Of a stretch of 64,000 bases of DNA, positions 1 to 64,000 are shown one piece after another; position 1 is the first letter of the stretch, and each line of letters begins with the position of its first letter. The stretch is from Leisingera sp. S132 (GTDB lineage Bacteria > Pseudomonadota > Alphaproteobacteria > Rhodobacterales > Rhodobacteraceae): contig NZ_CP083553.1 in the NCBI RefSeq assembly GCF_025144465.1, forward strand, positions 3,788,001 to 3,852,000. The letters are read 5' to 3'. Below the pieces are notes generated by a model that saw only the letters and a list, made by a program, of their open reading frames with translations, did not search any database and was not told the DNA's origin. The translations under genes and the position numbers were made by a program.

Positions 1-1152
1 CTCTTTCCCGCTCTGCTCTGGTCCGCATTTCTGCACCAGATCTATCAAGCCCTCAGGCTCAAGCATGGACCCATCCTCCAACCGTGCTTCGGTGAATCCG
101 TCAGAAAACAGCAGCAACCTATCGCCGTGTTCCATTTTAAATTCTTCCTGGCTGTAGCCGATATCCGGTACTAGGCCGACAGGAACGCCACCTTTGCCAA
201 TGAACTCCATTTCGCCGGACTTACGCAGCAGCAATGGATGCGGATGACCGGCTTGCACCATCTTGACGACCCCGCTGCGAAGATCAGCGATGCAATACGC
301 CATGGTAAAATATTCTTCGATCCCGGTATCGGCAATCAGCCGTGCGTTCAGAAGACTGGCCACCTCTTCCGGCTGGCGCAGGGCATAGAAGCGGTTGAAC
401 CGCTTCTCCATACCAACATTTTGGTCAAAGTAATTGGAGGACAGGTAACCGCCCAAACGCGCTGTCATCATTGCAGAGGTTATGCCGTGGCCAGAAACAT
501 CGATCGAGTAGAAACCGATTCGATTCACTCCTGGGGAGAACATCCCGACCAGATCTCCGCCGATATGGCCGCAAGGTTTCAGCAGCAAACTGACCGTCGA
601 GGACCCAAATTCCTTAGAAAGCTCGGGTACCAGGGATTCTTGGATTTTTCGGGCCTGGATCAAGTCTTTGTCGATAGCGTCATAGACCCGTTGCAACTCG
701 CCCAGGGTTTCCGACACTATGCGGTTCTTCTCAGAAAGCTCCCGCTGCATCCGCAAAATACGCTCGCCGGCGGATATCCTTGCCCGCAATTCATCAGAGC
801 TGACCGGCTTTGTGAGGAAATCATCAGCACCCGCATCAAGCCCTTCAGCGACCTCATTCTTTTCACTCTTGGAGGTCAGCAGAATGAAATAGGCATAGTC
901 CTCGCTTCTGCGGGAGCGGAACGCGCGGCAAAACTCCAGCCCGTTCATTCCTGGCATCATCCAGTCGCTGAGAATCAGATCAGGGGTTTCCTTCTGGCAG
1001 ATTTCCATTGCTGCCTCGCCGCTGTCTGCTTCAACAACATCGAATCCCCATTTCTTGAGAGAAGCCACAAGAATGCGTCTTTGCAGGCGGCTGTCGTCCA
1101 CAACCAGCACACGGCGTATTGATCCGGCCACTGTCTGGTCCTCGTCGTCCAT
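1..1152 (-). CDS. Response regulator with PP2C/SpoIIE-type phosphatase domain (RbaY-like), C-terminus beyond window
   Basis: The reading frame is open from 1152 to the left edge (384 codons, no stop), so the C-terminus is missing. Residues about 14-125 form a receiver domain: the acidic pair DD near 19-20, the phospho-acceptor Asp63 in LILSDWMMPGMNG, and the conserved Lys115 in FLTKPVSS. A charged linker (about 125-165) leads into a PP2C-type serine phosphatase with GGDLVG and YSIDVSGHG metal-binding motifs. Such proteins dephosphorylate a STAS-domain anti-sigma antagonist in partner-switching pathways; RbaY of Rhodobacter capsulatus has this architecture. The ATG at 1152 is chosen; in-frame GTG codons just upstream, near a GAGG, are alternatives. 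It is divergent from an HPt gene. Confidence 0.85.
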   Translation of the reverse strand, partial: MDDEDQTVAGSIRRVLVVDDSRLQRRILVASLKKWGFDVVEADSGEAAMEICQKETPDLILSDWMMPGMNGLEFCRAFRSRRSEDYAYFILLTSKSEKNEVAEGLDAGADDFLTKPVSSDELRARISAGERILRMQRELSEKNRIVSETLGELQRVYDAIDKDLIQARKIQESLVPELSKEFGSSTVSLLLKPCGHIGGDLVGMFSPGVNRIGFYSIDVSGHGITSAMMTARLGGYLSSNYFDQNVGMEKRFNRFYALRQPEEVASLLNARLIADTGIEEYFTMAYCIADLRSGVVKMVQAGHPHPLLLRKSGEMEFIGKGGVPVGLVPDIGYSQEEFKMEHGDRLLLFSDGFTEARLEDGSMLEPEGLIDLVQKCGPEQSGKE

Positions 1153-1338
1153 CGAACTTTCTGGCAGCACCGAAGGCACCTCACAAATGGCAAAATCAGA
1201 AGATCTTGTGATACTATCGGCCCAGAGATTTAACAGGCGGTGAAGCCTAAAATTTGAGCTTTCTACTTTATTTCACCATATTTTTACTGCAAGCAACTTA
1301 AGATGTGCGCACAGCGAAAGATCGTAAGGACGTATCAC

Positions 1339-1662
1339 ATGATTGACTGGCCACGCGTGACAGAGCTGCGCGATGAGGTAGGCGCCGAAGATTTTGGGGA
1401 AGTCGTCGACATTTTTCTGGAAGAAGTCGAAGAAGTCATTGGCAAGCTGGAAGGCGGCAACCGCGGACAGCTGGAACAAGACCTGCACTTTCTGAAAGGC
1501 AGCGCTCTCAACCTTGGATTTGAAGAGTTTTCCTCAATGTGCCTGGACGGCGAGCGGAGGTCCGCACAGGGGGAAGCAGAAGGCGTCGACGTTGCCGCCA
1601 TCATCGCCAATTTCCAAGCTTCCAAGTCCGCTTTTCTGACTGGTCTGTCCGAAAAGTTCTGA
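1339..1662 (+). CDS. Histidine phosphotransfer (HPt) domain protein
   Basis: This 107-residue protein is almost entirely one HPt domain. The phospho-accepting histidine is His50 in the motif HFLKGSALNLGF, which matches the HPt signature H-x-x-K-G-x-x. HPt proteins pass phosphate between hybrid kinases and response regulators. The start at 1339 has a good ribosome binding site (AAGGA, 8 bases upstream); a start at 1303 is open but lacks one. It faces away from the receiver-phosphatase gene across 186 bases, so the two may share regulation and the phosphatase receiver is a natural candidate partner. The cognate kinase is not in this window. Confidence 0.85.
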   Translation: MIDWPRVTELRDEVGAEDFGEVVDIFLEEVEEVIGKLEGGNRGQLEQDLHFLKGSALNLGFEEFSSMCLDGERRSAQGEAEGVDVAAIIANFQASKSAFLTGLSEKF

Positions 1663-1675
1663 TCCCCGCGCTGGG

Positions 1676-2902
1676 TCAGATGACAAACTGCGCCAGTGTC
1701 TCATCTCGGGTGATATCCGTGTAGGTCATGCCCGCAGCATCAAGACGCGCAAACAGCTGCTCAAAGTTCTCGGGCCGCTTGGTTTCGATCCCGATTAGAA
1801 CAGAACCGAAATTGCGCGCCGACTTTTTCATGTACTCAAAGCGGGCAATATCATCCTCAGGCCCCAGAATGCCAAGGAATTCTTTCAACGCTCCCGGCCG
1901 CTGCGGCAGCCGCAGAATGAAATACTTCTTGACCCCGGAATAGCGCTGCGCCCGCTCCTTGACCTCAGGCAGGCGTTCGAAATCGAAGTTTCCGCCGGAG
2001 GTTACGCAAACCACGGTTTTGCCGCGGATCCAGGAGCGCACATCCTGCAGCGCCTCAACTGACAGCGCTCCGGCCGGCTCCAGCACAATGCCTTCGACAT
2101 TCAGCATTTCTATGATGGTCGCGCAGATCCGGTCTTCAGAGATCGCCAGCACGTCCGGCAGTGGCACGTTCTTCAATATATCGAAAGGCATATCACCAAT
2201 CCGGCCCACCGCTGCGCCATCTACGAAGGTGTCCACAGTGTCCAAAGGCACAGGCTTGCCTGCTGCCAGCGCCGCCCGAAGGCAGGCGCCGCCGTCCGGC
2301 TCCACAAACAGGCTGTGCACCTCTTCACCGAACCACGACGACACGCCTGCAGACATCCCTCCACCGCCGACCGGCAACAGCACATGATCAGGCGCCTTGC
2401 CTAATTGTTCCTCAATCTCAACCGCGATGGAGGCCTGGCCTTCGATTACATCGGCATCGTCAAAGGGAGACAGGAAATGCCCGCCCTCCTGCGCGCACCA
2501 TTCCTGCGCGGCAGCCAAGCAGACGTCGAAATAGTCGCCGACCAGGTGGATTTCGATATTGTCGCCGCCGAACATCCGGGTCTTCTGGATTTTCTGCTGC
2601 GGCGTGGTAACCGGCATGAAGATCACCCCGCGCCTTCCCATGTGGCGGCACATGAAGGCGACGCCTTGCGCGTGGTTGCCAGCTGAGGCGCAGACAAACA
2701 GCTCCTGATCCGGCTGCTTGCGCATCGCGTTCATGGCGCCGCGTATCTTGTAGGAGCGGACCGGGCTCAAATCCTCGCGCTTGAGGTAGATGTCGGCGCC
2801 GAAGCGTTCGGACAAATGCACGTTGCGCTGCAAGGGTGTTGCAGGGAACACATCGCGCATCGCCTGTTCAGCGGCGCGGGCTTGGGTCTTGAAATCGCTC
2901 AT
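1676..2902 (-). CDS. ilvA: Threonine dehydratase (threonine ammonia-lyase), biosynthetic type
   Basis: The protein (408 residues) deaminates L-threonine to 2-oxobutanoate, the first committed step of isoleucine synthesis. The PLP-binding lysine is Lys52 in VRSYKIRGAM, the phosphate-binding glycine loop is GGGGMSAG, and a serine-rich SGGNFD loop follows. The C-terminus (about 325-405) is a single ACT-like regulatory region, making this the shorter bacterial form rather than the two-ACT E. coli type. The ATG at 2902 follows AAGGATGC; an 18-residue upstream extension is open but unlike the family. It is convergent with the HPt gene, 13 bases away. Confidence 0.93.
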   Translation of the reverse strand: MSDFKTQARAAEQAMRDVFPATPLQRNVHLSERFGADIYLKREDLSPVRSYKIRGAMNAMRKQPDQELFVCASAGNHAQGVAFMCRHMGRRGVIFMPVTTPQQKIQKTRMFGGDNIEIHLVGDYFDVCLAAAQEWCAQEGGHFLSPFDDADVIEGQASIAVEIEEQLGKAPDHVLLPVGGGGMSAGVSSWFGEEVHSLFVEPDGGACLRAALAAGKPVPLDTVDTFVDGAAVGRIGDMPFDILKNVPLPDVLAISEDRICATIIEMLNVEGIVLEPAGALSVEALQDVRSWIRGKTVVCVTSGGNFDFERLPEVKERAQRYSGVKKYFILRLPQRPGALKEFLGILGPEDDIARFEYMKKSARNFGSVLIGIETKRPENFEQLFARLDAAGMTYTDITRDETLAQFVI

Positions 2903-2974
2903 GCATCCTTCAGTGGCGCATGCCCGCGCCCAAGGCAAGGGGCGGGTGCGAAGCATACATAAGAATACTGGAAA

Positions 2975-3739
2975 TCAGATCGGACGGCCTTCGACATAGT
3001 GGCCATAGAACGTGGTCAGGACGCTGGCGCTTACCAAGGACAACATAAGCATCGCCACAAAGACGATAATTGCACCGATAACCGGGATCAGCAGCAGCAC
3101 TGCCGCCGCAAGCTGAACTAAAAGCTGAAACGCAACCATAATCAGGAAGAGCATAATGATTGTCACATTAGCCCCTGCAGTCGCGTTCCATGCTTCTCTC
3201 AGTTTCAAAGGCTTGCCAATTGCCGCAGCCGGCAGCACCGGCACCAACCGGTACATCGCAACCAGCACAGCCAGGTAAGCGACAACCATGCCAATGATCG
3301 AAACTACCGGCGACACGGCGGAAACTGCCATGATGAACAACATGACAGGTATCATCATGGCAAAAGCGACCAGAAGCATCAGCAAGCCATGCCCAAAATA
3401 GGACAGCATACGATCAAACCGGAAAGCCGGCACCCAGCCGGACGGGTATTCTTCAAGCAGAACAAACCGATGCCAGGACACGACGATCCACAACATCGTA
3501 ATCATGATCAAAAGCCAGAACACAATAACCCCGCCAGCGAAGCTGCCAGAGTTCTCCACCAACATCTTTTCCATTACAGCCTGATCAGAAAATGCCGAGA
3601 AGCTCAGGCCTACTGTTGCTCCCAGTGCGAGCAACACTCCAAAGGCAATCGCCGCTGGGACCAAAGCGATCTGAACAGCCTCCCTCAAGTTACGGAAAAC
3701 CATCGCAAGTGAATGGGCAAATATCGACCACGCTTTCAT
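2975..3739 (-). CDS. Polytopic integral membrane protein of unknown function
   Basis: The 254-residue product has about six hydrophobic segments (near residues 25-45, 70-90, 125-150, 155-175, 195-220, 225-250) separated by short loops. The N-terminus (MKAWSIFAHSLAMVFRNLRE) is amphipathic and looks like a membrane-surface helix. I recognise no catalytic motif. It resembles the broad class of small bacterial membrane proteins with six helices and no assigned role. The start at 3739 follows GAGGA with 8-base spacing. It stands between ilvA and argG, 72 bases upstream of ilvA on the same strand. Confidence 0.75.
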   Translation of the reverse strand: MKAWSIFAHSLAMVFRNLREAVQIALVPAAIAFGVLLALGATVGLSFSAFSDQAVMEKMLVENSGSFAGGVIVFWLLIMITMLWIVVSWHRFVLLEEYPSGWVPAFRFDRMLSYFGHGLLMLLVAFAMMIPVMLFIMAVSAVSPVVSIIGMVVAYLAVLVAMYRLVPVLPAAAIGKPLKLREAWNATAGANVTIIMLFLIMVAFQLLVQLAAAVLLLIPVIGAIIVFVAMLMLSLVSASVLTTFYGHYVEGRPI

Positions 3740-3876
3740 CTCAGCCGTCCTCAAATCTACATTGAAAAATCGACCGCAAGCTATGCACAATCATCCGCGT
3801 TGAAAACCCCGGAAAACCTTGCCCTTGCGGCCAAAACCCGTTACGCCGCAGGCGTTCTGACCTGAGAGGGAATTCC

Positions 3877-5103
3877 ATGTCCGCGCCCAAGAAAGTTGTG
3901 CTCGCCTATTCCGGCGGCCTCGACACCTCGATCATCCTGAAATGGCTGCAGACCGAATACGGCTGCGAAGTTGTCACGTTCACCGCCGACCTAGGCCAGG
4001 GTGAAGAGCTGGAGCCCGCCCGTAAGAAAGCGGAAATGCTGGGCATCAAACCGGAAAACATCTTCATCGAAGATGTGCGCGAGGAATTTGTCCGCGATTT
4101 CGTCTTCCCAATGTTCCGCGCCAACGCGGTTTATGAAGGCCTCTACCTGCTGGGTACCTCCATCGCCCGTCCGCTGATCTCGAAACGTCTGGTTGAGATT
4201 GCAGAGGCCACCGGCGCCGACGCGGTTGCCCATGGTGCCACCGGCAAAGGCAACGACCAGGTCCGTTTCGAACTGGCAGCCTATGCGCTGAACCCTGATA
4301 TCAAGGTGATCGCACCCTGGCGTGAATGGGACCTGTCCTCGCGCACCAAGCTGCTGGAGTTCGCCGAGGCACACCAGATCCCGATCGCCAAGGACAAGCG
4401 CGGCGAGGCTCCTTTCTCGGTCGACGCCAACCTGCTGCACACTTCCTCCGAGGGAAAGGTGCTGGAGGATCCGGCGGAAATGGCGCCCGACTATGTCTAC
4501 CAGCGCACCGTCCACCCCGAAGAAGCGCCGGACACCCCGGAATTCATCGAGATCACCTTTGAAAAGGGCGATCCGGTTGCCATCAACGGCGAGGCGATGA
4601 GCCCGGCTACCATTCTGACCGAGCTTAACGAATACGGCCGCAAACACGGCATCGGCCGCCTCGACCTGGTCGAAGGCCGATTTGTCGGCATGAAATCCCG
4701 CGGCATCTACGAAACCCCGGGTGGCACAATCATGCTGGAAGCCCACCGCGGCATCGAGTCCATCACCATGGACCGCGGCGCAATGCACCTGAAGGACCAG
4801 CTGATGCCGCAATACGCGGAGCTGATCTACAACGGCTTCTGGTATTCCCCTGAGCGTGAAATGCTGCAAGCCGCGATCGACGCGAGCCAGAAACATGTCT
4901 CCGGCACCGTGCGCGTGAAGCTCTACAAAGGCTCGGTAAACACCGTTGGCCGCTGGTCCGAAAACTCGCTCTACTCCGAGGCGCATGTGACCTTTGAAGA
5001 AGATGCCGGCGCCTACGACCAGAAAGATGCAGCAGGCTTCATTCAGCTGAATGCCCTGCGTCTCAAACTGCTGGCTGCCCGCGAGCGCCGCATCAAGAAG
5101 TGA
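3877..5103 (+). CDS. argG: Argininosuccinate synthase
   Basis: The 408-residue enzyme joins citrulline and aspartate with ATP to give argininosuccinate in arginine synthesis. The N-terminal nucleotide-binding motif AYSGGLDTS (about residues 10-18) is the PP-loop pyrophosphatase signature, and [13 protein letters not shown] and APWREWD are family-specific blocks. Length fits the type I family. The final TGA overlaps the GTG start of the next gene by four bases, implying co-translation. There are 137 bases between this start and the divergent membrane-protein gene, where its promoter must lie. Confidence 0.97.
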
Positions 5104-5564
5104 GCGACCAAGACGGCATAGACGGCGAATTCGAGGACGATTTCGCGGAAGAGCTGGACATGTTCGTCGAAGCGCAGGACACCGTTTGGGCGGCAGTTCT
5201 GAGTGAACTGTCTGAAGGTCAAAAGACGAGCCACTGGATGTGGTTCGTCTTTCCCCAACTTGCTGAACTTGGCCGGTCCCATATGGCGCAACTTTATGGT
5301 ATCGAAGATCTGACCGAAGCCACAGCTTATTTAAACCATGAGGTACTGCGCGCCCGACTAGTTGAGGTCAGCAAACTGATGCTGACGCATCAGGGTGAGG
5401 ATGCCGAACAGATTATCGGCAGCATCGACGCCAAGAAACTGCGCTCCTCAATGACGCTGTTTGCCGCCGTCCCCGGCGCGCCGACAGAATTCCAGCAGGT
5501 TCTGGATGTTTTTTATGGCGGCCAGCCATGCCCGCTGACGAAGGCTGCGCTTGCCGCTGCGTAA
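5100..5564 (+). CDS. DUF1810 family protein
   Basis: The 154-residue protein has the features of the DUF1810 family: an early F-V-E-A-Q-D-T segment, [17 protein letters not shown] (about residues 45-61) and a C-terminal block beginning [10 protein letters not shown]. The function is unknown. The start is a GTG at 5100 overlapping the argG stop (GTGA), so its translation probably depends on argG translation. The first 20 residues are strongly acidic. Nothing ties it to arginine metabolism beyond this coupling. Confidence 0.8.
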
Positions 5565-5643
5565 TCCCTTCACCTTTCCTGCGGTCAACCTTGTTCGGCA
5601 TCCCACCTCTGCCTAACCCTCTTGCAAAATCAAGGAGGACAAG

Positions 5644-5928
5644 ATGGCATTGGAGGAAATTGCAGCAGGCATCCGTGATGGCCTGACCGGGAAGAGCTTC
5701 GACGGGTCACTGAAATTCGATTGCGGAACGGACGGTGTGATTGTCCTGTCGAACGGAAGCGCCAGCACAGATCACCGCGAAACAGATTGCACGCTGCGGC
5801 TGTCGGCTGAAAATCTGAAAAAGCTGCTGACCGGAAACCTCAATCCGATGACCGCCGTCATGATGGGCAAGATCAAGATTTCCGGCGATATGGGCGTTGC
5901 CATGAAACTGAGCAAGCTGATCAGCTGA
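5644..5928 (+). CDS. SCP2 sterol-binding domain protein
   Basis: This 94-residue protein is a stand-alone SCP2 domain, a small hydrophobic-pocket fold that binds lipids. Typical features are the D-G-x-I/V-V-L-S-N-G strand region, the DCTLRLSAENLKKLLTGNLNPM segment near residues 45-65, and the terminal MGKIKISGDMGVAMKLSKL block. A strong ribosome binding site (AAGGAGGA) precedes the ATG. In Rhodobacteraceae such proteins are common near fatty-acid genes, but here the neighbours give no clue. It ends 68 bases before the convergent sulfotransferase-like gene. Confidence 0.88.
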   Translation: MALEEIAAGIRDGLTGKSFDGSLKFDCGTDGVIVLSNGSASTDHRETDCTLRLSAENLKKLLTGNLNPMTAVMMGKIKISGDMGVAMKLSKLIS

Positions 5929-5996
5929 TCCAATTTCGGGCGGCAGGTTTCCGGAGCTGAGCACCGCAGGCACGAGGCGCATCTCCCTTCAGCCCA

Positions 5997-6710
5997 TCAG
6001 ATTTTGGCCGCCTTCATTTGTTCGTAAAAGGGCATCGCTGCCTGCAAGACAGGCTGCAACTCTTCCGGCACGTCCGGCAAGGGGCCCTCGGGACCAGCGA
6101 ATCCGGTAGAGGTCCAGACAGCGCCATACCAATGGGCAGCCCAGACCCCGTCGTCCTTGTGGCCGCCTTTCGGCCAGTTCAGCATCTTCGGCGAATACGG
6201 CATTCCAATCTTCTCGCACAGCTGCTCCAGCTTGGCGGCCGGATCTTCGCGGATGTCATGGCTGTCCACCACTACCGGCACCTGACCCCAACTTCGCAGC
6301 AAATCAAACAGCTCCGCCTGCTGGCGGAAGCCGATGTCCTCCAGCGTCGGGTTCTCCCGTTTCGCGGCATAAGACGCAATCACTCGCGCCGGATGGCGGA
6401 TCAGAAAAACGTTGGTGACATCCCGCAACCATTCCCGCGGAACCCCTGGGATCATGTGCTGGGTCATATGTTTCTGGTAATAGAACGGCTTCGCCGCCGG
6501 CACGGGCCCCAGCAGCGCCTGCGCCACGGCCTCAGGATCCTGGGGCTGGCTTTCCAGGATTTCCGCGCGCATCGGATGGTCGAGATCCGTCATCGCCAGA
6601 TAAGCCGCGTAAAACGGCTCATCCGCAACGGCGCAATCGCCGCGGTTGCCGAACGCATACATCATTGCCGTCGACAGGTTTCGCGGCCCGGACCACATGG
6701 CTATCCTCAT
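5997..6710 (-). CDS. Sulfotransferase-like P-loop protein
   Basis: The 237-residue protein starts with a 5'-PSB-loop-like motif (MWSGPRNLSTAMMYAFG) and has the later VFLIRHPARVIASYAAKR block, both typical of PAPS-dependent sulfotransferases. The substrate is unknown. The ATG at 6710 overlaps the aminotransferase stop as TGATG, with GGGAG 8 bases upstream, so the two are translationally coupled; a GTG at 6719 is an alternative start. As I recall, plants carry a two-domain protein joining a P-loop/sulfotransferase region to a class IV aminotransferase, which would support a shared function for this pair. Confidence 0.78.
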   Translation of the reverse strand: MRIAMWSGPRNLSTAMMYAFGNRGDCAVADEPFYAAYLAMTDLDHPMRAEILESQPQDPEAVAQALLGPVPAAKPFYYQKHMTQHMIPGVPREWLRDVTNVFLIRHPARVIASYAAKRENPTLEDIGFRQQAELFDLLRSWGQVPVVVDSHDIREDPAAKLEQLCEKIGMPYSPKMLNWPKGGHKDDGVWAAHWYGAVWTSTGFAGPEGPLPDVPEELQPVLQAAMPFYEQMKAAKI

Positions 6711-7618
6711 CAGGCGCACTCCCTTTCGATCAGCTCTTTGTAGAGACTGCGGATGCGCTCTGTCACCGGGCCCATTTGCCCCTCACCGATCTGGCGGCCA
6801 TCAATGCTGCCCACCGGTGTCTGCGCGCCAAAGGTCCCGGTTAGAAACGCCTCGTCCGCACCGTAGGTGTCCACCAGAGAGTAGTTTCTCTCATAGACCG
6901 GGATGCCGTTGTCACGGCAAAGTTCGATCACTTTCTGCCGGGTAATACCGTTCATGCAGTAATCTCCGGTTGAGGTCCAAACCTCTCCCTTGCGTACAAT
7001 GAAAAAGTTGCAGGCGTTGGTCGTGTTCACAAAACCATTCACGTCCAGCATCAGTGCCTCATCCGCGCCGGCCTTCTCCGCCGCAATGCAGGCGAGGATG
7101 CAGTTCAGCTTGGAATGGGAGTTAAGCTTTGGATCCTGGGTCATCGGCAGCCCGCGGAGATGCGGTACTGTCGCCAGTGTAATCGGGCGCGGCAGATTAG
7201 GGCGGGAATGCTCCATGATAATGGTCATGGTCGGGCCCTGGCGCGACAGCGAAGGATGCTGGAACGGCCGGGTCTTCACTCCACGCGTTACCATCAGCCG
7301 GGCATGAGCGTCCGTTGTCATCTCATTGGACTTTTGTGTTTCTAACAAGGCGTTTTTGACACCATCCTGATCTAGCCCAATGTCCAGATCAATGGCCTTG
7401 GCGGCTTCAAACAACCGGTCCATGTGCTCATCCAGAAACGCCCAGGTCCCGTTGTATAGACGCAACCCCTCCCACACGCCATCACCGAGCATGAAGCCAC
7501 TGTCATACACACTGACCTTAGCCTCGGCCTTCGGTACAATTTCACCATTCAGATAAATCAGGATCTCTTCGTTTCTTTGATCTTCTTCGGCCTGGTGGGT
7601 GCTCATCTTGTCGGTCAT
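6710..7618 (-). CDS. Class IV PLP-dependent aminotransferase (branched-chain/D-amino-acid type)
   Basis: The 302-residue protein has the fold-type IV signature: VYDSGFMLGDGVWEGLRLYNG near residue 40, the PLP lysine in NSHSKLNCILA, and EALMLDVNGFVNTTNACNFF followed by GITRQ. The family transfers amino groups between branched-chain or D-amino acids and 2-oxo acids, or acts as 4-amino-4-deoxychorismate lyase; the substrate cannot be fixed from sequence. The ATG at 7618 has an excellent site (AAGGAGGATCCC). It is translationally coupled to the sulfotransferase-like gene downstream, which is an unusual partner for a branched-chain aminotransferase. Confidence 0.85.
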   Translation of the reverse strand: MTDKMSTHQAEEDQRNEEILIYLNGEIVPKAEAKVSVYDSGFMLGDGVWEGLRLYNGTWAFLDEHMDRLFEAAKAIDLDIGLDQDGVKNALLETQKSNEMTTDAHARLMVTRGVKTRPFQHPSLSRQGPTMTIIMEHSRPNLPRPITLATVPHLRGLPMTQDPKLNSHSKLNCILACIAAEKAGADEALMLDVNGFVNTTNACNFFIVRKGEVWTSTGDYCMNGITRQKVIELCRDNGIPVYERNYSLVDTYGADEAFLTGTFGAQTPVGSIDGRQIGEGQMGPVTERIRSLYKELIERECA

Positions 7619-7766
7619 GGGATCCTCCTTGGCCGGCACGTTATTGATACTGGATCCGGAATCCAAACGATAACGTGCTGTCACCAGTCCGTGAAATCCT
7701 GACTTGCCGGGTTGAGAGTTTGCCCTGCAGGCCACAGGCTGGCAGCAAGTCATCATGGAGTCGGAA

Positions 7767-8432
7767 ATGCGGGTTCTGGAGAAACTGAAACCTTTCGTAC
7801 TGACCAGCCTGATCGCTGTTGGCCTCGTTGCACATGGCAATCCGGTGCAAGCGCAGTCTTCTGCGGTTCTGACTGTTGCCGGCGGCTGTTTCTGGTGCGT
7901 CGAAAGCGATTTCGAAAGTGTGCCAGGCGTCATCGAAGCCGTTTCAGGCTACACCGGGGGAACGACACAGGATCCCACTTATAAGGACGTTACCGGCGGC
8001 GGAACGGGACATTTTGAGGCCGTTCAAATTACATTCGACCCCACCAAAGTCTCCCGCAAACGGCTGCTGGAATTATTTTTCCGATCGGTTGATCCGACCG
8101 ACTCAGGTGGCCAGTTTTGTGACCGCGGGGACAGCTACCGCACCGCGATTTTTGTCTCTAACTCGGAAGAAAATGCACTGGCGAGAGAGGTAACGGCCGA
8201 GGCACAGCACGCCTTGGGGCAGAAAATCGTCACCCCAATTCTGGCAGCCCAAACATTTTACAAAGCGGAAGATTACCACCAGGACTATTACAAGGGTCAA
8301 AGCCTGGTGTTTACGCGGTTTGGCCCCAAACGGCAGGCAGAAGCTTACAAGCGCTACCGCCAAGCGTGCGGGCGGGACGCCAGGGTGGCAAAGCTTTGGG
8401 GCAGCGCAGCCTCCTTTGCAAAGGGACACTGA
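7767..8432 (+). CDS. msrA: Peptide methionine sulfoxide reductase A, exported form
   Basis: The 221-residue enzyme reduces the S-epimer of methionine sulfoxide in proteins. The catalytic Cys lies in GGCFWCVESDFE, preceded by an N-terminal hydrophobic stretch (LTSLIAVGLVAHGNPVQAQS) that looks like a cleavable signal peptide with an AQA-type site. Many MsrA enzymes are cytoplasmic, so this one probably works in the periplasm. The block GHFEAVQITFDP and the later FYKAEDYHQDYYKG are family hallmarks, and a C-terminal cysteine (YRQACGRD) may be resolving. The ATG at 7767 is preferred for its GGAG at 6 bases; an ATG at 7755 lacks one. No MsrB is fused or adjacent. Confidence 0.92.
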   Translation: MRVLEKLKPFVLTSLIAVGLVAHGNPVQAQSSAVLTVAGGCFWCVESDFESVPGVIEAVSGYTGGTTQDPTYKDVTGGGTGHFEAVQITFDPTKVSRKRLLELFFRSVDPTDSGGQFCDRGDSYRTAIFVSNSEENALAREVTAEAQHALGQKIVTPILAAQTFYKAEDYHQDYYKGQSLVFTRFGPKRQAEAYKRYRQACGRDARVAKLWGSAASFAKGH

Positions 8433-8436
8433 GGCC

Positions 8437-8466
8437 AAGCCGCCCTGATTTAAAACCGGGCGGCTT
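8437..8466. terminator. Bidirectional hairpin between convergent msrA and ribokinase-type genes
   Basis: A perfect 9-base-pair stem (AAGCCGCCC / GGGCGGCTT) with a 12-base loop lies between the two convergent genes and overlaps the last codons of the kinase gene. There is no long T tract, but the position and symmetry suggest it ends transcripts from both sides. Confidence 0.6.
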
Positions 8467-9322
8467 GAACTTCTTCCAAGGTTGGAATGACATCAGCCGT
8501 GCCCCGTCGCGTGACCATAAGCGCCCCTGCCCGGCTGGCCTGTGCCATTGCTTCGGCAACCGTAAGGCCGAGATCCAAGCCAGACAGGACGTAACCAGTG
8601 AAGGTATCGCCTGCACCAGTTGTATCGACCGGCGTGACCGGCAAGGCAGGCACATCACTGACCACCCCCGTTTCCCCGTCGATATGCCGCGCGCCCTTGG
8701 CACCCAGGGTGATGATCACATCCTTGACGCCCAACCCACCCGGCTCTTTTCCTGTGGCCTGCTGGAGCTGCTGGGCTTCGACCTCATTGAAGATCAGAAA
8801 ATCCAGGCACGGAAGAACCGCCTGCACCGCATCGGCATCAAACGGTGCGGCTGCGTAGCAGACGCGCAGCCCCATCTTCTTCCCCAGCTGCGCCGCCTCT
8901 GCCTGCATACTGGTTTCATTCTGCATGACCAGAATATCACCGGCGCCCGCCCGGGACAGAGCCTGTTCCACCTGTTCCCGGTTCAGTGTCCTGTTGGCCC
9001 CGGGAAACAGAATGATCTGGTTTTCTCCCTCAGGTTCCACCGCGATGATGGCATGCCCGGTTGGAGTGTCCGCCTGGACGATATGTCTGATGCCAACCCC
9101 ATAATCATCAAGTCGCTTCACCGCCCAATCGCCGTCAGGCCCCACAGAACCGATATGGTGAACGTCGCTGCCTGCGCGGGTGGCGGCGACGGACATGTTG
9201 GCGCCCTTGCCGCCAAGAAAGCGGTCAAGTCTTAGGGCGGCCAGGGTTTCCCCCGCCGCCGGCAGATGCGGCATGGCATAGACCATGTCCGCGTTGATTG
9301 AGCCTAGATTCCAGATCGCCAT
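8450..9322 (-). CDS. rbsK: PfkB-family sugar kinase, ribokinase-like
   Basis: The 290-residue protein belongs to the PfkB carbohydrate kinases. It has the N-terminal GGKGANMSVAATRAGSDV sugar-binding block and the C-terminal DTTGAGDTFTGYVLSG signature with the catalytic base Asp. This matches ribokinase (D-ribose to ribose-5-phosphate) best, but no rbs transport genes are nearby, so another sugar or nucleoside is possible. It starts 6 bases after the maeB stop on the same strand and is probably co-transcribed with maeB. The last codons sit in a terminator hairpin shared with msrA. Confidence 0.82.
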   Translation of the reverse strand: MAIWNLGSINADMVYAMPHLPAAGETLAALRLDRFLGGKGANMSVAATRAGSDVHHIGSVGPDGDWAVKRLDDYGVGIRHIVQADTPTGHAIIAVEPEGENQIILFPGANRTLNREQVEQALSRAGAGDILVMQNETSMQAEAAQLGKKMGLRVCYAAAPFDADAVQAVLPCLDFLIFNEVEAQQLQQATGKEPGGLGVKDVIITLGAKGARHIDGETGVVSDVPALPVTPVDTTGAGDTFTGYVLSGLDLGLTVAEAMAQASRAGALMVTRRGTADVIPTLEEVQAARF

Positions 9323-9328
9323 GACAGA

Positions 9329-11584
9329 TCACCCGATATTGCAGGCTGCCAGCACCGCCATGTTCAAAATGTCATTGGTCGTGGAGGTGGTCGAGCAGAT
9401 CTGGATTGGTTTGTCGATACCGGACAGGATCGGGCCAATCACGGTGGCTCCGCCCATCTCCTGCATCAGCTTGACCGAGATCGAAGCCGAATGGCGGGCC
9501 GGGACAATCAGGATATTGGCCGGGCCGGTCAGGCGCTGGAACGGATAATACCGCTGCGCACGCTCATTCAGAGCCACATCAACGGTCATCTCGCCTTCAT
9601 ACTCGAAATCCACCCCCCGCTGGTCCAACACAGTTGGCGCGACATGCATCTTTTCAGCACGCTCCGATACCGGATAGCCGAATGTGGAGAAGCTAACGAA
9701 GGCCACTCGCGGTTCAAGCCCCATGTGGCGGGCAACTACGGCAGCACGCTCGGCAATATTTGCCAGGTGGTTTTCATCCGGCCATTCGTGCACCAGCGTG
9801 TCACCAATCAGCACGATCCGGCCCTTGTGCAGAAGTGCAGTCACACCAGCCACACCGTGGTCTGCGTCGGCATCAAACACATGGTTGATCCGATCCAGCA
9901 CGTGCGCCGACTTCCGCGTTGCACCGGTGACCAGACCGTCACCATGCCCATGCGCCAGCATCAGGCTGGAGAACACATGCCGGTCGCGTCCAACAAGGCG
10001 GTGGATGTCCTTTCGGTCAAACCCTTTGCGCTGCAGCCGGTTGTACAGGAAATCTTTATACATTTCGAAATGCGGCGTGTTGGCCGCATTGACAATTTCC
10101 AGCTCGCGCACCGCATCGCCCAGACCGGCTTTTTCCAGCTTGACCCGCACGTCCTCCTGACGACCGACAACCAGCGACTTTCCAAAACCGGAGCGCTGGT
10201 ACATCACTGCAGCCCGCAGCGCACGGGGATCGTCGCCCTCGGCAAAGATCATCCGCGACTGGGCCGAGCGCGCACGGGCGTTCAGGCCGCGCAGGATAGA
10301 CGCTGTCGGATCCATCCGTGATTTCAGTCCGACCTCATAGGCATCCATGTCCACAATCGGGCGCCGCGCCGCGCCGGTATCCATACCCGCCTTAGCGACT
10401 GCCGACGGGATCCGGTGGATCAGGCGCGGATCAAACGGGGTCGGGATGATGTAATCACGGCCGAAGGTCAGCGACTTGCCATAAGCCAGCGCCACCTCAT
10501 CCGGCACATCCTCCCGCGCCAATGCCGCCAGTGCGTGGGCGCAGGCAATCTTCATTTCGTCGTTGATTGCACGGGCATGAATATCCAGCGCGCCGCGGAA
10601 CAGATACGGAAAGCCCAGAACGTTGTTGACCTGATTCGGGTAGTCCGACCGGCCAGTGGCAACAATGGCATCCACCCGCACTTCGTGCGCTTCTTCCGGA
10701 GTGATTTCCGGATCCGGGTTGGCCATGGCAAAGATCACCGGATTGTCTGCCATGGAGGCGACCATATCCTGGGTCACCGCTCCTTTGACAGAAACGCCAA
10801 GGAACACGTCGGCCCCGCGCATTGCTTCCTCAAGGGTGCGAAGATCAGTGCTGATCGCATGCGCCGATTTCCACTGGTTCATCCCCTCCGTGCGGCCCTG
10901 GTAAATGACACCCTTGGTATCACATACGATGCAGTTCTCATGCCGCGCGCCCATTGCCTTCAGAAGTTCGATGCAGGCGATACCCGCTGCGCCGGCACCA
11001 TTGAGAACGATCTTTACATCCTCGATCTTCTTTCCTGACAGATGCAGCGCGTTGATCAGACCCGCGGCACAGATCACCGCTGTGCCATGCTGGTCATCAT
11101 GGAACACGGGAATGTCCATCTCTTCCTTGAGCTTCTGCTCAATGATGAAACACTCAGGCGCCTTGATGTCTTCCAAGTTTATGCCGCCAAAGGTCGGCCC
11201 CATCAACTTGACAGCTTCGATAAATTTGTCCGGGTCCTCAGTATCCAACTCGATGTCGATCGAATTGACGTCAGCGAAGCGTTTGAACAGGACAGACTTG
11301 CCTTCCATCACCGGTTTGGAGCCGAGCGCCCCGAGATTGCCCAGTCCCAGCACGGCAGTACCGTTGGAGATCACCGCAACAAGGTTGCCCTTGTTGGTAT
11401 AGTCATAGGCGGTCTCAGGATTTTCCGCGATTGCCTCGCAGGGCACTGCAACACCCGGAGAGTACGCCAGCGAAAGATCCCGCTGCGTGGTCATCGGAAC
11501 GGTCGCATTGATCTCCCACTTGCCCGGAGACGGCTCCAAGTGAAACGCCAGAGCTTCTTCATCGGTGATCTTGTTCTTGGGCAT
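9329..11584 (-). CDS. maeB: NADP-dependent malic enzyme with phosphotransacetylase-like C-terminal domain
   Basis: The 751-residue protein oxidatively decarboxylates malate to pyruvate with NADP. Residues about 1-420 are the malic enzyme core, with YSPGVAVPCEAIAENP, the metal region FHDDQHGTAVI and the Rossmann loop GAGAAGIA. Residues about 425-750 form a phosphate acetyltransferase-like domain (for example VTGATRKSAHVLDRI). In MaeB-type enzymes this domain usually regulates by binding acetyl-CoA rather than catalysing. The start at 11584 gives MPKNKITDEEA; a 20-residue extension is open but unlike the family. It stands upstream of the PfkB kinase. Confidence 0.93.
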   Translation of the reverse strand: MPKNKITDEEALAFHLEPSPGKWEINATVPMTTQRDLSLAYSPGVAVPCEAIAENPETAYDYTNKGNLVAVISNGTAVLGLGNLGALGSKPVMEGKSVLFKRFADVNSIDIELDTEDPDKFIEAVKLMGPTFGGINLEDIKAPECFIIEQKLKEEMDIPVFHDDQHGTAVICAAGLINALHLSGKKIEDVKIVLNGAGAAGIACIELLKAMGARHENCIVCDTKGVIYQGRTEGMNQWKSAHAISTDLRTLEEAMRGADVFLGVSVKGAVTQDMVASMADNPVIFAMANPDPEITPEEAHEVRVDAIVATGRSDYPNQVNNVLGFPYLFRGALDIHARAINDEMKIACAHALAALAREDVPDEVALAYGKSLTFGRDYIIPTPFDPRLIHRIPSAVAKAGMDTGAARRPIVDMDAYEVGLKSRMDPTASILRGLNARARSAQSRMIFAEGDDPRALRAAVMYQRSGFGKSLVVGRQEDVRVKLEKAGLGDAVRELEIVNAANTPHFEMYKDFLYNRLQRKGFDRKDIHRLVGRDRHVFSSLMLAHGHGDGLVTGATRKSAHVLDRINHVFDADADHGVAGVTALLHKGRIVLIGDTLVHEWPDENHLANIAERAAVVARHMGLEPRVAFVSFSTFGYPVSERAEKMHVAPTVLDQRGVDFEYEGEMTVDVALNERAQRYYPFQRLTGPANILIVPARHSASISVKLMQEMGGATVIGPILSGIDKPIQICSTTSTTNDILNMAVLAACNIG

Positions 11585-11753
11585 GTAAGTTCGTGTCCTC
11601 TCCTCGTCGCGGACCGTCTTAGCCCAGCCCACGGCGCCCCTCAATCCGCGGTTTCAAGAATCTGTATCGCCAGATTTTAGAAAAAAGCGGCTAAAAGACG
11701 ATAGATTCCGTCAGGTTTTCGCCTCAAAGCAGACCGCGGAATGCTGTAATTTC

Positions 11754-11767
11754 TTAATAGGTATTAA
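11754..11767 (+). promoter_or_regulatory. CtrA-like box upstream of flagellin
   Basis: Two TTAA half-sites are separated by 6 bases, 115 bases before the flagellin start. The CtrA consensus is TTAA-N7-TTAA, so the spacer is one base short. CtrA controls motility genes in Rhodobacteraceae, which makes the site plausible but unproven. The rest of the 297-base gap between maeB and the flagellin shows no other clear signal. Confidence 0.35.
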
Positions 11768-11881
11768 CACGCACCTGTCTTCCAGGTGGCGCGAAGGTCC
11801 GGAAGCAATGGGCCTGCAAGCATCGGTCAGAATGACGATTGTCCGCCCGACAAGGGCATAGGATCAAAGGAAAAGTGAGGA

Positions 11882-12715
11882 ATGATAAGCTTCCATAACA
11901 ATTCCGGTGCGATGGTGGCCTTGCAGACATTGGGCGGAGTCAATTCTCAGCTCAATCAAACGCAAGACAGCATTTCTACCGGTCAGACTATCAATTCCGC
12001 TCCAGACAATGCGGCCCTTTGGGCCATCTCTGAACTAATGAACTCCGATATTTCCGGCTTGCGCTCGGTGTCGGACTCTTTGTCGCTGGGCGAAGCCACC
12101 GTGGCCGTTGCCTCGGCCGGTGCGGAGCAGATTACTGAAACACTGACTGAAATGAGGTCACTGGCCATCATGGCCAGTAGCGGCATGGGCGACTTCAGCA
12201 AGTATGAAGCGGCCATGGCAAAGAAGACCGAGCAAATCAATTCGATCATCTCGTCTTCCGGCTTTAACGGTGTGAATCTGCTGAAGACCGATGTCGATGG
12301 TGCCGGCGGAACTGGGCTGACAGTACCGTCAGCGATTTCCAGCGATGGCGGCCTGAGTACCCTCAGCGTTGACGGTGTGGACTTTGAAGGCAGCCCATTG
12401 TTCGACCTCGGCAGCAGGACTTCAATCACCGACGGGGCCAGCGCCCTGACCGCTTTGGGTGAAATCGAGGGCTTTCTTGCCTACGCAATCGAAGGTTCGG
12501 CAGCTTTTGGGTCGAGTGCCAATCAGCTGGCTGGCCAAGGTGATTATATCAGCAAACAGTCCGATGCGCTCACCCGGGGTGTCAGCTCCATGATCGACAC
12601 CAATATGGAAGAAGCCGCAACCAAGCTGCTTGCCCTTCAGGCACAGCAGCAGTTGAGCACACTGTCGCTCTCAATCGTCAACACGATGCCCGACACTCTG
12701 CGTAACCTCTACTGA
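11882..12715 (+). CDS. Flagellin
   Basis: The 277-residue protein has both conserved ends of flagellins: an N-terminal D0/D1 region with ALQTLGGVNSQLNQTQDSIS, TGQTINSAPDNAALWAISE and SDSLSLGEATVAVA, and a C-terminal helix ending LSTLSLSIVNTMPDTLRNLY. The central variable part is short and glycine/serine rich, in line with the compact flagellins of alphaproteobacteria. It forms the filament outside the cell and needs the flagellar type III exporter; no signal peptide is seen. No other flagellar gene is in the window. A GAGGA lies directly before the ATG and an AAGGA about 10 bases upstream. Confidence 0.88.
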   Translation: MISFHNNSGAMVALQTLGGVNSQLNQTQDSISTGQTINSAPDNAALWAISELMNSDISGLRSVSDSLSLGEATVAVASAGAEQITETLTEMRSLAIMASSGMGDFSKYEAAMAKKTEQINSIISSSGFNGVNLLKTDVDGAGGTGLTVPSAISSDGGLSTLSVDGVDFEGSPLFDLGSRTSITDGASALTALGEIEGFLAYAIEGSAAFGSSANQLAGQGDYISKQSDALTRGVSSMIDTNMEEAATKLLALQAQQQLSTLSLSIVNTMPDTLRNLY

Positions 12716-12720
12716 CAGCA

Positions 12721-12749
12721 GGCTGCCGCCGGGCGACCCGGCGGCAGCC
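12721..12749 (+). terminator. Strong GC hairpin after flagellin
   Basis: A perfect 13-base-pair stem (GGCTGCCGCCGGG with its complement) closes a 3-base loop 6 bases after the flagellin stop. The following sequence is only weakly T-rich, so it may act as a terminator or a 3'-end stabiliser of a highly expressed mRNA. Confidence 0.6.
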
Positions 12750-12817
12750 ATATCCGGGTTTTCCTCGTCCCGCCCCCATTGTAGATGTCTTGCAAAGACG
12801 ACCCCGGGGGACCTCCA

Positions 12818-15448
12818 ATGACCGTAACGCCCATGATGGCGCAGTATCTCGAGATCAAAGAAGCGCATGCGGATGCGCTGCTTTTCTACCGGATGGGCGA
12901 CTTCTACGAGATGTTCTTTGAGGACGCGGTCAACGCCGCCGAGGCGCTGGACATCGCACTGACAAAACGCGGCAAGCACAACGGCGAAGACATCCCGATG
13001 TGCGGCGTGCCGGTTCATGCTGCCGAGGGCTATCTTCTGACCCTGATCCGAAAGGGGTTTCGGGTGGCTGTTGGCGAGCAACTCGAAAGCCCCGCCGAAG
13101 CGAAGAAGCGCGGATCCAAATCGGTGGTAAAACGCGATGTGGTGCGTTTGGTGACCCCCGGCACCCTGACCGAAGACTCCCTGCTCGAGGCCCGCCGCCA
13201 CAATTTCCTGGTCTCATTCTCCGAACTGCGCGAAGAGGCTGCGCTGGCCTGGGCCGATATCTCCACCGGGGCGTTTCACGTTATGCCGGTTGCGCGGGTG
13301 CGCCTGTCTCCGGAACTGGCCCGCCTTGCACCTTCGGAACTGATTGTTACGGATGGTCCGGCCTATGATGCCGTTCGCCCGCTCGCAGATGAATACAAGA
13401 TCCCGCTGACCCCCTTGGGCAAAGCGAGCTTTGACAGCACTGCGGCTGAGAAACGTATTTGCTCCCTGTTTAATGTCAGCGCTCTGGATGGGTTTGGAAC
13501 ATTTACCCGAGCCGAAGTTTCGGCCATGGGTGCACTGATCGACTACTTGGAAATCACTCAGAAGGGCAAACTGCCTTTGCTGCAGCCGCCGCAGCAGGAA
13601 GCCCAGGACCGGGTGGTGCAGATCGACGCCGCAACCCGCCGCAATCTGGAACTGACGCGGTCCCTGTCCGGCGGCCGTGCTGGCTCTCTGCTGTCCGTCG
13701 TGGACCGGACCGTCACCCCAGGCGGCGCTCGTCTTCTGGAACAGAGGCTATCCAGCCCGTCGCGCAACTTGGACATTATCCACCAGCGGCTGGCCGCCGT
13801 CGACTTTTCCTTTGAGAATACGCGTACTGCCGAAGACCTACGCGCCGCGCTGCGCAAGACACCGGACCTCGACCGGGCTTTGTCACGCCTGGCCTTGGAG
13901 CGCGGCGGCCCCCGGGATCTAGCCGCTATCCGAAACGGTTTGTCGCAGGCAAAGGTGATCGCGGAACTCTGCACCGGTTTCGATCTGCCGGACCTGATCT
14001 CCGGCGCCATATCTGATCTGCAAGGATTCGATGATCTGTTATCGCTGCTTGACGCCGCCCTTGTAGCGGAACCGCCACTGCTGGCCCGCGATGGCGGCTT
14101 CATTGCTGCCGGCCATGACCATGATCTGGACGACGCCCGCACTCTGCGCGACGAGGGCCGCTCGGTCATCGCATCAATGCAAAAGAAATACGCAGAACAC
14201 ACAGGAGTCGCTTCGTTGAAGATCAAGCACAACAACGTGCTGGGCTATTTCATCGAAACCACTGCGACACACGCGGACAAGATGATGTCGCCGCCGCTGA
14301 ACGAGACCTATATCCACCGCCAAACCACAGCCAACCAGGTCCGGTTCACAACGGTGGAGTTGAGTGAGATCGAAACCCGCATTCTTAACGCGGGCAACCT
14401 GGCTTTGGAGATCGAAAAGCGGCTCTATGCAGGGCTTTCTGGTGCTATTCTCAACAACGCAGCGCGCCTCAACACTGCCGCACGGGGATTGGCGGAACTG
14501 GACCTTCTGACAGGCCTTGCTGATTTGGCCCGCGGCGAAAACTGGACCCGCCCCAAGGTCGACAACAGCCGTGCGTTTCACGTGGAAGGCGGCCGTCACC
14601 CGGTTGTGGAACAGGCCCTGCGCCAGCAAGGTGGAGAGACCTTTGTTGCAAACGACTGCGATCTGACTGCGCAGGACGGTGCTGCTGTCTGGCTGCTGAC
14701 CGGCCCCAACATGGCCGGTAAATCGACCTTCCTGCGTCAGAACGCCTTGATAGCCCTGCTCGCACAAATGGGCAGCTATGTCCCGGCTGAGGCGGCACAT
14801 ATCGGCCTTGTCAGCCAGCTGTTCAGCCGGGTCGGTGCCTCCGACGATCTGGCCCGCGGCCGCTCAACCTTCATGGTTGAAATGGTCGAAACCGCCGCGA
14901 TCCTGAACCAGGCAGACGACCGCGCGCTGGTGATCCTCGACGAAATTGGGCGTGGCACAGCCACCTACGACGGCCTGTCCATTGCCTGGGCGACGCTGGA
15001 GCACCTGCACGAGGTCAACCGCTCCCGCGCGCTGTTTGCCACCCACTATCACGAGCTGACACAGCTTGCTGCCAAGCTCGACGGCGTCGACAACGCCACC
15101 GTTGCGGTCAAGGAGTGGGAAGGCGAAGTCATCTTCCTGCATGAAGTACGCAAAGGCGCTGCCGACCGGTCTTACGGTGTCCAGGTGGCCCAGCTCGCCG
15201 GCCTGCCTGCTTCGGTTGTCGCTCGCGCCCGCGATGTGCTCGACATGCTGGAACAGGGCAGCCGCGAAGGCGGCTCCAAGATCCAGATTGACGACTTGCC
15301 CCTGTTCGCAGCCGCCCCGCCACCGCAACCCAAGGCGCCTTCGGGTCCCTCAGCTGCCGAGGAGCTTCTGGCCGGCATCCATCCGGACGACCTCTCCCCG
15401 CGGGAAGCGCTGGATATGCTCTACAAGCTCAAGGAAGCTGCGAATTAA
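12818..15448 (+). CDS. mutS: DNA mismatch repair protein MutS
   Basis: The 876-residue protein recognises base mismatches and starts repair with MutL. Domain I carries the mismatch-wedge motif in FYRMGDFYEMFFEDA (the Phe-x-Glu is F-Y-E). The ATPase region contains Walker A GPNMAGKST (about residue 632), Walker B VILDEIGRGTATYDG and the ATHYHELT switch. The C-terminal tail (about 800-876) is proline-rich with the usual oligomerisation end. The ATG at 12818 follows GGGGGA; a start 11 codons upstream lacks family support. It reads away from the flagellin and ends at its own terminator. Confidence 0.97.
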   Translation: MTVTPMMAQYLEIKEAHADALLFYRMGDFYEMFFEDAVNAAEALDIALTKRGKHNGEDIPMCGVPVHAAEGYLLTLIRKGFRVAVGEQLESPAEAKKRGSKSVVKRDVVRLVTPGTLTEDSLLEARRHNFLVSFSELREEAALAWADISTGAFHVMPVARVRLSPELARLAPSELIVTDGPAYDAVRPLADEYKIPLTPLGKASFDSTAAEKRICSLFNVSALDGFGTFTRAEVSAMGALIDYLEITQKGKLPLLQPPQQEAQDRVVQIDAATRRNLELTRSLSGGRAGSLLSVVDRTVTPGGARLLEQRLSSPSRNLDIIHQRLAAVDFSFENTRTAEDLRAALRKTPDLDRALSRLALERGGPRDLAAIRNGLSQAKVIAELCTGFDLPDLISGAISDLQGFDDLLSLLDAALVAEPPLLARDGGFIAAGHDHDLDDARTLRDEGRSVIASMQKKYAEHTGVASLKIKHNNVLGYFIETTATHADKMMSPPLNETYIHRQTTANQVRFTTVELSEIETRILNAGNLALEIEKRLYAGLSGAILNNAARLNTAARGLAELDLLTGLADLARGENWTRPKVDNSRAFHVEGGRHPVVEQALRQQGGETFVANDCDLTAQDGAAVWLLTGPNMAGKSTFLRQNALIALLAQMGSYVPAEAAHIGLVSQLFSRVGASDDLARGRSTFMVEMVETAAILNQADDRALVILDEIGRGTATYDGLSIAWATLEHLHEVNRSRALFATHYHELTQLAAKLDGVDNATVAVKEWEGEVIFLHEVRKGAADRSYGVQVAQLAGLPASVVARARDVLDMLEQGSREGGSKIQIDDLPLFAAAPPPQPKAPSGPSAAEELLAGIHPDDLSPREALDMLYKLKEAAN

Positions 15449-15451
15449 AGC

Positions 15452-15481
15452 AAAGGGCGGATCCAAACGGACCCGCCCTTT
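15452..15481 (+). terminator. Intrinsic terminator after mutS
   Basis: A stem of about 13 pairs with one mismatch (AAAGGGCGGATCC against GGACCCGCCCTTT) and a 4-base loop starts about 4 bases after the mutS stop. It is followed by a short T-rich run. Confidence 0.75.
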
Positions 15482-15533
15482 CATCTTTCAAAAATACTCC
15501 CGCCGGAGGCTCAGACCCGCCAGGGTCTGTTTA

Positions 15534-16097
15534 TCAGCTGGCCGGGGTCGAGGACACGCCCACCTGCGCCGCGCGCAGCAGACGGTCGTGCAGCATGAAT
15601 CCTTCCGCGGATACCTGAATGATGTCGCCCGCCTTGGTGCCCGGTACCGGCGCCTCGAACATCGCCTCATGCACCTTTGGGTCGAACTTGTCGCCAACCT
15701 CGGGCGACACAATCCGGATTCCGTGCTTCTCAAACACGCCAAGCAGCGAACGCATTGTCAGTTCCACGCCCTCGATCAATGCCGCTGACACCTCGCGCTG
15801 CTCTTCGGTAGCAGCTTCGATTGCACGTTTCATGTTATCGTAAACCGGCAGCATGTCGCGGGCCAGTTTCGAGCCGCCATAATTCTCTGCCTCGCGGCGT
15901 GCCTTGTCGCCGCGCTTGCGAGCGTTTTCCGCATCCGCCAGCGCCCGCATGAAGCGATCCTTCAGCTCATCCCGTTCCGCCCGGAGCGCATCGATTTCCA
16001 GCGAGGCATCATCATATTCCTCAGTCTGCGCTTCCAGCTCTTCAGCCTCAGCGGCGGCGATGTCATCCAGAAAGTCTTCGTCCTTGAGCTCTGCCAT
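15534..16097 (-). CDS. grpE: Nucleotide exchange factor GrpE
   Basis: The 187-residue co-chaperone releases ADP from DnaK. The N-terminal half (about 25-95) is a long charged coiled coil (heptad-rich, DALRAERDELKDRFMRALAD), followed by the C-terminal beta domain with FDPKVHEAMFE and the terminal RLLRAAQVGVS block. The acidic first 40 residues are typical. It follows hrcA by 9 bases on the same strand, so the two form a heat-shock operon driven from the hrcA promoter. dnaK and dnaJ are not in the window. Confidence 0.96.
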   Translation of the reverse strand: MAELKDEDFLDDIAAAEAEELEAQTEEYDDASLEIDALRAERDELKDRFMRALADAENARKRGDKARREAENYGGSKLARDMLPVYDNMKRAIEAATEEQREVSAALIEGVELTMRSLLGVFEKHGIRIVSPEVGDKFDPKVHEAMFEAPVPGTKAGDIIQVSAEGFMLHDRLLRAAQVGVSSTPAS

Positions 16098-16106
16098 ATT
16101 TCACCT

Positions 16107-17171
16107 CTAACTCCGGTCGGACAAAAGCTTGCCGACCAGCTGTGCCGTGTAGTCCACAATCGGCACAATCCGTCCGTAATTCAGGCGCGTCGGGCCAATC
16201 ACCCCGACCGCACCGATGATCTTTCGATCAGCGTTCATATAGGGAGACACCACCAAAGAGGAACCCGAAAGTGAGAAAAGTTTGTTCTCTGAACCGATAA
16301 AAATGCGAACTCCCTCGCCTTCTTCCGTCAGTTCCAGAAATTCAGCAATGTCCCGCTTTCGTTCCAGATCGTCGAACAGTGTGCGGATCCGCTCGAGTTC
16401 CTCCACCGCACCAGTCTCCGCCAGGAGATTCGCGCGTCCGCGCACAATCAGCCGGGCTTGTTCGCTGCCTTCGTCATCCCAGACGGCCAGCCCGCTTTCG
16501 ATCATTGCATGTGCAAGGCTGTCAATTTCCTGACGGCGGGCAGAGATCTCCTTCTGGATCTGCCGTTGAACCTCGCTCAGCGTCTTGCCTTCAATCAATG
16601 CGTTTAGGAAATTCGCAGCCTCCCTCATCGAACTGGGTGTTTGACCCGGTGGCGGAGTGAACAGCCGGTTTTCCACATGACCATCGGAGAAAACAAGAAC
16701 CACCAATGCCCGGTCATGCGCCAGGGAAACAAACTCGATATGCCTGATTTCCGCCTCATGTTTGGGAGTCAGTACCAAAGAGGCGCCTTGCGTCACCCCG
16801 GACAGTGCTGCACCAACACGGTCCAGCATCCCGCCGACGTCACCCGCATTCCGGCCCAAGGTCGCATCGATCTTTTGCCGGTCCTTTGCGTCGAGGTCGC
16901 CAACCTCCAAAAGACCGTCGACAAACATTCTCAGCCCCATCTGTGTAGGCACCCGCCCAGCGCTGATGTGCGGGCTGTCCAGCAGGCCAAGATATTCCAG
17001 ATCCTGCATAACATTGCGGACCGTTGCTGCACTGACTTTTTCACTTAACGAGCGGGTCAGCGTGCGGCTGCCAACCGGATCGCCGCTCTCCAGGTAGCTT
17101 TCTACGACCGCCCGGAACACGTCCCGTGAACGGTCATTCAGGTCTTTCAGAATGTTGTTCGGATCGCTCAT
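16107..17171 (-). CDS. hrcA: Heat-inducible transcription repressor HrcA
   Basis: The 354-residue repressor binds CIRCE operators and controls groESL in many alphaproteobacteria. It has the N-terminal winged helix (VSAATVRNVMQDLEYLGLL, about residues 45-65), the SPHISAGRVPT hinge, and the C-terminal MNADRKIIGAVGVIGPTRLNYG dimerisation block. No CIRCE inverted repeat is visible upstream of the gene itself. Grouping with grpE is the standard arrangement. It is divergent from rph. Confidence 0.96.
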   Translation of the reverse strand: MSDPNNILKDLNDRSRDVFRAVVESYLESGDPVGSRTLTRSLSEKVSAATVRNVMQDLEYLGLLDSPHISAGRVPTQMGLRMFVDGLLEVGDLDAKDRQKIDATLGRNAGDVGGMLDRVGAALSGVTQGASLVLTPKHEAEIRHIEFVSLAHDRALVVLVFSDGHVENRLFTPPPGQTPSSMREAANFLNALIEGKTLSEVQRQIQKEISARRQEIDSLAHAMIESGLAVWDDEGSEQARLIVRGRANLLAETGAVEELERIRTLFDDLERKRDIAEFLELTEEGEGVRIFIGSENKLFSLSGSSLVVSPYMNADRKIIGAVGVIGPTRLNYGRIVPIVDYTAQLVGKLLSDRS

Positions 17172-17225
17172 CAGCCTTCCAGCGCGTTGCCCGGGATAAA
17201 CATAAGAACCCCGGCCGGAGTTGTC

Positions 17226-17253
17226 ATTAAAGAGCAGCAGACCAAAAGGTCAA
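17226..17253 (-). promoter_or_regulatory. Sigma-70-type promoter for hrcA-grpE
   Basis: Read on the minus strand, TTGACC (5 of 6 to the -35 consensus) is separated by 16 bases from TTTAAT (5 of 6 to the -10 consensus), about 55 bases upstream of the hrcA start. Assignment is by pattern only. Confidence 0.5.
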
Positions 17254-17314
17254 TCGGGCTTGCATAGCCCTGCATCCGGGGGATATCCCCAAGCCAACAG
17301 CAAAAGGATGTGCC

Positions 17315-18028
17315 ATGCGACCCTCAGGACGAGAACTGAATGAAATGCGCCCTGTCTCGATCGAGACCGGCTTCACCAAACACGCCGAGGGCTCCTGCCT
17401 GATCAAGGCCGGCGATACTCACGTCCTGTGCACCGCAACTATTGAAGACCGTGTGCCGCCGTTCATCAAAGGCACCGGCCTGGGCTGGGTCACCGCTGAA
17501 TACGGAATGCTGCCCCGTGCCACCAATACCCGGATGCGCCGCGAGGCCGCTTCTGGAAAGCAGGGCGGCCGCACCGTGGAAATCCAGCGCCTGATCGGCC
17601 GTGCGCTTCGGGCCGGCGTCGACCGTGTTGCCCTGGGCGAACGACAGATCACCATAGATTGCGACGTGCTGCAGGCCGACGGCGGGACCCGCTGCGCCTC
17701 GATCACCGGCGGCTGGGTCGCCCTGCGTCTGGCCGTCAACAAGCTGATGAAAGCCGGCGACGTTCAGATCGATCCTCTGATCGACCCCGTTTCTGCGGTG
17801 TCCTGCGGCATCTATGCCGGCCAGCCGTTGCTGGACTTGGACTACCCCGAGGATTCCGAAGCCGGCGTCGACGGCAATTTCATCATGACCGGCTCCGGCA
17901 AGCTGATCGAAGTGCAGATGTCTGCAGAAGGTTCCATCTTCTCCCGTGATCAGATGAACCAGCTGATGGACCTGGCTGCCAAGGGCACGGCTGAGCTGGC
18001 AGAGATGCAAAAGGCCGCCTGCAAATGA
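17315..18028 (+). CDS. rph: Ribonuclease PH
   Basis: The 237-residue phosphorolytic exoribonuclease trims 3' ends of tRNA precursors. Family blocks visible are the N-terminal [14 protein letters not shown], the [20 protein letters not shown] strand region, [12 protein letters not shown], and [22 protein letters not shown] with the catalytic Asp. The length matches the family. The ATG follows AAAGGATGTGCC. It overlaps rdgB by four bases (ATGA), and rdgB overlaps hemW, giving a three-gene translationally coupled unit. Confidence 0.97.
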
Positions 18029-18639
18029 CCCGCAAACTGGAAGGCGGCAAGCTGCTTGTCGCCACCCACAACAAAGGCAAGCTGAACGAGATCACCGAGA
18101 TCCTCGCGCCGTTCGGCGTTGAGGTCATTGGCGCCGGCGAGATGAACCTGCCGGAACCGGAGGAAACCGAGGACACATTCGTCGGCAATGCCCGCATCAA
18201 GGCTCATGCCGCCGCAACGGCAACCGGCCTCCCGGCCCTGTCCGATGATTCCGGCATAACCATCGACGCACTGAACGGCGCACCCGGTGTCTACACTGCC
18301 GACTGGGCAGAAACACCCAATGGCCGCGACTTCAAACTGGCGATGACCCGTGCCAATGACGAACTGGCCGCGGCTGGCCCAGCAGTTCCCCGCACTGCCC
18401 AATTCCGCTGCACTCTGGTGATTGCCTGGCCCGACGGCCACGACGAGGTGTTCGAAGGCGTGATGCCGGGGCAGCTGGTCTGGCCGATCCGGGGAGAGCG
18501 TGGCTTTGGCTATGATCCGATGTTCCAGCCGGACGGCTACAGCATTACCTGCGCCGAGATGGACCCGGCGGAGAAGAACAAGATCAGCCACCGCGGCAAG
18601 GCGGTTGCGCAGTTTGTCCAGGGCTGTTTCGGTGGATGA
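18025..18639 (+). CDS. rdgB: XTP/dITP pyrophosphatase (RdgB/HAM1)
   Basis: The 204-residue enzyme hydrolyses non-canonical purine nucleotides such as ITP, dITP and XTP to monophosphates, preventing their use in DNA and RNA. The substrate loop [14 protein letters not shown], the catalytic [12 protein letters not shown] and the C-terminal [12 protein letters not shown] and [10 protein letters not shown] blocks are clear. It is coupled to rph upstream (ATGA) and overlaps the hemW start by eight bases. Confidence 0.96.
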
Positions 18640-19786
18640 CTGGCGCAATGGGGGCTTTGGCCTGTACGTGCATTGGCCGTTTTGCCAGGCCAAATGCCCC
18701 TATTGCGATTTCAACAGCCATGTTTCGGCAAAAATTGACCAGAACCTTTGGGTTAGAGCCTATCTGCAAGAACTCGATAGACTCTCCGAACAGCTTCAGG
18801 GCCGTGTTCTGAACTCCATTTTCTTTGGCGGCGGCACCCCTTCCCTGATGCAGCCGGAAACCGTAGCCGCAGTCATTGAGCGCGCACGTGAAATCTGGCC
18901 TTTTGCCAATGACATAGAGATTTCTCTTGAGGCCAACCCCGGGTCAGTCGAGGCCGGACGCTTTGCAGGCTACCGCGGCGCAGGCGTGAACCGGGTCTCC
19001 ATGGGCATTCAGGCCCTGAACGACGAAGACCTGCGCCGGCTTGGCCGCGTTCATAGTGTCGCAGAAGCCAAGGCAGCTTTCGACATAGCCCGCAAATGTT
19101 TTGACCGTGTGAGCTTTGACCTGATTTACGCACGCCAGGGACAGACATTGGAAGCTTGGCAGGCAGAGCTGCGCGAAGCACTTTCCATGGCCATTGACCA
19201 CCTTTCGCTCTACCAGCTCACAATTGAGGAAGGCACCGCCTTCGGCGACCGCTACGCGCGCGGCAAACTGCGCGGCCTGCCAGAAGACGACACCGCCGCG
19301 GACATGTACCAAGCCACCCAGGACATCTGCGCCGGCTTCGGCATGGCCGGTTATGAAGTCTCAAACCACGCCAAAGAGGGCGCGGAATCCCGCCACAACC
19401 TGATTTACTGGCGCTATGGCGACTATGCCGGCATCGGCCCCGGCGCCCATGGGCGTCTGACCTTGAATGGCCGGCGTTACGCCACTGAAACCCATTTGGC
19501 GCCCGGAGCTTGGCTGAAAGCGGTGAGCAAAGGCAATGGAGAATGCCTGCGGGAGCTTCTAAACAGGGAAGATGCTGTGGCTGAATACCTTATGATGGGG
19601 ATGCGTCTGTCCCAAGGTCTGGATATGGGACGTTACGGCCAGCTTTCAGGTCACAAACTGCCGGAAGACCGGCTGGCTGACCTTGCACAAATGGGTATGG
19701 TCACTATCTCTGATCAGAGGCTTCGCGCAACTGACAAAGGCCGCGCGGTATTAAATGCGGTGCTCCGCGAACTGTTGATGGATTGA
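18632..19786 (+). CDS. hemW: Radical SAM heme chaperone HemW
   Basis: The 384-residue protein has the CxxxCxxC radical-SAM cluster in FCQAKCPYCDFN (about residues 17-28), then FFGGGTPSLM and VSFDLIYARQGQT. This matches HemW, which binds heme and inserts it into respiratory enzymes, rather than true coproporphyrinogen dehydrogenase HemN: it is about 70 residues shorter and lacks the HemN N-terminal extension. The start is taken as the GTG at 18632, overlapping the rdgB stop; longer in-frame extensions run through rdgB and are not conserved in type. Confidence 0.9.
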   Translation: MDDWRNGGFGLYVHWPFCQAKCPYCDFNSHVSAKIDQNLWVRAYLQELDRLSEQLQGRVLNSIFFGGGTPSLMQPETVAAVIERAREIWPFANDIEISLEANPGSVEAGRFAGYRGAGVNRVSMGIQALNDEDLRRLGRVHSVAEAKAAFDIARKCFDRVSFDLIYARQGQTLEAWQAELREALSMAIDHLSLYQLTIEEGTAFGDRYARGKLRGLPEDDTAADMYQATQDICAGFGMAGYEVSNHAKEGAESRHNLIYWRYGDYAGIGPGAHGRLTLNGRRYATETHLAPGAWLKAVSKGNGECLRELLNREDAVAEYLMMGMRLSQGLDMGRYGQLSGHKLPEDRLADLAQMGMVTISDQRLRATDKGRAVLNAVLRELLMD

Positions 19787-19790
19787 AGCA

Positions 19791-20144
19791 ATGCGTTTCC
19801 TCTACGGCGGCCTGGGACTTTTTTGCGTCGCTCTGGCCGTCATCGGCATTGTTCTCCCCCTGCTCCCCACCGTCCCATTCCTGCTGCTGGCAGCCTTCTT
19901 CTTCGCAAATTCTTCAGAACGCCTGCATAACTGGATTGTCGCCCACAATGTATTTGGTCCGATGATCATGGATTGGCGTGATCATGGCGCCATCCGGCCG
20001 AGCGCAAAAAAGGCGGCAACCCTGTCGATTGCCGCCGTCTTTGGCCTGTCTTTGCTGCTAGGAGCCCCCGGTCACGTTCTTGGTATTCAAGCAGTGGTTC
20101 TGTCCGCCGTGCTTACCTTCATCTGGACCCGGCCTAGCGGCTGA
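19791..20144 (+). CDS. YbaN/DUF454 family inner membrane protein
   Basis: The 117-residue protein has three or four hydrophobic helices and the DUF454 pattern: GIVLPLLPTVPFLLLAAFFFA near residues 20-40, the short soluble ANSSERLHNWIVAHNVFGP segment, and two C-terminal helices. The function is unknown. It starts 4 bases after hemW, probably in the same operon, and its last 11 bases overlap the convergent end of parB. Confidence 0.85.
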   Translation: MRFLYGGLGLFCVALAVIGIVLPLLPTVPFLLLAAFFFANSSERLHNWIVAHNVFGPMIMDWRDHGAIRPSAKKAATLSIAAVFGLSLLLGAPGHVLGIQAVVLSAVLTFIWTRPSG

Positions 20145-21027
20145 GCAGATTGCACAGCTCATCCAGCTGATCCAGGGACTCATAGCTGATCGTCACCGCG
20201 CCGGCCTCACCGCCAGGTTTATGGTCGATCGAAACCTTCATTTTCAGCATAGCGGATAGGTCGCCTTCCAATGCCCGGGTGTCGGCATCCTTCTCTGGCA
20301 CTTTGCGTGCCTTTTTAGGCCCGCCTGTCTGTATACCCGCGGCATCCTTTTTGACTAATGCTTCAGTTGCACGGACAGACAAGCCGCCTTTTACGATCTT
20401 CGTCGCCAACTCAGACGCATTGTCGGACGTAATCAATGCACGTGCATGGCCCGCCGAAAGTTTACGTTCCTGGACGAGGGTCTGAACATCCTCAGGCAGA
20501 TGCAATAGACGCACCAAGTTGGCAATGTGGCTGCGGCTTTTTCCGAGCGCCTCTGCCATCTTTTCTTGGGTATGGCCGAATTTTTCCATCAGCTGCTTGT
20601 AGCTTTGCGCCTCTTCCATCGCGTTCAGATCAGACCGCTGGATGTTTTCAATGATGGCAACTTCCATCATTTCCAGATCGGAGTAATCCCGGATCAGAAC
20701 AGGAACTTCATGCAGCTGGGCCGCTTGGGACGCCCGCCAACGGCGCTCACCTGCGACAATTTCATATTTCCCGCCGGTCCTGGGCCGCACGATCAGCGGT
20801 TGCAAGACCCCCTTCTCCTTGATGGAGGCCGTCAGATCATCCAGATCTTCCTGCAGGAACTGCCGGCGCGGCTGGTTGGGGTTGGCAATGACATTCTCGA
20901 TCGGCACCAGTATTTCCGCATTCCTCGGTGCCTCTGCTTGCGTGCTCACAGGAGCGGGGTTCACATCCGCCATCAACGCCGACAATCCCCGGCCCAGCCC
21001 GCGTGGTTTTGTTTTCTTGTCTGCCAT
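20134..21027 (-). CDS. parB: Chromosome partitioning protein ParB
   Basis: The 297-residue protein binds parS sites, loads CTP and spreads as a clamp to organise the origin region. The N-terminus [12 protein letters not shown] is the ParA-interaction segment. The CTP-binding core has NPNQPRR (about 53-59) and [12 protein letters not shown]; the helix-turn-helix is near [20 protein letters not shown]; the C-terminal dimerisation helix ends at residue 297. It lies 26 bases after parA. Two perfect parS sites are upstream in the same cluster. Confidence 0.97.
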
Positions 21028-21053
21028 GGATGCCTCCGGTTCGTTTTTTGCAT

Positions 21054-21863
21054 TTACGCCGCTATCTTGTGATGTTTATTCAGGATTTCTTCTGCCAGTG
21101 CCCGATAAGCCTGTGCACCTTGGGAGTTACTGTCATAGTTTAGGACAGGCTGAGCATAAGACGGTGCTTCGCTGACACGCACATTGCGCGGAATCTTCGT
21201 TTGGAACACCAGGTCACCCAGATTATCGCGCGCATCTTGCTCAACCTGTTGTGACAAATTGTTGCGCCGGTCAAACATGGTCAGAACAATTCCCTCGATG
21301 CGCAGGTTCGGATTCGCCGACTGCCGGACTTCGCGGATCGTCAGCATCAGTTGTGTAACCCCTTCCAACGCAAAGAATTCGCTTTGCAAGGGAACCAGAA
21401 CTGAATGCGCGGCGACCATCGCATTGACCGTCAGAAGATTCAAAGACGGTGGACAATCAATCAGAACATAGTCCCAGTCATAATCATCCATTGCCGTTTG
21501 GCGCAGCGCGTCATGCAGTAGAAAGCTTCGCTTTTCATTGGTGAACAACTCAATATCCGCAGAACTCAGATCAACAGTTGCCGGAATAATGCAAAGGTCT
21601 TCAATCGCGGTTTGCCGGATGACATCGGTCAGGGATGCATCCTCCACAAGGAGATCATAAGTTGTCAGATCCCGGTCAGAAGCTACAATGCCCAATCCAG
21701 TGGATGCGTTTCCTTGCGGATCCAGGTCAACGACCAGCACACGAAGGCCGCATTCCACCAAAGCTGCTGCGAGATTGATAGCCGTTGTTGTCTTCCCTAC
21801 TCCGCCTTTCTGATTTGCGACCGCGATAATACGAGGCCCCTCCGGCCGGGAATAATCAGACAC
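21054..21863 (-). CDS. parA: Chromosome partitioning ATPase ParA (Soj)
   Basis: The 269-residue deviant Walker ATPase drives segregation of ParB-parS complexes. The Walker A motif is [16 protein letters not shown] (about residues 18-33), with the signature lysine at the start of the loop; Walker A' is [14 protein letters not shown] and Walker [12 protein letters not shown]. It overlaps the rsmG stop by eight bases, so it is coupled to rsmG, and is followed by parB. Confidence 0.97.
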
Positions 21864-22473
21864 GTTCCACTCCCCTGATTTTCAGGATTACTGCTTCTGG
21901 CTCAGTCAAACTTCTAGCGGTTTCCATTTCAAACCGCCATCGCTGCCGCGTTTTATCCACTTCTTTTTTCCAGTTCTCCCCTTTTGGAAAGACAGCAGTA
22001 CCGTCTGACGCAAGGTGACGATCTGCAAACTCGATCAGATCTTCCAAACTGGCCAGTGCCCGGGCGGAAAGGACATTCGCGTTCTGGGGTTCAACCCGTT
22101 CAATTCGGCCACTAATCACGGAAAGAGGCACCCCGCACTCCCTAGCCGCTGTCCGTAGGAATGCTGATTTACGCTGATCGCTCTCAATCAGCGTAACTTT
22201 CATTCCAGGCGCCTCATCAGCGGCTAGAATTGCAACGACAAGTCCCGGAAACCCTCCACCACTGCCAATATCAACCCAATGATCCGGTGTTCCGACGCAA
22301 CGGAAAACCTGGATCGAGTCTGCTATATGACGGGTCCAAAGCTGATCCATACTGGACCGGGATACCAGGTTAATCTTTGGATTCCACTTGTGAATGACTT
22401 TGTCGAAAACATCTAGGCGCTGCATTGTTTCACGTGAAACATTGAGAGAACCGAGGAGTTCCTTACTGCTCAT
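21856..22473 (-). CDS. rsmG: 16S rRNA (guanine527-N7) methyltransferase RsmG (GidB)
   Basis: The 205-residue SAM-dependent methyltransferase modifies G527 of 16S rRNA. The SAM site [17 protein letters not shown] and the block [14 protein letters not shown] are visible. Residues 11-20 ([10 protein letters not shown]) are encoded over a perfect parS palindrome, so this coding stretch is constrained by ParB binding as well as protein sequence. The ATG overlaps the mnmG stop (ATGA). The gene sits in the classic mnmE-mnmG-rsmG-parA-parB order. Confidence 0.96.
22426..22441. promoter_or_regulatory. parS site 1 (inside rsmG)
   Basis: TGTTTCACGTGAAACA is a perfect 16-base palindrome identical to the bacterial chromosomal parS consensus bound by ParB. 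It lies about 30 bases inside rsmG, some 5 kb from the probable origin and 1.4 kb from parB, in the expected place. Confidence 0.93.
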
Positions 22474-24344
22474 GCAGTTTTCTCCTGACCTACCTTTTCT
22501 CTTCGAATCCTTGCGAGGATGAGTGCAAGGGCCGCCGGTGTCATACCATCAATTCGGGCTGCCTGCGCCAAAGTCTGCGGGCTAGCACGTTTAAGCTTCT
22601 GCTGGAGTTCCTTGGAAAGCCCCTCAATCCCCTCATAGCTGAAGCTAGCTGGTATCGAATGACCTTCGTCTCGTTTCAAAGCGGAGATTTCCCGCTCCTG
22701 ACGGGCGATGTAGTTCGCGTACAGAGCATCCCGTTCCATTTGCCGGCGAATCTCCGGTTCTACCTCCACCAATCCCGGCATCAGTTGAATCACATCTTCG
22801 AAACTGACGTCCGGGAAGGCCAGAACATCCAGACCCGTCCGCTTGTTGCCATCTTGATTTATCCGGATCCCGGCAGACGCGACTTGCTTTGGCGTATAGC
22901 TATGCGCTTCAAGCATCCGGCGCGCTGAAACCAGATTTTCGCTCTTTTTCACGAATGCCTCTTGGCGCGCATCGCCCACACATCCCAATTCAATCGCAAG
23001 AGGTGTGAGTCTTTGATCCGCATTATCGGCTCTAAGAGACAAACGGAATTCCGCGCGGGACGTGAACATTCTGTAAGGTTCGGTGACTCCATTTGTCGTC
23101 AAATCGTCGATCATCACGCCGATATAGCTATTTGACCGGCTGAAATTCACAGGCTCATCACCCATCGCCCGTCGCGCTGCATTAAGTCCCGCGACAAGAC
23201 CCTGCGCGGCCGCTTCCTCATAGCCCGTCGTGCCATTAATCTGCCCTGCGAGGTATAGGCCAGGCACATCCTTCAAGGACAGATCCAGTTGTAGCGCGCG
23301 AGGATCTACATAGTCATATTCAATTGCGTACCCTGGCTGTAGAATGACAGCTTGTTCGAGGCCAACAATCGAGCGCACATAATCTTCCTGAACTTCTACA
23401 GGCAGGCTGGTGGAGATACCGTTTGGGTAAACCGTGTGATCTGATACGCCTTCCGGCTCCAGAAAGATCTGATGAGAGTCCTTTTCTGCAAACCGAACAA
23501 TTTTGTCTTCGATCGACGGGCAGTAACGAGGCCCTACTCCCTCAATATGCCCGCCGTACATTGCCGAACGGTCGAGGTTCCGGCGAATGATGTCATGAGT
23601 TTTTGAGTTTGTATGCGTGATGCCGCACGACACCTGTCTGGTATTCAGTGTCTTTGTGAGAAAGGAGAAGAAAACCGGGTCATCATCACCAGGCTGCGCG
23701 TCCAGGACGCCCCAGTTTATGGTTTTCCCATCCAGTCGGGGCGGCGTGCCAGTCTTCAAGCGGCCTAGCGGCAGTTCAAAGCTGTCAAGGCGCTCGGCAA
23801 GCTTGACCGAAGGCTTATCCCCCATTCGCCCCCCTGGTTTAGAGACATCGCCGATGTGAATTAGACCGCGAAGGAAGGTGCCCGATGTCAGAACCACTGA
23901 CTTGGCCGGAATCTCGCTTCCGTCGAAGAGTATCACGCCAGCCACAGACTGCCCGGACATCAGGAAATCTGTCACCTCGCCTTCTAGTACATCCAGGTTC
24001 TTCTGGGCTTCCGTCAGATGGAGCATTTCCCGGCGGTAGATACTGCGGTCTGATTGAGCACGCGGCCCCTGTACAGCCGGCCCCTTACGCCGGTTCAGCA
24101 AGCGGAATTGGATGCCTGCGAGATCCGCAACACGCCCCATGACGCCATCCATAGCGTCAATTTCCCGAACGAGATGGCCCTTTCCTAGGCCACCAATTGC
24201 GGGGTTGCATGACATCACCCCGATACCGCCCCGGTCCAAAGTCACCAGTGCGGTTGATGCGCCCATCCGTGCCGATGCGTGGGCCGCTTCGGTACCGGCA
24301 TGTCCGCCGCCGACAACAATCACATCATAAGATGAATGTTTCAC
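22470..24344 (-). CDS. mnmG: tRNA uridine-5-carboxymethylaminomethyl modification enzyme MnmG (GidA)
   Basis: With MnmE, this FAD enzyme makes the cmnm5 modification at U34 of several tRNAs. The FAD dinucleotide fold is [18 protein letters not shown] near the N-terminus; [20 protein letters not shown] and the C-terminal [17 protein letters not shown] are family blocks. I choose the GTG at 24344, which gives 624 residues and has AAGGAG 8 bases upstream; a GTG at 24353 and an ATG at 24407 are also in frame but badly placed or overlapping mnmE. The start codon falls inside a parS palindrome. Confidence 0.95.
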
Positions 24345-24352
24345 GTGAAACA
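24337..24352. promoter_or_regulatory. parS site 2 (at the mnmG start)
   Basis: A second perfect TGTTTCACGTGAAACA palindrome covers the start codon of mnmG. ParB clamps loading here would sit on the translation start region of the gene, between the mnmE stop and the mnmG coding sequence. Confidence 0.93.
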
Positions 24353-24357
24353 CTCCT

Positions 24358-25644
24358 TCACTTACCCAGACAGAAACTAGAGAAAATCTCATCCAGGAGA
24401 TTTTCAACCCCGATACGCCCTACAAGCATTTCCAAGGCGCGGATTGCCGAACGCATTTCTTCGGCGGCAATATCATAAAATTCCGGTCCACGCTTCAGTA
24501 TGTTCTGTGCTTTAGTAAGGTTAACCAAGGCTGAAAGCATGGCGTCCCGGTGACGCGCCCGAGTGGCGATGCCGGCCTGAGCAGACCGGTTCTTGAGAAC
24601 CAGTGCTACATGATCAATCAGTCTATCGACCCCGTGCCCGGACTGACCGGAAATTGCGTTTACCTGATCGGCACGTAGATCCGCCTTTGGCCGCAAACGA
24701 ATGTCGCCGGCCCGCATTTCAACATCCAAGACGTCATTGTCTTCCGCCAGAAACACCCGCAAATCGGCGTTTTCAGCCCGCTCGCGCGCCAAAGCAATGC
24801 CAATACCCTCAACGTGGTCTTCGGTGTCCCGCAGGCCGGCAGTATCCAGCAAAGTCACTGGCAAGCCGGCAAGGTCCATGCGAACTTCGATAATATCACG
24901 GGTTGTACCGGCATATTCGGAAGTGATGGCAGCCTGGCGGCCGGCCAGTGCATTCAGAAGAGTGGACTTCCCGACATTCGGAGCGCCGACAATTGCAACC
25001 TCGAAACCGCTACGTATACGTTCTGCGATCTTTACGCCTGCGGTCTCCTTTTCGAGGCCGGTCTGAACTTCGTCTAGCAGACCGGACACTTCCGGAGTGA
25101 CATCAACTGGTACGTCCTCATCAGCGAAATCAATGGTCACTTCGATCAAGGACGCAGCCCGGATCAGCTTCGCCCGCCAATTTTCCGCGAGTTTCCCTAG
25201 CCCGCCGGCGAGAATGACTTGCGCTTGCTTTCTCTGCGCTTCGGTTTCCGCGTCAATAAGATCAGCCAGTCCTTCAACCTGAGCGAGATCCAAGTTTCCG
25301 TTTTCCAAGGCCCGGCGAGTGAACTCGCCAGGTTCAGCGATCCTAAGTCCATCGATTCGCCGCAAAGTCTCAAGGACCGCAGAAACAACTGCGGTACTCC
25401 CATGTGTTTGAAATTCAACAGTATTTTCACCTGTGAAACTGTTGGGAGCAGTAAAACTCAGGACCAGAGCCTCGTCCAGGCGTTCACCCGATTCGTCTTT
25501 CAGAATCCTTAGGCTGGAACCCCGGGCCGGCAGAATTCCACCACAAAGCGCCGCGCCCGCGCTGAGCGCCAGCGGACCGGAGACGCGGATCACCGCAACC
25601 CCGGCCTTCCCTTGGGCGGAGGCCAGCGCAAAGATCGTGTCCAT
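24358..25644 (-). CDS. mnmE: tRNA modification GTPase MnmE
   Basis: The 428-residue GTPase is MnmG's partner in U34 modification. The N-terminal domain binds the formyl-folate donor ([20 protein letters not shown] block near residue 110). The embedded G domain has G1 GAPNVGKST (about 225), the switch [10 protein letters not shown] and G3 DTAGLRDT. The C-terminus is FCLGK, the conserved Cys-x-Gly-Lys. The stop TGA at 24358 is part of the sequence TGAAGGAG that provides the mnmG ribosome site. It follows rho by 30 bases. Confidence 0.96.
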
Positions 25645-25674
25645 GGGATGGCCTTTCTCTCTTGCCGGCCCGGA

Positions 25675-26946
25675 TCAGGTGTTCATCGAATCGAAGAACT
25701 CGGAGTTCGACTTGGTCTGCTTCAACTTGGACAGCAGGAATTCGATTGCGTCGGTGGTGCCCATCGGATTCAGGATCCGGCGTAGCACAAAGGTTTTTGC
25801 CAGATCGCCCTTATCGACCAGCAAATCTTCTTTCCGGGTGCCGGACTTGAGGATGTCGATCGCCGGGAACACGCGCTTGTCGGCAATCTTGCGGTCCAGC
25901 ACGATTTCCGAGTTGCCGGTACCCTTGAATTCTTCAAAGATCACCTCGTCCATGCGCGAACCGGTGTCGATCAGCGCTGTGGCAATGATGGTCAGCGAAC
26001 CGCCTTCTTCGATATTGCGCGCAGCACCAAAGAAGCGTTTCGGGCGCTGCAGAGCGTTAGCATCCACACCACCGGTCAAAACCTTACCGGAGGACGGCAC
26101 CACTGTATTGAACGCTCTACCAAGTCTTGTGATCGAATCTAGAAGAATAACAACATCTCGTTTGTGCTCTACCAGGCGCTTTGCCTTTTCGATGACCATC
26201 TCCGAGACCGCAACGTGGCGGGTCGCCGGCTCGTCGAAGGTAGAGGAGACGACCTCCCCTTTCACCGAGCGCTGCATGTCCGTCACCTCTTCCGGGCGTT
26301 CGTCGATGAGCAGAACGATCAGGTAGCACTCCGGATGGTTCTTTTCGATCGAGTGCGCGATGTTCTGCAGGATCACCGTCTTACCGGTGCGCGGCGGCGC
26401 CACGATCAGAGAACGCTGCCCCTTGCCAATGGGGGCCACCAGGTCGATCACCCGGGCAGAGCGATCCTTGATGGTGGGATCCTCGATCTCCATCTTCAGG
26501 CGTTCATCGGGATAGAGCGGCGTCAGGTTGTCGAACGCAATCTTATGACGGGCCTTTTCAGGCTCCTCGAAGTTGATCTTGGTGACATTGGTCAGCGCAA
26601 AATAACGCTCTGTCTCCAACGGTGCCTTGATTTGCCCCTCCACGGTATCACCGGTGCGCAGCGAGTACTGGCGGATCATTTCAGGGGAGACATAAATGTC
26701 GTCCGGACCCGGCAAGTAGTTTGCCTCAGGCGAGCGCAGGAACCCAAAACCGTCCTGCAGCACTTCCAGCACACCATCGCCGCCGATGTCCCAGCCTTCA
26801 TCCGCGCGTTCCCGCAGGATCTGGAACATCATCTCGCCCTTGCGCATGGTCGAGGCGTTTTCGATCTCCAGCTCCTCAGCCATCGCCAGCAGCGCTTTGG
26901 GGCTTTTCGCCTTGAGATCGGACAGATTCAGGGATTGCACGGTCAT
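25675..26946 (-). CDS. rho: Transcription termination factor Rho
   Basis: The 423-residue hexameric RNA helicase ends transcription. The N-terminal RNA-binding domain has [20 protein letters not shown] with the RNP-like motif; the ATPase core has the P-loop APPRTGKTV, Walker [16 protein letters not shown], and the Q/R-loop regions. It stands between hemJ and mnmE, all leftward, in the usual order of this family near the origin. The 173-base gap to hemJ holds a 7-base inverted repeat (GGCTGTA/TACAGCC at 27073-27099) but no clear promoter. Confidence 0.97.
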
Positions 26947-27119
26947 ATAGATACGGCCTCTACTCCCCGCTCGTTCGGGGGTCGGTCACACGACAGGATT
27001 GGAAAACACGGCTGCCCGGACGGGCCCGCTGAGAGCCATACATAGGGACTCGCTTCAGATGAGTCAAACGCCGGCTGTAAACGTTTCACAGCTACAGCCC
27101 CCGTCCCAGCGCCGCTCCG

Positions 27120-27575
27120 TCAGAATTTGAAGATAACCGAGATCACGATCACCGCCATCAGAACAGTTGGCACCTCATTCATCAGCCTGAATTGCCGTCC
27201 GGTCAGTGTATTCTGGCCTTCTTTGAAATCACGGTAGCGAAACAGAAGCCAGTGATGGAACCAGGTCATGCCGATCACGGATACTCCCTTGATCCAGGGC
27301 CACAGATAGCTCCAGTCAACAATGCCCGGTGTCAGAACAATGAACAGGCCAGCAGCCCAGGACACATACATTGCAGGCCGCATGATGATCCGGAGAAGCT
27401 TTTCTTCCATGGTAAGGAAAATCGGGACTGCGTTCTGAACCTTCTCTGCCTGTTCCACATGGTACACATACAGACGGGGGAGATAGAAGAGCCCTGCCAT
27501 CCAGCTCAGCACGGCCATGATGTGCAGTGACTTGGCATATGGGTAGAGCGTGAACATCAAATCGCTCAGGTCCAT
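27120..27575 (-). CDS. hemJ: Protoporphyrinogen IX oxidase HemJ
   Basis: The 151-residue membrane protein converts protoporphyrinogen IX to protoporphyrin IX, late in heme synthesis. It has about four transmembrane helices and the conserved first block LHIMAVLSWMAGLFYLPRL with a heme-linked His; WFHHWLLFRYRDF is a later family block. The ATG at 27575 has GGAG at about 8 bases; a 10-codon extension is not family-like. It is the last gene before the probable origin. Confidence 0.92.
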   Translation of the reverse strand: MDLSDLMFTLYPYAKSLHIMAVLSWMAGLFYLPRLYVYHVEQAEKVQNAVPIFLTMEEKLLRIIMRPAMYVSWAAGLFIVLTPGIVDWSYLWPWIKGVSVIGMTWFHHWLLFRYRDFKEGQNTLTGRQFRLMNEVPTVLMAVIVISVIFKF

Positions 27576-27605
27576 GGTCTGTTCTCCCCGGTCAGATCGG
27601 ACCAC

Positions 27606-27985
27606 CCTAATAATTAAAGAAATATTAGAAGGATGATGTTTTTGTAGTGTGCGTGGATTCCAGTGGATAAGTGCATCTTCCTCCGCTTATCCCCAGCAGG
27701 GATAAGATTCCAGCGTGCATGGGACAGGAGACGTGGAAAATTCCTTAACGCCCGTAAAACATGGCTTGTTAAGGATCAGTTTACCTTTCTTGTCTTGGGG
27801 ATAACAGCGGGATGAACCGGGGAGAGCCGGCATATCCACGATTCAGAAGTTATCCTGACTCACAAAGGACGACTCGGCCGGCAGAATCCTGAGATTTGCG
27901 TCAACCCCTGGAGTCTTTACTTAACCGCGGAAAACCATACAAAACGTCCTGAAACGATCTGCGTCTTTCCCACGGGGTTTTCCAC
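27606..27985. other. Probable chromosomal replication origin (oriC)
   Basis: This 380-base gene-free stretch lies between leftward hemJ-rho-mnmEG-rsmG-parAB and rightward maf-aroE-coaE-dnaQ, the layout seen near origins of this group. It holds 9-mers close to the DnaA box TTATCCACA: 27662-27670 (8/9, reverse), 27687-27695 (8/9), 27796-27804 (8/9, reverse), 27850-27858 (7/9) and 27978-27986 (8/9, at the maf start). An AT-rich block is at 27607-27633, and a CtrA-like TTAA-N7-TTTA is at 27769-27783. No box is a perfect match. Confidence 0.65.
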
Positions 27986-28585
27986 ATGACTGCCCACATT
28001 GTGCTGGCTTCCGGTTCCGAAATCCGGGCGCATCTGTTGCGTCAGGCCGGTATTAAGTTCGAGCCTGACGTGCCGCGCCTAGATGAGGAGTCAATCAAGT
28101 TGGCGTTGCTGACCGAACAGGCTCCGCCGCGGGACATTGCTGATGCGCTGGCAGAGGCAAAGGCACGTAAGATAAGCGGAAAGCACCCTGGAAAGCTGGT
28201 GCTGGGATGTGATCAAGTTCTGGATTTCGAAGGAAGTATCCTTTCCAAACCTGCCAGCTCCGAGGAAGCACTGCGTCAGTTGAAGGACATGCGCGGCAAA
28301 CGCCATATGCTTTTGTCTGCCGCGGTAATTTACCGTGATGGAAAACCGCTCTGGCGCCATGTGGGGCAAGTCCGGCTGGCGATGCGCAAGTGCAGTGACA
28401 GCTATCTGGAAAGCTATGTCACCCGGAACTGGGACAGCATCCGCCACGCGGTCGGTGCTTACAAGCTGGAGGAGGAGGGGGTGCGGTTGTTTGCCAGCAT
28501 AGAGGGCAGCTACTTTAATGTCTTGGGACTACCGTTGATGGAGCTTATCAGTTACTTGGGACTTCAGGGGGTGATCGAGCAATGA
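27986..28585 (+). CDS. maf: Maf-family nucleoside triphosphate pyrophosphatase
   Basis: The 199-residue protein is a Maf/YhdE/YceF-type pyrophosphatase that hydrolyses modified or non-canonical NTPs and affects septum formation. The N-terminal substrate loop is VLASGSEIR, a variant of the usual S-x-S-P-R, followed by DEESIK and the catalytic VLGCDQVLDF and ARKIS segments. The GxYKLEEEG block near residue 160 fits. It is the first gene rightward of the probable origin and overlaps aroE (ATGA), beginning a four-gene operon. Confidence 0.9.
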   Translation: MTAHIVLASGSEIRAHLLRQAGIKFEPDVPRLDEESIKLALLTEQAPPRDIADALAEAKARKISGKHPGKLVLGCDQVLDFEGSILSKPASSEEALRQLKDMRGKRHMLLSAAVIYRDGKPLWRHVGQVRLAMRKCSDSYLESYVTRNWDSIRHAVGAYKLEEEGVRLFASIEGSYFNVLGLPLMELISYLGLQGVIEQ

Positions 28586-29415
28586 CAGATGCAAGAATCC
28601 CGCTTGCCGGCGTTATCGGCTGTCCGGTTGCGCATTCCAAGTCGCCTCAACTTCATGGCCACTGGCTGAGGACGCATGGTATCTCTGGTCACTATGTTCC
28701 CTTGCACGTAGAGCCGGAAGACCTTTCCGAAACCCTTCGGATGATGCCGAAGATGGGGTTTGTTGGGGCAAATGTGACCATCCCGCACAAGGAAGCGGTG
28801 ATGGAAATCGCCGACAAGGTGACAGACCGTGCCAAGCTGATCGGAGCGGCCAACACGCTGACTTTCCGCTCAGACGGGACCATTTTAGCTGATAACACGG
28901 ATGGTTACGGGTTTATTACCAACCTGCATCAGGGAGTGCCGGATTGGGACCCTCAGTCTGGGCCTGCGGTCGTGTTGGGTGCCGGCGGCGCTTGCCGGGC
29001 GGTTGTTGCATCTTTGTTGGAAGCAGGTGTTCCGGAAATCCTACTGAGCAACCGCACCCGGGACCGCGCTGATCAGCTGCACAAGGATTTCGGGAACCGG
29101 GTTAAAGTGGTGGAGTGGCTTCAGGCCGGCAACATCGTTGAGGAAGGTGCGCTGATTGTGAACACAACCTCGCTTGGTATGGTCGGCAAGCCGCGTCTTC
29201 GGGTGCCGTTTGATGGCTTGCAAACCAGTGCGGTGGTGACTGACCTTATCTACGCGCCCCTCAAAACCGATCTTTTGCAGACAGCAGAGGACGCGGGCTG
29301 CACCGTGGTTGATGGGCTGGGCATGCTCCTGCACCAGGCGGTTCCGGGGTTTGAGCGCTGGTTCGGCCACCGTCCGGAAGTTAACGCTGCCACGCGGGAC
29401 GCGGTGCTCGGATGA
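28582..29415 (+). CDS. aroE: Shikimate dehydrogenase
   Basis: The 277-residue enzyme reduces 3-dehydroshikimate to shikimate with NADPH. The substrate site has the SKSPQLHGHWL block near residue 20, catalytic Lys in NVTIPHKEAVM (about residue 70) and catalytic Asp in LADNTDGYGF. The cofactor loop is VLGAGGACRAVV. Overlaps of four bases on both sides couple it to maf and coaE. The maf-aroE-coaE-dnaQ order is typical of this group. Confidence 0.96.
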   Translation: MTDARIPLAGVIGCPVAHSKSPQLHGHWLRTHGISGHYVPLHVEPEDLSETLRMMPKMGFVGANVTIPHKEAVMEIADKVTDRAKLIGAANTLTFRSDGTILADNTDGYGFITNLHQGVPDWDPQSGPAVVLGAGGACRAVVASLLEAGVPEILLSNRTRDRADQLHKDFGNRVKVVEWLQAGNIVEEGALIVNTTSLGMVGKPRLRVPFDGLQTSAVVTDLIYAPLKTDLLQTAEDAGCTVVDGLGMLLHQAVPGFERWFGHRPEVNAATRDAVLG

Positions 29416-30005
29416 GTTTCAGCCTTGGTCTCACCGGCTCCATCGGTATGGGCAAAAGCACCACGGCCCAGTTGTTTGCGGCACAGGGCTGCGCGGTTTG
29501 GGATGCCGATGCAGCGGTTCATCGGCTTTACGGCAAGGGTGGTGCTGCCGTTGTGCCCATGCAGGCTGCCTTTCCTGAAGCTGTGGAGAGGGATGAGGTC
29601 AGTCGTGAAGTGCTGAAGCAGATTATCGGACGCGATCCGGAAGCGCTGGCGCATATTGAGGCCATTGTGCATCCGCTGGTCGCGCAGGACCGGGCGGCGT
29701 TCCGGGCAGCGGCGCAAAGCGACATACTGGTGTTCGACATCCCGCTTCTGTTTGAGACCGGGGGCAACGCGGAAATGGATGCGGTGGCCTGCGTGACAGT
29801 AGATGCGCAGACCCAGCAAGAGAGGGTTCTTGCCCGCGGCACGATGACGGTTGAGCAATTCCGGCATATTCTGCAGAAACAGATGCCAATTGAGGAAAAA
29901 CTCTCCCGCGCGGACTATGTGATCGAGACAGATACTCTCGACCATGCCGCCGCGCAGGTGGCAGAGATCCTCTCAGATATCAGGAGCAAGATCGGCCATG
30001 CGTGA
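29412..30005 (+). CDS. coaE: Dephospho-CoA kinase
   Basis: The 197-residue enzyme phosphorylates dephospho-CoA at the 3' ribose hydroxyl, the last step of CoA synthesis. The P-loop is GLTGSIGMGKSTTA at residues about 6-19; HPLVAQDRAAF and VFDIPLLFETG are family blocks. The ATG overlaps the aroE stop (ATGA), and its stop overlaps the dnaQ start by eight bases. Confidence 0.95.
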   Translation: MSFSLGLTGSIGMGKSTTAQLFAAQGCAVWDADAAVHRLYGKGGAAVVPMQAAFPEAVERDEVSREVLKQIIGRDPEALAHIEAIVHPLVAQDRAAFRAAAQSDILVFDIPLLFETGGNAEMDAVACVTVDAQTQQERVLARGTMTVEQFRHILQKQMPIEEKLSRADYVIETDTLDHAAAQVAEILSDIRSKIGHA

Positions 30006-30726
30006 AATCGTTCTCGATACTGAAACCACCGGATTCGATCCGTTTTCGGGGGACCGGATCGTCGAGATCGGCGCGGTGGAACTCTACAACCACATGCCGA
30101 CCGGAGAAACGTTTCACGTTTACATCAACCCGGAACGGTCAATGCCGGCGGAGGCGTTTTCGGTCCATGGCATCGGGCCGGACCTTCTGGAGCCGCCGCA
30201 GAAACCAGAGCCCGGGGCAGTGACGTTGAGGGACAAGCCGGTCTTTGCCAAGGTTGGCCAGAAGTTTCTGGATTTTGTGCAGGATTCCAAACTGGTCATT
30301 CATAACGCCGGCTTTGACATGAAGTTCCTGAATGCGGAACTCGACTGGATGGGGCTGCCCAAACTTCCAATGGATCAGGCAATCGACACGCTGGCAATGG
30401 CGCGCCAGCGCTTCCCTGGTTCGCCCGCGACTCTGGACGCGCTTTGCCGACGGTTCAACATCGACAATTCCAACAGGACCCTGCACGGAGCACTTCTCGA
30501 CTCCGAAATTCTCGCAGACGTCTACCTGGAGCTGATCGGCGGCCGGCAGCCGGATTTCGGCCTTTCCACACAAGCCAGCTCTTCCGCCACTGCCCAAGCA
30601 GAGGATGACTGGCGCCCTGCCCCCCGGCAATCGCCGCTGCCACCGCGGATCACAGCTAAGGAACTGGAAGCGCATGAGGCATTTGTCGGCAAGATGGGTG
30701 ATGGTGCTCTATGGAAGACCGCTTAA
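29998..30726 (+). CDS. dnaQ: DNA polymerase III epsilon subunit (proofreading exonuclease)
   Basis: The 242-residue protein is the 3'-5' exonuclease of the replicative polymerase. The DEDDh motifs are present: Exo I VLDTETTGFDP, Exo II HNAGFDMKFLN, and Exo III HGALLDSEILADVY. The C-terminal tail (about 185-242), poorly conserved and proline-rich, would bind the alpha subunit. The start is the ATG at 29998 (MREIVLDTET). It is the last gene of the maf operon and ends at a strong hairpin shared with secB. Confidence 0.95.
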   Translation: MREIVLDTETTGFDPFSGDRIVEIGAVELYNHMPTGETFHVYINPERSMPAEAFSVHGIGPDLLEPPQKPEPGAVTLRDKPVFAKVGQKFLDFVQDSKLVIHNAGFDMKFLNAELDWMGLPKLPMDQAIDTLAMARQRFPGSPATLDALCRRFNIDNSNRTLHGALLDSEILADVYLELIGGRQPDFGLSTQASSSATAQAEDDWRPAPRQSPLPPRITAKELEAHEAFVGKMGDGALWKTA

Positions 30727-30748
30727 CACTGCAGATGGCACAAACAAA

Positions 30749-30775
30749 AAACGCCGCTGAATGTCAGCGGCGTTT
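30749..30775. terminator. Bidirectional terminator between dnaQ and secB
   Basis: A perfect 12-base-pair stem (AAACGCCGCTGA and its complement) with a 3-base loop separates the convergent genes. The A tract before it on the plus strand gives a T-rich tail for secB transcripts. Confidence 0.85.
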
Positions 30776-30796
30776 CCTAAAGTAAACTAGACCTGC

Positions 30797-31285
30797 TTAC
30801 TGTGTGGGGGCCGCTGCTGCCGCTTCGGACTGGCGTCGGGCCAGCTCGTTGCGGTAGATCGCCACAAAATCGATGTTGTCCAGGTTCAGCGGCGGGAAGC
30901 CGCCGTCGCGGGTCACGTCGGAAACGATGCGGCGCAGGAACGGGAAAGTCATGCGCGGGCATTCGATCAGCAGGAACGGATGCAGCTGGTCTTCCGGAAT
31001 ACCGACGATGTTGAAAACACCAACGTATTCCAACTCCAGCACGAACAGGACGTTGCCGCCTTCCTTGTTCTTGGATTCCACGGTCAGCTTGGTGACAACC
31101 TCGTACTGGTTCTCTGCCGAGCGTTTCTTCGCATCCAGGTTCACCTGTACGCTGACGTCAGGCTGAACTTCGCCGCCGGTGCCTTTTTGCGCCATCACGT
31201 TCTCGAACGACATGTCGCGGATGAACTGGGCCAGAATGTTCATCTGGACTTGCGGCTGCTGCTGCGCTTCGCCGTTTTCGGCCAT
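30797..31285 (-). CDS. secB: Protein-export chaperone SecB
   Basis: The 162-residue tetrameric chaperone holds unfolded presecretory proteins and hands them to SecA. Recognisable blocks are MNILAQFIRDMSFENV near residues 15-30, the beta strands through PDVSVQVNLDAKKRS, and the C-terminal MTFPFLRRIVSDVTRDGGFP and NLDNIDFVAIY region that binds SecA. The ATG at 31285 follows AGGAG; a 20-codon extension is not conserved. It ends in an alanine-rich tail. Confidence 0.96.
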   Translation of the reverse strand: MAENGEAQQQPQVQMNILAQFIRDMSFENVMAQKGTGGEVQPDVSVQVNLDAKKRSAENQYEVVTKLTVESKNKEGGNVLFVLELEYVGVFNIVGIPEDQLHPFLLIECPRMTFPFLRRIVSDVTRDGGFPPLNLDNIDFVAIYRNELARRQSEAAAAAPTQ

Positions 31286-31341
31286 GGGGATACTCCTGAA
31301 AATATACTTTGAAACGTGCTTAACAGCTTGGTTCAGGCAGC

Positions 31342-31842
31342 TCAACGGGGGCCGTCAACCCAGCCTGAAGTGCCGCTTGGGCGCTGACCTGGGGTCACAT
31401 CTTTGTAATCGCCATCAATGACATCATCCGGCCTGCCAGAGGTGCCGGGATAGTGGCGGCTCTGCATGCTGCCCGGTCCCATCTGAAACTGAGCCACAGT
31501 GATACGGGCGCGCAAATAGCGGTAAACCGCCAGCCGCACAGGTGGCATCAGAAGAGCAAAGCCAGCTGCGTCGGTAAAGAAACCAGGTGTCAGCAGCAAA
31601 GCGCCGGCAAACAGGATCATTGCTCCATGTGCCAGCGGTTCCGCCGGATCGGACAGCTGTTGAAAGGATGACCGCAGCTGTCCCATTGCTATCCGCCCCT
31701 GGGTTTTGACCAGCCAGGTGCCCAATACTGCGGTCAGAACCACGATGGCCAGGGTCGGCCACAGGCCGATGGCGCCGCCGACCTGAATAAACAAAGCAAT
31801 TTCAATGATGGGAACCATCAGAAAGGCCAGGAAGAGATACAT
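31342..31842 (-). CDS. fxsA: FxsA-family membrane protein
   Basis: The 166-residue protein has the FxsA pattern: an N-terminal helix (MYLFLAFLMVPIIEIALFIQ), a second helix with a G-x-W-L-V-K-x-Q-G motif, and a third segment LFAGALLLTPGFFTDAAGFALL. The C-terminal 50 residues are polar and cytosolic. E. coli FxsA modulates F-plasmid exclusion of phage T7, but the general role is unknown. It is upstream of secB on the same strand and divergent from the Tim44-like gene. Confidence 0.87.
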   Translation of the reverse strand: MYLFLAFLMVPIIEIALFIQVGGAIGLWPTLAIVVLTAVLGTWLVKTQGRIAMGQLRSSFQQLSDPAEPLAHGAMILFAGALLLTPGFFTDAAGFALLMPPVRLAVYRYLRARITVAQFQMGPGSMQSRHYPGTSGRPDDVIDGDYKDVTPGQRPSGTSGWVDGPR

Positions 31843-31956
31843 GGGGTTTCCTTGCGATCATACGTCCGGGCGGTAGACTTGCTCCCGCCCGTCACCTACA
31901 TAAGGTCTGATCGCTTTGGTTTCAAACAAAGCACGAACGCCTAGCATGAGGTATCC

Positions 31957-32613
31957 ATGGAGTCGCCTGTGATTCAGCTATTGGTTCTGGCCGGTATTGC
32001 CGTGTTTCTGATCCTGCGCTTGAAAAGCGTTCTAGGAACACGCGAAGGGTTCGAAAAACCGCCGCTGCCAAAATCCGAAGCCAAAAGCCGCCGTCCGGAT
32101 CTGGAAGTGATCGAAGGCGGCCCGGACCGTGACATCACCGATTATGTCGCTGAAGGCAGTCCGCAGGCGCAGGCCTTGGCGTCCATGAAACGGGTTGAAC
32201 CCTCGTTCCAGGTTCAGGACTTTGTCCAGGGCGCCCGCGGCGCTTATGAAATGATCCTGATGGGGTTTGAGCACGGCAACCTGGATGAAATCCAGCCCTT
32301 CCTGGCCGAGGATGTGTTCGACAGCTTCGTCGAAGCTGTCGCGCATCGCGAAGACCAGGGCCTTAAGATCGAGGCTGAATTCATTGGCGTGCGTGAAACA
32401 TCGCTGGCAGACGCGCAATTTGATGCCCAGTCGGGACGAGCCGAGATCACCATGCGGTTCGTCGGCGAGCTGACCTCGGTTGTGCGGGACCGCGGCGGCG
32501 ACATCGTCGAGGGCGACCCCAAGGCGGTGAAACGCCAAAAGGACACCTGGGTCTTTGCCCGCAACATGGGCAGCGACGATCCGAATTGGCAGCTTGTCGC
32601 GACGGACGCATGA
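31957..32613 (+). CDS. Tim44/TimA-like domain protein
   Basis: The 218-residue protein has one N-terminal transmembrane helix (IQLLVLAGIAVFLILRL), a charged linker to about residue 75, and a Tim44-like domain from about 80 (FVQGARGAYEMILMGFEHGN through TWVFARNM). Alphaproteobacterial TimA is related to mitochondrial Tim44. The location opposite secB and the single anchor would fit work at the inner membrane, possibly in protein export or membrane assembly; that role is inference. Its stop overlaps the mltA ATG. Confidence 0.85.
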   Translation: MESPVIQLLVLAGIAVFLILRLKSVLGTREGFEKPPLPKSEAKSRRPDLEVIEGGPDRDITDYVAEGSPQAQALASMKRVEPSFQVQDFVQGARGAYEMILMGFEHGNLDEIQPFLAEDVFDSFVEAVAHREDQGLKIEAEFIGVRETSLADAQFDAQSGRAEITMRFVGELTSVVRDRGGDIVEGDPKAVKRQKDTWVFARNMGSDDPNWQLVATDA

Positions 32614-33662
32614 TTGCGGCGCTTCGGGGGGCACTTGGGGCAGCTGCGATTGCAGGTGCCGCGATGACCGCCTCCGGGGCGCACTCCGAAACTGTGTCCA
32701 GCATTCTGGAATTTTCCCAGCTGGATGGCTGGGAAAAGGATAACCACGCGGCTGCGCTGGAGGTTTTCCTGGGAACCTGCCAGGACCTCAAGGACCCTGA
32801 CTGGGCGGCCTTGTGCAACGCAGCACAGTCCCAGCCAAAAGAAGGTGCAAAGGCCTTTTTTGAGTTGTTCTTCCGTCCGGTTCTGATCGAAGACGGTAAC
32901 CCTGCCTTGTTTACTGGCTACTTCGAGCCAGAACTGAGTGGCTCCCGCTATCCCACGGGCCGCTTCCGTTATCCGGTTTACAAGATGCCGCCCGAGGCAC
33001 GGGGTGACGGCTTGTGGTTGCCGCGGCGGGATATCCTGACCAGCGACGTGATGCAGGGCCGGGGTCTGGAAATCGCCTGGGTCGATGATCCGGTGGAGCT
33101 GTTCTTTCTGCAAATCCAAGGATCCGGTCGAATTCGCTTGCCTGATGGCTCCACAATTCGCGTGGGCTATGGCGGGGCCAACGGTCATCCCTATAAATCC
33201 ATCGGTCAGGAACTGGTGCGCCGCGGCGTCTACAACGCCCACCAGGTGAGTGCCCAGGTGATTAAGTCCTGGGTGCGCCGCAACCCGGCCGACGGCAAGG
33301 AACTGTTGTTCCACAATCCTTCCTATGTGTTCTTCCGGGAGGTGCGCAAAGTTGCGGCGTCCAAGGGGCCGCTTGGCGCGATGAACCGGTCTGTCACACC
33401 AATGCGCACCATTGCCGCCGATCCTGCCTACACCCCGCTCGGTGCGCCGGTCTGGGTGGAAAAGGACGGGCATATGCCGCTGCGGCGGCTGATGGTCGCG
33501 CAGGATACCGGCTCTGCGATCAAGGGCGCACAGCGGGCCGACATCTTTGTCGGAACAGGTGATGCAGCGGGCGAGACCGCTGGCACCATGAAAGACCCGG
33601 GCCGGATGGTGCTGCTGCTGCCGATCCAGCGGGCCTATGCGATGCTGCCGGAAGACATTTGA
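32610..33662 (+). CDS. mltA: Membrane-bound lytic murein transglycosylase A
   Basis: The 350-residue enzyme cleaves glycan strands of peptidoglycan, releasing 1,6-anhydro products. The N-terminus (IAALRGALGAAAIAGAAMTASGA) is a signal peptide; no lipobox Cys is seen, so it may be periplasmic rather than a lipoprotein. FTGYFEPELSGSR (about residue 105), FFLQIQGSGRI, SWVRRNPADGKELL and LMVAQDTGSAIKGAQRADIF with the catalytic Asp are family blocks. The ATG overlaps the Tim44-like stop (ATGA). Confidence 0.93.
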   Translation: MIAALRGALGAAAIAGAAMTASGAHSETVSSILEFSQLDGWEKDNHAAALEVFLGTCQDLKDPDWAALCNAAQSQPKEGAKAFFELFFRPVLIEDGNPALFTGYFEPELSGSRYPTGRFRYPVYKMPPEARGDGLWLPRRDILTSDVMQGRGLEIAWVDDPVELFFLQIQGSGRIRLPDGSTIRVGYGGANGHPYKSIGQELVRRGVYNAHQVSAQVIKSWVRRNPADGKELLFHNPSYVFFREVRKVAASKGPLGAMNRSVTPMRTIAADPAYTPLGAPVWVEKDGHMPLRRLMVAQDTGSAIKGAQRADIFVGTGDAAGETAGTMKDPGRMVLLLPIQRAYAMLPEDI

Positions 33663-34250
33663 ATGACACGGCGCAAACTGACAGGCGACGAAATCGACCT
33701 TTGGCACAAGGTCGTGAAGCACACAGAGCGGTTGCATCCGGGTGCGCATTCTTCGCCGCCAGCTCCGCCGATGCCCAAACCCAAACCGGTCAAGCAGCCG
33801 GAGCCGCGCATGACCGCGTTTGAGATTGGCAGCCGGGCCAAGGTGAAACCCCTCAAACACGATCTGAAACCAACGATAGCCCGCAGCCTTTCCAGTGATC
33901 CGCTGCAAATGGACGAAAAGGCCTTCCGCCGCATGAAGCGCGGAAAGATCCGGCCGGAAGGTAAACTGGATCTGCATGGCATGCGGATCGACACTGCGCA
34001 TCCTTCTCTCACGCGCTTTATCTTGTCGGCACAGGCGTCGGGAAAGCGGCTGGTGCTGGTGGTAACCGGCAAGGGAAAGGACCGGGACGAGCCGGGTCCG
34101 ATGCCGGTGCCGCGCGGTGTCCTGCGTCACAAGGTGCCGCAGTGGCTGGCCCTGCCGCCTTTGTCGCAAGCCGTCTTGCAGGTCACGCCGGCCCACATCA
34201 GCCATGGCGGAGAAGGCGCCTACTATGTCTATCTCAGGCGCAGCCGTTAA
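33663..34250 (+). CDS. Smr-domain protein
   Basis: The 195-residue protein has a basic, disordered first 95 residues (PPAPPMPKPKPVKQPEP) and a C-terminal Smr domain (about 100-195) with the conserved KLDLHGMRIDTAHP, LVVTGKGKDR and HGGEGAYYVYLRRSR blocks. Small Smr proteins are nucleic-acid nicking or binding enzymes, some acting on stalled or collided ribosomes. The ATG follows the mltA stop directly, so the three genes Tim44-like, mltA and smr form one operon. Confidence 0.9.
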   Translation: MTRRKLTGDEIDLWHKVVKHTERLHPGAHSSPPAPPMPKPKPVKQPEPRMTAFEIGSRAKVKPLKHDLKPTIARSLSSDPLQMDEKAFRRMKRGKIRPEGKLDLHGMRIDTAHPSLTRFILSAQASGKRLVLVVTGKGKDRDEPGPMPVPRGVLRHKVPQWLALPPLSQAVLQVTPAHISHGGEGAYYVYLRRSR

Positions 34251-34256
34251 GGGAAT

Positions 34257-35372
34257 TCACCGATTGTCCGACGGGGGGCCGTCCAGGGCGATTTCAATTG
34301 CGTTGTCCCGGACAATGACTTGACCGGGCAAAAGCCTGCGCAGACGATCCTGATCACGGTCAAAGGTTTGTGCTGTTTCACGCGCACCGTTCAGCAGCGC
34401 CAGCAGCGCTGGCGAGGTCGCAGCGACAAAATGCTGGGATTCCGCTTCATCAGCAAAAGCTGTCGTATCAATAATCTCCACGGGGAGATCACTGATCTCC
34501 TCTGCATTGTTCAGGTTGCCGAGCCTTGCACGCCCGTTCAACCCGCGCAGCCGCTGCGACAGGGTCAGGATATTGTCCTTTTGCGAAACGAAAATCGCAA
34601 ACGGCTGCGGGACTTCTGCAAAGCGGCTCATTTGCGATTTGAAAACATCCACGTCCAGATCCGGTGACATCAGCACCACGCCGCCCAGGTTACGCGCGGT
34701 CCACCCTGGCGACTTGATCTCGATCTGCCGCAGCGCCTCCATGGTGAGAAGCCCGCCCATCGAATGTGCCACGACAACAACCCGGCTAGCGCCGAAGCTG
34801 CGCAGCTTGCGCAGCAGAGACTCCAGACCGTCACGGGCGAACAGAACACTGTCACCGTCATAGGCATAGCCAAGCGCCTTGCCTTTGCTGGGCCAGGAAT
34901 AAATGACAGTTGCACCGGGAACATTCAGGTCATGTGTCAGCTGGGCGGCTCTGAACGCTGTTTCCGCCTGGGTGGAATTGAAGCCGTGCACAAAAACTGT
35001 AACGTCCCGCTCATTGGCTGGAAACTTGGCCAATTCCTGTTGCAGCCTGGAAGAAAAGGCGGCCTCAGTTTGAAATTTCCTGCGGCCCGCCATAGTGAAC
35101 TCAGCCGAAGGGTCCGGATTTGCGTAACCGAATTTCAGAGAGCCGGGTGTGTGTTCGGGCGGAATTGAAACTGTCAATTCAAGCAGGCTTAAACCGTCGG
35201 TTCTCTCGGCTCCGAACGTGCCATCGGGCAAGGGTTCCCGGTTTGTAGCTGCAAAGACAGTTGCGGGTTGTCCAACGTCCAAGGCTTCAGGGACTGTCGG
35301 CGAGTAGGATCTGTCCGCACAACCTGCCAGCCAAATCAGTAAAAAAACGCAAACCGCGCGCAGATCCTGCAT
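34257..35372 (-). CDS. Alpha/beta-hydrolase lipoprotein (DUF900-like)
   Basis: The 371-residue protein begins with a lipoprotein signal (VFLLIWLAGCADRS, lipobox LAGC). The rest is an alpha/beta hydrolase of the DUF900 type: VTVFVHGFNSTQAETAFRAA near residue 135, then the nucleophile elbow VVVAHSMGGLLTMEAL with serine at S-M-G-G. A C-terminal block LMSPDLDVDVFKSQM probably carries the acid residue. The substrate is unknown. The start at 35372 is chosen so that the signal is N-terminal; it has no strong ribosome site. It is convergent with the Smr gene and not linked to hslU, 81 bases away. Confidence 0.8.
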   Translation of the reverse strand: MQDLRAVCVFLLIWLAGCADRSYSPTVPEALDVGQPATVFAATNREPLPDGTFGAERTDGLSLLELTVSIPPEHTPGSLKFGYANPDPSAEFTMAGRRKFQTEAAFSSRLQQELAKFPANERDVTVFVHGFNSTQAETAFRAAQLTHDLNVPGATVIYSWPSKGKALGYAYDGDSVLFARDGLESLLRKLRSFGASRVVVVAHSMGGLLTMEALRQIEIKSPGWTARNLGGVVLMSPDLDVDVFKSQMSRFAEVPQPFAIFVSQKDNILTLSQRLRGLNGRARLGNLNNAEEISDLPVEIIDTTAFADEAESQHFVAATSPALLALLNGARETAQTFDRDQDRLRRLLPGQVIVRDNAIEIALDGPPSDNR

Positions 35373-35453
35373 GGTGCCAGCCCCCAAACTCAAATGGCGG
35401 CAGGCTATCCGACCTGCCGCCATTGTCCAGTGGCTGTGCCTGATGATGGCGGT

Positions 35454-36764
35454 TTACAGCACGTAACGGCTGACATCCGCAGACTGGCCAAGCTCGCCCA
35501 GGTTCTTTTTGACAAAGGCTGCGTCAACCGTGACGGCCTCTCCAGAGCGGTCCGGCGCCGTGAACGATAGCTCTTCGAAGACACGTTCCATCACGGTATA
35601 GAGCCGCCGTGCGCCGATGTTTTCCACTGTCTGGTTCACCTCGGCCGCAATCTTGGCCAGTGCAGCGATACCGTCCTCCGTGAAAGTCACTTCAACTTCC
35701 TCGGTCCCCATCAGCGCTGTGTACTGTCGCGTCAGCGCGTTGTCGGTCTCGGTGAGGATGCGGACAAAGTCCTTTTCGGTCAGTGGCCTGAGGTTCACCC
35801 GGATTGGCAGGCGGCCTTGCAGTTCCGGCAGCAGATCGGACGGTTTGGCAATGTGAAATGCACCTGAGGCGATAAACAGAATATGGTCGGTCTTGACCGG
35901 CCCGTGCTTTGTGCTGACGGTGGTGCCTTCGATCAGCGGCAGCAGGTCGCGCTGCACGCCTTCGCGGCTGACATCTCCGCCACGGGTTTCCTGGCGGGCG
36001 CAAACCTTGTCGATCTCATCCAGGAACACAATGCCGTTCTGTTCGACGGCTTCCAGAGCAGTGCGGGTAACGGTTTCGTCGTCCAGCAGCTTGTCGGCCT
36101 CTTCGCCGATCAGCACCTCATAGCTTTCGGAAACGGTCATCTTCTTGCGGGTGGTGCGCCCGCCCATCGCCTTGCCGAACAGGTCGCCCAGGTTCAGCAT
36201 CCCCATGTTACCGCCGCCGGGCTGGCCTGGAATTTCGAACATGCCCATCGGATTGGAGTTGTCGGCCACATCAAGCTCGATCACCGTGTCGTCGAGTTCG
36301 CCCGCCTTCAGCTTTTTGCGGAACATTTCGCGGGTGGCTTCACGGGCATCGGTGCCGGCGATGGCTTCCACAACGCGGTCCTCTGCAGCCTTGTGGGCGT
36401 TGGCCTTCACGTCTTCGCGCATGTACTCGCGGGTCTGAGCAATGGCGCTGTCCACCAGGTCGCGGATGATCTGTTCCACGTCACGGCCGACATAGCCGAC
36501 TTCGGTGAACTTGGTGGCCTCCAATTTGATGAAAGGTGCCCGCGCGAGCTTGGCCAGGCGGCGGGAAATCTCGGTCTTGCCGACGCCGGTGGGCCCAATC
36601 ATCAGGATGTTCTTGGGATATACCTCGTCGCGCAAGTCGTCGGCCAGTTGCTTGCGCCGCCAGCGGCTGCGCAGCGCTACTGCTACGGCACGCTTGGCTT
36701 CCTTCTGGCCGATAATAAAGCGGTCCAGTTCGGAAACGATTTCGCGCGGGGTCAGATCAGTCAT
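35454..36764 (-). CDS. hslU: HslU, ATPase of the HslVU protease
   Basis: The 436-residue AAA+ unfoldase feeds proteins to HslV. Walker A is GPTGVGKTE (about residue 60), the I domain spans roughly 110-240, Walker B is [10 protein letters not shown], and the terminal SADVSRYVL matches the HslU tail that docks in HslV. The start at 36764 gives [20 protein letters not shown]. Unusually, a membrane-protein gene separates it from hslV, though all three are on one strand with 1- and 13-base gaps. Confidence 0.96.
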
Positions 36765-36777
36765 GGGTCTTTCCGTT

Positions 36778-37848
36778 TCAGTGTGAGGGCGGCAGCCGGT
36801 CAAGTGGCAGCACACCGGTCAAGGGGGTAAGCATGGCCGCTCGGATGCGGCTCCAGAAGGCGCCGAGGGCAACCAGAAACACACCAAGCGCCAGTATGGT
36901 GATGGCGGTGCCTTCGCCGTTGAACACGGCGCCGGCCAGGGTGACGCTGTAGCCGATGGCGGCAATCAGGAAGGACCGGCGGTCGATGATGATTGCGATG
37001 AGGGCAAACAGTACAAGGACGGCAAACAAGAGAAGATTTGAACTGGAGGTTCCATTGTCCAGAAGGCTGAGAGCAATGGTGTTGACCAGGGCTGGCGCGG
37101 CAACGACATGCAACCAGAACCCTTGCGCTGATCGCCTGGTGACGCGGTGCGGATCGCTGAGGTCAAACCCCATGGCAACGGCAAACACCGCCAACCCAAC
37201 CGCCAGGGTGATCCAGGCAAACGAACCTGTGGCTGACAGCAGGAACAGATCGCCAATCCCTGTCGGGGTGCCGGCCTGAATGGCGCCGGACAGCAGCGCA
37301 AAGGCAAAGACTCCCAGCGCAATCAAAGCCATAGCAAATGGCACCCGGAAGCGCAGCCAAAAGAGCGCGATGGCCGCTGTTGTCAATGCCAGGGGCAGCG
37401 GCAGGCTTCCATAATCGTTCTGGGCAATCATGAAGGGCTGGCTAAACTGGGCATTCAAACCGGTGCCCGCATTGATGGCCCAAAGCAGCGACAGCGCAAT
37501 CGCCGGCGCCACCATGCGGCGACGGCGGATGAAGTAGCCGGACAGACCCCATAATACGACGGCGCCGACGATGGCGGCCGTTACGGTCTTTCTTTGATAG
37601 TCGCTCGGAGATCCGCTCAGATCAATTGCGATGAAACCCACCCAGCCCGAGGTCAGGATCAGCAGGCCGATGACGATGAAAATCTCGTTGAAACCTTTGA
37701 ACAGCTCAAAAGGCTCATCTCCGGGGGCGAGGTCTTCACGTGCCCCCCGCCGGCTGTCTGCCAGCGCCAGTAATGACGCCGCCTGTGCCTCGCTTACCAA
37801 ACCTGACCCAACAGCGGCCCGCAGGTCATCCTGACCTATCCGGCTCAT
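36778..37848 (-). CDS. Polytopic membrane protein inserted between hslV and hslU
   Basis: The 356-residue product has a soluble N-terminal segment (about 1-55) followed by roughly ten hydrophobic helices, with short loops that carry RRRR- and K/R-rich ends. The N-terminal part ([20 protein letters not shown]) resembles the short helical region of the DUF2157-like membrane proteins, but I cannot assign a family with confidence. It lies 1 base after hslV and 13 before hslU, so it must be co-transcribed with the protease. No catalytic motif is visible. Confidence 0.75.
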
Positions 37849-37849
37849 C

Positions 37850-38413
37850 TCAGCCGTCCTGGCCGATGGTTTCCACCGTCAGCCTGCCATTGGTATAGAC
37901 GCAGATGTCGGCGGCGATGGCCATGGCGTCGCGGGCCACGGTTTCGGCGGATCTATCGCTGTCCATCATGCCGCGGGCCGCAGCCAGGGCAAAATTGCCG
38001 CCGGAACCGATGGCAGCAACATCATGCTCAGGCTCCAGCACGTCGCCGGCGCCGGTGATCACGAACATGTCGGTACCGTCGGTGACGATCAGCATCGCCT
38101 CCAGTTTCTGCAGGTATTTGTCGGTGCGCCAGTCCTTGGCCAGTTCAACACTGGCGCGGGCCAATTGCCCGGGGGTGGCTTCCAGCTTGGCTTCCAGACG
38201 TTCCAGTAAGGTGAATGCATCCGCGGTAGAGCCGGCAAAACCCGCCACCACATCAAAGCCGCCAGGCGACAGGCGCCGCACCTTGCGGGCGGTGCCCTTG
38301 ATCACAGTCTGCCCCAGCGACACCTGGCCGTCGCCGGCAATGACAACCTGCCCGCCCTTCTTGACGCCGATGATGGTGGTGCCGTGCCAGCCGGGGAATT
38401 GATCGTCTGCCAT
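37850..38413 (-). CDS. hslV: HslV, peptidase of the HslVU protease
   Basis: The 187-residue peptidase forms the two-ring core. The catalytic N-terminal threonine is Thr12 in [13 protein letters not shown], exposed after removal of an 11-residue propeptide ([11 protein letters not shown]). The [18 protein letters not shown] and [10 protein letters not shown] blocks are family hallmarks. It begins with a heat-shock-type promoter 25-55 bases upstream and a GGAGG ribosome site. hslU is the third gene of the operon. Confidence 0.96.
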
Positions 38414-38437
38414 TTATGCCTCCGTTAAGTTGCCCCC

Positions 38438-38467
38438 TATATGGAACCATCCCCCCGCCGGCACAAG
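38438..38467 (-). promoter_or_regulatory. Sigma-32-type heat-shock promoter for hslV operon
   Basis: On the minus strand, CTTGTGC (4 of 7 to CTTGAAA) is followed after 14 bases by TTCCATATA, close to CCCCATnTA. Spacing and position, about 25 bases from the hslV start, fit the heat-shock sigma factor consensus of related bacteria. Confidence 0.5.
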
Positions 38468-38634
38468 GGAGCGGGCCGGATCGTGGGCATTGCAACGTCC
38501 GCATGGCATTTTGCTGCTATGCAGAAAGCGCAAGGCGGGGCTGTTGAACCGGCAATTGCGGGACTCAGCTGCGCATCCTACATGAGGCTCACAACCGGCA
38601 CAGGGTCGGCTGTTTCTTAGAAGGATATGCGCAA

Positions 38635-38826
38635 ATGACGACCGCAAACATTCATGCGCCGCTCGGAGCAGTCACCGTTCTCCGCGTGGTCGATGCTATG
38701 ACCAATGTGAAAACCTCCATCGTGGAGTGGTATGAAGCCCGCGAGACCCGCAAGGCTCTGGCCCGGCTGACCGATGCACAACTGGATGACATTGGCATGA
38801 GCCGGGCTGACATCGCCAAGATCTGA
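38635..38826 (+). CDS. DUF1127 small protein
   Basis: The 63-residue protein ends in a DUF1127 motif: VEWYEARETRKALARLTDAQ followed by LDDIGMSRADIAKI. In Rhodobacter sphaeroides a DUF1127 protein (CcaF1) binds RNA and helps sRNA function, so an RNA-related role is possible but not shown here. The first 25 residues are hydrophobic/variable. The ATG has GAAGGAT about 8 bases upstream. It reads toward a strong hairpin (38854-38875). Confidence 0.82.
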   Translation: MTTANIHAPLGAVTVLRVVDAMTNVKTSIVEWYEARETRKALARLTDAQLDDIGMSRADIAKI

Positions 38827-38853
38827 GACTAAAATGGTCGAAGACATTGAATG

Positions 38854-38875
38854 AGCCGCCCAGAAACGGGCGGCT
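38854..38875 (+). terminator. Terminator after DUF1127 gene
   Basis: A perfect 8-base-pair stem AGCCGCCC/GGGCGGCT with a 6-base loop, followed by TTTG, sits between the DUF1127 gene and the convergent Lin0512 pair. It can serve both strands. Confidence 0.75.
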
Positions 38876-38879
38876 TTGT

Positions 38880-39251
38880 TCATTTTGGGGCTGAGATTTT
38901 GTATATCCGGGCCTGGTCCGGCAGCCAGGCCTCGACTGCCGCTGTAGCCACCACATGGCGGCTGCCGGCTTCTGCATCCTCCACATCCAGCCCGCCCTTG
39001 ACGGCACGCACGCTGGCCCTGCCCCGCGGCAGATCCTGCGCCACCAGATCGCAATCAACTGCCTCCGGCTGCTGCACCCCGATGGTCACATCAACGCGCA
39101 TTTCGCTGTGATCGATACCAAGCTTGGCGAACAGGGTGATCGACGAATGATGCAGCGCGTCCTGCACCGCACGGCGTGCAGCCTTGGTGTAATCCTGACC
39201 GTAAAGGTCGTTGCCGGTGCCCATTTCCAGGATGATGCGTTTCTCGCTCAT
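38880..39251 (-). CDS. Lin0512-family protein, copy with the conserved motif
   Basis: The 123-residue protein belongs to the Lin0512 (TIGR02058) conserved hypothetical family. Its N-terminal motif is EMGTGNDLYGQDYTKAARRA, which keeps the family's G-x-G-x-D-x-x-G pattern with Tyr in place of the usual His. It overlaps its paralogue (38% or so by eye) by four bases, so the two are coupled. The likely product is a small dimer or heterodimer of unknown function. Confidence 0.78.
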   Translation of the reverse strand: MSEKRIILEMGTGNDLYGQDYTKAARRAVQDALHHSSITLFAKLGIDHSEMRVDVTIGVQQPEAVDCDLVAQDLPRGRASVRAVKGGLDVEDAEAGSRHVVATAAVEAWLPDQARIYKISAPK

Positions 39252-39595
39252 TCCGCTGCCTCCATGTCAAAGGATACAACCACGGCCGCATTGGCAATCA
39301 CCGTGCGTCCGCCATGCGGCTTCCCGATGTCGAGCCCGCCTTCCACCACCCGGATGCTGGGCTGGCCGTAGGGGAAAATCTCCAGCAGCGCCTCCGCGTC
39401 CACCGCCTCCGGTTTCTGAACGCCGATCTCGGCTTCGATGATCATGTCTTCCTTTTGGAAATCGAACAATTCCGCCATGCTGACGGAGTTGTGCCACAGC
39501 GCGTCCTTGATCGCGCGGCGGGCGGCTTCGGTATAGTCCTCGCGCCTCAGCGACGTGCCCATGCCGAATTCCACCAGTACCCGTGTCTTTGCCAT
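39248..39595 (-). CDS. Lin0512-family protein, diverged copy
   Basis: The 115-residue protein is a paralogue of the downstream gene: both have KPEAVD or QPEAVD, AxLLEIFPYG/AQDLPRGRAS and GGLDIG/GGLDVE in the same order. Its motif reads EFGMGTSLRREDYTEAARRA, so the Asp and Gly of the family motif are lost. The start at 39595 follows AAGGAGG at 5 bases; a 46-codon upstream extension is not family-like. It is the first gene of the pair. Confidence 0.78.
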   Translation of the reverse strand: MAKTRVLVEFGMGTSLRREDYTEAARRAIKDALWHNSVSMAELFDFQKEDMIIEAEIGVQKPEAVDAEALLEIFPYGQPSIRVVEGGLDIGKPHGGRTVIANAAVVVSFDMEAAE

Positions 39596-39691
39596 TTTGC
39601 CTCCTTTACCTGTCCAAGGCGAACCGTCGCAGGGTATCAGCGCAAAGGACAGTGCCAGTTTGCTGCCGGCCGGTACGCCAGCGCTCAAAAC

Positions 39692-39723
39692 AAAAAAGGG
39701 CCGCCCCGACAGGGGCAGCCCTT
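39692..39723 (-). terminator. Intrinsic terminator after trxA
   Basis: Read leftward, a 12-pair stem with one G-T wobble (AAGGGCTGCCCC / GGGGCGGCCCTT) and a 4-base loop is followed by six T residues. It lies between trxA and the Lin0512 pair. Confidence 0.85.
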
Positions 39724-39745
39724 GGAAATCCAATTTGGATCCGGC

Positions 39746-40066
39746 TCAGATCGACTCTTCGATCCAGCTCTGCAGCGCGGCCTTGGGGGCGGCGCCGGCG
39801 CGGTTGGAGATCACCTGGCCATCCTTGAAGATGAACAGCGCCGGAATGCCGCGCACGCCCATGGCAGCAGCGGAGTTCGGGTTGCTGTCAACGTCGACTT
39901 TGGCGATTTTCACCTTGCCGCCGAATTCCGCGGCCAGCTCTTCCAGAGCAGGGCCGATCTGTTTGCAGGGACCGCACCACTCGGCCCAGAAATCCACCAC
40001 AACGGGGATATCGGAATTCTTGACTTCGGCGTCAAAGGTGGCGTCGGTGACGGCTACGGTGGACAT
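39746..40066 (-). CDS. trxA: Thioredoxin
   Basis: The 106-residue protein has the redox site WCGPC in [17 protein letters not shown] (about residues 30-34) and the cis-proline block [14 protein letters not shown]. It is the general disulfide reductant of the cytosol. It lies downstream of addA on the same strand, 62 bases away, and ends at its own terminator; the addB-addA-trxA order is common in alphaproteobacteria. The ATG at 40066 is preferred over one three codons upstream. Confidence 0.96.
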
Positions 40067-40128
40067 ATGCATGTCTCCATGAGTGTGTGGCAACTGGAGT
40101 TGGAACCTATGTACGGCTTAACGGATCG

Positions 40129-43100
40129 TCAAGGTTCCAGACGCCGCATCAGCGCCGCTGTCACAAGTTCGTGCGGCAGCGGCATCAGCGTGGCCGTTCG
40201 GGTCCAAAGAAGCGCGGTTTCGATAGTGCGGCCCGGGTAGATCTGCGCCAGCGAATGAGTGTAGGCACCCATCTGCCGCAGCAGCCCTTCGGGGCATAGA
40301 ACGGGTGTTGCAGGCACGGTGGCATTGGATTTGAAATCGACGGCCAGCACCGTGTCAGATGTGACAATCAGGCGGTCGATGATGCCATGCAGGCGGGTCC
40401 CGTGCAGGTCCGCGGTGATGGGCACTTCGGCCAGAGTTTCCGGGGCGAAAACATGGGACAAGTCGGCATTTTGAAGAACACCTGACGCCTCGGCAAGCAG
40501 CTCTGCAGTATCCTCGGCACCCTGCAGCAAGTTGCCGGCAAGCTGCGGCCAATCCCCTTCAGAGCGGCCCGGCAGGTGCTCCAGCAGCAGGTGCAGCCGG
40601 CTGCCGCGCGCCTTGGCGGCTTCCTCTTCCAGACCCAAGTCACCCGGCAAGGCCTTCGCTCCGCCCAGGTCGGAAGGGCTGAGCGCCGGCGGCGGCGGAT
40701 CATAGGCTCTGGCCACGCGGGAAAAGACCTCTGGAAAGCAGTGTTTTATGGCCTTCTCGACCGGTTTTTCGACCAAAGGCAGATCGTCCCAATCCCCGTG
40801 CTGCAGGCGCAATCCTGCCCCGCCAGGACAATCAAGCTCCACTGCACCGCCCTCGCGCATGGCACGCTCTGTAAGGCGGTACCAGCTGTCGCCCGGCTCG
40901 CCAGCGTCGCCGGCGGCAGCGACAATCAGCCACTTTTCCGCCCGGGTTAGAGCCACATAGAGCAGCCGCAGACGTTCATTCTGCAGCTTTTCCTGCGCAG
41001 CTTCACGGGCCGCCAGCATGGCGGCAGGCATCTGGTCCTTGGGCAGCTTCCAGACCGGGGTGCCCTCGGCCAGCATGATCTCCGCGTCGCGCGGAGCCTG
41101 GCGTTTGGCGGTGTCCGGCAGGATCACGATCGGCGCTTCCAGCCCCTTGGACCCATGCACCGACATCACCCGGATCATGTTGCCGGCGGCGCCCATCTGG
41201 CGTTTGATTTCCAGATCGTCGGTCTGCATCCAGACCAGAAACCCGGTGAGGCTGGGCACGTCGGTGCGCTCATAAGCCAGCGCCTGCGACAACAGCGCGT
41301 TGATACCATCCTCTGCCTCCGGCCCCAGTCTACCCAGCAGCTTCTGACGGCCGCCGTGGCGGGTCAGAATGCGTTCGATCAGGTCAAATGGGCGCAGGAA
41401 ATCCGCATTGGCGCGCAGGTCATCCAACACTGCCATAGTTTCCGGGAACTCCCCTGCCCGGTCGCGCAGGGCTGGCCACAGATACATGGCCTCCCGCCGG
41501 TGCGCGAGGTCGAACAAGGCCTGCTCGTTCCAGCCGAACAGCGGCGATTTCAACGCTTCCGCCAAGGATAAGGAATCCTCGGGCAGCGCCAGAAACCGCA
41601 AAAGCGCGGCAATGTCTTTCACCGCCAGTTCCGCGCCGACTTTCAGCCGGTCAGCGCCGGCAATGGGCAGTTCCGCCTTCTTGCAGGCGCGGATGATTTC
41701 CGAAAACAGGTCAGAGCGGCGCTGCACCAGGATCAGGAAATCGCCGGCCTGAACCGGACGGCGCTGAAAGGTGCCGCGTTCGGCGCCATCCTCGGGGATG
41801 GTGACGCCGTTTTCAATCATCTGCTTGATCGACCCGGCAATCCGTTCCGCCAGGATCACCGTGTGATGGCGGCTGCTGGGGCGGTCGACGGGGCTGGTCC
41901 AGTCGGGATCCGCGTCATCCTCCACCTTCTCGACCACCGGCCACAGGTCAACCCGGCCCGGCAGGTCCGATTTGAAGGCACGGTGCAGCGCGTCCTTGCG
42001 AAAGCCGGCGCGCGGGCTGTCCTTGAACACCAGGTCGACCAGCTTCAGGATTGCCGCAGAAGAGCGGAAGGAGAAATCGAGCGAGGCATCCTGCAGCCCG
42101 GCTCCGGTTTCCGCCAGCCGGTTGCCGAACTCCAGCTGCATCCGGTCAAACGCATCCGGGTCAGCGCCCTGGAAGGAATAGATCGACTGCTTCTTGTCAC
42201 CGACCACGAAGATGGTGCGCTCCACATCCGAACGCGCGCCCTCGCCTGCGGTGAATTCCTGCGCCAGCTTCTCGATCACGTCCCATTGCACCGGGCTGGT
42301 GTCCTGCGCCTCGTCCACCAAGATGTGGTCGATGCCGCCGTCCAGCCGATACAGCACCCAGGCGGCCACGCCCGGATCGTTAAGAAGCTGGCGCGCCTTC
42401 AGGATCAGGTCATCAAAGTCGAGCCAGCCGCGCAGTTGCTTGCGGCGCTCATACTCCGGCAGGAAGGCAGCGGCGAAGCGGTGCAGATCGTGGCTCTTGC
42501 GTGCGGCGGTCAGCGCCAGACGTTTTGCACGCGCGTCCTCAATCCGCCGCATCAGCGGTTCCAGCTGATCCATCAGAGACAGGTGGGATTCGCGCAGTTT
42601 CTTGGTCGGGAACTTGTCTATTTTGGCGGTATAAGGCTCCTTGGCGCTGGCGCCGGTCAGGAACACGCTTTCCAATATACTCAGATCGGCGAGCTTTGGT
42701 TTGGTGATACCTGCCAGTTTCTCCGCTGCCTTCTGGTCGGTTGAGCCGCCCTGCCCCAGCATCTCATGCGTGCGCTGCAGCAGCTCTTCCTCGCCGCCCA
42801 GGAACACCAGAGATTCCAGCGCTGTTTCGTCGAAACCTGCGGGCAGTTCGAAAAGGTCCAACAGCCCGTCCCAGTCCCGCGGCTCGCCGAAATCGGCGCG
42901 GCGCTGGCAAATCGCGGAGGTTAGAGCTTCGAAGTCACTGTCGCTCACATGCCGCGCCAGGGCATCCACCAGAAGCGCCTCGGCTCCTTGGGCAAAATCC
43001 TCCATGATTTCCGCCCGCAAGAGCTGGCCCGCACGGTCGTCCATCTCGGAAAACTGCGGGCTGACGCCGGCCTCCAGCGGAAAGCGGCGCAGCAGCGATG

Positions 43101-43482
43101 AACAGAAGGAGTGGATGGTCTGGATCTTCAGCCCGCCGGGCGTCTCGATCGCGCGGGCAAACAGGGTGCGCGCCTGTGCCAAATCCTCAGCTGCGGTGTT
43201 GACCTCCCCCAATTCGGTCAGTGCCGCAATCAGCGCCGGGTCTTCCAGCATCGCCCATTCCCCCAGCCGCTTGAACAGCCGGTTCTGCATCTCGCTTGCG
43301 GCGGCCTTGGTGTAGGTGAGGCACAGAATGTGCTGCGGCTGCACGCCCTTCAGCAGCAGCCGTGCCACCCGGTCGGTCAGCACCTTGGTCTTGCCGGAGC
43401 CCGCATTGGCCGCCAGCCAGGTGGAGGCATCAGGCCGGGCGGCGCGGAACTGCGCCTCTGAGGCGGCGTCGCGGATGGTCAT
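40129..43482 (-). CDS. addA: Double-strand break repair helicase-nuclease AddA
   Basis: The 1117-residue protein is the UvrD-like helicase/nuclease subunit of AddAB, the alphaproteobacterial RecBCD equivalent. Motif I is ANAGSGKTKVLTDRVARLL (about residue 25), then ILCLTYTKAAASEM, HILVDEAQDTSP (motif II) and VMSVHGSKGLEAPIVIL (motif V). The C-terminal nuclease has HGIIDRLI and AVDFKSNA. Its ATG overlaps the addB stop by four bases. A 13-codon extension upstream is open but not family-like. Confidence 0.95.
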   Translation of the reverse strand: MTIRDAASEAQFRAARPDASTWLAANAGSGKTKVLTDRVARLLLKGVQPQHILCLTYTKAAASEMQNRLFKRLGEWAMLEDPALIAALTELGEVNTAAEDLAQARTLFARAIETPGGLKIQTIHSFCSSLLRRFPLEAGVSPQFSEMDDRAGQLLRAEIMEDFAQGAEALLVDALARHVSDSDFEALTSAICQRRADFGEPRDWDGLLDLFELPAGFDETALESLVFLGGEEELLQRTHEMLGQGGSTDQKAAEKLAGITKPKLADLSILESVFLTGASAKEPYTAKIDKFPTKKLRESHLSLMDQLEPLMRRIEDARAKRLALTAARKSHDLHRFAAAFLPEYERRKQLRGWLDFDDLILKARQLLNDPGVAAWVLYRLDGGIDHILVDEAQDTSPVQWDVIEKLAQEFTAGEGARSDVERTIFVVGDKKQSIYSFQGADPDAFDRMQLEFGNRLAETGAGLQDASLDFSFRSSAAILKLVDLVFKDSPRAGFRKDALHRAFKSDLPGRVDLWPVVEKVEDDADPDWTSPVDRPSSRHHTVILAERIAGSIKQMIENGVTIPEDGAERGTFQRRPVQAGDFLILVQRRSDLFSEIIRACKKAELPIAGADRLKVGAELAVKDIAALLRFLALPEDSLSLAEALKSPLFGWNEQALFDLAHRREAMYLWPALRDRAGEFPETMAVLDDLRANADFLRPFDLIERILTRHGGRQKLLGRLGPEAEDGINALLSQALAYERTDVPSLTGFLVWMQTDDLEIKRQMGAAGNMIRVMSVHGSKGLEAPIVILPDTAKRQAPRDAEIMLAEGTPVWKLPKDQMPAAMLAAREAAQEKLQNERLRLLYVALTRAEKWLIVAAAGDAGEPGDSWYRLTERAMREGGAVELDCPGGAGLRLQHGDWDDLPLVEKPVEKAIKHCFPEVFSRVARAYDPPPPALSPSDLGGAKALPGDLGLEEEAAKARGSRLHLLLEHLPGRSEGDWPQLAGNLLQGAEDTAELLAEASGVLQNADLSHVFAPETLAEVPITADLHGTRLHGIIDRLIVTSDTVLAVDFKSNATVPATPVLCPEGLLRQMGAYTHSLAQIYPGRTIETALLWTRTATLMPLPHELVTAALMRRLEP

Positions 43483-46412
43483 GCCAGATCCTCCGGCTGC
43501 GGTACGGCGCTGCGGTCCCATTCGCCGTAGCGCGCCAGGTGGTCATAGTCGCCGGCGATGTCATCCCTGTGCACCATGCGGCGGCTCGAATAGCCTTGTT
43601 CAGGCTCGAAATAAGCCCCAATCAGGGTGCGCAGCTCATCCCAGACCTTGGCGGGCGGCTCGTCCTCGAGCGGCGCGCGCACCTCCTTCATGCTGGAGCC
43701 AAGGCCGATGAACAGGGCGCGGGCAACCTCCGCCGGGCCAAGATCGTCAAATGCGCCTTCTTCAGCCATGGCGGCCTCGATCAGAAGCTGTTTTTCGAAT
43801 TTCTTCTGCTGCGACTCGCTGGGCGGCGTGCCGGTCTTGTAGTCGTAAAGATGCAGGAATCCCCGGTCATCCATGTCGATCCGGTCGGCGCGGCAAGCGA
43901 TAGTGAAATCCAGCGGATCCAGCCGGGCGCTGCCCCTGGCCTCAAAGGCAACAGGTTTGGCGCGGGCCTGGCGCTCCTGTTCCGCCAACACGAATTCGCC
44001 GGCAATCTTGCGGATGCGGCTGTGCCACAGGATGCGGGCAACGGGCCAGGGCACATGGGTCTCCAGCAGCAGCCGTGTTTTTTCGATCAGATGGCTGGCA
44101 GTCAGCAGGCTCGGATCCGCCTGGGCTTCTTTGATGAAGTGCTCAAACACTTCATGCACCACGATGCCGCGCAGCAGGGCGTCGGGCTCCTGCACCAGCG
44201 GGTTCAGCGGCTTGAGCCGCAGCACATGTTTGGCGTAGATCGCATAAGGGTCGCGGATCAGCCGCGGGATCTCCGTGATCGTCAGACGGCGTGGGCGGGC
44301 CGCAACCGGCGGGCGCGGCGAGGGGCGCGGCATCTGCGGAATGGGCGCAGGCTCCTCCAGTGCGTCTGCCCAGCCGAGCCATCGCTGGCCCCTTGCACGC
44401 ATTGCATTCAGCGCATCCCGGCCGCCCTGATCCGGCAGGCCGGACAGAAGATTGGTCAGCCGGTTCAGCCAGCGCGAGGGTACTGTGTCGGCTTCTTCCG
44501 ACCGTTCAGCGCGGGTCAGCCAGACCTCAGGTGCGGCAATTGCCTGCTGGAAGTCATGCGCCGACAGACCGATGCGGCGTTCAGGCAGCAACAGCCCTGC
44601 CTGATTGCGCAACTGGCGGTTCAGCCAGGGATCGGGGCTGGCGGCCTCCGGCCAGCTGCCTTCGTTGAGCCCGCCCAGAATGACCAGATCGGCGCCCTGG
44701 ACCCGGGCCTCCAGCGTGCCCCAGATCATGATCGAGCCATATGGCGCATCGCGGTCGCGCACCTCACCCTGGCTCAGCAGCGCGCCCAGCAGGTCGGCGA
44801 AATCGCGGGCGGTCATCTCACCGCCATAGGGGGCTTCAGCTTCCAGGTTTTCGATGCAGGCGTGCGCCGCCTGGCCGGCCTTCTTGTCCCACAGCGTGCC
44901 GGAACCGTCCGCCTGGCTGCCGGCGGCGATGCGCTCGGCCAGCTCTCGCAGCCGTTCGATCCAATCGGTCAGGGGCAGGGTGCCGGCGATCTCCTGATCC
45001 GCGAAACAGGCGCTTAGCCAGCCGGTCCAGCCCGGTGTCAGCTGACGGCCCTTTTCAAAACTGGCAAAGGCCGCGGCATCGGGGAAGGGCGGGCCGTTGC
45101 GGCGCAGGGACAGCTCCAGTTCGCGGGTCTGGCGCAGGTGATTGCCGCGCTCCGCGCCGTCATGGGTGAGCGGGTGTTTCAGCAGCGTCAGCAGGCTGTC
45201 GCAGGCCAGCGGCTTGCAGAACAGCCCCGCCACGTGGCGCAGGAACCGGCCCGGCGGCGACAGCTGCAGCGGCTGGCCGGCGGAATCATCCGGCAGGATG
45301 TCCCAGCGGTCCAGCGCGGCGGACACCTGGCGTGTCAGCATCCGGTCGGGCGTGATTAGTGCAGCGGTCTGGCCGTCCTCCGCCGCCTGCCGCAGGCGCA
45401 GCGCAATGGCGAGCGCCTCGGCACGGGGGCCGGGAGCTTCGACAAGCGAGACGTTTTCCGTTGCGCGGTCCAGACCGGTCAGTTTGGGGCCTTCACTCAT
45501 CCAGGCGTCCGTCACCGGGGCCGGGCGCAATGCCAGCGAGACCAGCCGGTTGCGTTCGGGAGAGACCGGAGGGGTAACGGTCCAAGGCCGCACATCGCGC
45601 GGGGCCAGCTCCAGGTCTTTCATCAGCTTGTGGAACCGGTACTGAGGATGGTCTTCCGAGATCATCGGGTCATCCAGGCCGCCCCAGACATGATCCGGCT
45701 GATCGAAATCGAAACCGGGCAGCACCACGGCGCCCAGCGGCAGCCGGGCAATGGCCTGCATCAGCATCAAGGTGGTGCCGCGGGACCCGGTGGAACCGGC
45801 CAGAATGACAGGGTGCAGCGGCGGGTTTTGCTGCCATTCCTCAATCAGGTTCAGAACCATCTGCCGCTGCCGCGCCTGGGCATCCATCGCCCCCTCGTGC
45901 AGGCCGGTGAACTCATCGGCGATACCGATGAAAGCCTGTGCCCGCGCCCAATGGCCGGACATGTCCGAGACGTCCAGATTGCGGATGGAGTCGGTGCTGA
46001 CACCTTCACCCTGCATCTCGTCGATCAGAGCCGCGAGGCTGTCAGAAAGGTCATAAAGAGACGCCCGGGAGGCGAGGTCGGGCTGTGCGTCCAGCAGCTT
46101 GGCGATCAGCTGCGACAGCTCCAGCCGGCGCCGCAGCGGGGGCAGGGGAGGCGGCAGCCCGTCCAGTGCAGCCCGATGCGCCAGATCGGTCAGCATCATC
46201 ATTCGCGGCAACAGCATTGCGGGGCCCTCGTCAAACAGGCTGCGGATACGCCGTGCCATGCGGGAGGTGTTGACGATCAGTTCAGCCCGGGCCAGCGCCT
46301 CTGGCGGCAGTTTGCGCGAACGATCACGCAGACCCTCGACCAGCGCGCGCGGGAAATCGATGCCGCAGGGCACGGCAAAGACGCGCGGTTTGACGGATGG
46401 TTCAAACATCAT
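43479..46412 (-). CDS. addB: Double-strand break repair protein AddB
   Basis: The 977-residue subunit carries a degraded helicase region and an active C-terminal RecB-type nuclease (IACRADRIDMDDRGFLHLYDYKTG, about residue 880). The first helicase block has ILAGSTGSRGTTLMLMQAIA in place of a strict Walker A. AddA and AddB together resect DNA ends and respond to Chi-like sequences. It overlaps the murU stop by 11 bases. Two adjacent ATG codons (46412 and 46409) are alternative starts. Confidence 0.93.
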   Translation of the reverse strand: MMFEPSVKPRVFAVPCGIDFPRALVEGLRDRSRKLPPEALARAELIVNTSRMARRIRSLFDEGPAMLLPRMMMLTDLAHRAALDGLPPPLPPLRRRLELSQLIAKLLDAQPDLASRASLYDLSDSLAALIDEMQGEGVSTDSIRNLDVSDMSGHWARAQAFIGIADEFTGLHEGAMDAQARQRQMVLNLIEEWQQNPPLHPVILAGSTGSRGTTLMLMQAIARLPLGAVVLPGFDFDQPDHVWGGLDDPMISEDHPQYRFHKLMKDLELAPRDVRPWTVTPPVSPERNRLVSLALRPAPVTDAWMSEGPKLTGLDRATENVSLVEAPGPRAEALAIALRLRQAAEDGQTAALITPDRMLTRQVSAALDRWDILPDDSAGQPLQLSPPGRFLRHVAGLFCKPLACDSLLTLLKHPLTHDGAERGNHLRQTRELELSLRRNGPPFPDAAAFASFEKGRQLTPGWTGWLSACFADQEIAGTLPLTDWIERLRELAERIAAGSQADGSGTLWDKKAGQAAHACIENLEAEAPYGGEMTARDFADLLGALLSQGEVRDRDAPYGSIMIWGTLEARVQGADLVILGGLNEGSWPEAASPDPWLNRQLRNQAGLLLPERRIGLSAHDFQQAIAAPEVWLTRAERSEEADTVPSRWLNRLTNLLSGLPDQGGRDALNAMRARGQRWLGWADALEEPAPIPQMPRPSPRPPVAARPRRLTITEIPRLIRDPYAIYAKHVLRLKPLNPLVQEPDALLRGIVVHEVFEHFIKEAQADPSLLTASHLIEKTRLLLETHVPWPVARILWHSRIRKIAGEFVLAEQERQARAKPVAFEARGSARLDPLDFTIACRADRIDMDDRGFLHLYDYKTGTPPSESQQKKFEKQLLIEAAMAEEGAFDDLGPAEVARALFIGLGSSMKEVRAPLEDEPPAKVWDELRTLIGAYFEPEQGYSSRRMVHRDDIAGDYDHLARYGEWDRSAVPQPEDLA

Positions 46413-47094
46413 CTTGGGCGATCAGGTCCTCGGCCAGCTTGATCCCTTCGGGATGGCCCACATCGCACCAGCGGCCGGGATACTCCAGCGCAAACAGCCG
46501 CCCGGCTGCAGCCATCCGGTTCCACAGGATATTGAGTGAGAATGCCTGCTCCTCAACCTCGTGCAGCCCCACCGTCTTCAGGATCTGCACCCCGCCATAG
46601 ACCAGGTTTCCGCCGCGGCTGATACGGCCGTCGGCATCGGCTGAGAAATCGCCCTGTCCACTGCGGCCAGCGGCATTCGCAAGCGGTACACAGACCAAAA
46701 GCGCATCCATCCGGTCCGGATCCCAGGCCTCTTGCGCCAATTGCAGGGGGTTCGGGCCTTTCCAGATGGCATCCGTGTTCATGGTGAAAACCGGCCCGCC
46801 GCCCAGCAGGGGCAGCGCATGGCGCAACCCGCCGCCGGTATCGAGAATGTCTGGCTTTTCATGGCTGACCAGTACGCTTTCAGGCTCTAACAGGGCTTTC
46901 AGAGGTCCAGGTTTGTAATGCACGTTGGCCGCAATCCGGGCCGGATGGACCGCTTTGGCCAAGGCCAGAGCATGGGCAATCAGCGGCCGGCCGGCAACTT
47001 CGATCATCGGTTTTGGCATGTCGCGGGTCAGCTCCCGCATCCGGGTGCCAAAACCTGCGGCGAACAGCATGACGGCTTCGGGCGAGCGCTGCAT
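46402..47094 (-). CDS. murU: N-acetylmuramate alpha-1-phosphate uridylyltransferase (MurU-like)
   Basis: The 230-residue nucleotidyltransferase has the sugar-nucleotide signature VMLFAAGFGTRMRELTRDMPKP (residues about 8-29) and the metal-binding NTDAIW. MurU makes UDP-MurNAc from MurNAc-1-phosphate in a cell-wall recycling bypass. Pairing with the amgK-like kinase directly upstream supports this over a generic sugar-1-phosphate transferase. The ATG overlaps the amgK stop (ATGA), and its stop overlaps addB. Confidence 0.85.
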   Translation of the reverse strand: MQRSPEAVMLFAAGFGTRMRELTRDMPKPMIEVAGRPLIAHALALAKAVHPARIAANVHYKPGPLKALLEPESVLVSHEKPDILDTGGGLRHALPLLGGGPVFTMNTDAIWKGPNPLQLAQEAWDPDRMDALLVCVPLANAAGRSGQGDFSADADGRISRGGNLVYGGVQILKTVGLHEVEEQAFSLNILWNRMAAAGRLFALEYPGRWCDVGHPEGIKLAEDLIAQDDV

Positions 47095-48092
47095 CAGGGC
47101 CTCAGCTTGTCGAGATTTTGCGGGGTTGGGGCTGGCAGGCTGTCACGCAAAAGGCCTGCCACCGGGGCCAGTGCCGGATGCTCCAGCCCGCGGATGAAAT
47201 GGTCCCAGACGCGCGGGATCAGATCCACATAATGCGGCTTGCCGTAGTCTAGGCTGAGTCTGGCAAAGACACCGAGAATACGCAGATTCCTCTGCACGCC
47301 CAGCACGGTATAGGCGGTACGGAAGCCGGATTCATCAGCGCCGTCAGCTGCTATATAGCGGCTGATCATTTGCATCTCGATTCCGGCGGGCACGTCGCGG
47401 CGGGCGTCTTGAAGAAGAGAAACAAGATCGTATGCGGGGTGGCCTGCGCGTGCGTCCTGAAAATCCAGAAGGCCCACGCGGGCGACACCGTCCCGGTCCG
47501 GCAGCCACAGCAGATTTTCTGCGTGGTAGTCCCGCTGCACCAGGACCGGATCACCCTTCACCGTTTCGCGAAGGATGTCCTCGAACTGGTTTTCGAACCG
47601 TGACTGCAGCTCCGGGTCGTGGCCGCCTTGAATCCCATCGCGGTATTTTAACAGCGCGAGCCCGGCCATTTCCGCCATAAGCCGCGGACCGTAGGGTTCC
47701 AGTTCCGGCATCGGCGCTTGATGAAGGGCAACCAGAGTGTCTGTTGCGGCCTCATAAAGTTCCCTTTCCAGAACCGGTTCCCGTTCTATGACGCGGGCAT
47801 AAAGGTCGTCGCCCAAATCCTCCAGCAGCAGAAAACCGTTCTCAACATCCTTGGCCAGAATCTCCGGTGCACTGAGGCCCTGGGCACGGAGGTATTCGGC
47901 AATGCGGATGAAGGGCCGGACGTCCTCGCCTTTCTCTGGCGGCGCATCCATAAGCACGGCAGTCCCGCCGCCGGTATTTGTAAGCCGTTCATAACGCCTG
48001 TTGGAGGCGTCGCCAGCCAGCGGTCTGCGCTGCCAGCTGGCATAGGGGGTATGCGACAAAAAACTTTCGCACAGGGTGTTACGCTTGGTCAT
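47094..48092 (-). CDS. amgK: Anomeric MurNAc/GlcNAc kinase (AmgK-like)
   Basis: The 332-residue protein is an aminoglycoside-phosphotransferase-fold kinase. It has GDASNRRYER near residue 30, the catalytic loop VQRDYHAENLLWL and the metal motif VGLLDFQDA. In Pseudomonas, AmgK phosphorylates the anomeric position of recovered MurNAc, which MurU then activates; the same order is here. It is coupled by four-base overlaps to tsaE upstream and murU downstream. The start is the ATG at 48092. Confidence 0.85.
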   Translation of the reverse strand: MTKRNTLCESFLSHTPYASWQRRPLAGDASNRRYERLTNTGGGTAVLMDAPPEKGEDVRPFIRIAEYLRAQGLSAPEILAKDVENGFLLLEDLGDDLYARVIEREPVLERELYEAATDTLVALHQAPMPELEPYGPRLMAEMAGLALLKYRDGIQGGHDPELQSRFENQFEDILRETVKGDPVLVQRDYHAENLLWLPDRDGVARVGLLDFQDARAGHPAYDLVSLLQDARRDVPAGIEMQMISRYIAADGADESGFRTAYTVLGVQRNLRILGVFARLSLDYGKPHYVDLIPRVWDHFIRGLEHPALAPVAGLLRDSLPAPTPQNLDKLRP

Positions 48093-48565
48093 GCGCAGAT
48101 GCGCTCCATCAGGGGCTGCCATTTTGTGTCGCTCCAGCGGAGCGCCAACTGGCGGCGGTCTTCGTGTTCCGGGTCCAGGGCCAGTGTCAGATGCAACGCG
48201 TGCGGCGGCGTCAGTTCCTGCAACCTGTCAGGCCACTCGACCAGGCAGATCGCGTTGTCGAAGGCTTCGGTCAGGCCCAGCTCCTCCAGCTCATTCAAGG
48301 AGGACAGACGGTAAAGGTCGGTGTGCCACAGCTCGCCGGCGGGCACCTCATAGGTTTGCACCAATGTGAAGGTGGGCGAAGGCACATCTTCAGGCACGCC
48401 CATCAGCGACTGGATCAGATGGCGGGCGAAATGCGTCTTTCCGGCGCCGATTACACCTTCCAGCAACAAGCAATCGCCGGGGCGCAGAGCTCCGGCGATT
48501 CGGGCGGCCAGCTCGGCCGTTTCCTCAGGCGAATTCAGCGTGCAAGCCGCGGTTTTTGTGGTCAT
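48089..48565 (-). CDS. tsaE: tRNA threonylcarbamoyladenosine ATPase TsaE
   Basis: The 158-residue ATPase works with TsaB and TsaD to make t6A37 in tRNAs; TsaD is encoded at about 59 kb. The Walker A motif is LLEGVIGAGKTHFARHLI (about residue 38), then SPTFTLVQTYE and HTDLYRLSSLNELEELGL. The gene is the family's usual length and follows the PAS-only gene by 49 bases. It overlaps the amgK start (ATGA). Confidence 0.95.
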   Translation of the reverse strand: MTTKTAACTLNSPEETAELAARIAGALRPGDCLLLEGVIGAGKTHFARHLIQSLMGVPEDVPSPTFTLVQTYEVPAGELWHTDLYRLSSLNELEELGLTEAFDNAICLVEWPDRLQELTPPHALHLTLALDPEHEDRRQLALRWSDTKWQPLMERICA

Positions 48566-48614
48566 GGCGGTACAATGACGCCGCCGCGCTACCGCTGCAA
48601 GCCGGATTCAAGGA

Positions 48615-50162
48615 TCAGTCTTGCGGGTTGGAGGCAAAGCGTTCCTGGCCCGCCGGAAGGGCAGCTGCTTCGGGCTTTCGGAAGCTGACCATAGTGGCGC
48701 CGTTCTGGATTGCCGTTACCTTGCAGACCATCTTGGTGCCACTGCGCAGCTGAACATGGGACCACCAGGCCTCGCGCCCTTCGCAGCCCGCAACGAAGTC
48801 CCGGATTTCGCCCCAGACCGGCGTCGGCGCGCAGGTATCCTGCCATATCCGGCTGGCGTCCATGATCGATACTTTGGCAAAGCTGGAGTCCGGATCCATC
48901 TGCCACAGGTTGTCATACGCGCTGTTCGAGAAGCTCAGGCTGCCGTCATTGGCGAACACCGCGATGGCTTCGTCCATCTGGTCCAGGATCGACTGCCCCA
49001 TTTCCAGCTCAGAGCGGAACTGGCGGGTCAGCGTGACTTCGGCAGTAATATCCTCGAACAGGAAGGCGATGGCGCCGTCCGGATGCGGCCGGCCGGAGAC
49101 CTTGTAGACAGAGCCTGACGGCAGCGACCAGGTTTCCTGGTACCGGCCCTCGGCAGCGGCTTCCAGCAGGTCGGCCATCTGGTGGCGCCAGCTGGAATAG
49201 CTTTTGGGCTCCGGCATCATCCTTTGGTCGCGCAACCGGTCGAAGAAAGTGAGCAGGTTGGGCCGCGAGCTGAGGAAATTGGCCGGCAATGCGGTCAGGT
49301 CGATCAGCACCGGATTGAACAGCACCAGCTGGCGGTTGCGGTCAAAGATCGCCAGGCCGATCGACAGCTGCGCAAAGGTCTTGGCCAGGGTCTGCACAAA
49401 ATTGCGCTGGGCAACCTCGGCGTCGACCACGGCGTTCACGTCGACCGCATGGCAGAGCCAGCCGGCCTCGGTCTCAGTGGTCGAAACATTGTACCAAAGC
49501 TTCTTGCCGCTGTCCGGCAGCGGAATGTGAATCCGCTCAGGCTTGCCGCTTGTCATCGGATCGTGGAGGTCCGTGAACAAGGGATCTGCAAAATCAGAAC
49601 TGCGGCCGCGAATCTTCTGGTTAAGATTGTCGTAAGCAAGATTGGACCAAGTGACGTTTCCTTCCTCCGACTGCAGCCAGACCGGGTAGGGGGCCTGATG
49701 CACGGCTGCGCGCAAGGTGGTCAGCTCCTGATCCAAGGACTTGTTCTGTTCTTCCAATGTGCTGCGGCGCAGCTGCACGCGGGTGACACCGTCAATCCAC
49801 TCGCAATGCGCCTCGCGGCTTTCAGCCGCGGCAGTGCCTGACAGCACAAGCGGTCCCACATCCTTGAGAAAACCGGGCGATTGCGGCAGGCCGGGGTAGC
49901 TGCGGGCCAGCTGGTCGCGCAGCATGCTCCAGTCAAAATTCTCTGCCTGGTCGCCGATAAACTTGCCGGCGCCGGAGGACCAGCCGATCAGGCTGCTGTC
50001 GTCAAACAGAAAGACGGCGTCGGTTCGGCCGTCAGCGGCAAGCAGATCATGCTCCATGCCATTGCGCCGCGGCGTGGGCGACAACCACCAGACTGCGGCT
50101 GCAGCCGTGGCGGCACACAGCGCGGCCAGTACAAACCATTCGATCGAAGCGAAATCCTGCAT
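48615..50162 (-). CDS. PAS-domain protein without kinase domain, at the DivL-type locus
   Basis: The 515-residue protein has one N-terminal transmembrane helix (VLAALCAATAAAAVWWL), then three PAS-like regions (about 150-255, 265-385, 385-490). Motifs such as NVTWSNLAYDNLNQK, FDRNRQLVLFNPVLIDL and FANDGSLSFSNSAYDNLW mark PAS folds. There is no His-box, no N/G box and no HATPase region, so it cannot be a kinase itself. The neighbourhood (ahcY-side sensor, then tsaE, amgK, murU, addB, addA, trxA) is where other alphaproteobacteria encode a DivL-type kinase. A perfect CtrA box lies 49-67 bases upstream. Confidence 0.8.
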   Translation of the reverse strand: MQDFASIEWFVLAALCAATAAAAVWWLSPTPRRNGMEHDLLAADGRTDAVFLFDDSSLIGWSSGAGKFIGDQAENFDWSMLRDQLARSYPGLPQSPGFLKDVGPLVLSGTAAAESREAHCEWIDGVTRVQLRRSTLEEQNKSLDQELTTLRAAVHQAPYPVWLQSEEGNVTWSNLAYDNLNQKIRGRSSDFADPLFTDLHDPMTSGKPERIHIPLPDSGKKLWYNVSTTETEAGWLCHAVDVNAVVDAEVAQRNFVQTLAKTFAQLSIGLAIFDRNRQLVLFNPVLIDLTALPANFLSSRPNLLTFFDRLRDQRMMPEPKSYSSWRHQMADLLEAAAEGRYQETWSLPSGSVYKVSGRPHPDGAIAFLFEDITAEVTLTRQFRSELEMGQSILDQMDEAIAVFANDGSLSFSNSAYDNLWQMDPDSSFAKVSIMDASRIWQDTCAPTPVWGEIRDFVAGCEGREAWWSHVQLRSGTKMVCKVTAIQNGATMVSFRKPEAAALPAGQERFASNPQD

Positions 50163-50210
50163 GTCTTCCTGCCTAGCTCAGCTCTCGTTTGCCCTCATGG
50201 TTCCCTAAAA

Positions 50211-50229
50211 ATGGTTAAATGAAGTTTAA
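50211..50229 (-). promoter_or_regulatory. Perfect CtrA box upstream of the PAS-only gene
   Basis: On the minus strand the sequence reads TTAA-ACTTCAT-TTAA-CCAT: two TTAA half-sites at exactly 7 bases, and the second extended to TTAACCAT. This is the full CtrA consensus, about 50 bases before the PAS-only start and close to the end of regB. Confidence 0.7.
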
Positions 50230-50251
50230 TTGGTTTCCCAAAAGTGAATAG

Positions 50252-51646
50252 TTAAATTTCTAAAGGCAAATTTTTTCCGGTAACAGGGCCTCCTGCTTCT
50301 ATGGCGTCGATTTTCTCGCGCGGCCAGACCACTTCAACGATGGCACCGCGCCCTTCGGGCGTATGCGACGCACTTTGGATCTGGTCCCAGTCATTGGCGA
50401 ACTTCAGCCGTGCCCCGGTGCGCTGAAGCAGTGTCTTGGCAATAAACAGCCCCAAACCCATGCCCTCATACTCCGGGCGCTGCTTCAGTTCGCTTTCCCC
50501 CCGGCGGCGGCGCACGAACGGGTCGCCGATGCGGCCGAGCAGATGCGGCGGGAAGCCTTGGCCGTCATCGCTGATCAGAAGAACGATACGTTCGTCGTTC
50601 CAGGCCGCATTGATCCAAACGGTGGACTTGGAGAAGTCGACCGCGTTCTGGACCAGATTGCGCAGCCCGTGAATGATCTCTGGCTTGCGCAGGACCGTGG
50701 GCTGCTGAAAGCTCCCGCCTTCCAGCGGTTCCTCGTGGTAAAGCACCGCCTTGCCGCGATGCATGTGCGGCTCTGCAGCCTCGGTCACCAAAGTTGACAG
50801 CGGTGCCTGGCGCAGGTGCAGGTCGTCCTTGCCCGCCCGCCCCATGCTGCGCAGGATATCCCGGCAGCGGTCCGCCTGTTCGCGGATCAGGGCAGCGTCC
50901 TCACGCAGGTCCGGCCGGTCGTCCAGCTCCTCGATCAGCTCGGCGCTGGTCAGCTTGATTGTGGCCAGCGGGGTACCCAGTTCATGCGCCGCTGCGGCAA
51001 CAACGCCGCCGAGGTCAGTCAGTTTCTGTTCGCGTGACAAGGCCAGCTGGGTGGCGCTCAGCGCGTCCGACATCAGCCGCATCTCGTTGCTGACCCGGAA
51101 GGAGTAGGCGCCGATGAAAAGAATCGCGATGACGATGGCAATCCAGTTGCCAAAAATGAACACATCCGGGATCCGCAGGATGAACCCCTGCTCCGTCCGC
51201 AGAGGCAGGTGGAATTCAGCCATCAGGGTGACCAGAATGATGGCGGTTGCCCCGATAATCAGGGTGGAGCGCAGCCCCATCACCGCCGCGGAAATCGTCA
51301 CGGGTCCAAGCACAAGCAAGGCAAAGGGGTTGTTCAGCCCGCCGGTCAGGTAAACCAGAAAGGCAAGCTGGAGCAGGTCGAACAGCACCATCAGGAAATT
51401 TTCGAACTCGCTGAGGCGCTTGTTTTCCGGAAAAGCAAAGATGGCAATCAGGTTGCCGGCCGCGGAGATGCCGATCGCCAGGTAACATAACCCCAGTTCC
51501 AGCTGCAGGTTGAACCGGTGCTGTGCCACCGCAATAGCCGTGATCTGGCCGGCAATGGCCACCCAGCGCAGCAGGATAAGTGTCCGCAGCCGGACCCAAT
51601 GACTGTGATCGTGGCTGCTTGCCAGCATGAAAAGTCGATCGTTCAT
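50252..51646 (-). CDS. regB: Redox-sensing histidine kinase RegB (PrrB)
   Basis: The 464-residue kinase senses membrane redox state and controls photosynthesis, respiration, nitrogen and carbon genes through RegA. Six transmembrane helices span residues about 25-180. The quinone-sensing motif is TGGLNNPFALL (about 101-111). The H-box is AAAAHELGTPLATIK with His221; Cys261 in EQADRCRDILRSMG aligns with the redox-active Cys265 of Rhodobacter RegB (40 residues after the His). The ATPase lobe has NLVQNAVDFS and ISDDGQGFPP. The start at 51646 avoids a long overlap with senC. Confidence 0.95.
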   Translation of the reverse strand: MNDRLFMLASSHDHSHWVRLRTLILLRWVAIAGQITAIAVAQHRFNLQLELGLCYLAIGISAAGNLIAIFAFPENKRLSEFENFLMVLFDLLQLAFLVYLTGGLNNPFALLVLGPVTISAAVMGLRSTLIIGATAIILVTLMAEFHLPLRTEQGFILRIPDVFIFGNWIAIVIAILFIGAYSFRVSNEMRLMSDALSATQLALSREQKLTDLGGVVAAAAHELGTPLATIKLTSAELIEELDDRPDLREDAALIREQADRCRDILRSMGRAGKDDLHLRQAPLSTLVTEAAEPHMHRGKAVLYHEEPLEGGSFQQPTVLRKPEIIHGLRNLVQNAVDFSKSTVWINAAWNDERIVLLISDDGQGFPPHLLGRIGDPFVRRRRGESELKQRPEYEGMGLGLFIAKTLLQRTGARLKFANDWDQIQSASHTPEGRGAIVEVVWPREKIDAIEAGGPVTGKNLPLEI

Positions 51647-51763
51647 CCGGTTCCGGTGCTCCCGCAGATGTGACGCCGTGCGCCAGTTGCATCGGCCGTA
51701 TTTCTTGATAGGTCTGGCGCCGCAAACGATCAACAACCCTTCCCAGACGAAAAGTGTGATCCC

Positions 51764-52384
51764 ATGACCCGCGTCTTTGCTCTCCTCGCTGCTGCTTTTG
51801 TCGCTGCCCTTGTGGGCGGTGTCTGGTTTCTGACACGTGGGGGCGGCGGGGGTGACAAATTCGCGCAGTGCCGCAGCAGTCAGATTGCAGGCGGCAGTGA
51901 AACCATCGGCGGGCCGTTCGAACTGATCAATGCCAAGGGCGAAACCGTCACCGACAAAGATGTGATCACCGAGCCGTCCATCGTCTATTTCGGCTACACC
52001 TTCTGTCCCGATGTCTGCCCGATGGACGCCGCCCGCAATGCAGACGCCATCGACGTTCTGGCGAAGCGCGGCATTAGTGCGACACCAGTGTTCATTTCCA
52101 TCGACCCGGACCGCGATACCCCTGAAGCCGTTGGTGATTTCGCTGCCAACCTGCACGAGAAGATGATCGGGTTGACAGGTTCGCTGGAGCAGGTGAAGGC
52201 GGCCAGCAAGGCCTACAAGACCTACTTCAAGAAGAACGAAGGGGATGAGGATTATTACCTCGTCGACCACACAACCATGTCCTACCTGGTCCTGCCCGAG
52301 GAAGGTTTTGTTGAGTTCTTCCGACGCGATGAAACGGCGGAGCAGATGGCCGACAAGACAGCCTGCTTTGTCGGGAAAATCTGA
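51764..52384 (+). CDS. senC: SCO1/SenC/PrrC copper chaperone-like protein
   Basis: The 206-residue protein has an N-terminal signal-anchor (VFALLAAAFVAALVGGVWFL) and a thioredoxin-like SCO domain with the copper ligands in FCPDVCPMDAAR and His in VDHTTMSY. It helps insert copper into cytochrome oxidase and is part of the RegB signalling unit in Rhodobacter. It is divergent from regB and 79 bases upstream of regA. Confidence 0.93.
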   Translation: MTRVFALLAAAFVAALVGGVWFLTRGGGGGDKFAQCRSSQIAGGSETIGGPFELINAKGETVTDKDVITEPSIVYFGYTFCPDVCPMDAARNADAIDVLAKRGISATPVFISIDPDRDTPEAVGDFAANLHEKMIGLTGSLEQVKAASKAYKTYFKKNEGDEDYYLVDHTTMSYLVLPEEGFVEFFRRDETAEQMADKTACFVGKI

Positions 52385-52463
52385 AGCAGGATAGCTGTTT
52401 GACCTTTTCCCCTGCACGGACATATTCTTGCGCCAATAGATAAAACCGCGCGGAGGACCGGGC

Positions 52464-53018
52464 ATGGCCGAAACTGCTCTGCAGGACATTGGACCTGACA
52501 AGACACTGCTGCTCGTGGATGATGACGAGCCGTTCCTGCGGCGCTTGGCCAAGGCAATGGAGAAACGCGGCTTCGAGGTAGAGACCGCGGGATCTGTTGC
52601 CGCAGGCAGCGCCATCGCTACCGCCCGCCCGCCGGCCTATGCCGTGGTTGATCTGCGGCTGGAGGACGGCAATGGCCTGGATGTGGTTGAGGTACTGCGC
52701 GAGAAACGCCCCGACAGCCGGGTTGTGGTTCTGACCGGCTATGGCGCCATCGCCACCGCAGTGGCAGCGGTCAAGATCGGCGCGACCGATTACCTGTCCA
52801 AGCCGGCCGATGCCACAGACATCATGAACGCGCTGCTGTCCACCGGAGATGAGCTGCCGCCGCCGCCGGAAAACCCGATGAGCGCCGACCGGGTGCGCTG
52901 GGAACACATCCAGCGGATCTATGAGCTCTGCGACCGCAATGTCTCGGAAACCGCCCGCCGGCTGAATATGCACCGCCGCACCCTGCAGCGGATCCTGGCC
53001 AAGCGCAGCCCGCGCTGA
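52464..53018 (+). CDS. regA: Response regulator RegA (PrrA)
   Basis: The 184-residue regulator has a receiver domain (VDDDEPFLRRLAKAMEKRGF at the start; phospho-Asp in AVVDLRLEDGNGLDVV near residue 63; conserved Lys in YLSKPADAT) and a C-terminal Fis-type helix-turn-helix (NVSETARRLNMHRRTLQRIL). It is the DNA-binding partner of RegB. The hvrA gene that follows regA in Rhodobacter is not seen, although ahcY, also a Rhodobacter neighbour, is 1.6 kb on. Confidence 0.96.
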   Translation: MAETALQDIGPDKTLLLVDDDEPFLRRLAKAMEKRGFEVETAGSVAAGSAIATARPPAYAVVDLRLEDGNGLDVVEVLREKRPDSRVVVLTGYGAIATAVAAVKIGATDYLSKPADATDIMNALLSTGDELPPPPENPMSADRVRWEHIQRIYELCDRNVSETARRLNMHRRTLQRILAKRSPR

Positions 53019-53029
53019 GCCTTCCTCTC

Positions 53030-53258
53030 CAAAAACGGGCTACGCCCCTCACCCGCAGGGTGTTGCGCACCCGGCGCACGCTGGTCTCACGGGATCTTAA
53101 GCGGCCTGCGGCATAGTTCCAATCGATCGCGGTCACCGCCGGGCCTGACACCCCCGGCACTTTGGAACAGGGCCCATTGGCACGGGCACGCACAGACGAC
53201 GTTTCGCGTGCGGGAGTAACTCTCCCGTCCCGCCTCCGCCCCATGGCGGCGCCGCCAT
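53030..53258 (-). other. Hairpin-rich gene-free region, candidate structured RNA or dispersed repeat
   Basis: No convincing gene lies between regA and the HD-domain gene (337 bases). Perfect inverted repeats occur in series: 53058-53072 (GGGTG/CACCC), 53116-53168 (GTTCCAA/TTGGAAC enclosing GCCGGG/CCCGGC at 53138-53158), 53186-53211 (GCACGC/GCGTGC), 53211-53227 (CGGGAG/CTCCCG) and a 16-base palindrome at 53243-53258. On the minus strand a small GGGC-GTA-GCCC hairpin followed by five T residues lies at 53031-53043, so a leftward RNA of about 230 bases is possible. Confidence 0.4.
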
Positions 53259-53355
53259 CCTTACTTTGCTATTCTTTAAATGCAGGACAGGCAGCAGGTT
53301 ACCGATTGGAACCACCGGCAGGGCAGCGGCCCTGGCTGGGTACAACCCGTTTCAT

Positions 53356-53952
53356 TCACATCTGCTGCAATAGTGCTAGGTGCCGGGCAATGAAATCCTG
53401 CCGCACCTCGACCGGCGGACGCAGCCGGATGTGCAGGCCCTCGGCAATGTCCGCATTCGGGCGGCCAAAGAACTTGCTGGCTTCGGCTTCAGAAAACCCC
53501 GCGATCTGCACCGCTTCCATCCAGGCGCTGACCTTGTCCGCCCGCTTGATCAGCGCCTTGACCGCCTTGGGCAGCGCCGCCGGCAGCCCGAACCGCAAGT
53601 GAATGGCTGCCGTCAGCCGCTGATCAAGCTCCCCGTAGTCCGGCCCTACGGCCGCTTTCACCGGAGAGATCATGTCGCCGATCACATATTCCGGCGCATC
53701 GTGCAACAGCGCCGCCAGCCGCCATTTGACCGGCGCCTTGGGCTGCAAACGGGTAAAGATGTCCTCGACCAGCAATGAATGCTCTGCGACTGAGTAGGCA
53801 AAGTCCCCCATCGTCTGGCCGTTCCAGCGCGCCACAAAGGCCAGCCCGTGGGCGATATCCTCGATCTCGATATCCACGGGTGTCGGATCCAGCAGGTCCA
53901 GACGGCGGCCGGACAGCATACGCTGCCAGGCGCGGGCGGGTTTGGCGGGCAT
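53356..53952 (-). CDS. HD-domain phosphohydrolase (5'-nucleotidase-like)
   Basis: The 198-residue protein has the HD signature in order: His in VAEHSLLVEDI, HD in ALLHDAPEYVIGD (about residues 84-96), and a later Asp in KALIKRADKVSAW. The pattern resembles YfbR-type 5'-deoxynucleotidases, but the family assignment is tentative. It stands between regA and ahcY on the opposite strand to both. No partner gene is clear. Confidence 0.8.
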   Translation of the reverse strand: MPAKPARAWQRMLSGRRLDLLDPTPVDIEIEDIAHGLAFVARWNGQTMGDFAYSVAEHSLLVEDIFTRLQPKAPVKWRLAALLHDAPEYVIGDMISPVKAAVGPDYGELDQRLTAAIHLRFGLPAALPKAVKALIKRADKVSAWMEAVQIAGFSEAEASKFFGRPNADIAEGLHIRLRPPVEVRQDFIARHLALLQQM

Positions 53953-54024
53953 GGGGTTTCCTGTCGCTGCACTCAGTTCTTTGACTACCTTCTGGGGCAG
54001 TCTCGGACAATGCCTGCCATCGTT

Positions 54025-54046
54025 TACGTGTTTGCGCGAACACGTA
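54025..54046. promoter_or_regulatory. Palindromic operator-like inverted repeat
   Basis: TACGTGTT and AACACGTA, 8-base arms around TGCGCG, form a near-perfect palindrome in the 229-base gap between the divergent HD-domain and small secreted-protein genes. It could be a regulator-binding site; the owner is unknown. Confidence 0.35.
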
Positions 54047-54181
54047 TGAAAACGGGCAGTTTATGCGGCGTGAGTTTGAAAAAGGTGCATTCAGACCCAA
54101 TATTATTGAGACAAGGGGCACCGCCCCCACCCTGCGGCAAACCCCTTCTGCGACGTGACACGCAACAGAAAGGAGTTTGTC

Positions 54182-54496
54182 ATGTTCAAGCGTTTACTAG
54201 GTCTTTCCCTGTTGTTTGGCATGGCAGCGACAGCGCCGCCAGCCTTGGCCGCCAGTTGCGGTGACCGAGAGGTCATGACGCAAAAACTGGAAAGCGGATA
54301 CTCCGAACGGTTGACCGCCGGCGGACTGCAGAAAAGCCGCCCCGAAGCGACAGTGATTGAAGTTTGGTCGTCGGATGAAACCGGCACCTTTACGGTTCTC
54401 GTTACACATGCAAACGGGATCAGCTGCGTTGTCGCAACCGGATCCTCTTTTTTCCACATTGCGGAAAAAGCCCCGGACTTGGGCACGCCAAGCTGA
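54182..54496 (+). CDS. Small secreted protein of unknown function
   Basis: The 104-residue product has a signal peptide (LLGLSLLFGMAATAPPALAA, cleavage after ALA-A) and a mature part of about 80 residues with two cysteines (SCGDRE and GISCVVATG) that may form a disulfide. No family is recognised. The ATG follows AAAGGAG at about 7 bases. It precedes ahcY by 150 bases on the same strand. Confidence 0.7.
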   Translation: MFKRLLGLSLLFGMAATAPPALAASCGDREVMTQKLESGYSERLTAGGLQKSRPEATVIEVWSSDETGTFTVLVTHANGISCVVATGSSFFHIAEKAPDLGTPS

Positions 54497-54646
54497 CTTT
54501 GGCTGCCTGACAGGCTTCCCCACCTGCCTGACACATGACGAAAAGCCTGAGCCAGCGGCTCCGGCAGCGGGTATCTTCGTTGAATATCAACTATTGCAGT
54601 GCTAGGCCCTGCACCAAGTGTACTCGCAACCGGAATGGAGCAGACT

Positions 54647-56035
54647 ATGGCCGGGGATTATATCGTCAAAGACATCGCGCTGGCAGGCTTTGGCCGCAAA
54701 GAGCTGGACATCGCTGAAACCGAAATGCCGGGCCTGATGGCGCTGCGCGAAGAATACGGCGCAAGCAAGCCGCTGAAGGGCGCCCGCATCGTCGGCTCGC
54801 TGCATATGACCATTCAGACCGCTGTGCTGATCGAAACGCTGGTGGCGCTGGGCGCGGATGTGCGCTGGGCCTCCTGCAACATCTTCTCGACCCAGGATCA
54901 TGCCGCCGCGGCGATTGCCGAAGCCGGCATTCCTGTCTTCGCGATCAAGGGCCAGACCCTTGAAGAGCATTGGGACTATCTCGACAAATCCTTCATGTTC
55001 CCCGAAGGTGCCAACTTGATCCTGGACGATGGCGGCGACGCCACCCTCTATGTGCTGCTGGGCGCCCGCGCCGAAGCAGGCGAAGACATCATCCCGGTGC
55101 CGCAGTCCGAAGAGGAAGCGGTCATCAAGGCGCAGATCCAGAAACGCATGGAGGCCTCCCCGGGCTGGTTCACCAAGACCCGCAACGCGATCCTGGGCGT
55201 GTCCGAGGAAACCACCACCGGCGTCCACCGACTGTACGAGCTGCAGAAGAACGGCCAGCTGCCGTTCCCGGCGATCAACGTGAACGACTCGGTCACCAAG
55301 TCGAAGTTCGACAACAAATACGGCTGCAAGGAATCGCTGGTCGACGGCATCCGCCGCGCTACCGACACCATGATGGCTGGCAAGGTTGCCGTGGTTTGCG
55401 GTTACGGCGATGTGGGCAAAGGCTCCGCAGCCTCCCTGCGCGGCGCCGGCGCCCGGGTGAAAGTCACTGAAGCCGACCCGATCTGCGCCCTGCAGGCAGC
55501 CATGGATGGATTTGAAGTGGTGCTGCTGGAAGAGGAAGTCGGTTCCGCCGACATCTTCATCACCACCACCGGCAACAAGGACGTGATCCGCATCGAGCAC
55601 ATGCGCGAGATGAAGGACATGGCGATTGTCGGTAACATCGGCCACTTCGACAATGAAATTCAGGTCGCCGCGCTGAAGAACCACAAGTGGACCAACATTA
55701 AGGACCAGGTGGATATGATCGAGATGCCCTCGGGCAACCGCATCATCCTGCTGTCCGAAGGCCGCCTGCTGAACCTCGGCAACGCCACCGGCCACCCGTC
55801 GTTCGTGATGTCGGCCTCCTTCACCAACCAGGTGCTGGCCCAGATCGAGCTGTGGACCCGCGGCGACAACTACGAAAACGACGTCTACATCCTGCCCAAG
55901 CACCTGGACGAGAAAGTCGCCCGCCTGCATCTGGGCCGCATCGGCGTCAAGCTGACCCAGCTGAGCTCTGAGCAGGCCGCCTATATCGGCGTCAAGCCGG
56001 AAGGCCCGTTCAAGCCGGAGCACTACCGCTACTAA
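54647..56035 (+). CDS. ahcY: Adenosylhomocysteinase
   Basis: The 462-residue enzyme splits S-adenosylhomocysteine to adenosine and homocysteine, relieving product inhibition of methyltransferases. Family blocks: [31 protein letters not shown], the NAD site [21 protein letters not shown] and the C-terminal [13 protein letters not shown]. The approximately 40-residue insert seen in bacterial forms is present. The ATG at 54647 follows GGAG at 7 bases. No SAH-type riboswitch was recognised in the 150-base leader. Confidence 0.97.
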
Positions 56036-56058
56036 GCGGGAGCAGCAGAACACAAAAC

Positions 56059-56090
56059 AGCGCCGCCGGGGAAATCCGGCGGCGCTTTTC
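56059..56090 (+). terminator. Intrinsic terminator after ahcY
   Basis: A perfect 11-base-pair GC stem (AGCGCCGCCGG with its complement) and a 6-base loop, followed by TTTTCTTT, lies about 20 bases past the ahcY stop. Confidence 0.9.
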
Positions 56091-56101
56091 TTTGCATGAT
56101 G

Positions 56102-56374
56102 CTAATTGCCGGTAGTGGGGTCGATGACAGTTTCGATTCTGGTGATTTTGCTGGCCGGAAAGCCGCTCAGTTTCGAATGCTCGTGTATCGCGTCTTCGGA
56201 GTCGGCCAGATAAATGCAGAAAGTTTTATCGCCGGCAACATAGGAGTGCTGCCATTGGACCCGGGGGGCCAGTTTGGCCAGTGCATCATTGGAGGTGCGC
56301 GCCGCGCCGCTTAGTTCTTCACCGCTCATGCTGCCGACCTTTGGGATGTCCCGTTCGATGAGAAACTTTTGCAT
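56102..56374 (-). CDS. DUF4242 family protein
   Basis: The 90-residue protein matches DUF4242: MQKFLIERDIPKVGSMSGEE at the start, then QWQHSYVAGDKTFCIYLADS and AIHEHSKLSGFPASKITRIE. Related proteins can bind nickel, but no function is set. It is alone on its strand between ahcY and a gene-free stretch. Confidence 0.8.
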   Translation of the reverse strand: MQKFLIERDIPKVGSMSGEELSGAARTSNDALAKLAPRVQWQHSYVAGDKTFCIYLADSEDAIHEHSKLSGFPASKITRIETVIDPTTGN

Positions 56375-56598
56375 GGCATATCTCCTCCATATTTCTACTA
56401 CGCAGGCCTCGATATAGGTCCCGGTTCCGGAAAGGCATCCGCACTGGCGCCAGATGGCGGCGGGTATTGCGAAACAGGGGGCGGGACAAGTGCGGACGGT
56501 AAAACCTGAAGATGAAACCCTCCCGGTTGCTTCCCGTCACTTCTGATTTAGCTCGCATTGTCCGGGTTATTGTTTTGCGGAATCGGCGCTGGGCGGCC

Positions 56599-56716
56599 TA
56601 TACCTAAGTAACCGGCCAGGACGGCCAGGAACCAGATTTTCATACGCGTGTGGTGGATAGTGGAGCACGCGGGGTGGAAGGGAAGGTCCTGATTGTCCTC
56701 AGGTCCTTCCCTTTTT
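56599..56716 (+). ncRNA. Candidate small RNA with its own promoter and terminator
   Basis: The 362-base gap at 56375-56736 lies between two leftward genes, yet ends in a rightward intrinsic terminator (56680-56716: 13-pair stem with one mismatch, then five T residues). A weak promoter, TTGCGG at 56575-56580 and TATACC at 56599-56604 with 18-base spacing, could start transcription near 56611, giving an RNA of about 105 bases. No open reading frame in it looks real. Confidence 0.35.
56680..56716 (+). terminator. Rightward intrinsic terminator without an obvious gene
   Basis: GGGAAGGTCCTGA pairs with TCAGGTCCTTCCC (one T-T mismatch, 6-base loop), followed by TTTTT on the plus strand only. Both flanking genes run leftward, so it does not serve them. 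Confidence 0.7.
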
Positions 56717-56736
56717 CATTTCAGGTTCGTGACGGC

Positions 56737-57132
56737 TTAGAACAGCACCAGCACAAGCCCGGCGGCCGCGCAGGCCAGCGTCGCATATCCGCCATCGATC
56801 AGCGTCAGTTTCACCGGCCGCATTCCGTACATGTTGTTGAGCGCAATCCAGGGGCTGATGAAAAACAAGCCGATACCGGCGCCGCCAACCAGACCCGCCC
56901 CTATGGTTTCGATGCCTGACAGGCTGAACACATGGCGCATCATGCCGGCGACGATCAATTGCAGGACAAAAGCCATGGCAAAGATCATCGGGCTTTGCCC
57001 GCCCTTCGGCTTTCCGGTCTCGTCGCACTCGACTCCCGAAGCCTCAATCCAGGGTTTCGCCAGGGCACCGTAATACGCGGCTCCCAAGGCAAAGGCAGCC
57101 GCAGCCGCGGCAATCACGCTGATATATCCCAT
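56737..57132 (-). CDS. DUF1761 family membrane protein
   Basis: The 131-residue protein has about four hydrophobic helices and the DUF1761 pattern: GYISVIAAAAAAFALGAAYYG at the start, then GAGLVGGAGIGLFFISPWI and a C-terminal small-residue helix. Function unknown. The start at 57132 follows GAGGAGAGC; a 9-codon extension is not family-like. It is downstream of the EVE gene on the same strand. Confidence 0.8.
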   Translation of the reverse strand: MGYISVIAAAAAAFALGAAYYGALAKPWIEASGVECDETGKPKGGQSPMIFAMAFVLQLIVAGMMRHVFSLSGIETIGAGLVGGAGIGLFFISPWIALNNMYGMRPVKLTLIDGGYATLACAAAGLVLVLF

Positions 57133-57178
57133 GATGCTCTCCTCAATGGTTTCACCCACTTGAGAGCAGAGTGTCAGA

Positions 57179-57601
57179 TCAGCCGGGATCTGTCTCCCCC
57201 AGAGCGCAGATGGCGGCCCATTCGGCTTCGCTCACCGGCTGCACAGACAGGCGGGAGTTTTTCACCAGCACCATGTCTTCCAGCCGCGGGTCGGCCTTGA
57301 TCTGGTCCAGGCTGACCGGTTTTGCAAAGGATCGCACCGCCTTGATGTCCACGCACTCCCAGCGGCCGTCCTCGGTGGTGCTGTCGGGATGCGCCTCGGC
57401 GCAGACCTCGACAATGCCGACCACGGATTTCTCTTTCTGCGAATGATAGAAAAAGCCTCGGTCGCCGATTTTCATTTCGCGCATGAAGTTACGCGCCTGG
57501 TAGTTCCGAACGCCATCCCATTCCTCGCCTTCATCGCTCTTGGCGACCTGGTTATCCCAGCTCCAGGTGGAGGGTTCGGATTTGAACAGCCAATACCGCA
57601 T
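57179..57601 (-). CDS. EVE-domain protein
   Basis: The 140-residue protein is a single EVE domain, a PUA-like fold that binds modified bases. It starts MRYWLFKSEPSTWSWDNQ and has WDGVRNYQARNFMREMKIGD and FFYHSQKEKSVVGIVEV. The start at 57601 overlaps the YciI stop (ATGA). EVE-YciI-gpsA-tsaD is a common order in this family of bacteria; tsaD makes a modified tRNA base, which may be relevant. Confidence 0.9.
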   Translation of the reverse strand: MRYWLFKSEPSTWSWDNQVAKSDEGEEWDGVRNYQARNFMREMKIGDRGFFYHSQKEKSVVGIVEVCAEAHPDSTTEDGRWECVDIKAVRSFAKPVSLDQIKADPRLEDMVLVKNSRLSVQPVSEAEWAAICALGETDPG

Positions 57602-57873
57602 CAGCCGATAACTTTTTTCCAGGTGATCAATTCTACTGCTTCGAACAGGCCTGCTTTGTTGTAAGGGTCGTTCGCTGCCCATACCTCGCCGGCTGCCATG
57701 TCCTCTACATCCAGGATTACCAGGGAACCAGCCATATTGCCTTCCTGATCCAAGAGCGGTCCTGCCTGCGCTACCGCGCCAGTGTCGTTGATATAGGCCA
57801 GATGGGCGTCTCGGTTGTCCAGCCGGGTTTGCAGATGGCCGGGTTTGTCGCGGGCGATCAATGCGATGAGCAT
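57601..57873 (-). CDS. YciI-family protein
   Basis: The 90-residue protein is YciI-like: MLIALIARDKPGHLQTRLDN, then AGPLLDQEGNMAGSLVILDV and the C-terminal FEAVELITWKKVIG. YciI-type folds are often part of small dimeric enzymes or ligand sensors; no specific activity is proposed. One base separates it from gpsA upstream, and it overlaps the EVE gene. Confidence 0.85.
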   Translation of the reverse strand: MLIALIARDKPGHLQTRLDNRDAHLAYINDTGAVAQAGPLLDQEGNMAGSLVILDVEDMAAGEVWAANDPYNKAGLFEAVELITWKKVIG

Positions 57874-57874
57874 T

Positions 57875-58837
57875 TTATTCCTCTTTTAATGGTCTTTTAA
57901 GCAAATGTGCCGCTGCCTCGCTGATCGTCAAGCGCTGATCTACTAAATTGGTTACCGTGAGCGTGACCGGCATATCCAAAACCATCCGCTGGGCCTGCTC
58001 CGCGACGGCCCGCGCTGTGGCGGCGCCTTCCACCGTGATACTGGGGTCGAACTCCTCGCCGCGGCCTATGGACAGGCCCAACCGGTAGTTGCGGGACAAG
58101 TCAGAAGTGCAGGTCAGCGCGAGGTCGCCAAAGCCTGAAAGCCCGGCCAGGGTTTCCGCCTTGGCACCGCTTGCCAGCGCCATGCGCTGCATCTCCGCAT
58201 AACCGCGGGTCATCAGCGCCGCACGGGCGCTGTCACCCAGCCCGGCGCCGATGACCGCACCGCAGGCAATCGCCATCACATTCTTCAGCGCGCCGCCGAT
58301 TTCCGCGCCGATGGTGTCTGTGGTTCGATACAGGCGCAGATTGGCTGTGGTCAGCTGTTCCTGAAGGGACTTGCACAGCTCCACATCACCGCAGGCCAGC
58401 GTCAGCGCGGTTGGCAGTCCACGGGCGATGTCAGCGGCAAAACTTGGCCCGGTCAGCAGCGCGGCCTGCGCATCCGGCAGAACTTCGCGGATGACGGCAA
58501 CAGGGCCTAGCCCGGTCTCCAGTTCAATGCCCTTGCAGCAGGCGACAAGTGTCTTTCCTGCCAGCTGCGCGCCGTACTCCTCCAGCACAATGCGCAGCGT
58601 CTGCATCGGCACCGCCAGGAGCAGGACGCCGGACTGGCTCGCCGTGGCAATATCCGCCGTGACGGAGAGGCTTTCCGGCAGTGCCACACCAGGCAGGCGG
58701 GTCCCGTTGCGGCGGCTGTCCTGCATCGCCTGGGCCTTCACCGCGTTGCGCGCCCAAAGGGTCACGGGGCCGTTGCCGGCCAGCGAGATTGCCAGGGCGG
58801 TGCCAAAGGCGCCCGAGCCCAATACAGAAATGCTCAT
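57875..58837 (-). CDS. gpsA: Glycerol-3-phosphate dehydrogenase [NAD(P)+]
   Basis: The 320-residue enzyme makes glycerol-3-phosphate from dihydroxyacetone phosphate for phospholipid synthesis. The nucleotide-binding loop is [17 protein letters not shown] at residues 3-19; [18 protein letters not shown] and the catalytic-Lys block [15 protein letters not shown] are present, with [16 protein letters not shown] as another family block. It overlaps the tsaD stop by four bases. Confidence 0.95.
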
Positions 58838-59931
58838 GCTTTGGCTCCTTTGCGGCCGGATCCGATCAGCGCCGGGCTGCTTTTATCCAGCGGCCAGCGG
58901 GGCCGGGCGGTCAGGTCCAGCCCGTCGCGCGCGCCCGCTTTGAACCGCTCAAGGCCCGCATAGGCGATCATTGCTGCATTGTCGGTGCATAGCCGCAGCG
59001 GCGGGGCGGTAAAGGCGGTGCCTGCCTCTGCACAAACTGTCTCTAACGCTGCCCGGATGGCGGTATTTGCTGCTACTCCGCCAGCCACGGCAATGGTTGG
59101 CTGCATTGGTTGCTCTTCGAGATACAGACGGATTGCGCGGCGGGTTTTCTCCGCCAGAGTATCAACCACAGCAGCCTGAAACCCGGCGCATAGGTCGGCG
59201 CGGTCCTGACGGGTCAGGCCGCCTTTATCCGCAACGATCTGATCGCGCATCCGCATCAGCGCGGTCTTCAGCCCCGAGAATGACAGGTTGCAGTCCGGCC
59301 GGTCGAGCAAGGGCCGCGGAAAGCGGAACCGCTTGGGACTACCCTTTTCCGCTTCAGCCTGCACTGACGGACCGCCCGGTTGCGGCAGCCCCAGCAGCCG
59401 GGCAGTCTTGTCAAAGGCCTCGCCCGGAGCGTCGTCAATAGTGCCGCCCAAACGAGTGAAATCCTCCGGCCCGCGCACCAGCAGGTACTGGCAGTGGCCG
59501 CCGGAAACCAGCAGCATCAGGTACGGATAGGCAACCCCATCCGTCAGCCGCGGTGTCAGCGCGTGTCCCGCCAGATGGTTTACCCCGACCAGCGGCAGGC
59601 CGGTCGCGGCGGCAATCCCCTTGGCGCACATCACACCGGACATCACGCCGCCGATCAGCCCGGGGCCGGCGGTGACGGCCACCGCATCCATTTCGTTCAG
59701 GCGCAGCCCGGCTTCTGCCAGTGCATCGCGGACGCAGATGTCCAGCTTTTCAGCGTGGGCGCGGGCGGCAATCTCCGGCACCACGCCGCCAAAAGCACTG
59801 TGCAGCTCAGTCTGTCCGAACACGATCGAGGACAGAACCTCGGGCTGCTCACCCTCAGCCTGCCGCACCACGGCGGCGGCAGTGTCGTCACAGCTGCTCT
59901 CCAGCCCCAGAATTGTCAGGGTCTTTGTCAT
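58834..59931 (-). CDS. tsaD: tRNA N6-threonylcarbamoyladenosine transferase TsaD
   Basis: The 365-residue protein transfers the threonylcarbamoyl group to A37 of tRNAs, working with TsaB and TsaE (TsaE is at 48 kb). The ASKHA fold has [12 protein letters not shown] at the start, the metal ligands in [10 protein letters not shown] (His-x3-His), [13 protein letters not shown] and [16 protein letters not shown] near the C-terminus. It is divergent from hemD across 74 bases. The usual gcp-to-hemC link is absent, since hemD is next. Confidence 0.96.
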
Positions 59932-60005
59932 GGCCTTACCGTTGCATCAAACTGCTGCCGGGGCTACCACCGAAGCGGGGTGCAAACAATCCCGGGAGCC
60001 TTTGG

Positions 60006-60731
60006 ATGGTGCCATTGCTGATGACACGCCCGCTGGCAGCGGCAAAGCGGTTTGCCGCCAGCCTGCCAGCCGAAGCGCTTGCCGGGCTGCATGTGATCTA
60101 TACTCCGCTGATGGAGATTCAGCCGGTTCAGGCACCGGTCAGAACGCAAGGTGTAAAAGGGGTGATCTTCACCTCTGCCAACGGCGTTGAGGCCGCTTCA
60201 CGTGAAACTACAGTGCGGCTGCCTGCCTATTGTGTTGGGGAACGCACGGCGCAGACCGCCGCAGAACTGGGCTGGCAGGCTGAGTTTCTGGGGCAATGCG
60301 CCGAAGAGCTGACGGCTGCCCTGCTGCAAAAGCGCCCCGAGGCACCTCTATTGCATTTGCGCGGCGCCCATGCGCGGGGCGCAATTGCGCAGCTTCTGAC
60401 GGATGGCGGCCTCCCTTGCGGGGAGCAAATCGTGTATGATCAGGTGCTTTTGCCGCTGACGGAGGAGGCGAAAGCTGCGCTTGCTGCGCAAAAAGATGTG
60501 ATCGTGCCGCTATTCTCACCCAGGACCGCGCGCCATTTTGCCAATCTGTGCGGGGACGCGTCGCATTTGCATCTGATTGCGCTGAGCCAAACCGTTTCTG
60601 AGCCTCTGAAAGGCTTGAATTACAAGGCTTTCAGCGTAAGTAAAGCCCCGGATGCACCTGCCATGGCGGCGGCTGTCGTTGATGCCGCAGCGCAGCTGTC
60701 CCGGCTTGAGGGCAGGGGGCGCGCGGAGTAG
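60006..60731 (+). CDS. hemD: Uroporphyrinogen-III synthase (HemD)
   Basis: The 241-residue protein closes hydroxymethylbilane to uroporphyrinogen III. This family is poorly conserved; the assignment rests on PLLMTRPLAAAKRFAASL at the start, GVIFTSANGVEAA, and the context tsaD-hemD-mitofilin-hemY. The ATG at 60006 follows GGGAG at 7 bases; upstream in-frame sequence belongs to tsaD's antisense. The stretch at 60194-60209 is a near-parS sequence. hemC is not in the window. Confidence 0.8.
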   Translation: MVPLLMTRPLAAAKRFAASLPAEALAGLHVIYTPLMEIQPVQAPVRTQGVKGVIFTSANGVEAASRETTVRLPAYCVGERTAQTAAELGWQAEFLGQCAEELTAALLQKRPEAPLLHLRGAHARGAIAQLLTDGGLPCGEQIVYDQVLLPLTEEAKAALAAQKDVIVPLFSPRTARHFANLCGDASHLHLIALSQTVSEPLKGLNYKAFSVSKAPDAPAMAAAVVDAAAQLSRLEGRGRAE

Positions 60732-60782
60732 GGTCCAGCGTGTTCGCAAGAATGTATTTTAGGAATCGAGGGGGAGGCCGGC

Positions 60783-62051
<1,269 letters not shown>

Positions 62052-62061
62052 GGAAGCCGCC

Positions 62062-63537
62062 ATGCTCTGGTCGTTGTTGAAGATCCTCGTATTTGTCGCA
62101 ATCGTCGCGGTTCTGGCCTTTGGCGCAGGCCTGCTGATGGAAACAGCAGGCGGGGTGCAGATCACCGTTGCCGGCACGGAATACACTCTTGGCGCGCTGC
62201 AGTCCGTCATTGCGCTGGGCGTGCTGGTTGTTGGCCTCTGGCTGTTCCTGAAACTGCTGTCGCTGCTGGTTGCGACGCTGCGCTTCCTGAATGGCGATGA
62301 AACCGCGCTGTCACGGTATTGGGACAAAGGCCGCGAACAAAAAGGCTATCAGGCGCTGTCTGACGGACTGATGGCGCTGGCCTCTGGCGAAGGGCGCTTG
62401 GCACTGGCCAAGGCGGCACGGGCGGAGAAGTATCTGCAGAAGCCGGAACTGACCGATTTGCTGGTGGCCCAGGCGGCAGAGATGAGCGGCGATACCCACA
62501 AGGCTGCGGAGGCGTATAAGCGGCTTCTGTCGAACCAGCCGACCCGCTTTGTCGGCGTGCGCGGGATCATGAAGCAGAAGCTCTCGGAGGGCGACACGGA
62601 TACTGCCCGCCAGCTGGCCGAAAAGGCGCTGGCGCTGCGCCCCAAGCATGAGGAAGTGCAGGACACGCTGCTGCGCCTGCAGGCGCAGGCGGAAGATTGG
62701 GCCGGTGCGCGCAAGACACTGTCAACCAAGCTCAAGACCGGCACTTTGCCGCGCGATGTGTACAAGCGCCGCGATGCGGTTCTGGCTTTGTCGGCCTCCA
62801 AGGGGGTTCTGGACGAGGGCGCAACGGTTGAGCAGCAGGAACAGGCGATTGAGGCCAACCGCCTGTCGCCGGATCTGGTCCCGGCGGCTGCCATGGCGGC
62901 CCGCGCCTATATCGCCAAGGGCAAGAAACGCCCCGCTGTGCGGCTGCTGAAGAAAGCCTGGGAAAGCCAGCCGCACCCGGATCTGGCGCATGCCTTTGCC
63001 GCAATCGAACCGGAGGAAACCGCCGCTGAGCGCGTCAAACGGTTTGACCAGCTGGCGCGCATCAAGCCGCTGAACGACGAGACCCGTCTGGTGATGGCGG
63101 AGCTGAACATCGTGGCGGAGGATTTCCCTGAAGCCCGCCGCTGGCTGAATGACCTGGCAAAACGGGCGCCTGATGCCCGCGCGCTGACGCTGATGGCGGC
63201 GATTGAACGCGGCGAAGGCGCCAGCGACAAGGTGGTGCAGGGCTGGCTGGCCAAGGCGCTGACCGCGCCGCGCGGGCCCCAGTGGGTCTGCGACAGCTGC
63301 AACCATATCCACGCGGAATGGGCGCCGGTCTGCGAGCATTGCTCCAGCTTTGACACCCTGTCCTGGAAGCGCCCGGAGACGCCGGAGGTGGCCAGCGTCG
63401 CAGCCGCCCACATGCTGCCGCTGATCACCGGCGCGCTTGAGGCCAAGAGCGCGGAACCGGTTGAGGATGCAGAAATTCTCGAGGCTGCAGAGGATGCAGA
63501 GAGCGAGACTCAGGAAACCGTTAAACCAGTGAACTGA
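62062..63537 (+). CDS. hemY: HemY-like tetratricopeptide membrane protein
   Basis: The 491-residue protein has two N-terminal helices (MLWSLLKILVFVAIVAVLAF and LQSVIALGVLVVGLWLFLKL) and a HemY N-terminal domain, followed by TPR repeats through about residue 400. The C-terminus holds a rubredoxin-like zinc ribbon, CDSCNHIHAEWAPVCEHC (Cys-x2-Cys...Cys-x2-Cys, about residues 411-428), and ends in an acidic tail. HemY is linked to heme biosynthesis but its activity is not certain. It is the last gene before a strong terminator. Confidence 0.85.
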   Translation: MLWSLLKILVFVAIVAVLAFGAGLLMETAGGVQITVAGTEYTLGALQSVIALGVLVVGLWLFLKLLSLLVATLRFLNGDETALSRYWDKGREQKGYQALSDGLMALASGEGRLALAKAARAEKYLQKPELTDLLVAQAAEMSGDTHKAAEAYKRLLSNQPTRFVGVRGIMKQKLSEGDTDTARQLAEKALALRPKHEEVQDTLLRLQAQAEDWAGARKTLSTKLKTGTLPRDVYKRRDAVLALSASKGVLDEGATVEQQEQAIEANRLSPDLVPAAAMAARAYIAKGKKRPAVRLLKKAWESQPHPDLAHAFAAIEPEETAAERVKRFDQLARIKPLNDETRLVMAELNIVAEDFPEARRWLNDLAKRAPDARALTLMAAIERGEGASDKVVQGWLAKALTAPRGPQWVCDSCNHIHAEWAPVCEHCSSFDTLSWKRPETPEVASVAAAHMLPLITGALEAKSAEPVEDAEILEAAEDAESETQETVKPVN

Positions 63538-63571
63538 AGCCGGTTTCCATTCAAACGGCTATACAGGAAGA

Positions 63572-63603
63572 AACGGCAGGCGCGCCCTGCCGTTCTTTTT
63601 TTT
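63572..63603 (+). terminator. Intrinsic terminator after hemY
   Basis: A 9-base-pair perfect stem AACGGCAGG/CCTGCCGTT with a 5-base loop is followed by a run of nine T residues interrupted only by C. Confidence 0.92.
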
Positions 63604-63676
63604 ATGTCTGCACAGCACATGACCAGACCGGAACAGCCGCGATCCATGCAGTCAAGATTCAGAATGTTTTGGGGGA

Positions 63677-63763
63677 TGGTGCCCAGGAGAGGACTCGAAC
63701 CTCCACGTCCATACGGACACTAGCACCTGAAGCTAGCGCGTCTACCAATTCCGCCACCTGGGC
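63677..63763 (-). tRNA. tRNA-Leu (anticodon CAG)
   Basis: Read on the minus strand from 63763, the acceptor stem GCCCAGG pairs with CCTGGGC, then an A discriminator and encoded CCA. The anticodon stem CTAGC/GCTAG holds the loop TTCAGGT, giving anticodon CAG, which reads CUG leucine codons. The T arm has GGTTCGAGTCC. The long variable arm (TGTCCGTATGGACG) is the leucine-type class II arm. Confidence 0.97.
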
Positions 63764-63932
63764 AGGTGTCGTGAAACCGGCGTATAAGCGGAGTCGCAGG
63801 CAGCGTCAAACGGAAAATTCGCCTTGCAGCACAATTTTCTCATTATTGGGCTTAGGATTGTTTTCTCATTTGAATCCAGTGCCTTGAGTAGAGTGTTTTG
63901 GGCTGCGTCCAAGACGGAATCCGGCCGCTGGT

Positions 63933-63946
63933 TTGATCCTGCGCAA
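63933..63946 (+). promoter_or_regulatory. FNR-like box before the window's last start codon
   Basis: TTGAT-CCTG-CGCAA matches 8 of 10 positions of the FNR/FnrL consensus TTGAT-N4-ATCAA and lies about 35 bases before an ATG at 63981. The rest of the 217 bases after the tRNA shows nothing else I recognise. Confidence 0.3.
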
Positions 63947-63980
63947 AGTGGAGGATTCAGAAAAGGGGCATAGCAAAGTC

Positions 63981-64000
63981 ATGATACAGATTGACCGCCT
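63981..64000 (+). CDS. Possible start of a gene truncated by the window edge
   Basis: An ATG at 63981 opens a frame that continues to the edge (first residues MIQIDR). A GGGG sits about 14 bases upstream, too far for a strong ribosome site. There are too few codons to judge; the adjacent FNR-like box is the only support. Confidence 0.25.

Follow-up and report, generated by a model that had tools for sequence, protein, structure and literature searches.

DivL proteins without a kinase domain were described in the Rhodobacterales by Brilli 2010 (PMC2877005), where DivK is given as absent, control of divL by CtrA is predicted and feedback is mentioned. In D. shibae, mutants in ctrA, cckA and chpT show reduced divL, and the divL promoter has a CtrA site (Wang 2014, PMC4046655). 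In R. capsulatus, the divL transcript goes down in ctrA knockouts and up only mildly on ctrA overexpression (Fogg 2019, PMC6363796). DivL of R. capsulatus promotes CtrA phosphorylation through CckA (Westbye 2018, as cited in PMC9143464), and the phenotypes published for divL in this species relate to CtrA and to the gene transfer agent (cited in PMC9143464). The R. capsulatus gene rcc00042 and the D. shibae gene Dshi_3433 are named divL in PMC6473078, which also names as DivL in D. shibae the product of Dshi_3346, with kinase and receiver domains. Long and short DivLs have been mapped on a tree together with DivK by Vega-Baray 2022 (PMC9430884), with degenerate long DivLs appearing after the loss of DivK.

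The gene studied here lies in a window of 64,000 nucleotides, the whole stretch of DNA that was analysed. An earlier note had taken it for a kinase-less DivL-like protein with a CtrA box and possible feedback from CtrA; the observation is real and was largely rightly read, and such a gene had already been published (Brilli 2010, PMC2877005). The features on which the comparison draws are the following.

48089..48565, minus strand: tsaE (TIGR00150, 100.6 bits, cut-off 60.1)
48615..50162, minus strand: divL, short kinase-less form of 515 aa, an open reading frame with PAS families only, collinear with long DivL
48678..48968, minus strand: PAS module D, residues ~399-495, from the model, collinear with the last PAS of long DivL
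49050..49361, minus strand: PAS module C, residues ~268-371, the best conserved part (PAS_7 at 264-376)
49440..49682, minus strand: PAS-like module B, residues ~161-241, from the model, with a weak PAS match at 150-178 below cut-off
49764..50018, minus strand: PAS-like module A, residues ~49-133, degenerate, from the model only
50082..50147, minus strand: N-terminal hydrophobic helix, residues 6-27, predicted membrane anchor (model and sequence)
50163..50251, minus strand: regB-divL intergenic region of 89 bases with a predicted promoter
50214..50229, minus strand: CtrA-type box TTAAACTTCATTTAAC, exact TTAA-N7-TTAAC, with CCAT continuing to 50211
50252..51628, minus strand: regB (NF045988, 773.6 bits, cut-off 570, residues 330-774), start inferred
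54647..56032, plus strand: ahcY

The divL frame is open and complete. In a Pfam search of the 515-aa protein, PAS_7 scored over its cut-off (62.3 bits, two stretches), and the HisKA and HATPase families gave no match up to E=1, in line with the earlier description of a protein without a histidine-kinase domain. An AlphaFold model built from 22 family sequences reached a pLDDT of 80.8 and a pTM of 0.40, a value at which the relative placing of the PAS modules is unsure. By our reading of the strands and helices of this model, four PAS-like modules would follow the helix. The protein had been described as membrane-anchored with three PAS-like regions; a predicted N-terminal anchor and tandem PAS modules are indeed present, but the count of three missed the degenerate N-terminal module. 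Fifteen of the 20 columns that are invariant across 22 diverse members fall at residues 269-371, within module C. Foldseek matches of the model in the PDB were PAS proteins, among them the redox or oxygen sensors PpsR, DosP and FixL. A kinase part hidden behind a frameshift or in an adjacent frame was rejected. We see no room for it at divL: tsaE starts 49 bases after the divL stop codon, and the RegB upstream matches positions 7-451 of a 462-position model.

The regB open frame extends further than the listed gene (50252-52615, minus strand, 787 aa), and the RegB model covers residues 330-774 only. Translation probably begins near 51628, at about residue 330, because the model matches from this residue and the earlier part of the frame runs opposite senC (51764-52384, plus strand). 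Between divL and ahcY the window holds regB, senC (Pfam SCO1-SenC) and regA. Family matches also place tsaE, amgK, murU, addB and addA near divL, those of murU and amgK scoring under the NCBIfam cut-offs, so that these neighbours named in the earlier note were recovered, with ahcY close by. A frame opposite ahcY (54605-56053, minus strand) received no name from Pfam or NCBIfam.

Judged from sequence, the window protein is a DivL orthologue and not a full-length pseudokinase, a reading that follows from a profile alignment, a structural match of the long forms and the shared tsaE/amgK/ahcY neighbourhood. A profile of 22 short-form proteins aligned with a profile of 10 long forms over 456 columns (hhalign probability 100, E 5.2e-69), and the alignment stops short of the HisKA part that the long forms have. 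The best solved structure for the long profile was Caulobacter DivL (4q20, "Sensor protein DivL", E 1.6e-56; next 2.8e-45). Four long forms from outgroup families all carry HisKA and HATPase over cut-offs and, in 4/4, a tyrosine at the phosphoacceptor position, which is a mark of Caulobacter DivL (PMC4211667). The DHp-CA half with this tyrosine is absent from the window protein. The proposal of a DivL-type locus held up in the outgroup synteny: tsaE was found at 4/4 loci, amgK at 3/4 (L065, L066, L068) and ahcY at 3/4 (L065, L068, L069). All of ahcY, divL, tsaE and amgK are close together in L065 only, and tsaE is 3.2-5.3 kb off in the other three. Within the family, regB and tsaE flank divL at most loci, and deep members hold long forms at this same regB-divL-tsaE locus, which supports a loss of the kinase half, as had been proposed.

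The intergenic region between regB and divL contains the box TTAAACTTCATTTAAC, 51 bases before the divL ATG. A perfect box about 50 bases before the gene had been noticed before; it is an exact TTAA-N7-TTAAC and is conserved in relatives. No other exact TTAA-N7-TTAAC occurs in the 64-kb window, where 0.05 would be expected, and 5 of 100 shuffled windows held at least one. Among distinct divL loci of relatives that have a regB match, the exact 16-mer lay within 200 bases upstream of the start at 122 of 158, compared with 0.3 in dinucleotide shuffles. Since the exact-box count shifts with the choice of start codon, a later count used a stretch from -300 to +150 of the open-frame start and found the box at 109 of 153 loci (20 same-genus copies dropped, later loci added), leaving 44 without it in the searched stretch; the two counts differ in locus set and window. 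Other spacers (4, 5, 6, 8, 9 and 10) occurred at divL in 0 to 2 of the 153 loci, and elsewhere in the same loci there were 7 exact sites in 1,049,065 bases. Chance as the source of the box was rejected on the window expectation and on the loci of relatives, which lie far above shuffles, and we regard it as very unlikely. It is mainly the half sites that are conserved, because the seven spacer bases vary among loci. In 76%, TTAAC is followed by C, and 27-32 bases after the box start there is a weak AA-NN-TT element. Among the best 80 named loci, which share genera with other loci and are not independent, the exact box is present at 76, a regB match at 79 and a tsaE match at all 80; the closest are five Leisingera loci at 92-96% identity and one MAG at 99%. 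The box before divL is thus a strong candidate for a CtrA footprint, as a predicted site.

Across the whole genome the exact motif alone is a weak marker, with 28 matches on both strands, about twice the 15 of a reversed control. One such box lies between yicC and a divergent gene for a PAS_5 protein (G000:C1:1692775-1692790, locus L040). This protein has a weak match to MopJ, a motility and cell-cycle regulator (39.3 bits, cut-off 200), and a second network PAS protein, weakly MopJ-like, may therefore be under CtrA. Another, exact on both strands, is found 3.6 kb past the window end, flanked by a MotB-like gene and a gene for a copper nitrite reductase (G000:C1:3855649-3855665, locus L056). 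Of 20 scanned box-adjacent genes in the genome, 6 had an NCBIfam match at 1e-5, including these two and the weakly MopJ-like one, which does not suffice to define a regulon.

The same genome carries ctrA (430.2 bits, cut-off 350) and chpT (93 bits, cut-off 22.9). The sequence GTAACGAGGCATTAAC starts 75 bases before the ctrA ATG and has the form GTAAC-N6-TTAAC, which is that quoted for the R. capsulatus ctrA promoter (PMC6363796). We propose, with a probability of roughly 0.82, that the window gene encodes a short Rhodobacterales DivL that acts through CckA to favour phosphorylated CtrA, which in turn activates divL in a feedback loop. The membrane-anchored row of PAS modules would be the remainder of the pseudokinase DivL after loss of the DHp-CA half, the part that in Caulobacter senses phosphorylated DivK. 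Most likely, the short DivL would contact the hybrid kinase CckA and favour its kinase activity, and with it CtrA phosphorylation, and phosphorylated CtrA would bind the box before divL and activate the gene, closing the loop. The contact with CckA, the direction in which DivL acts and the choice of activation over repression are put forward by analogy with published work in relatives, as is modulation of CckA-CtrA with feedback as a whole.

CtrA can also repress genes in Caulobacter, and its assignment to this box comes from sequence only. The box might accordingly serve CtrA as a repressor, or another regulator with a TTAA-type half site, with no positive feedback. We consider this unlikely. 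The fall, not rise, of divL when ctrA is mutated in D. shibae and R. capsulatus (PMC4046655, PMC6363796) speaks against it, as does the distance between the box start and the first start codon in frame (quartiles 45, 61 and 65 bases), which is near that of the CtrA-bound gafA site, usually 65-71 bases (PMC6363796).

The gene neighbourhood gives some weight to another proposal, namely that the PAS protein is an accessory sensor of the redox system RegB-RegA and not of CckA-CtrA. A regB match is present at 158 of 167 distinct loci and at 79 of the best 80 named ones, nearly all relatives have regB next to divL in the same orientation, and the structural matches include PpsR, DosP and FixL, although these may be general PAS matches. 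Yet the four outgroup DivL loci, with tsaE, gave no regB match within their 16-17 kb, so that regB is probably a later arrival. Moreover, the divL promoter holds a CtrA-type box, and the divL phenotypes published for R. capsulatus involve CtrA and also the gene transfer agent (as cited in PMC9143464). We judge a role as RegB sensor to be improbable.

A decaying, functionless remnant, to which the stepwise decay of the C-terminal half, the split or stop-bearing copies in some genera and the 24 of 248 family genomes without a match might point, is highly improbable in view of a match in the other 224, twenty invariant columns across 22 diverse members, a box conserved while its spacer varies, and a divL phenotype in R. 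capsulatus (cited in PMC9143464, PMC6363796).

The short DivL with its CtrA-type box stands at one end of a range of forms within the family. A long-profile search found a long DivL reaching through the HisKA region in at least 12 of 394 family genomes. In Pfam, HisKA scored over its cut-off in 9 of these 12 long forms and below it in 3; HATPase passed its cut-off in one, by 0.1 bit, gave a weak match in 6 and none in 5. The HATPase part has decayed in 11 of the 12. Four of the family long DivLs (L060, L200, L201 and L296) have histidine, not tyrosine, at the phosphoacceptor position, and their HATPase either scores under the Pfam cut-off or is not seen; tyrosine occurs in L207 and L300, and the remaining long forms have other residues, as read by eye. 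Six further loci (L059, L063, L195, L301, L303 and L304) have C-terminal tails of ~160-270 aa after the last PAS, in which Pfam showed neither HisKA nor HATPase; from their sequence, these tails look like decayed DHp-CA remnants. The 118-aa tail of L307 was counted as a tail, and its end looks low-complexity. Two candidates were set aside. L205 had seemed to be kinase-less and deep-branching, but the match runs up to a contig edge in a genome that is 76% complete; the long tail of L199 is read-through into tsaE and was not treated as a tail in the tree.

Copies of divL that are split over two frames or have internal stops occur at G132:C5:389726-391065, on G139:C14 and C247, and at G029:C3:2932426-2933957, and whole-gene loss may be under way in those lines, or these may be assembly errors. 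The genome that contains the window has one match to its DivL; two divL paralogues are reported in several Rhodobacterales in PMC8116508.

DivK was sought in 38 genomes with a query from an outgroup genome (G045), named from its sequence, whose gene precedes a PleD-like gene. Among the 12 long-form genomes, 6 have a DivK 71-81% identical to the query (G098, G410, G061, G431, G028 and G238) and 2 a divergent DivK-like protein (50% in G024, 48% in G145); in the other four (G127, G381, G361 and G319), nothing exceeded 42% among the matches listed. The 19 family genomes with tail-only or short forms gave nothing above 41% among the matches listed. In the 7 outgroups, identity was at least 79% in six, one of them the query's own genome, and 52% in one. 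In the genome of the window, the best match by E-value among those listed was 35% identical, in a 230-aa frame, and the highest identity was 37%. The short DivL without a kinase half is thus found in a genome in which DivK was not detected.

The exact box also varies with the form of DivL. At 173 loci with a regB match, it was present in 1 of 11 long forms with a HisKA-type score and in 128 of 162 others. The latter comprise 118 of 146 forms without a tail (L205 being entered as having no tail and no box), 4 of 7 with a tail over 100 aa (one of the four being the L199 artefact) and 6 of 9 with a tail of 46-100 aa. The best box had one mismatch at 22 of the 173 loci and two or more at another 22, and no outgroup locus (0/4) had an exact box. 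The single long form with the box, G319, has HisKA below cut-off, and DivK was not found in its genome. In a tree of RegB with the DivL sensor half, built from 75 rows (13 of them of odd make-up) without the DHp-CA columns, the long forms branch off successively below the short ones. A RegB-only tree gave a similar order with weaker support and a long-branch warning, and placed L060/L296 and L200/L201 in the other order; it was rooted by choice on L203 and L299, whose deepest place is not a result. Both trees come from quick searches with SH-aLRT only and have many open forks. A link between box gain and kinase loss was not significant on the tree, where HisKA changes only 2 times and yields 2 independent pairs, too small a number to reach significance, nor was it with tails counted as kinase (5 pairs). 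The box state changes 18 times on the RegB and DivL tree, so that the box has also often been lost or altered. The contrast between box and kinase form, resting on about one evolutionary origin, is suggestive only.

With somewhat less than even confidence, we propose an order in which decay of the DivL ATPase came first, followed by divergence and loss of DivK, and then by decay of the DHp part at about the time that the box before divL was gained. A post-translational input, from phosphorylated DivK to DivL, would in this way be replaced by a transcriptional one, from CtrA to divL. The forms seen suggest, without proving it, that loss of the tail was the last step, after HisKA decay and box gain. 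In this order, G024 and G145, with DivK-like proteins at 50 and 48%, HisKA kept and no exact box, would be intermediates, as would G319, with a decayed HisKA, DivK not detected and a box. The DivK kept in 6 of 12 long-form genomes differs from the order given in PMC9430884, although the sampling and naming of deep groups may not match between that source and ours.

To the published picture our analysis adds a dense footprint of the CtrA box before divL, together with intermediate forms whose series suggests, short of proof, an order of rewiring. Our literature search, mostly without subscription papers and supplements, found no family-wide box count or series of DivK, HisKA and box, and we make no claim of absence on this basis. 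The window divL itself belongs, as an ordinary member, to a group already described. It is of value because it marks one end of a graded series within a single family, along which a pseudokinase loses its docking half and a regulator gains a promoter site, so that the order of CtrA-network rewiring could be tested in living intermediates and not only by comparing Caulobacter with Rhodobacter.

Set beside known systems, the window protein shares with DivL of Caulobacter crescentus (4q20) a membrane anchor followed by PAS domains (PMC4211667), but is without the DHp-CA half and the docking surface for phosphorylated DivK that the Caulobacter protein possesses (PMC4211667). It resembles the short DivLs of the Rhodobacterales (rcc00042, Dshi_3433 and that of R. 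sphaeroides), a likeness drawn from published descriptions: these are described as PAS-only, order-wide, and predicted or shown to depend on CtrA. We know of nothing in which they differ from the window protein; none of the best 80 named loci carries the name of one of these species. The long DivLs of deep family members (L203, L060, L207 and others) differ in keeping the HisKA region (9/12 over the Pfam cut-off), in a CA part or remnant in 7/12, and in having an exact box at only 1/11 loci with regB in view, but they share with the window protein the regB-divL-tsaE locus in most cases and a collinear PAS half.
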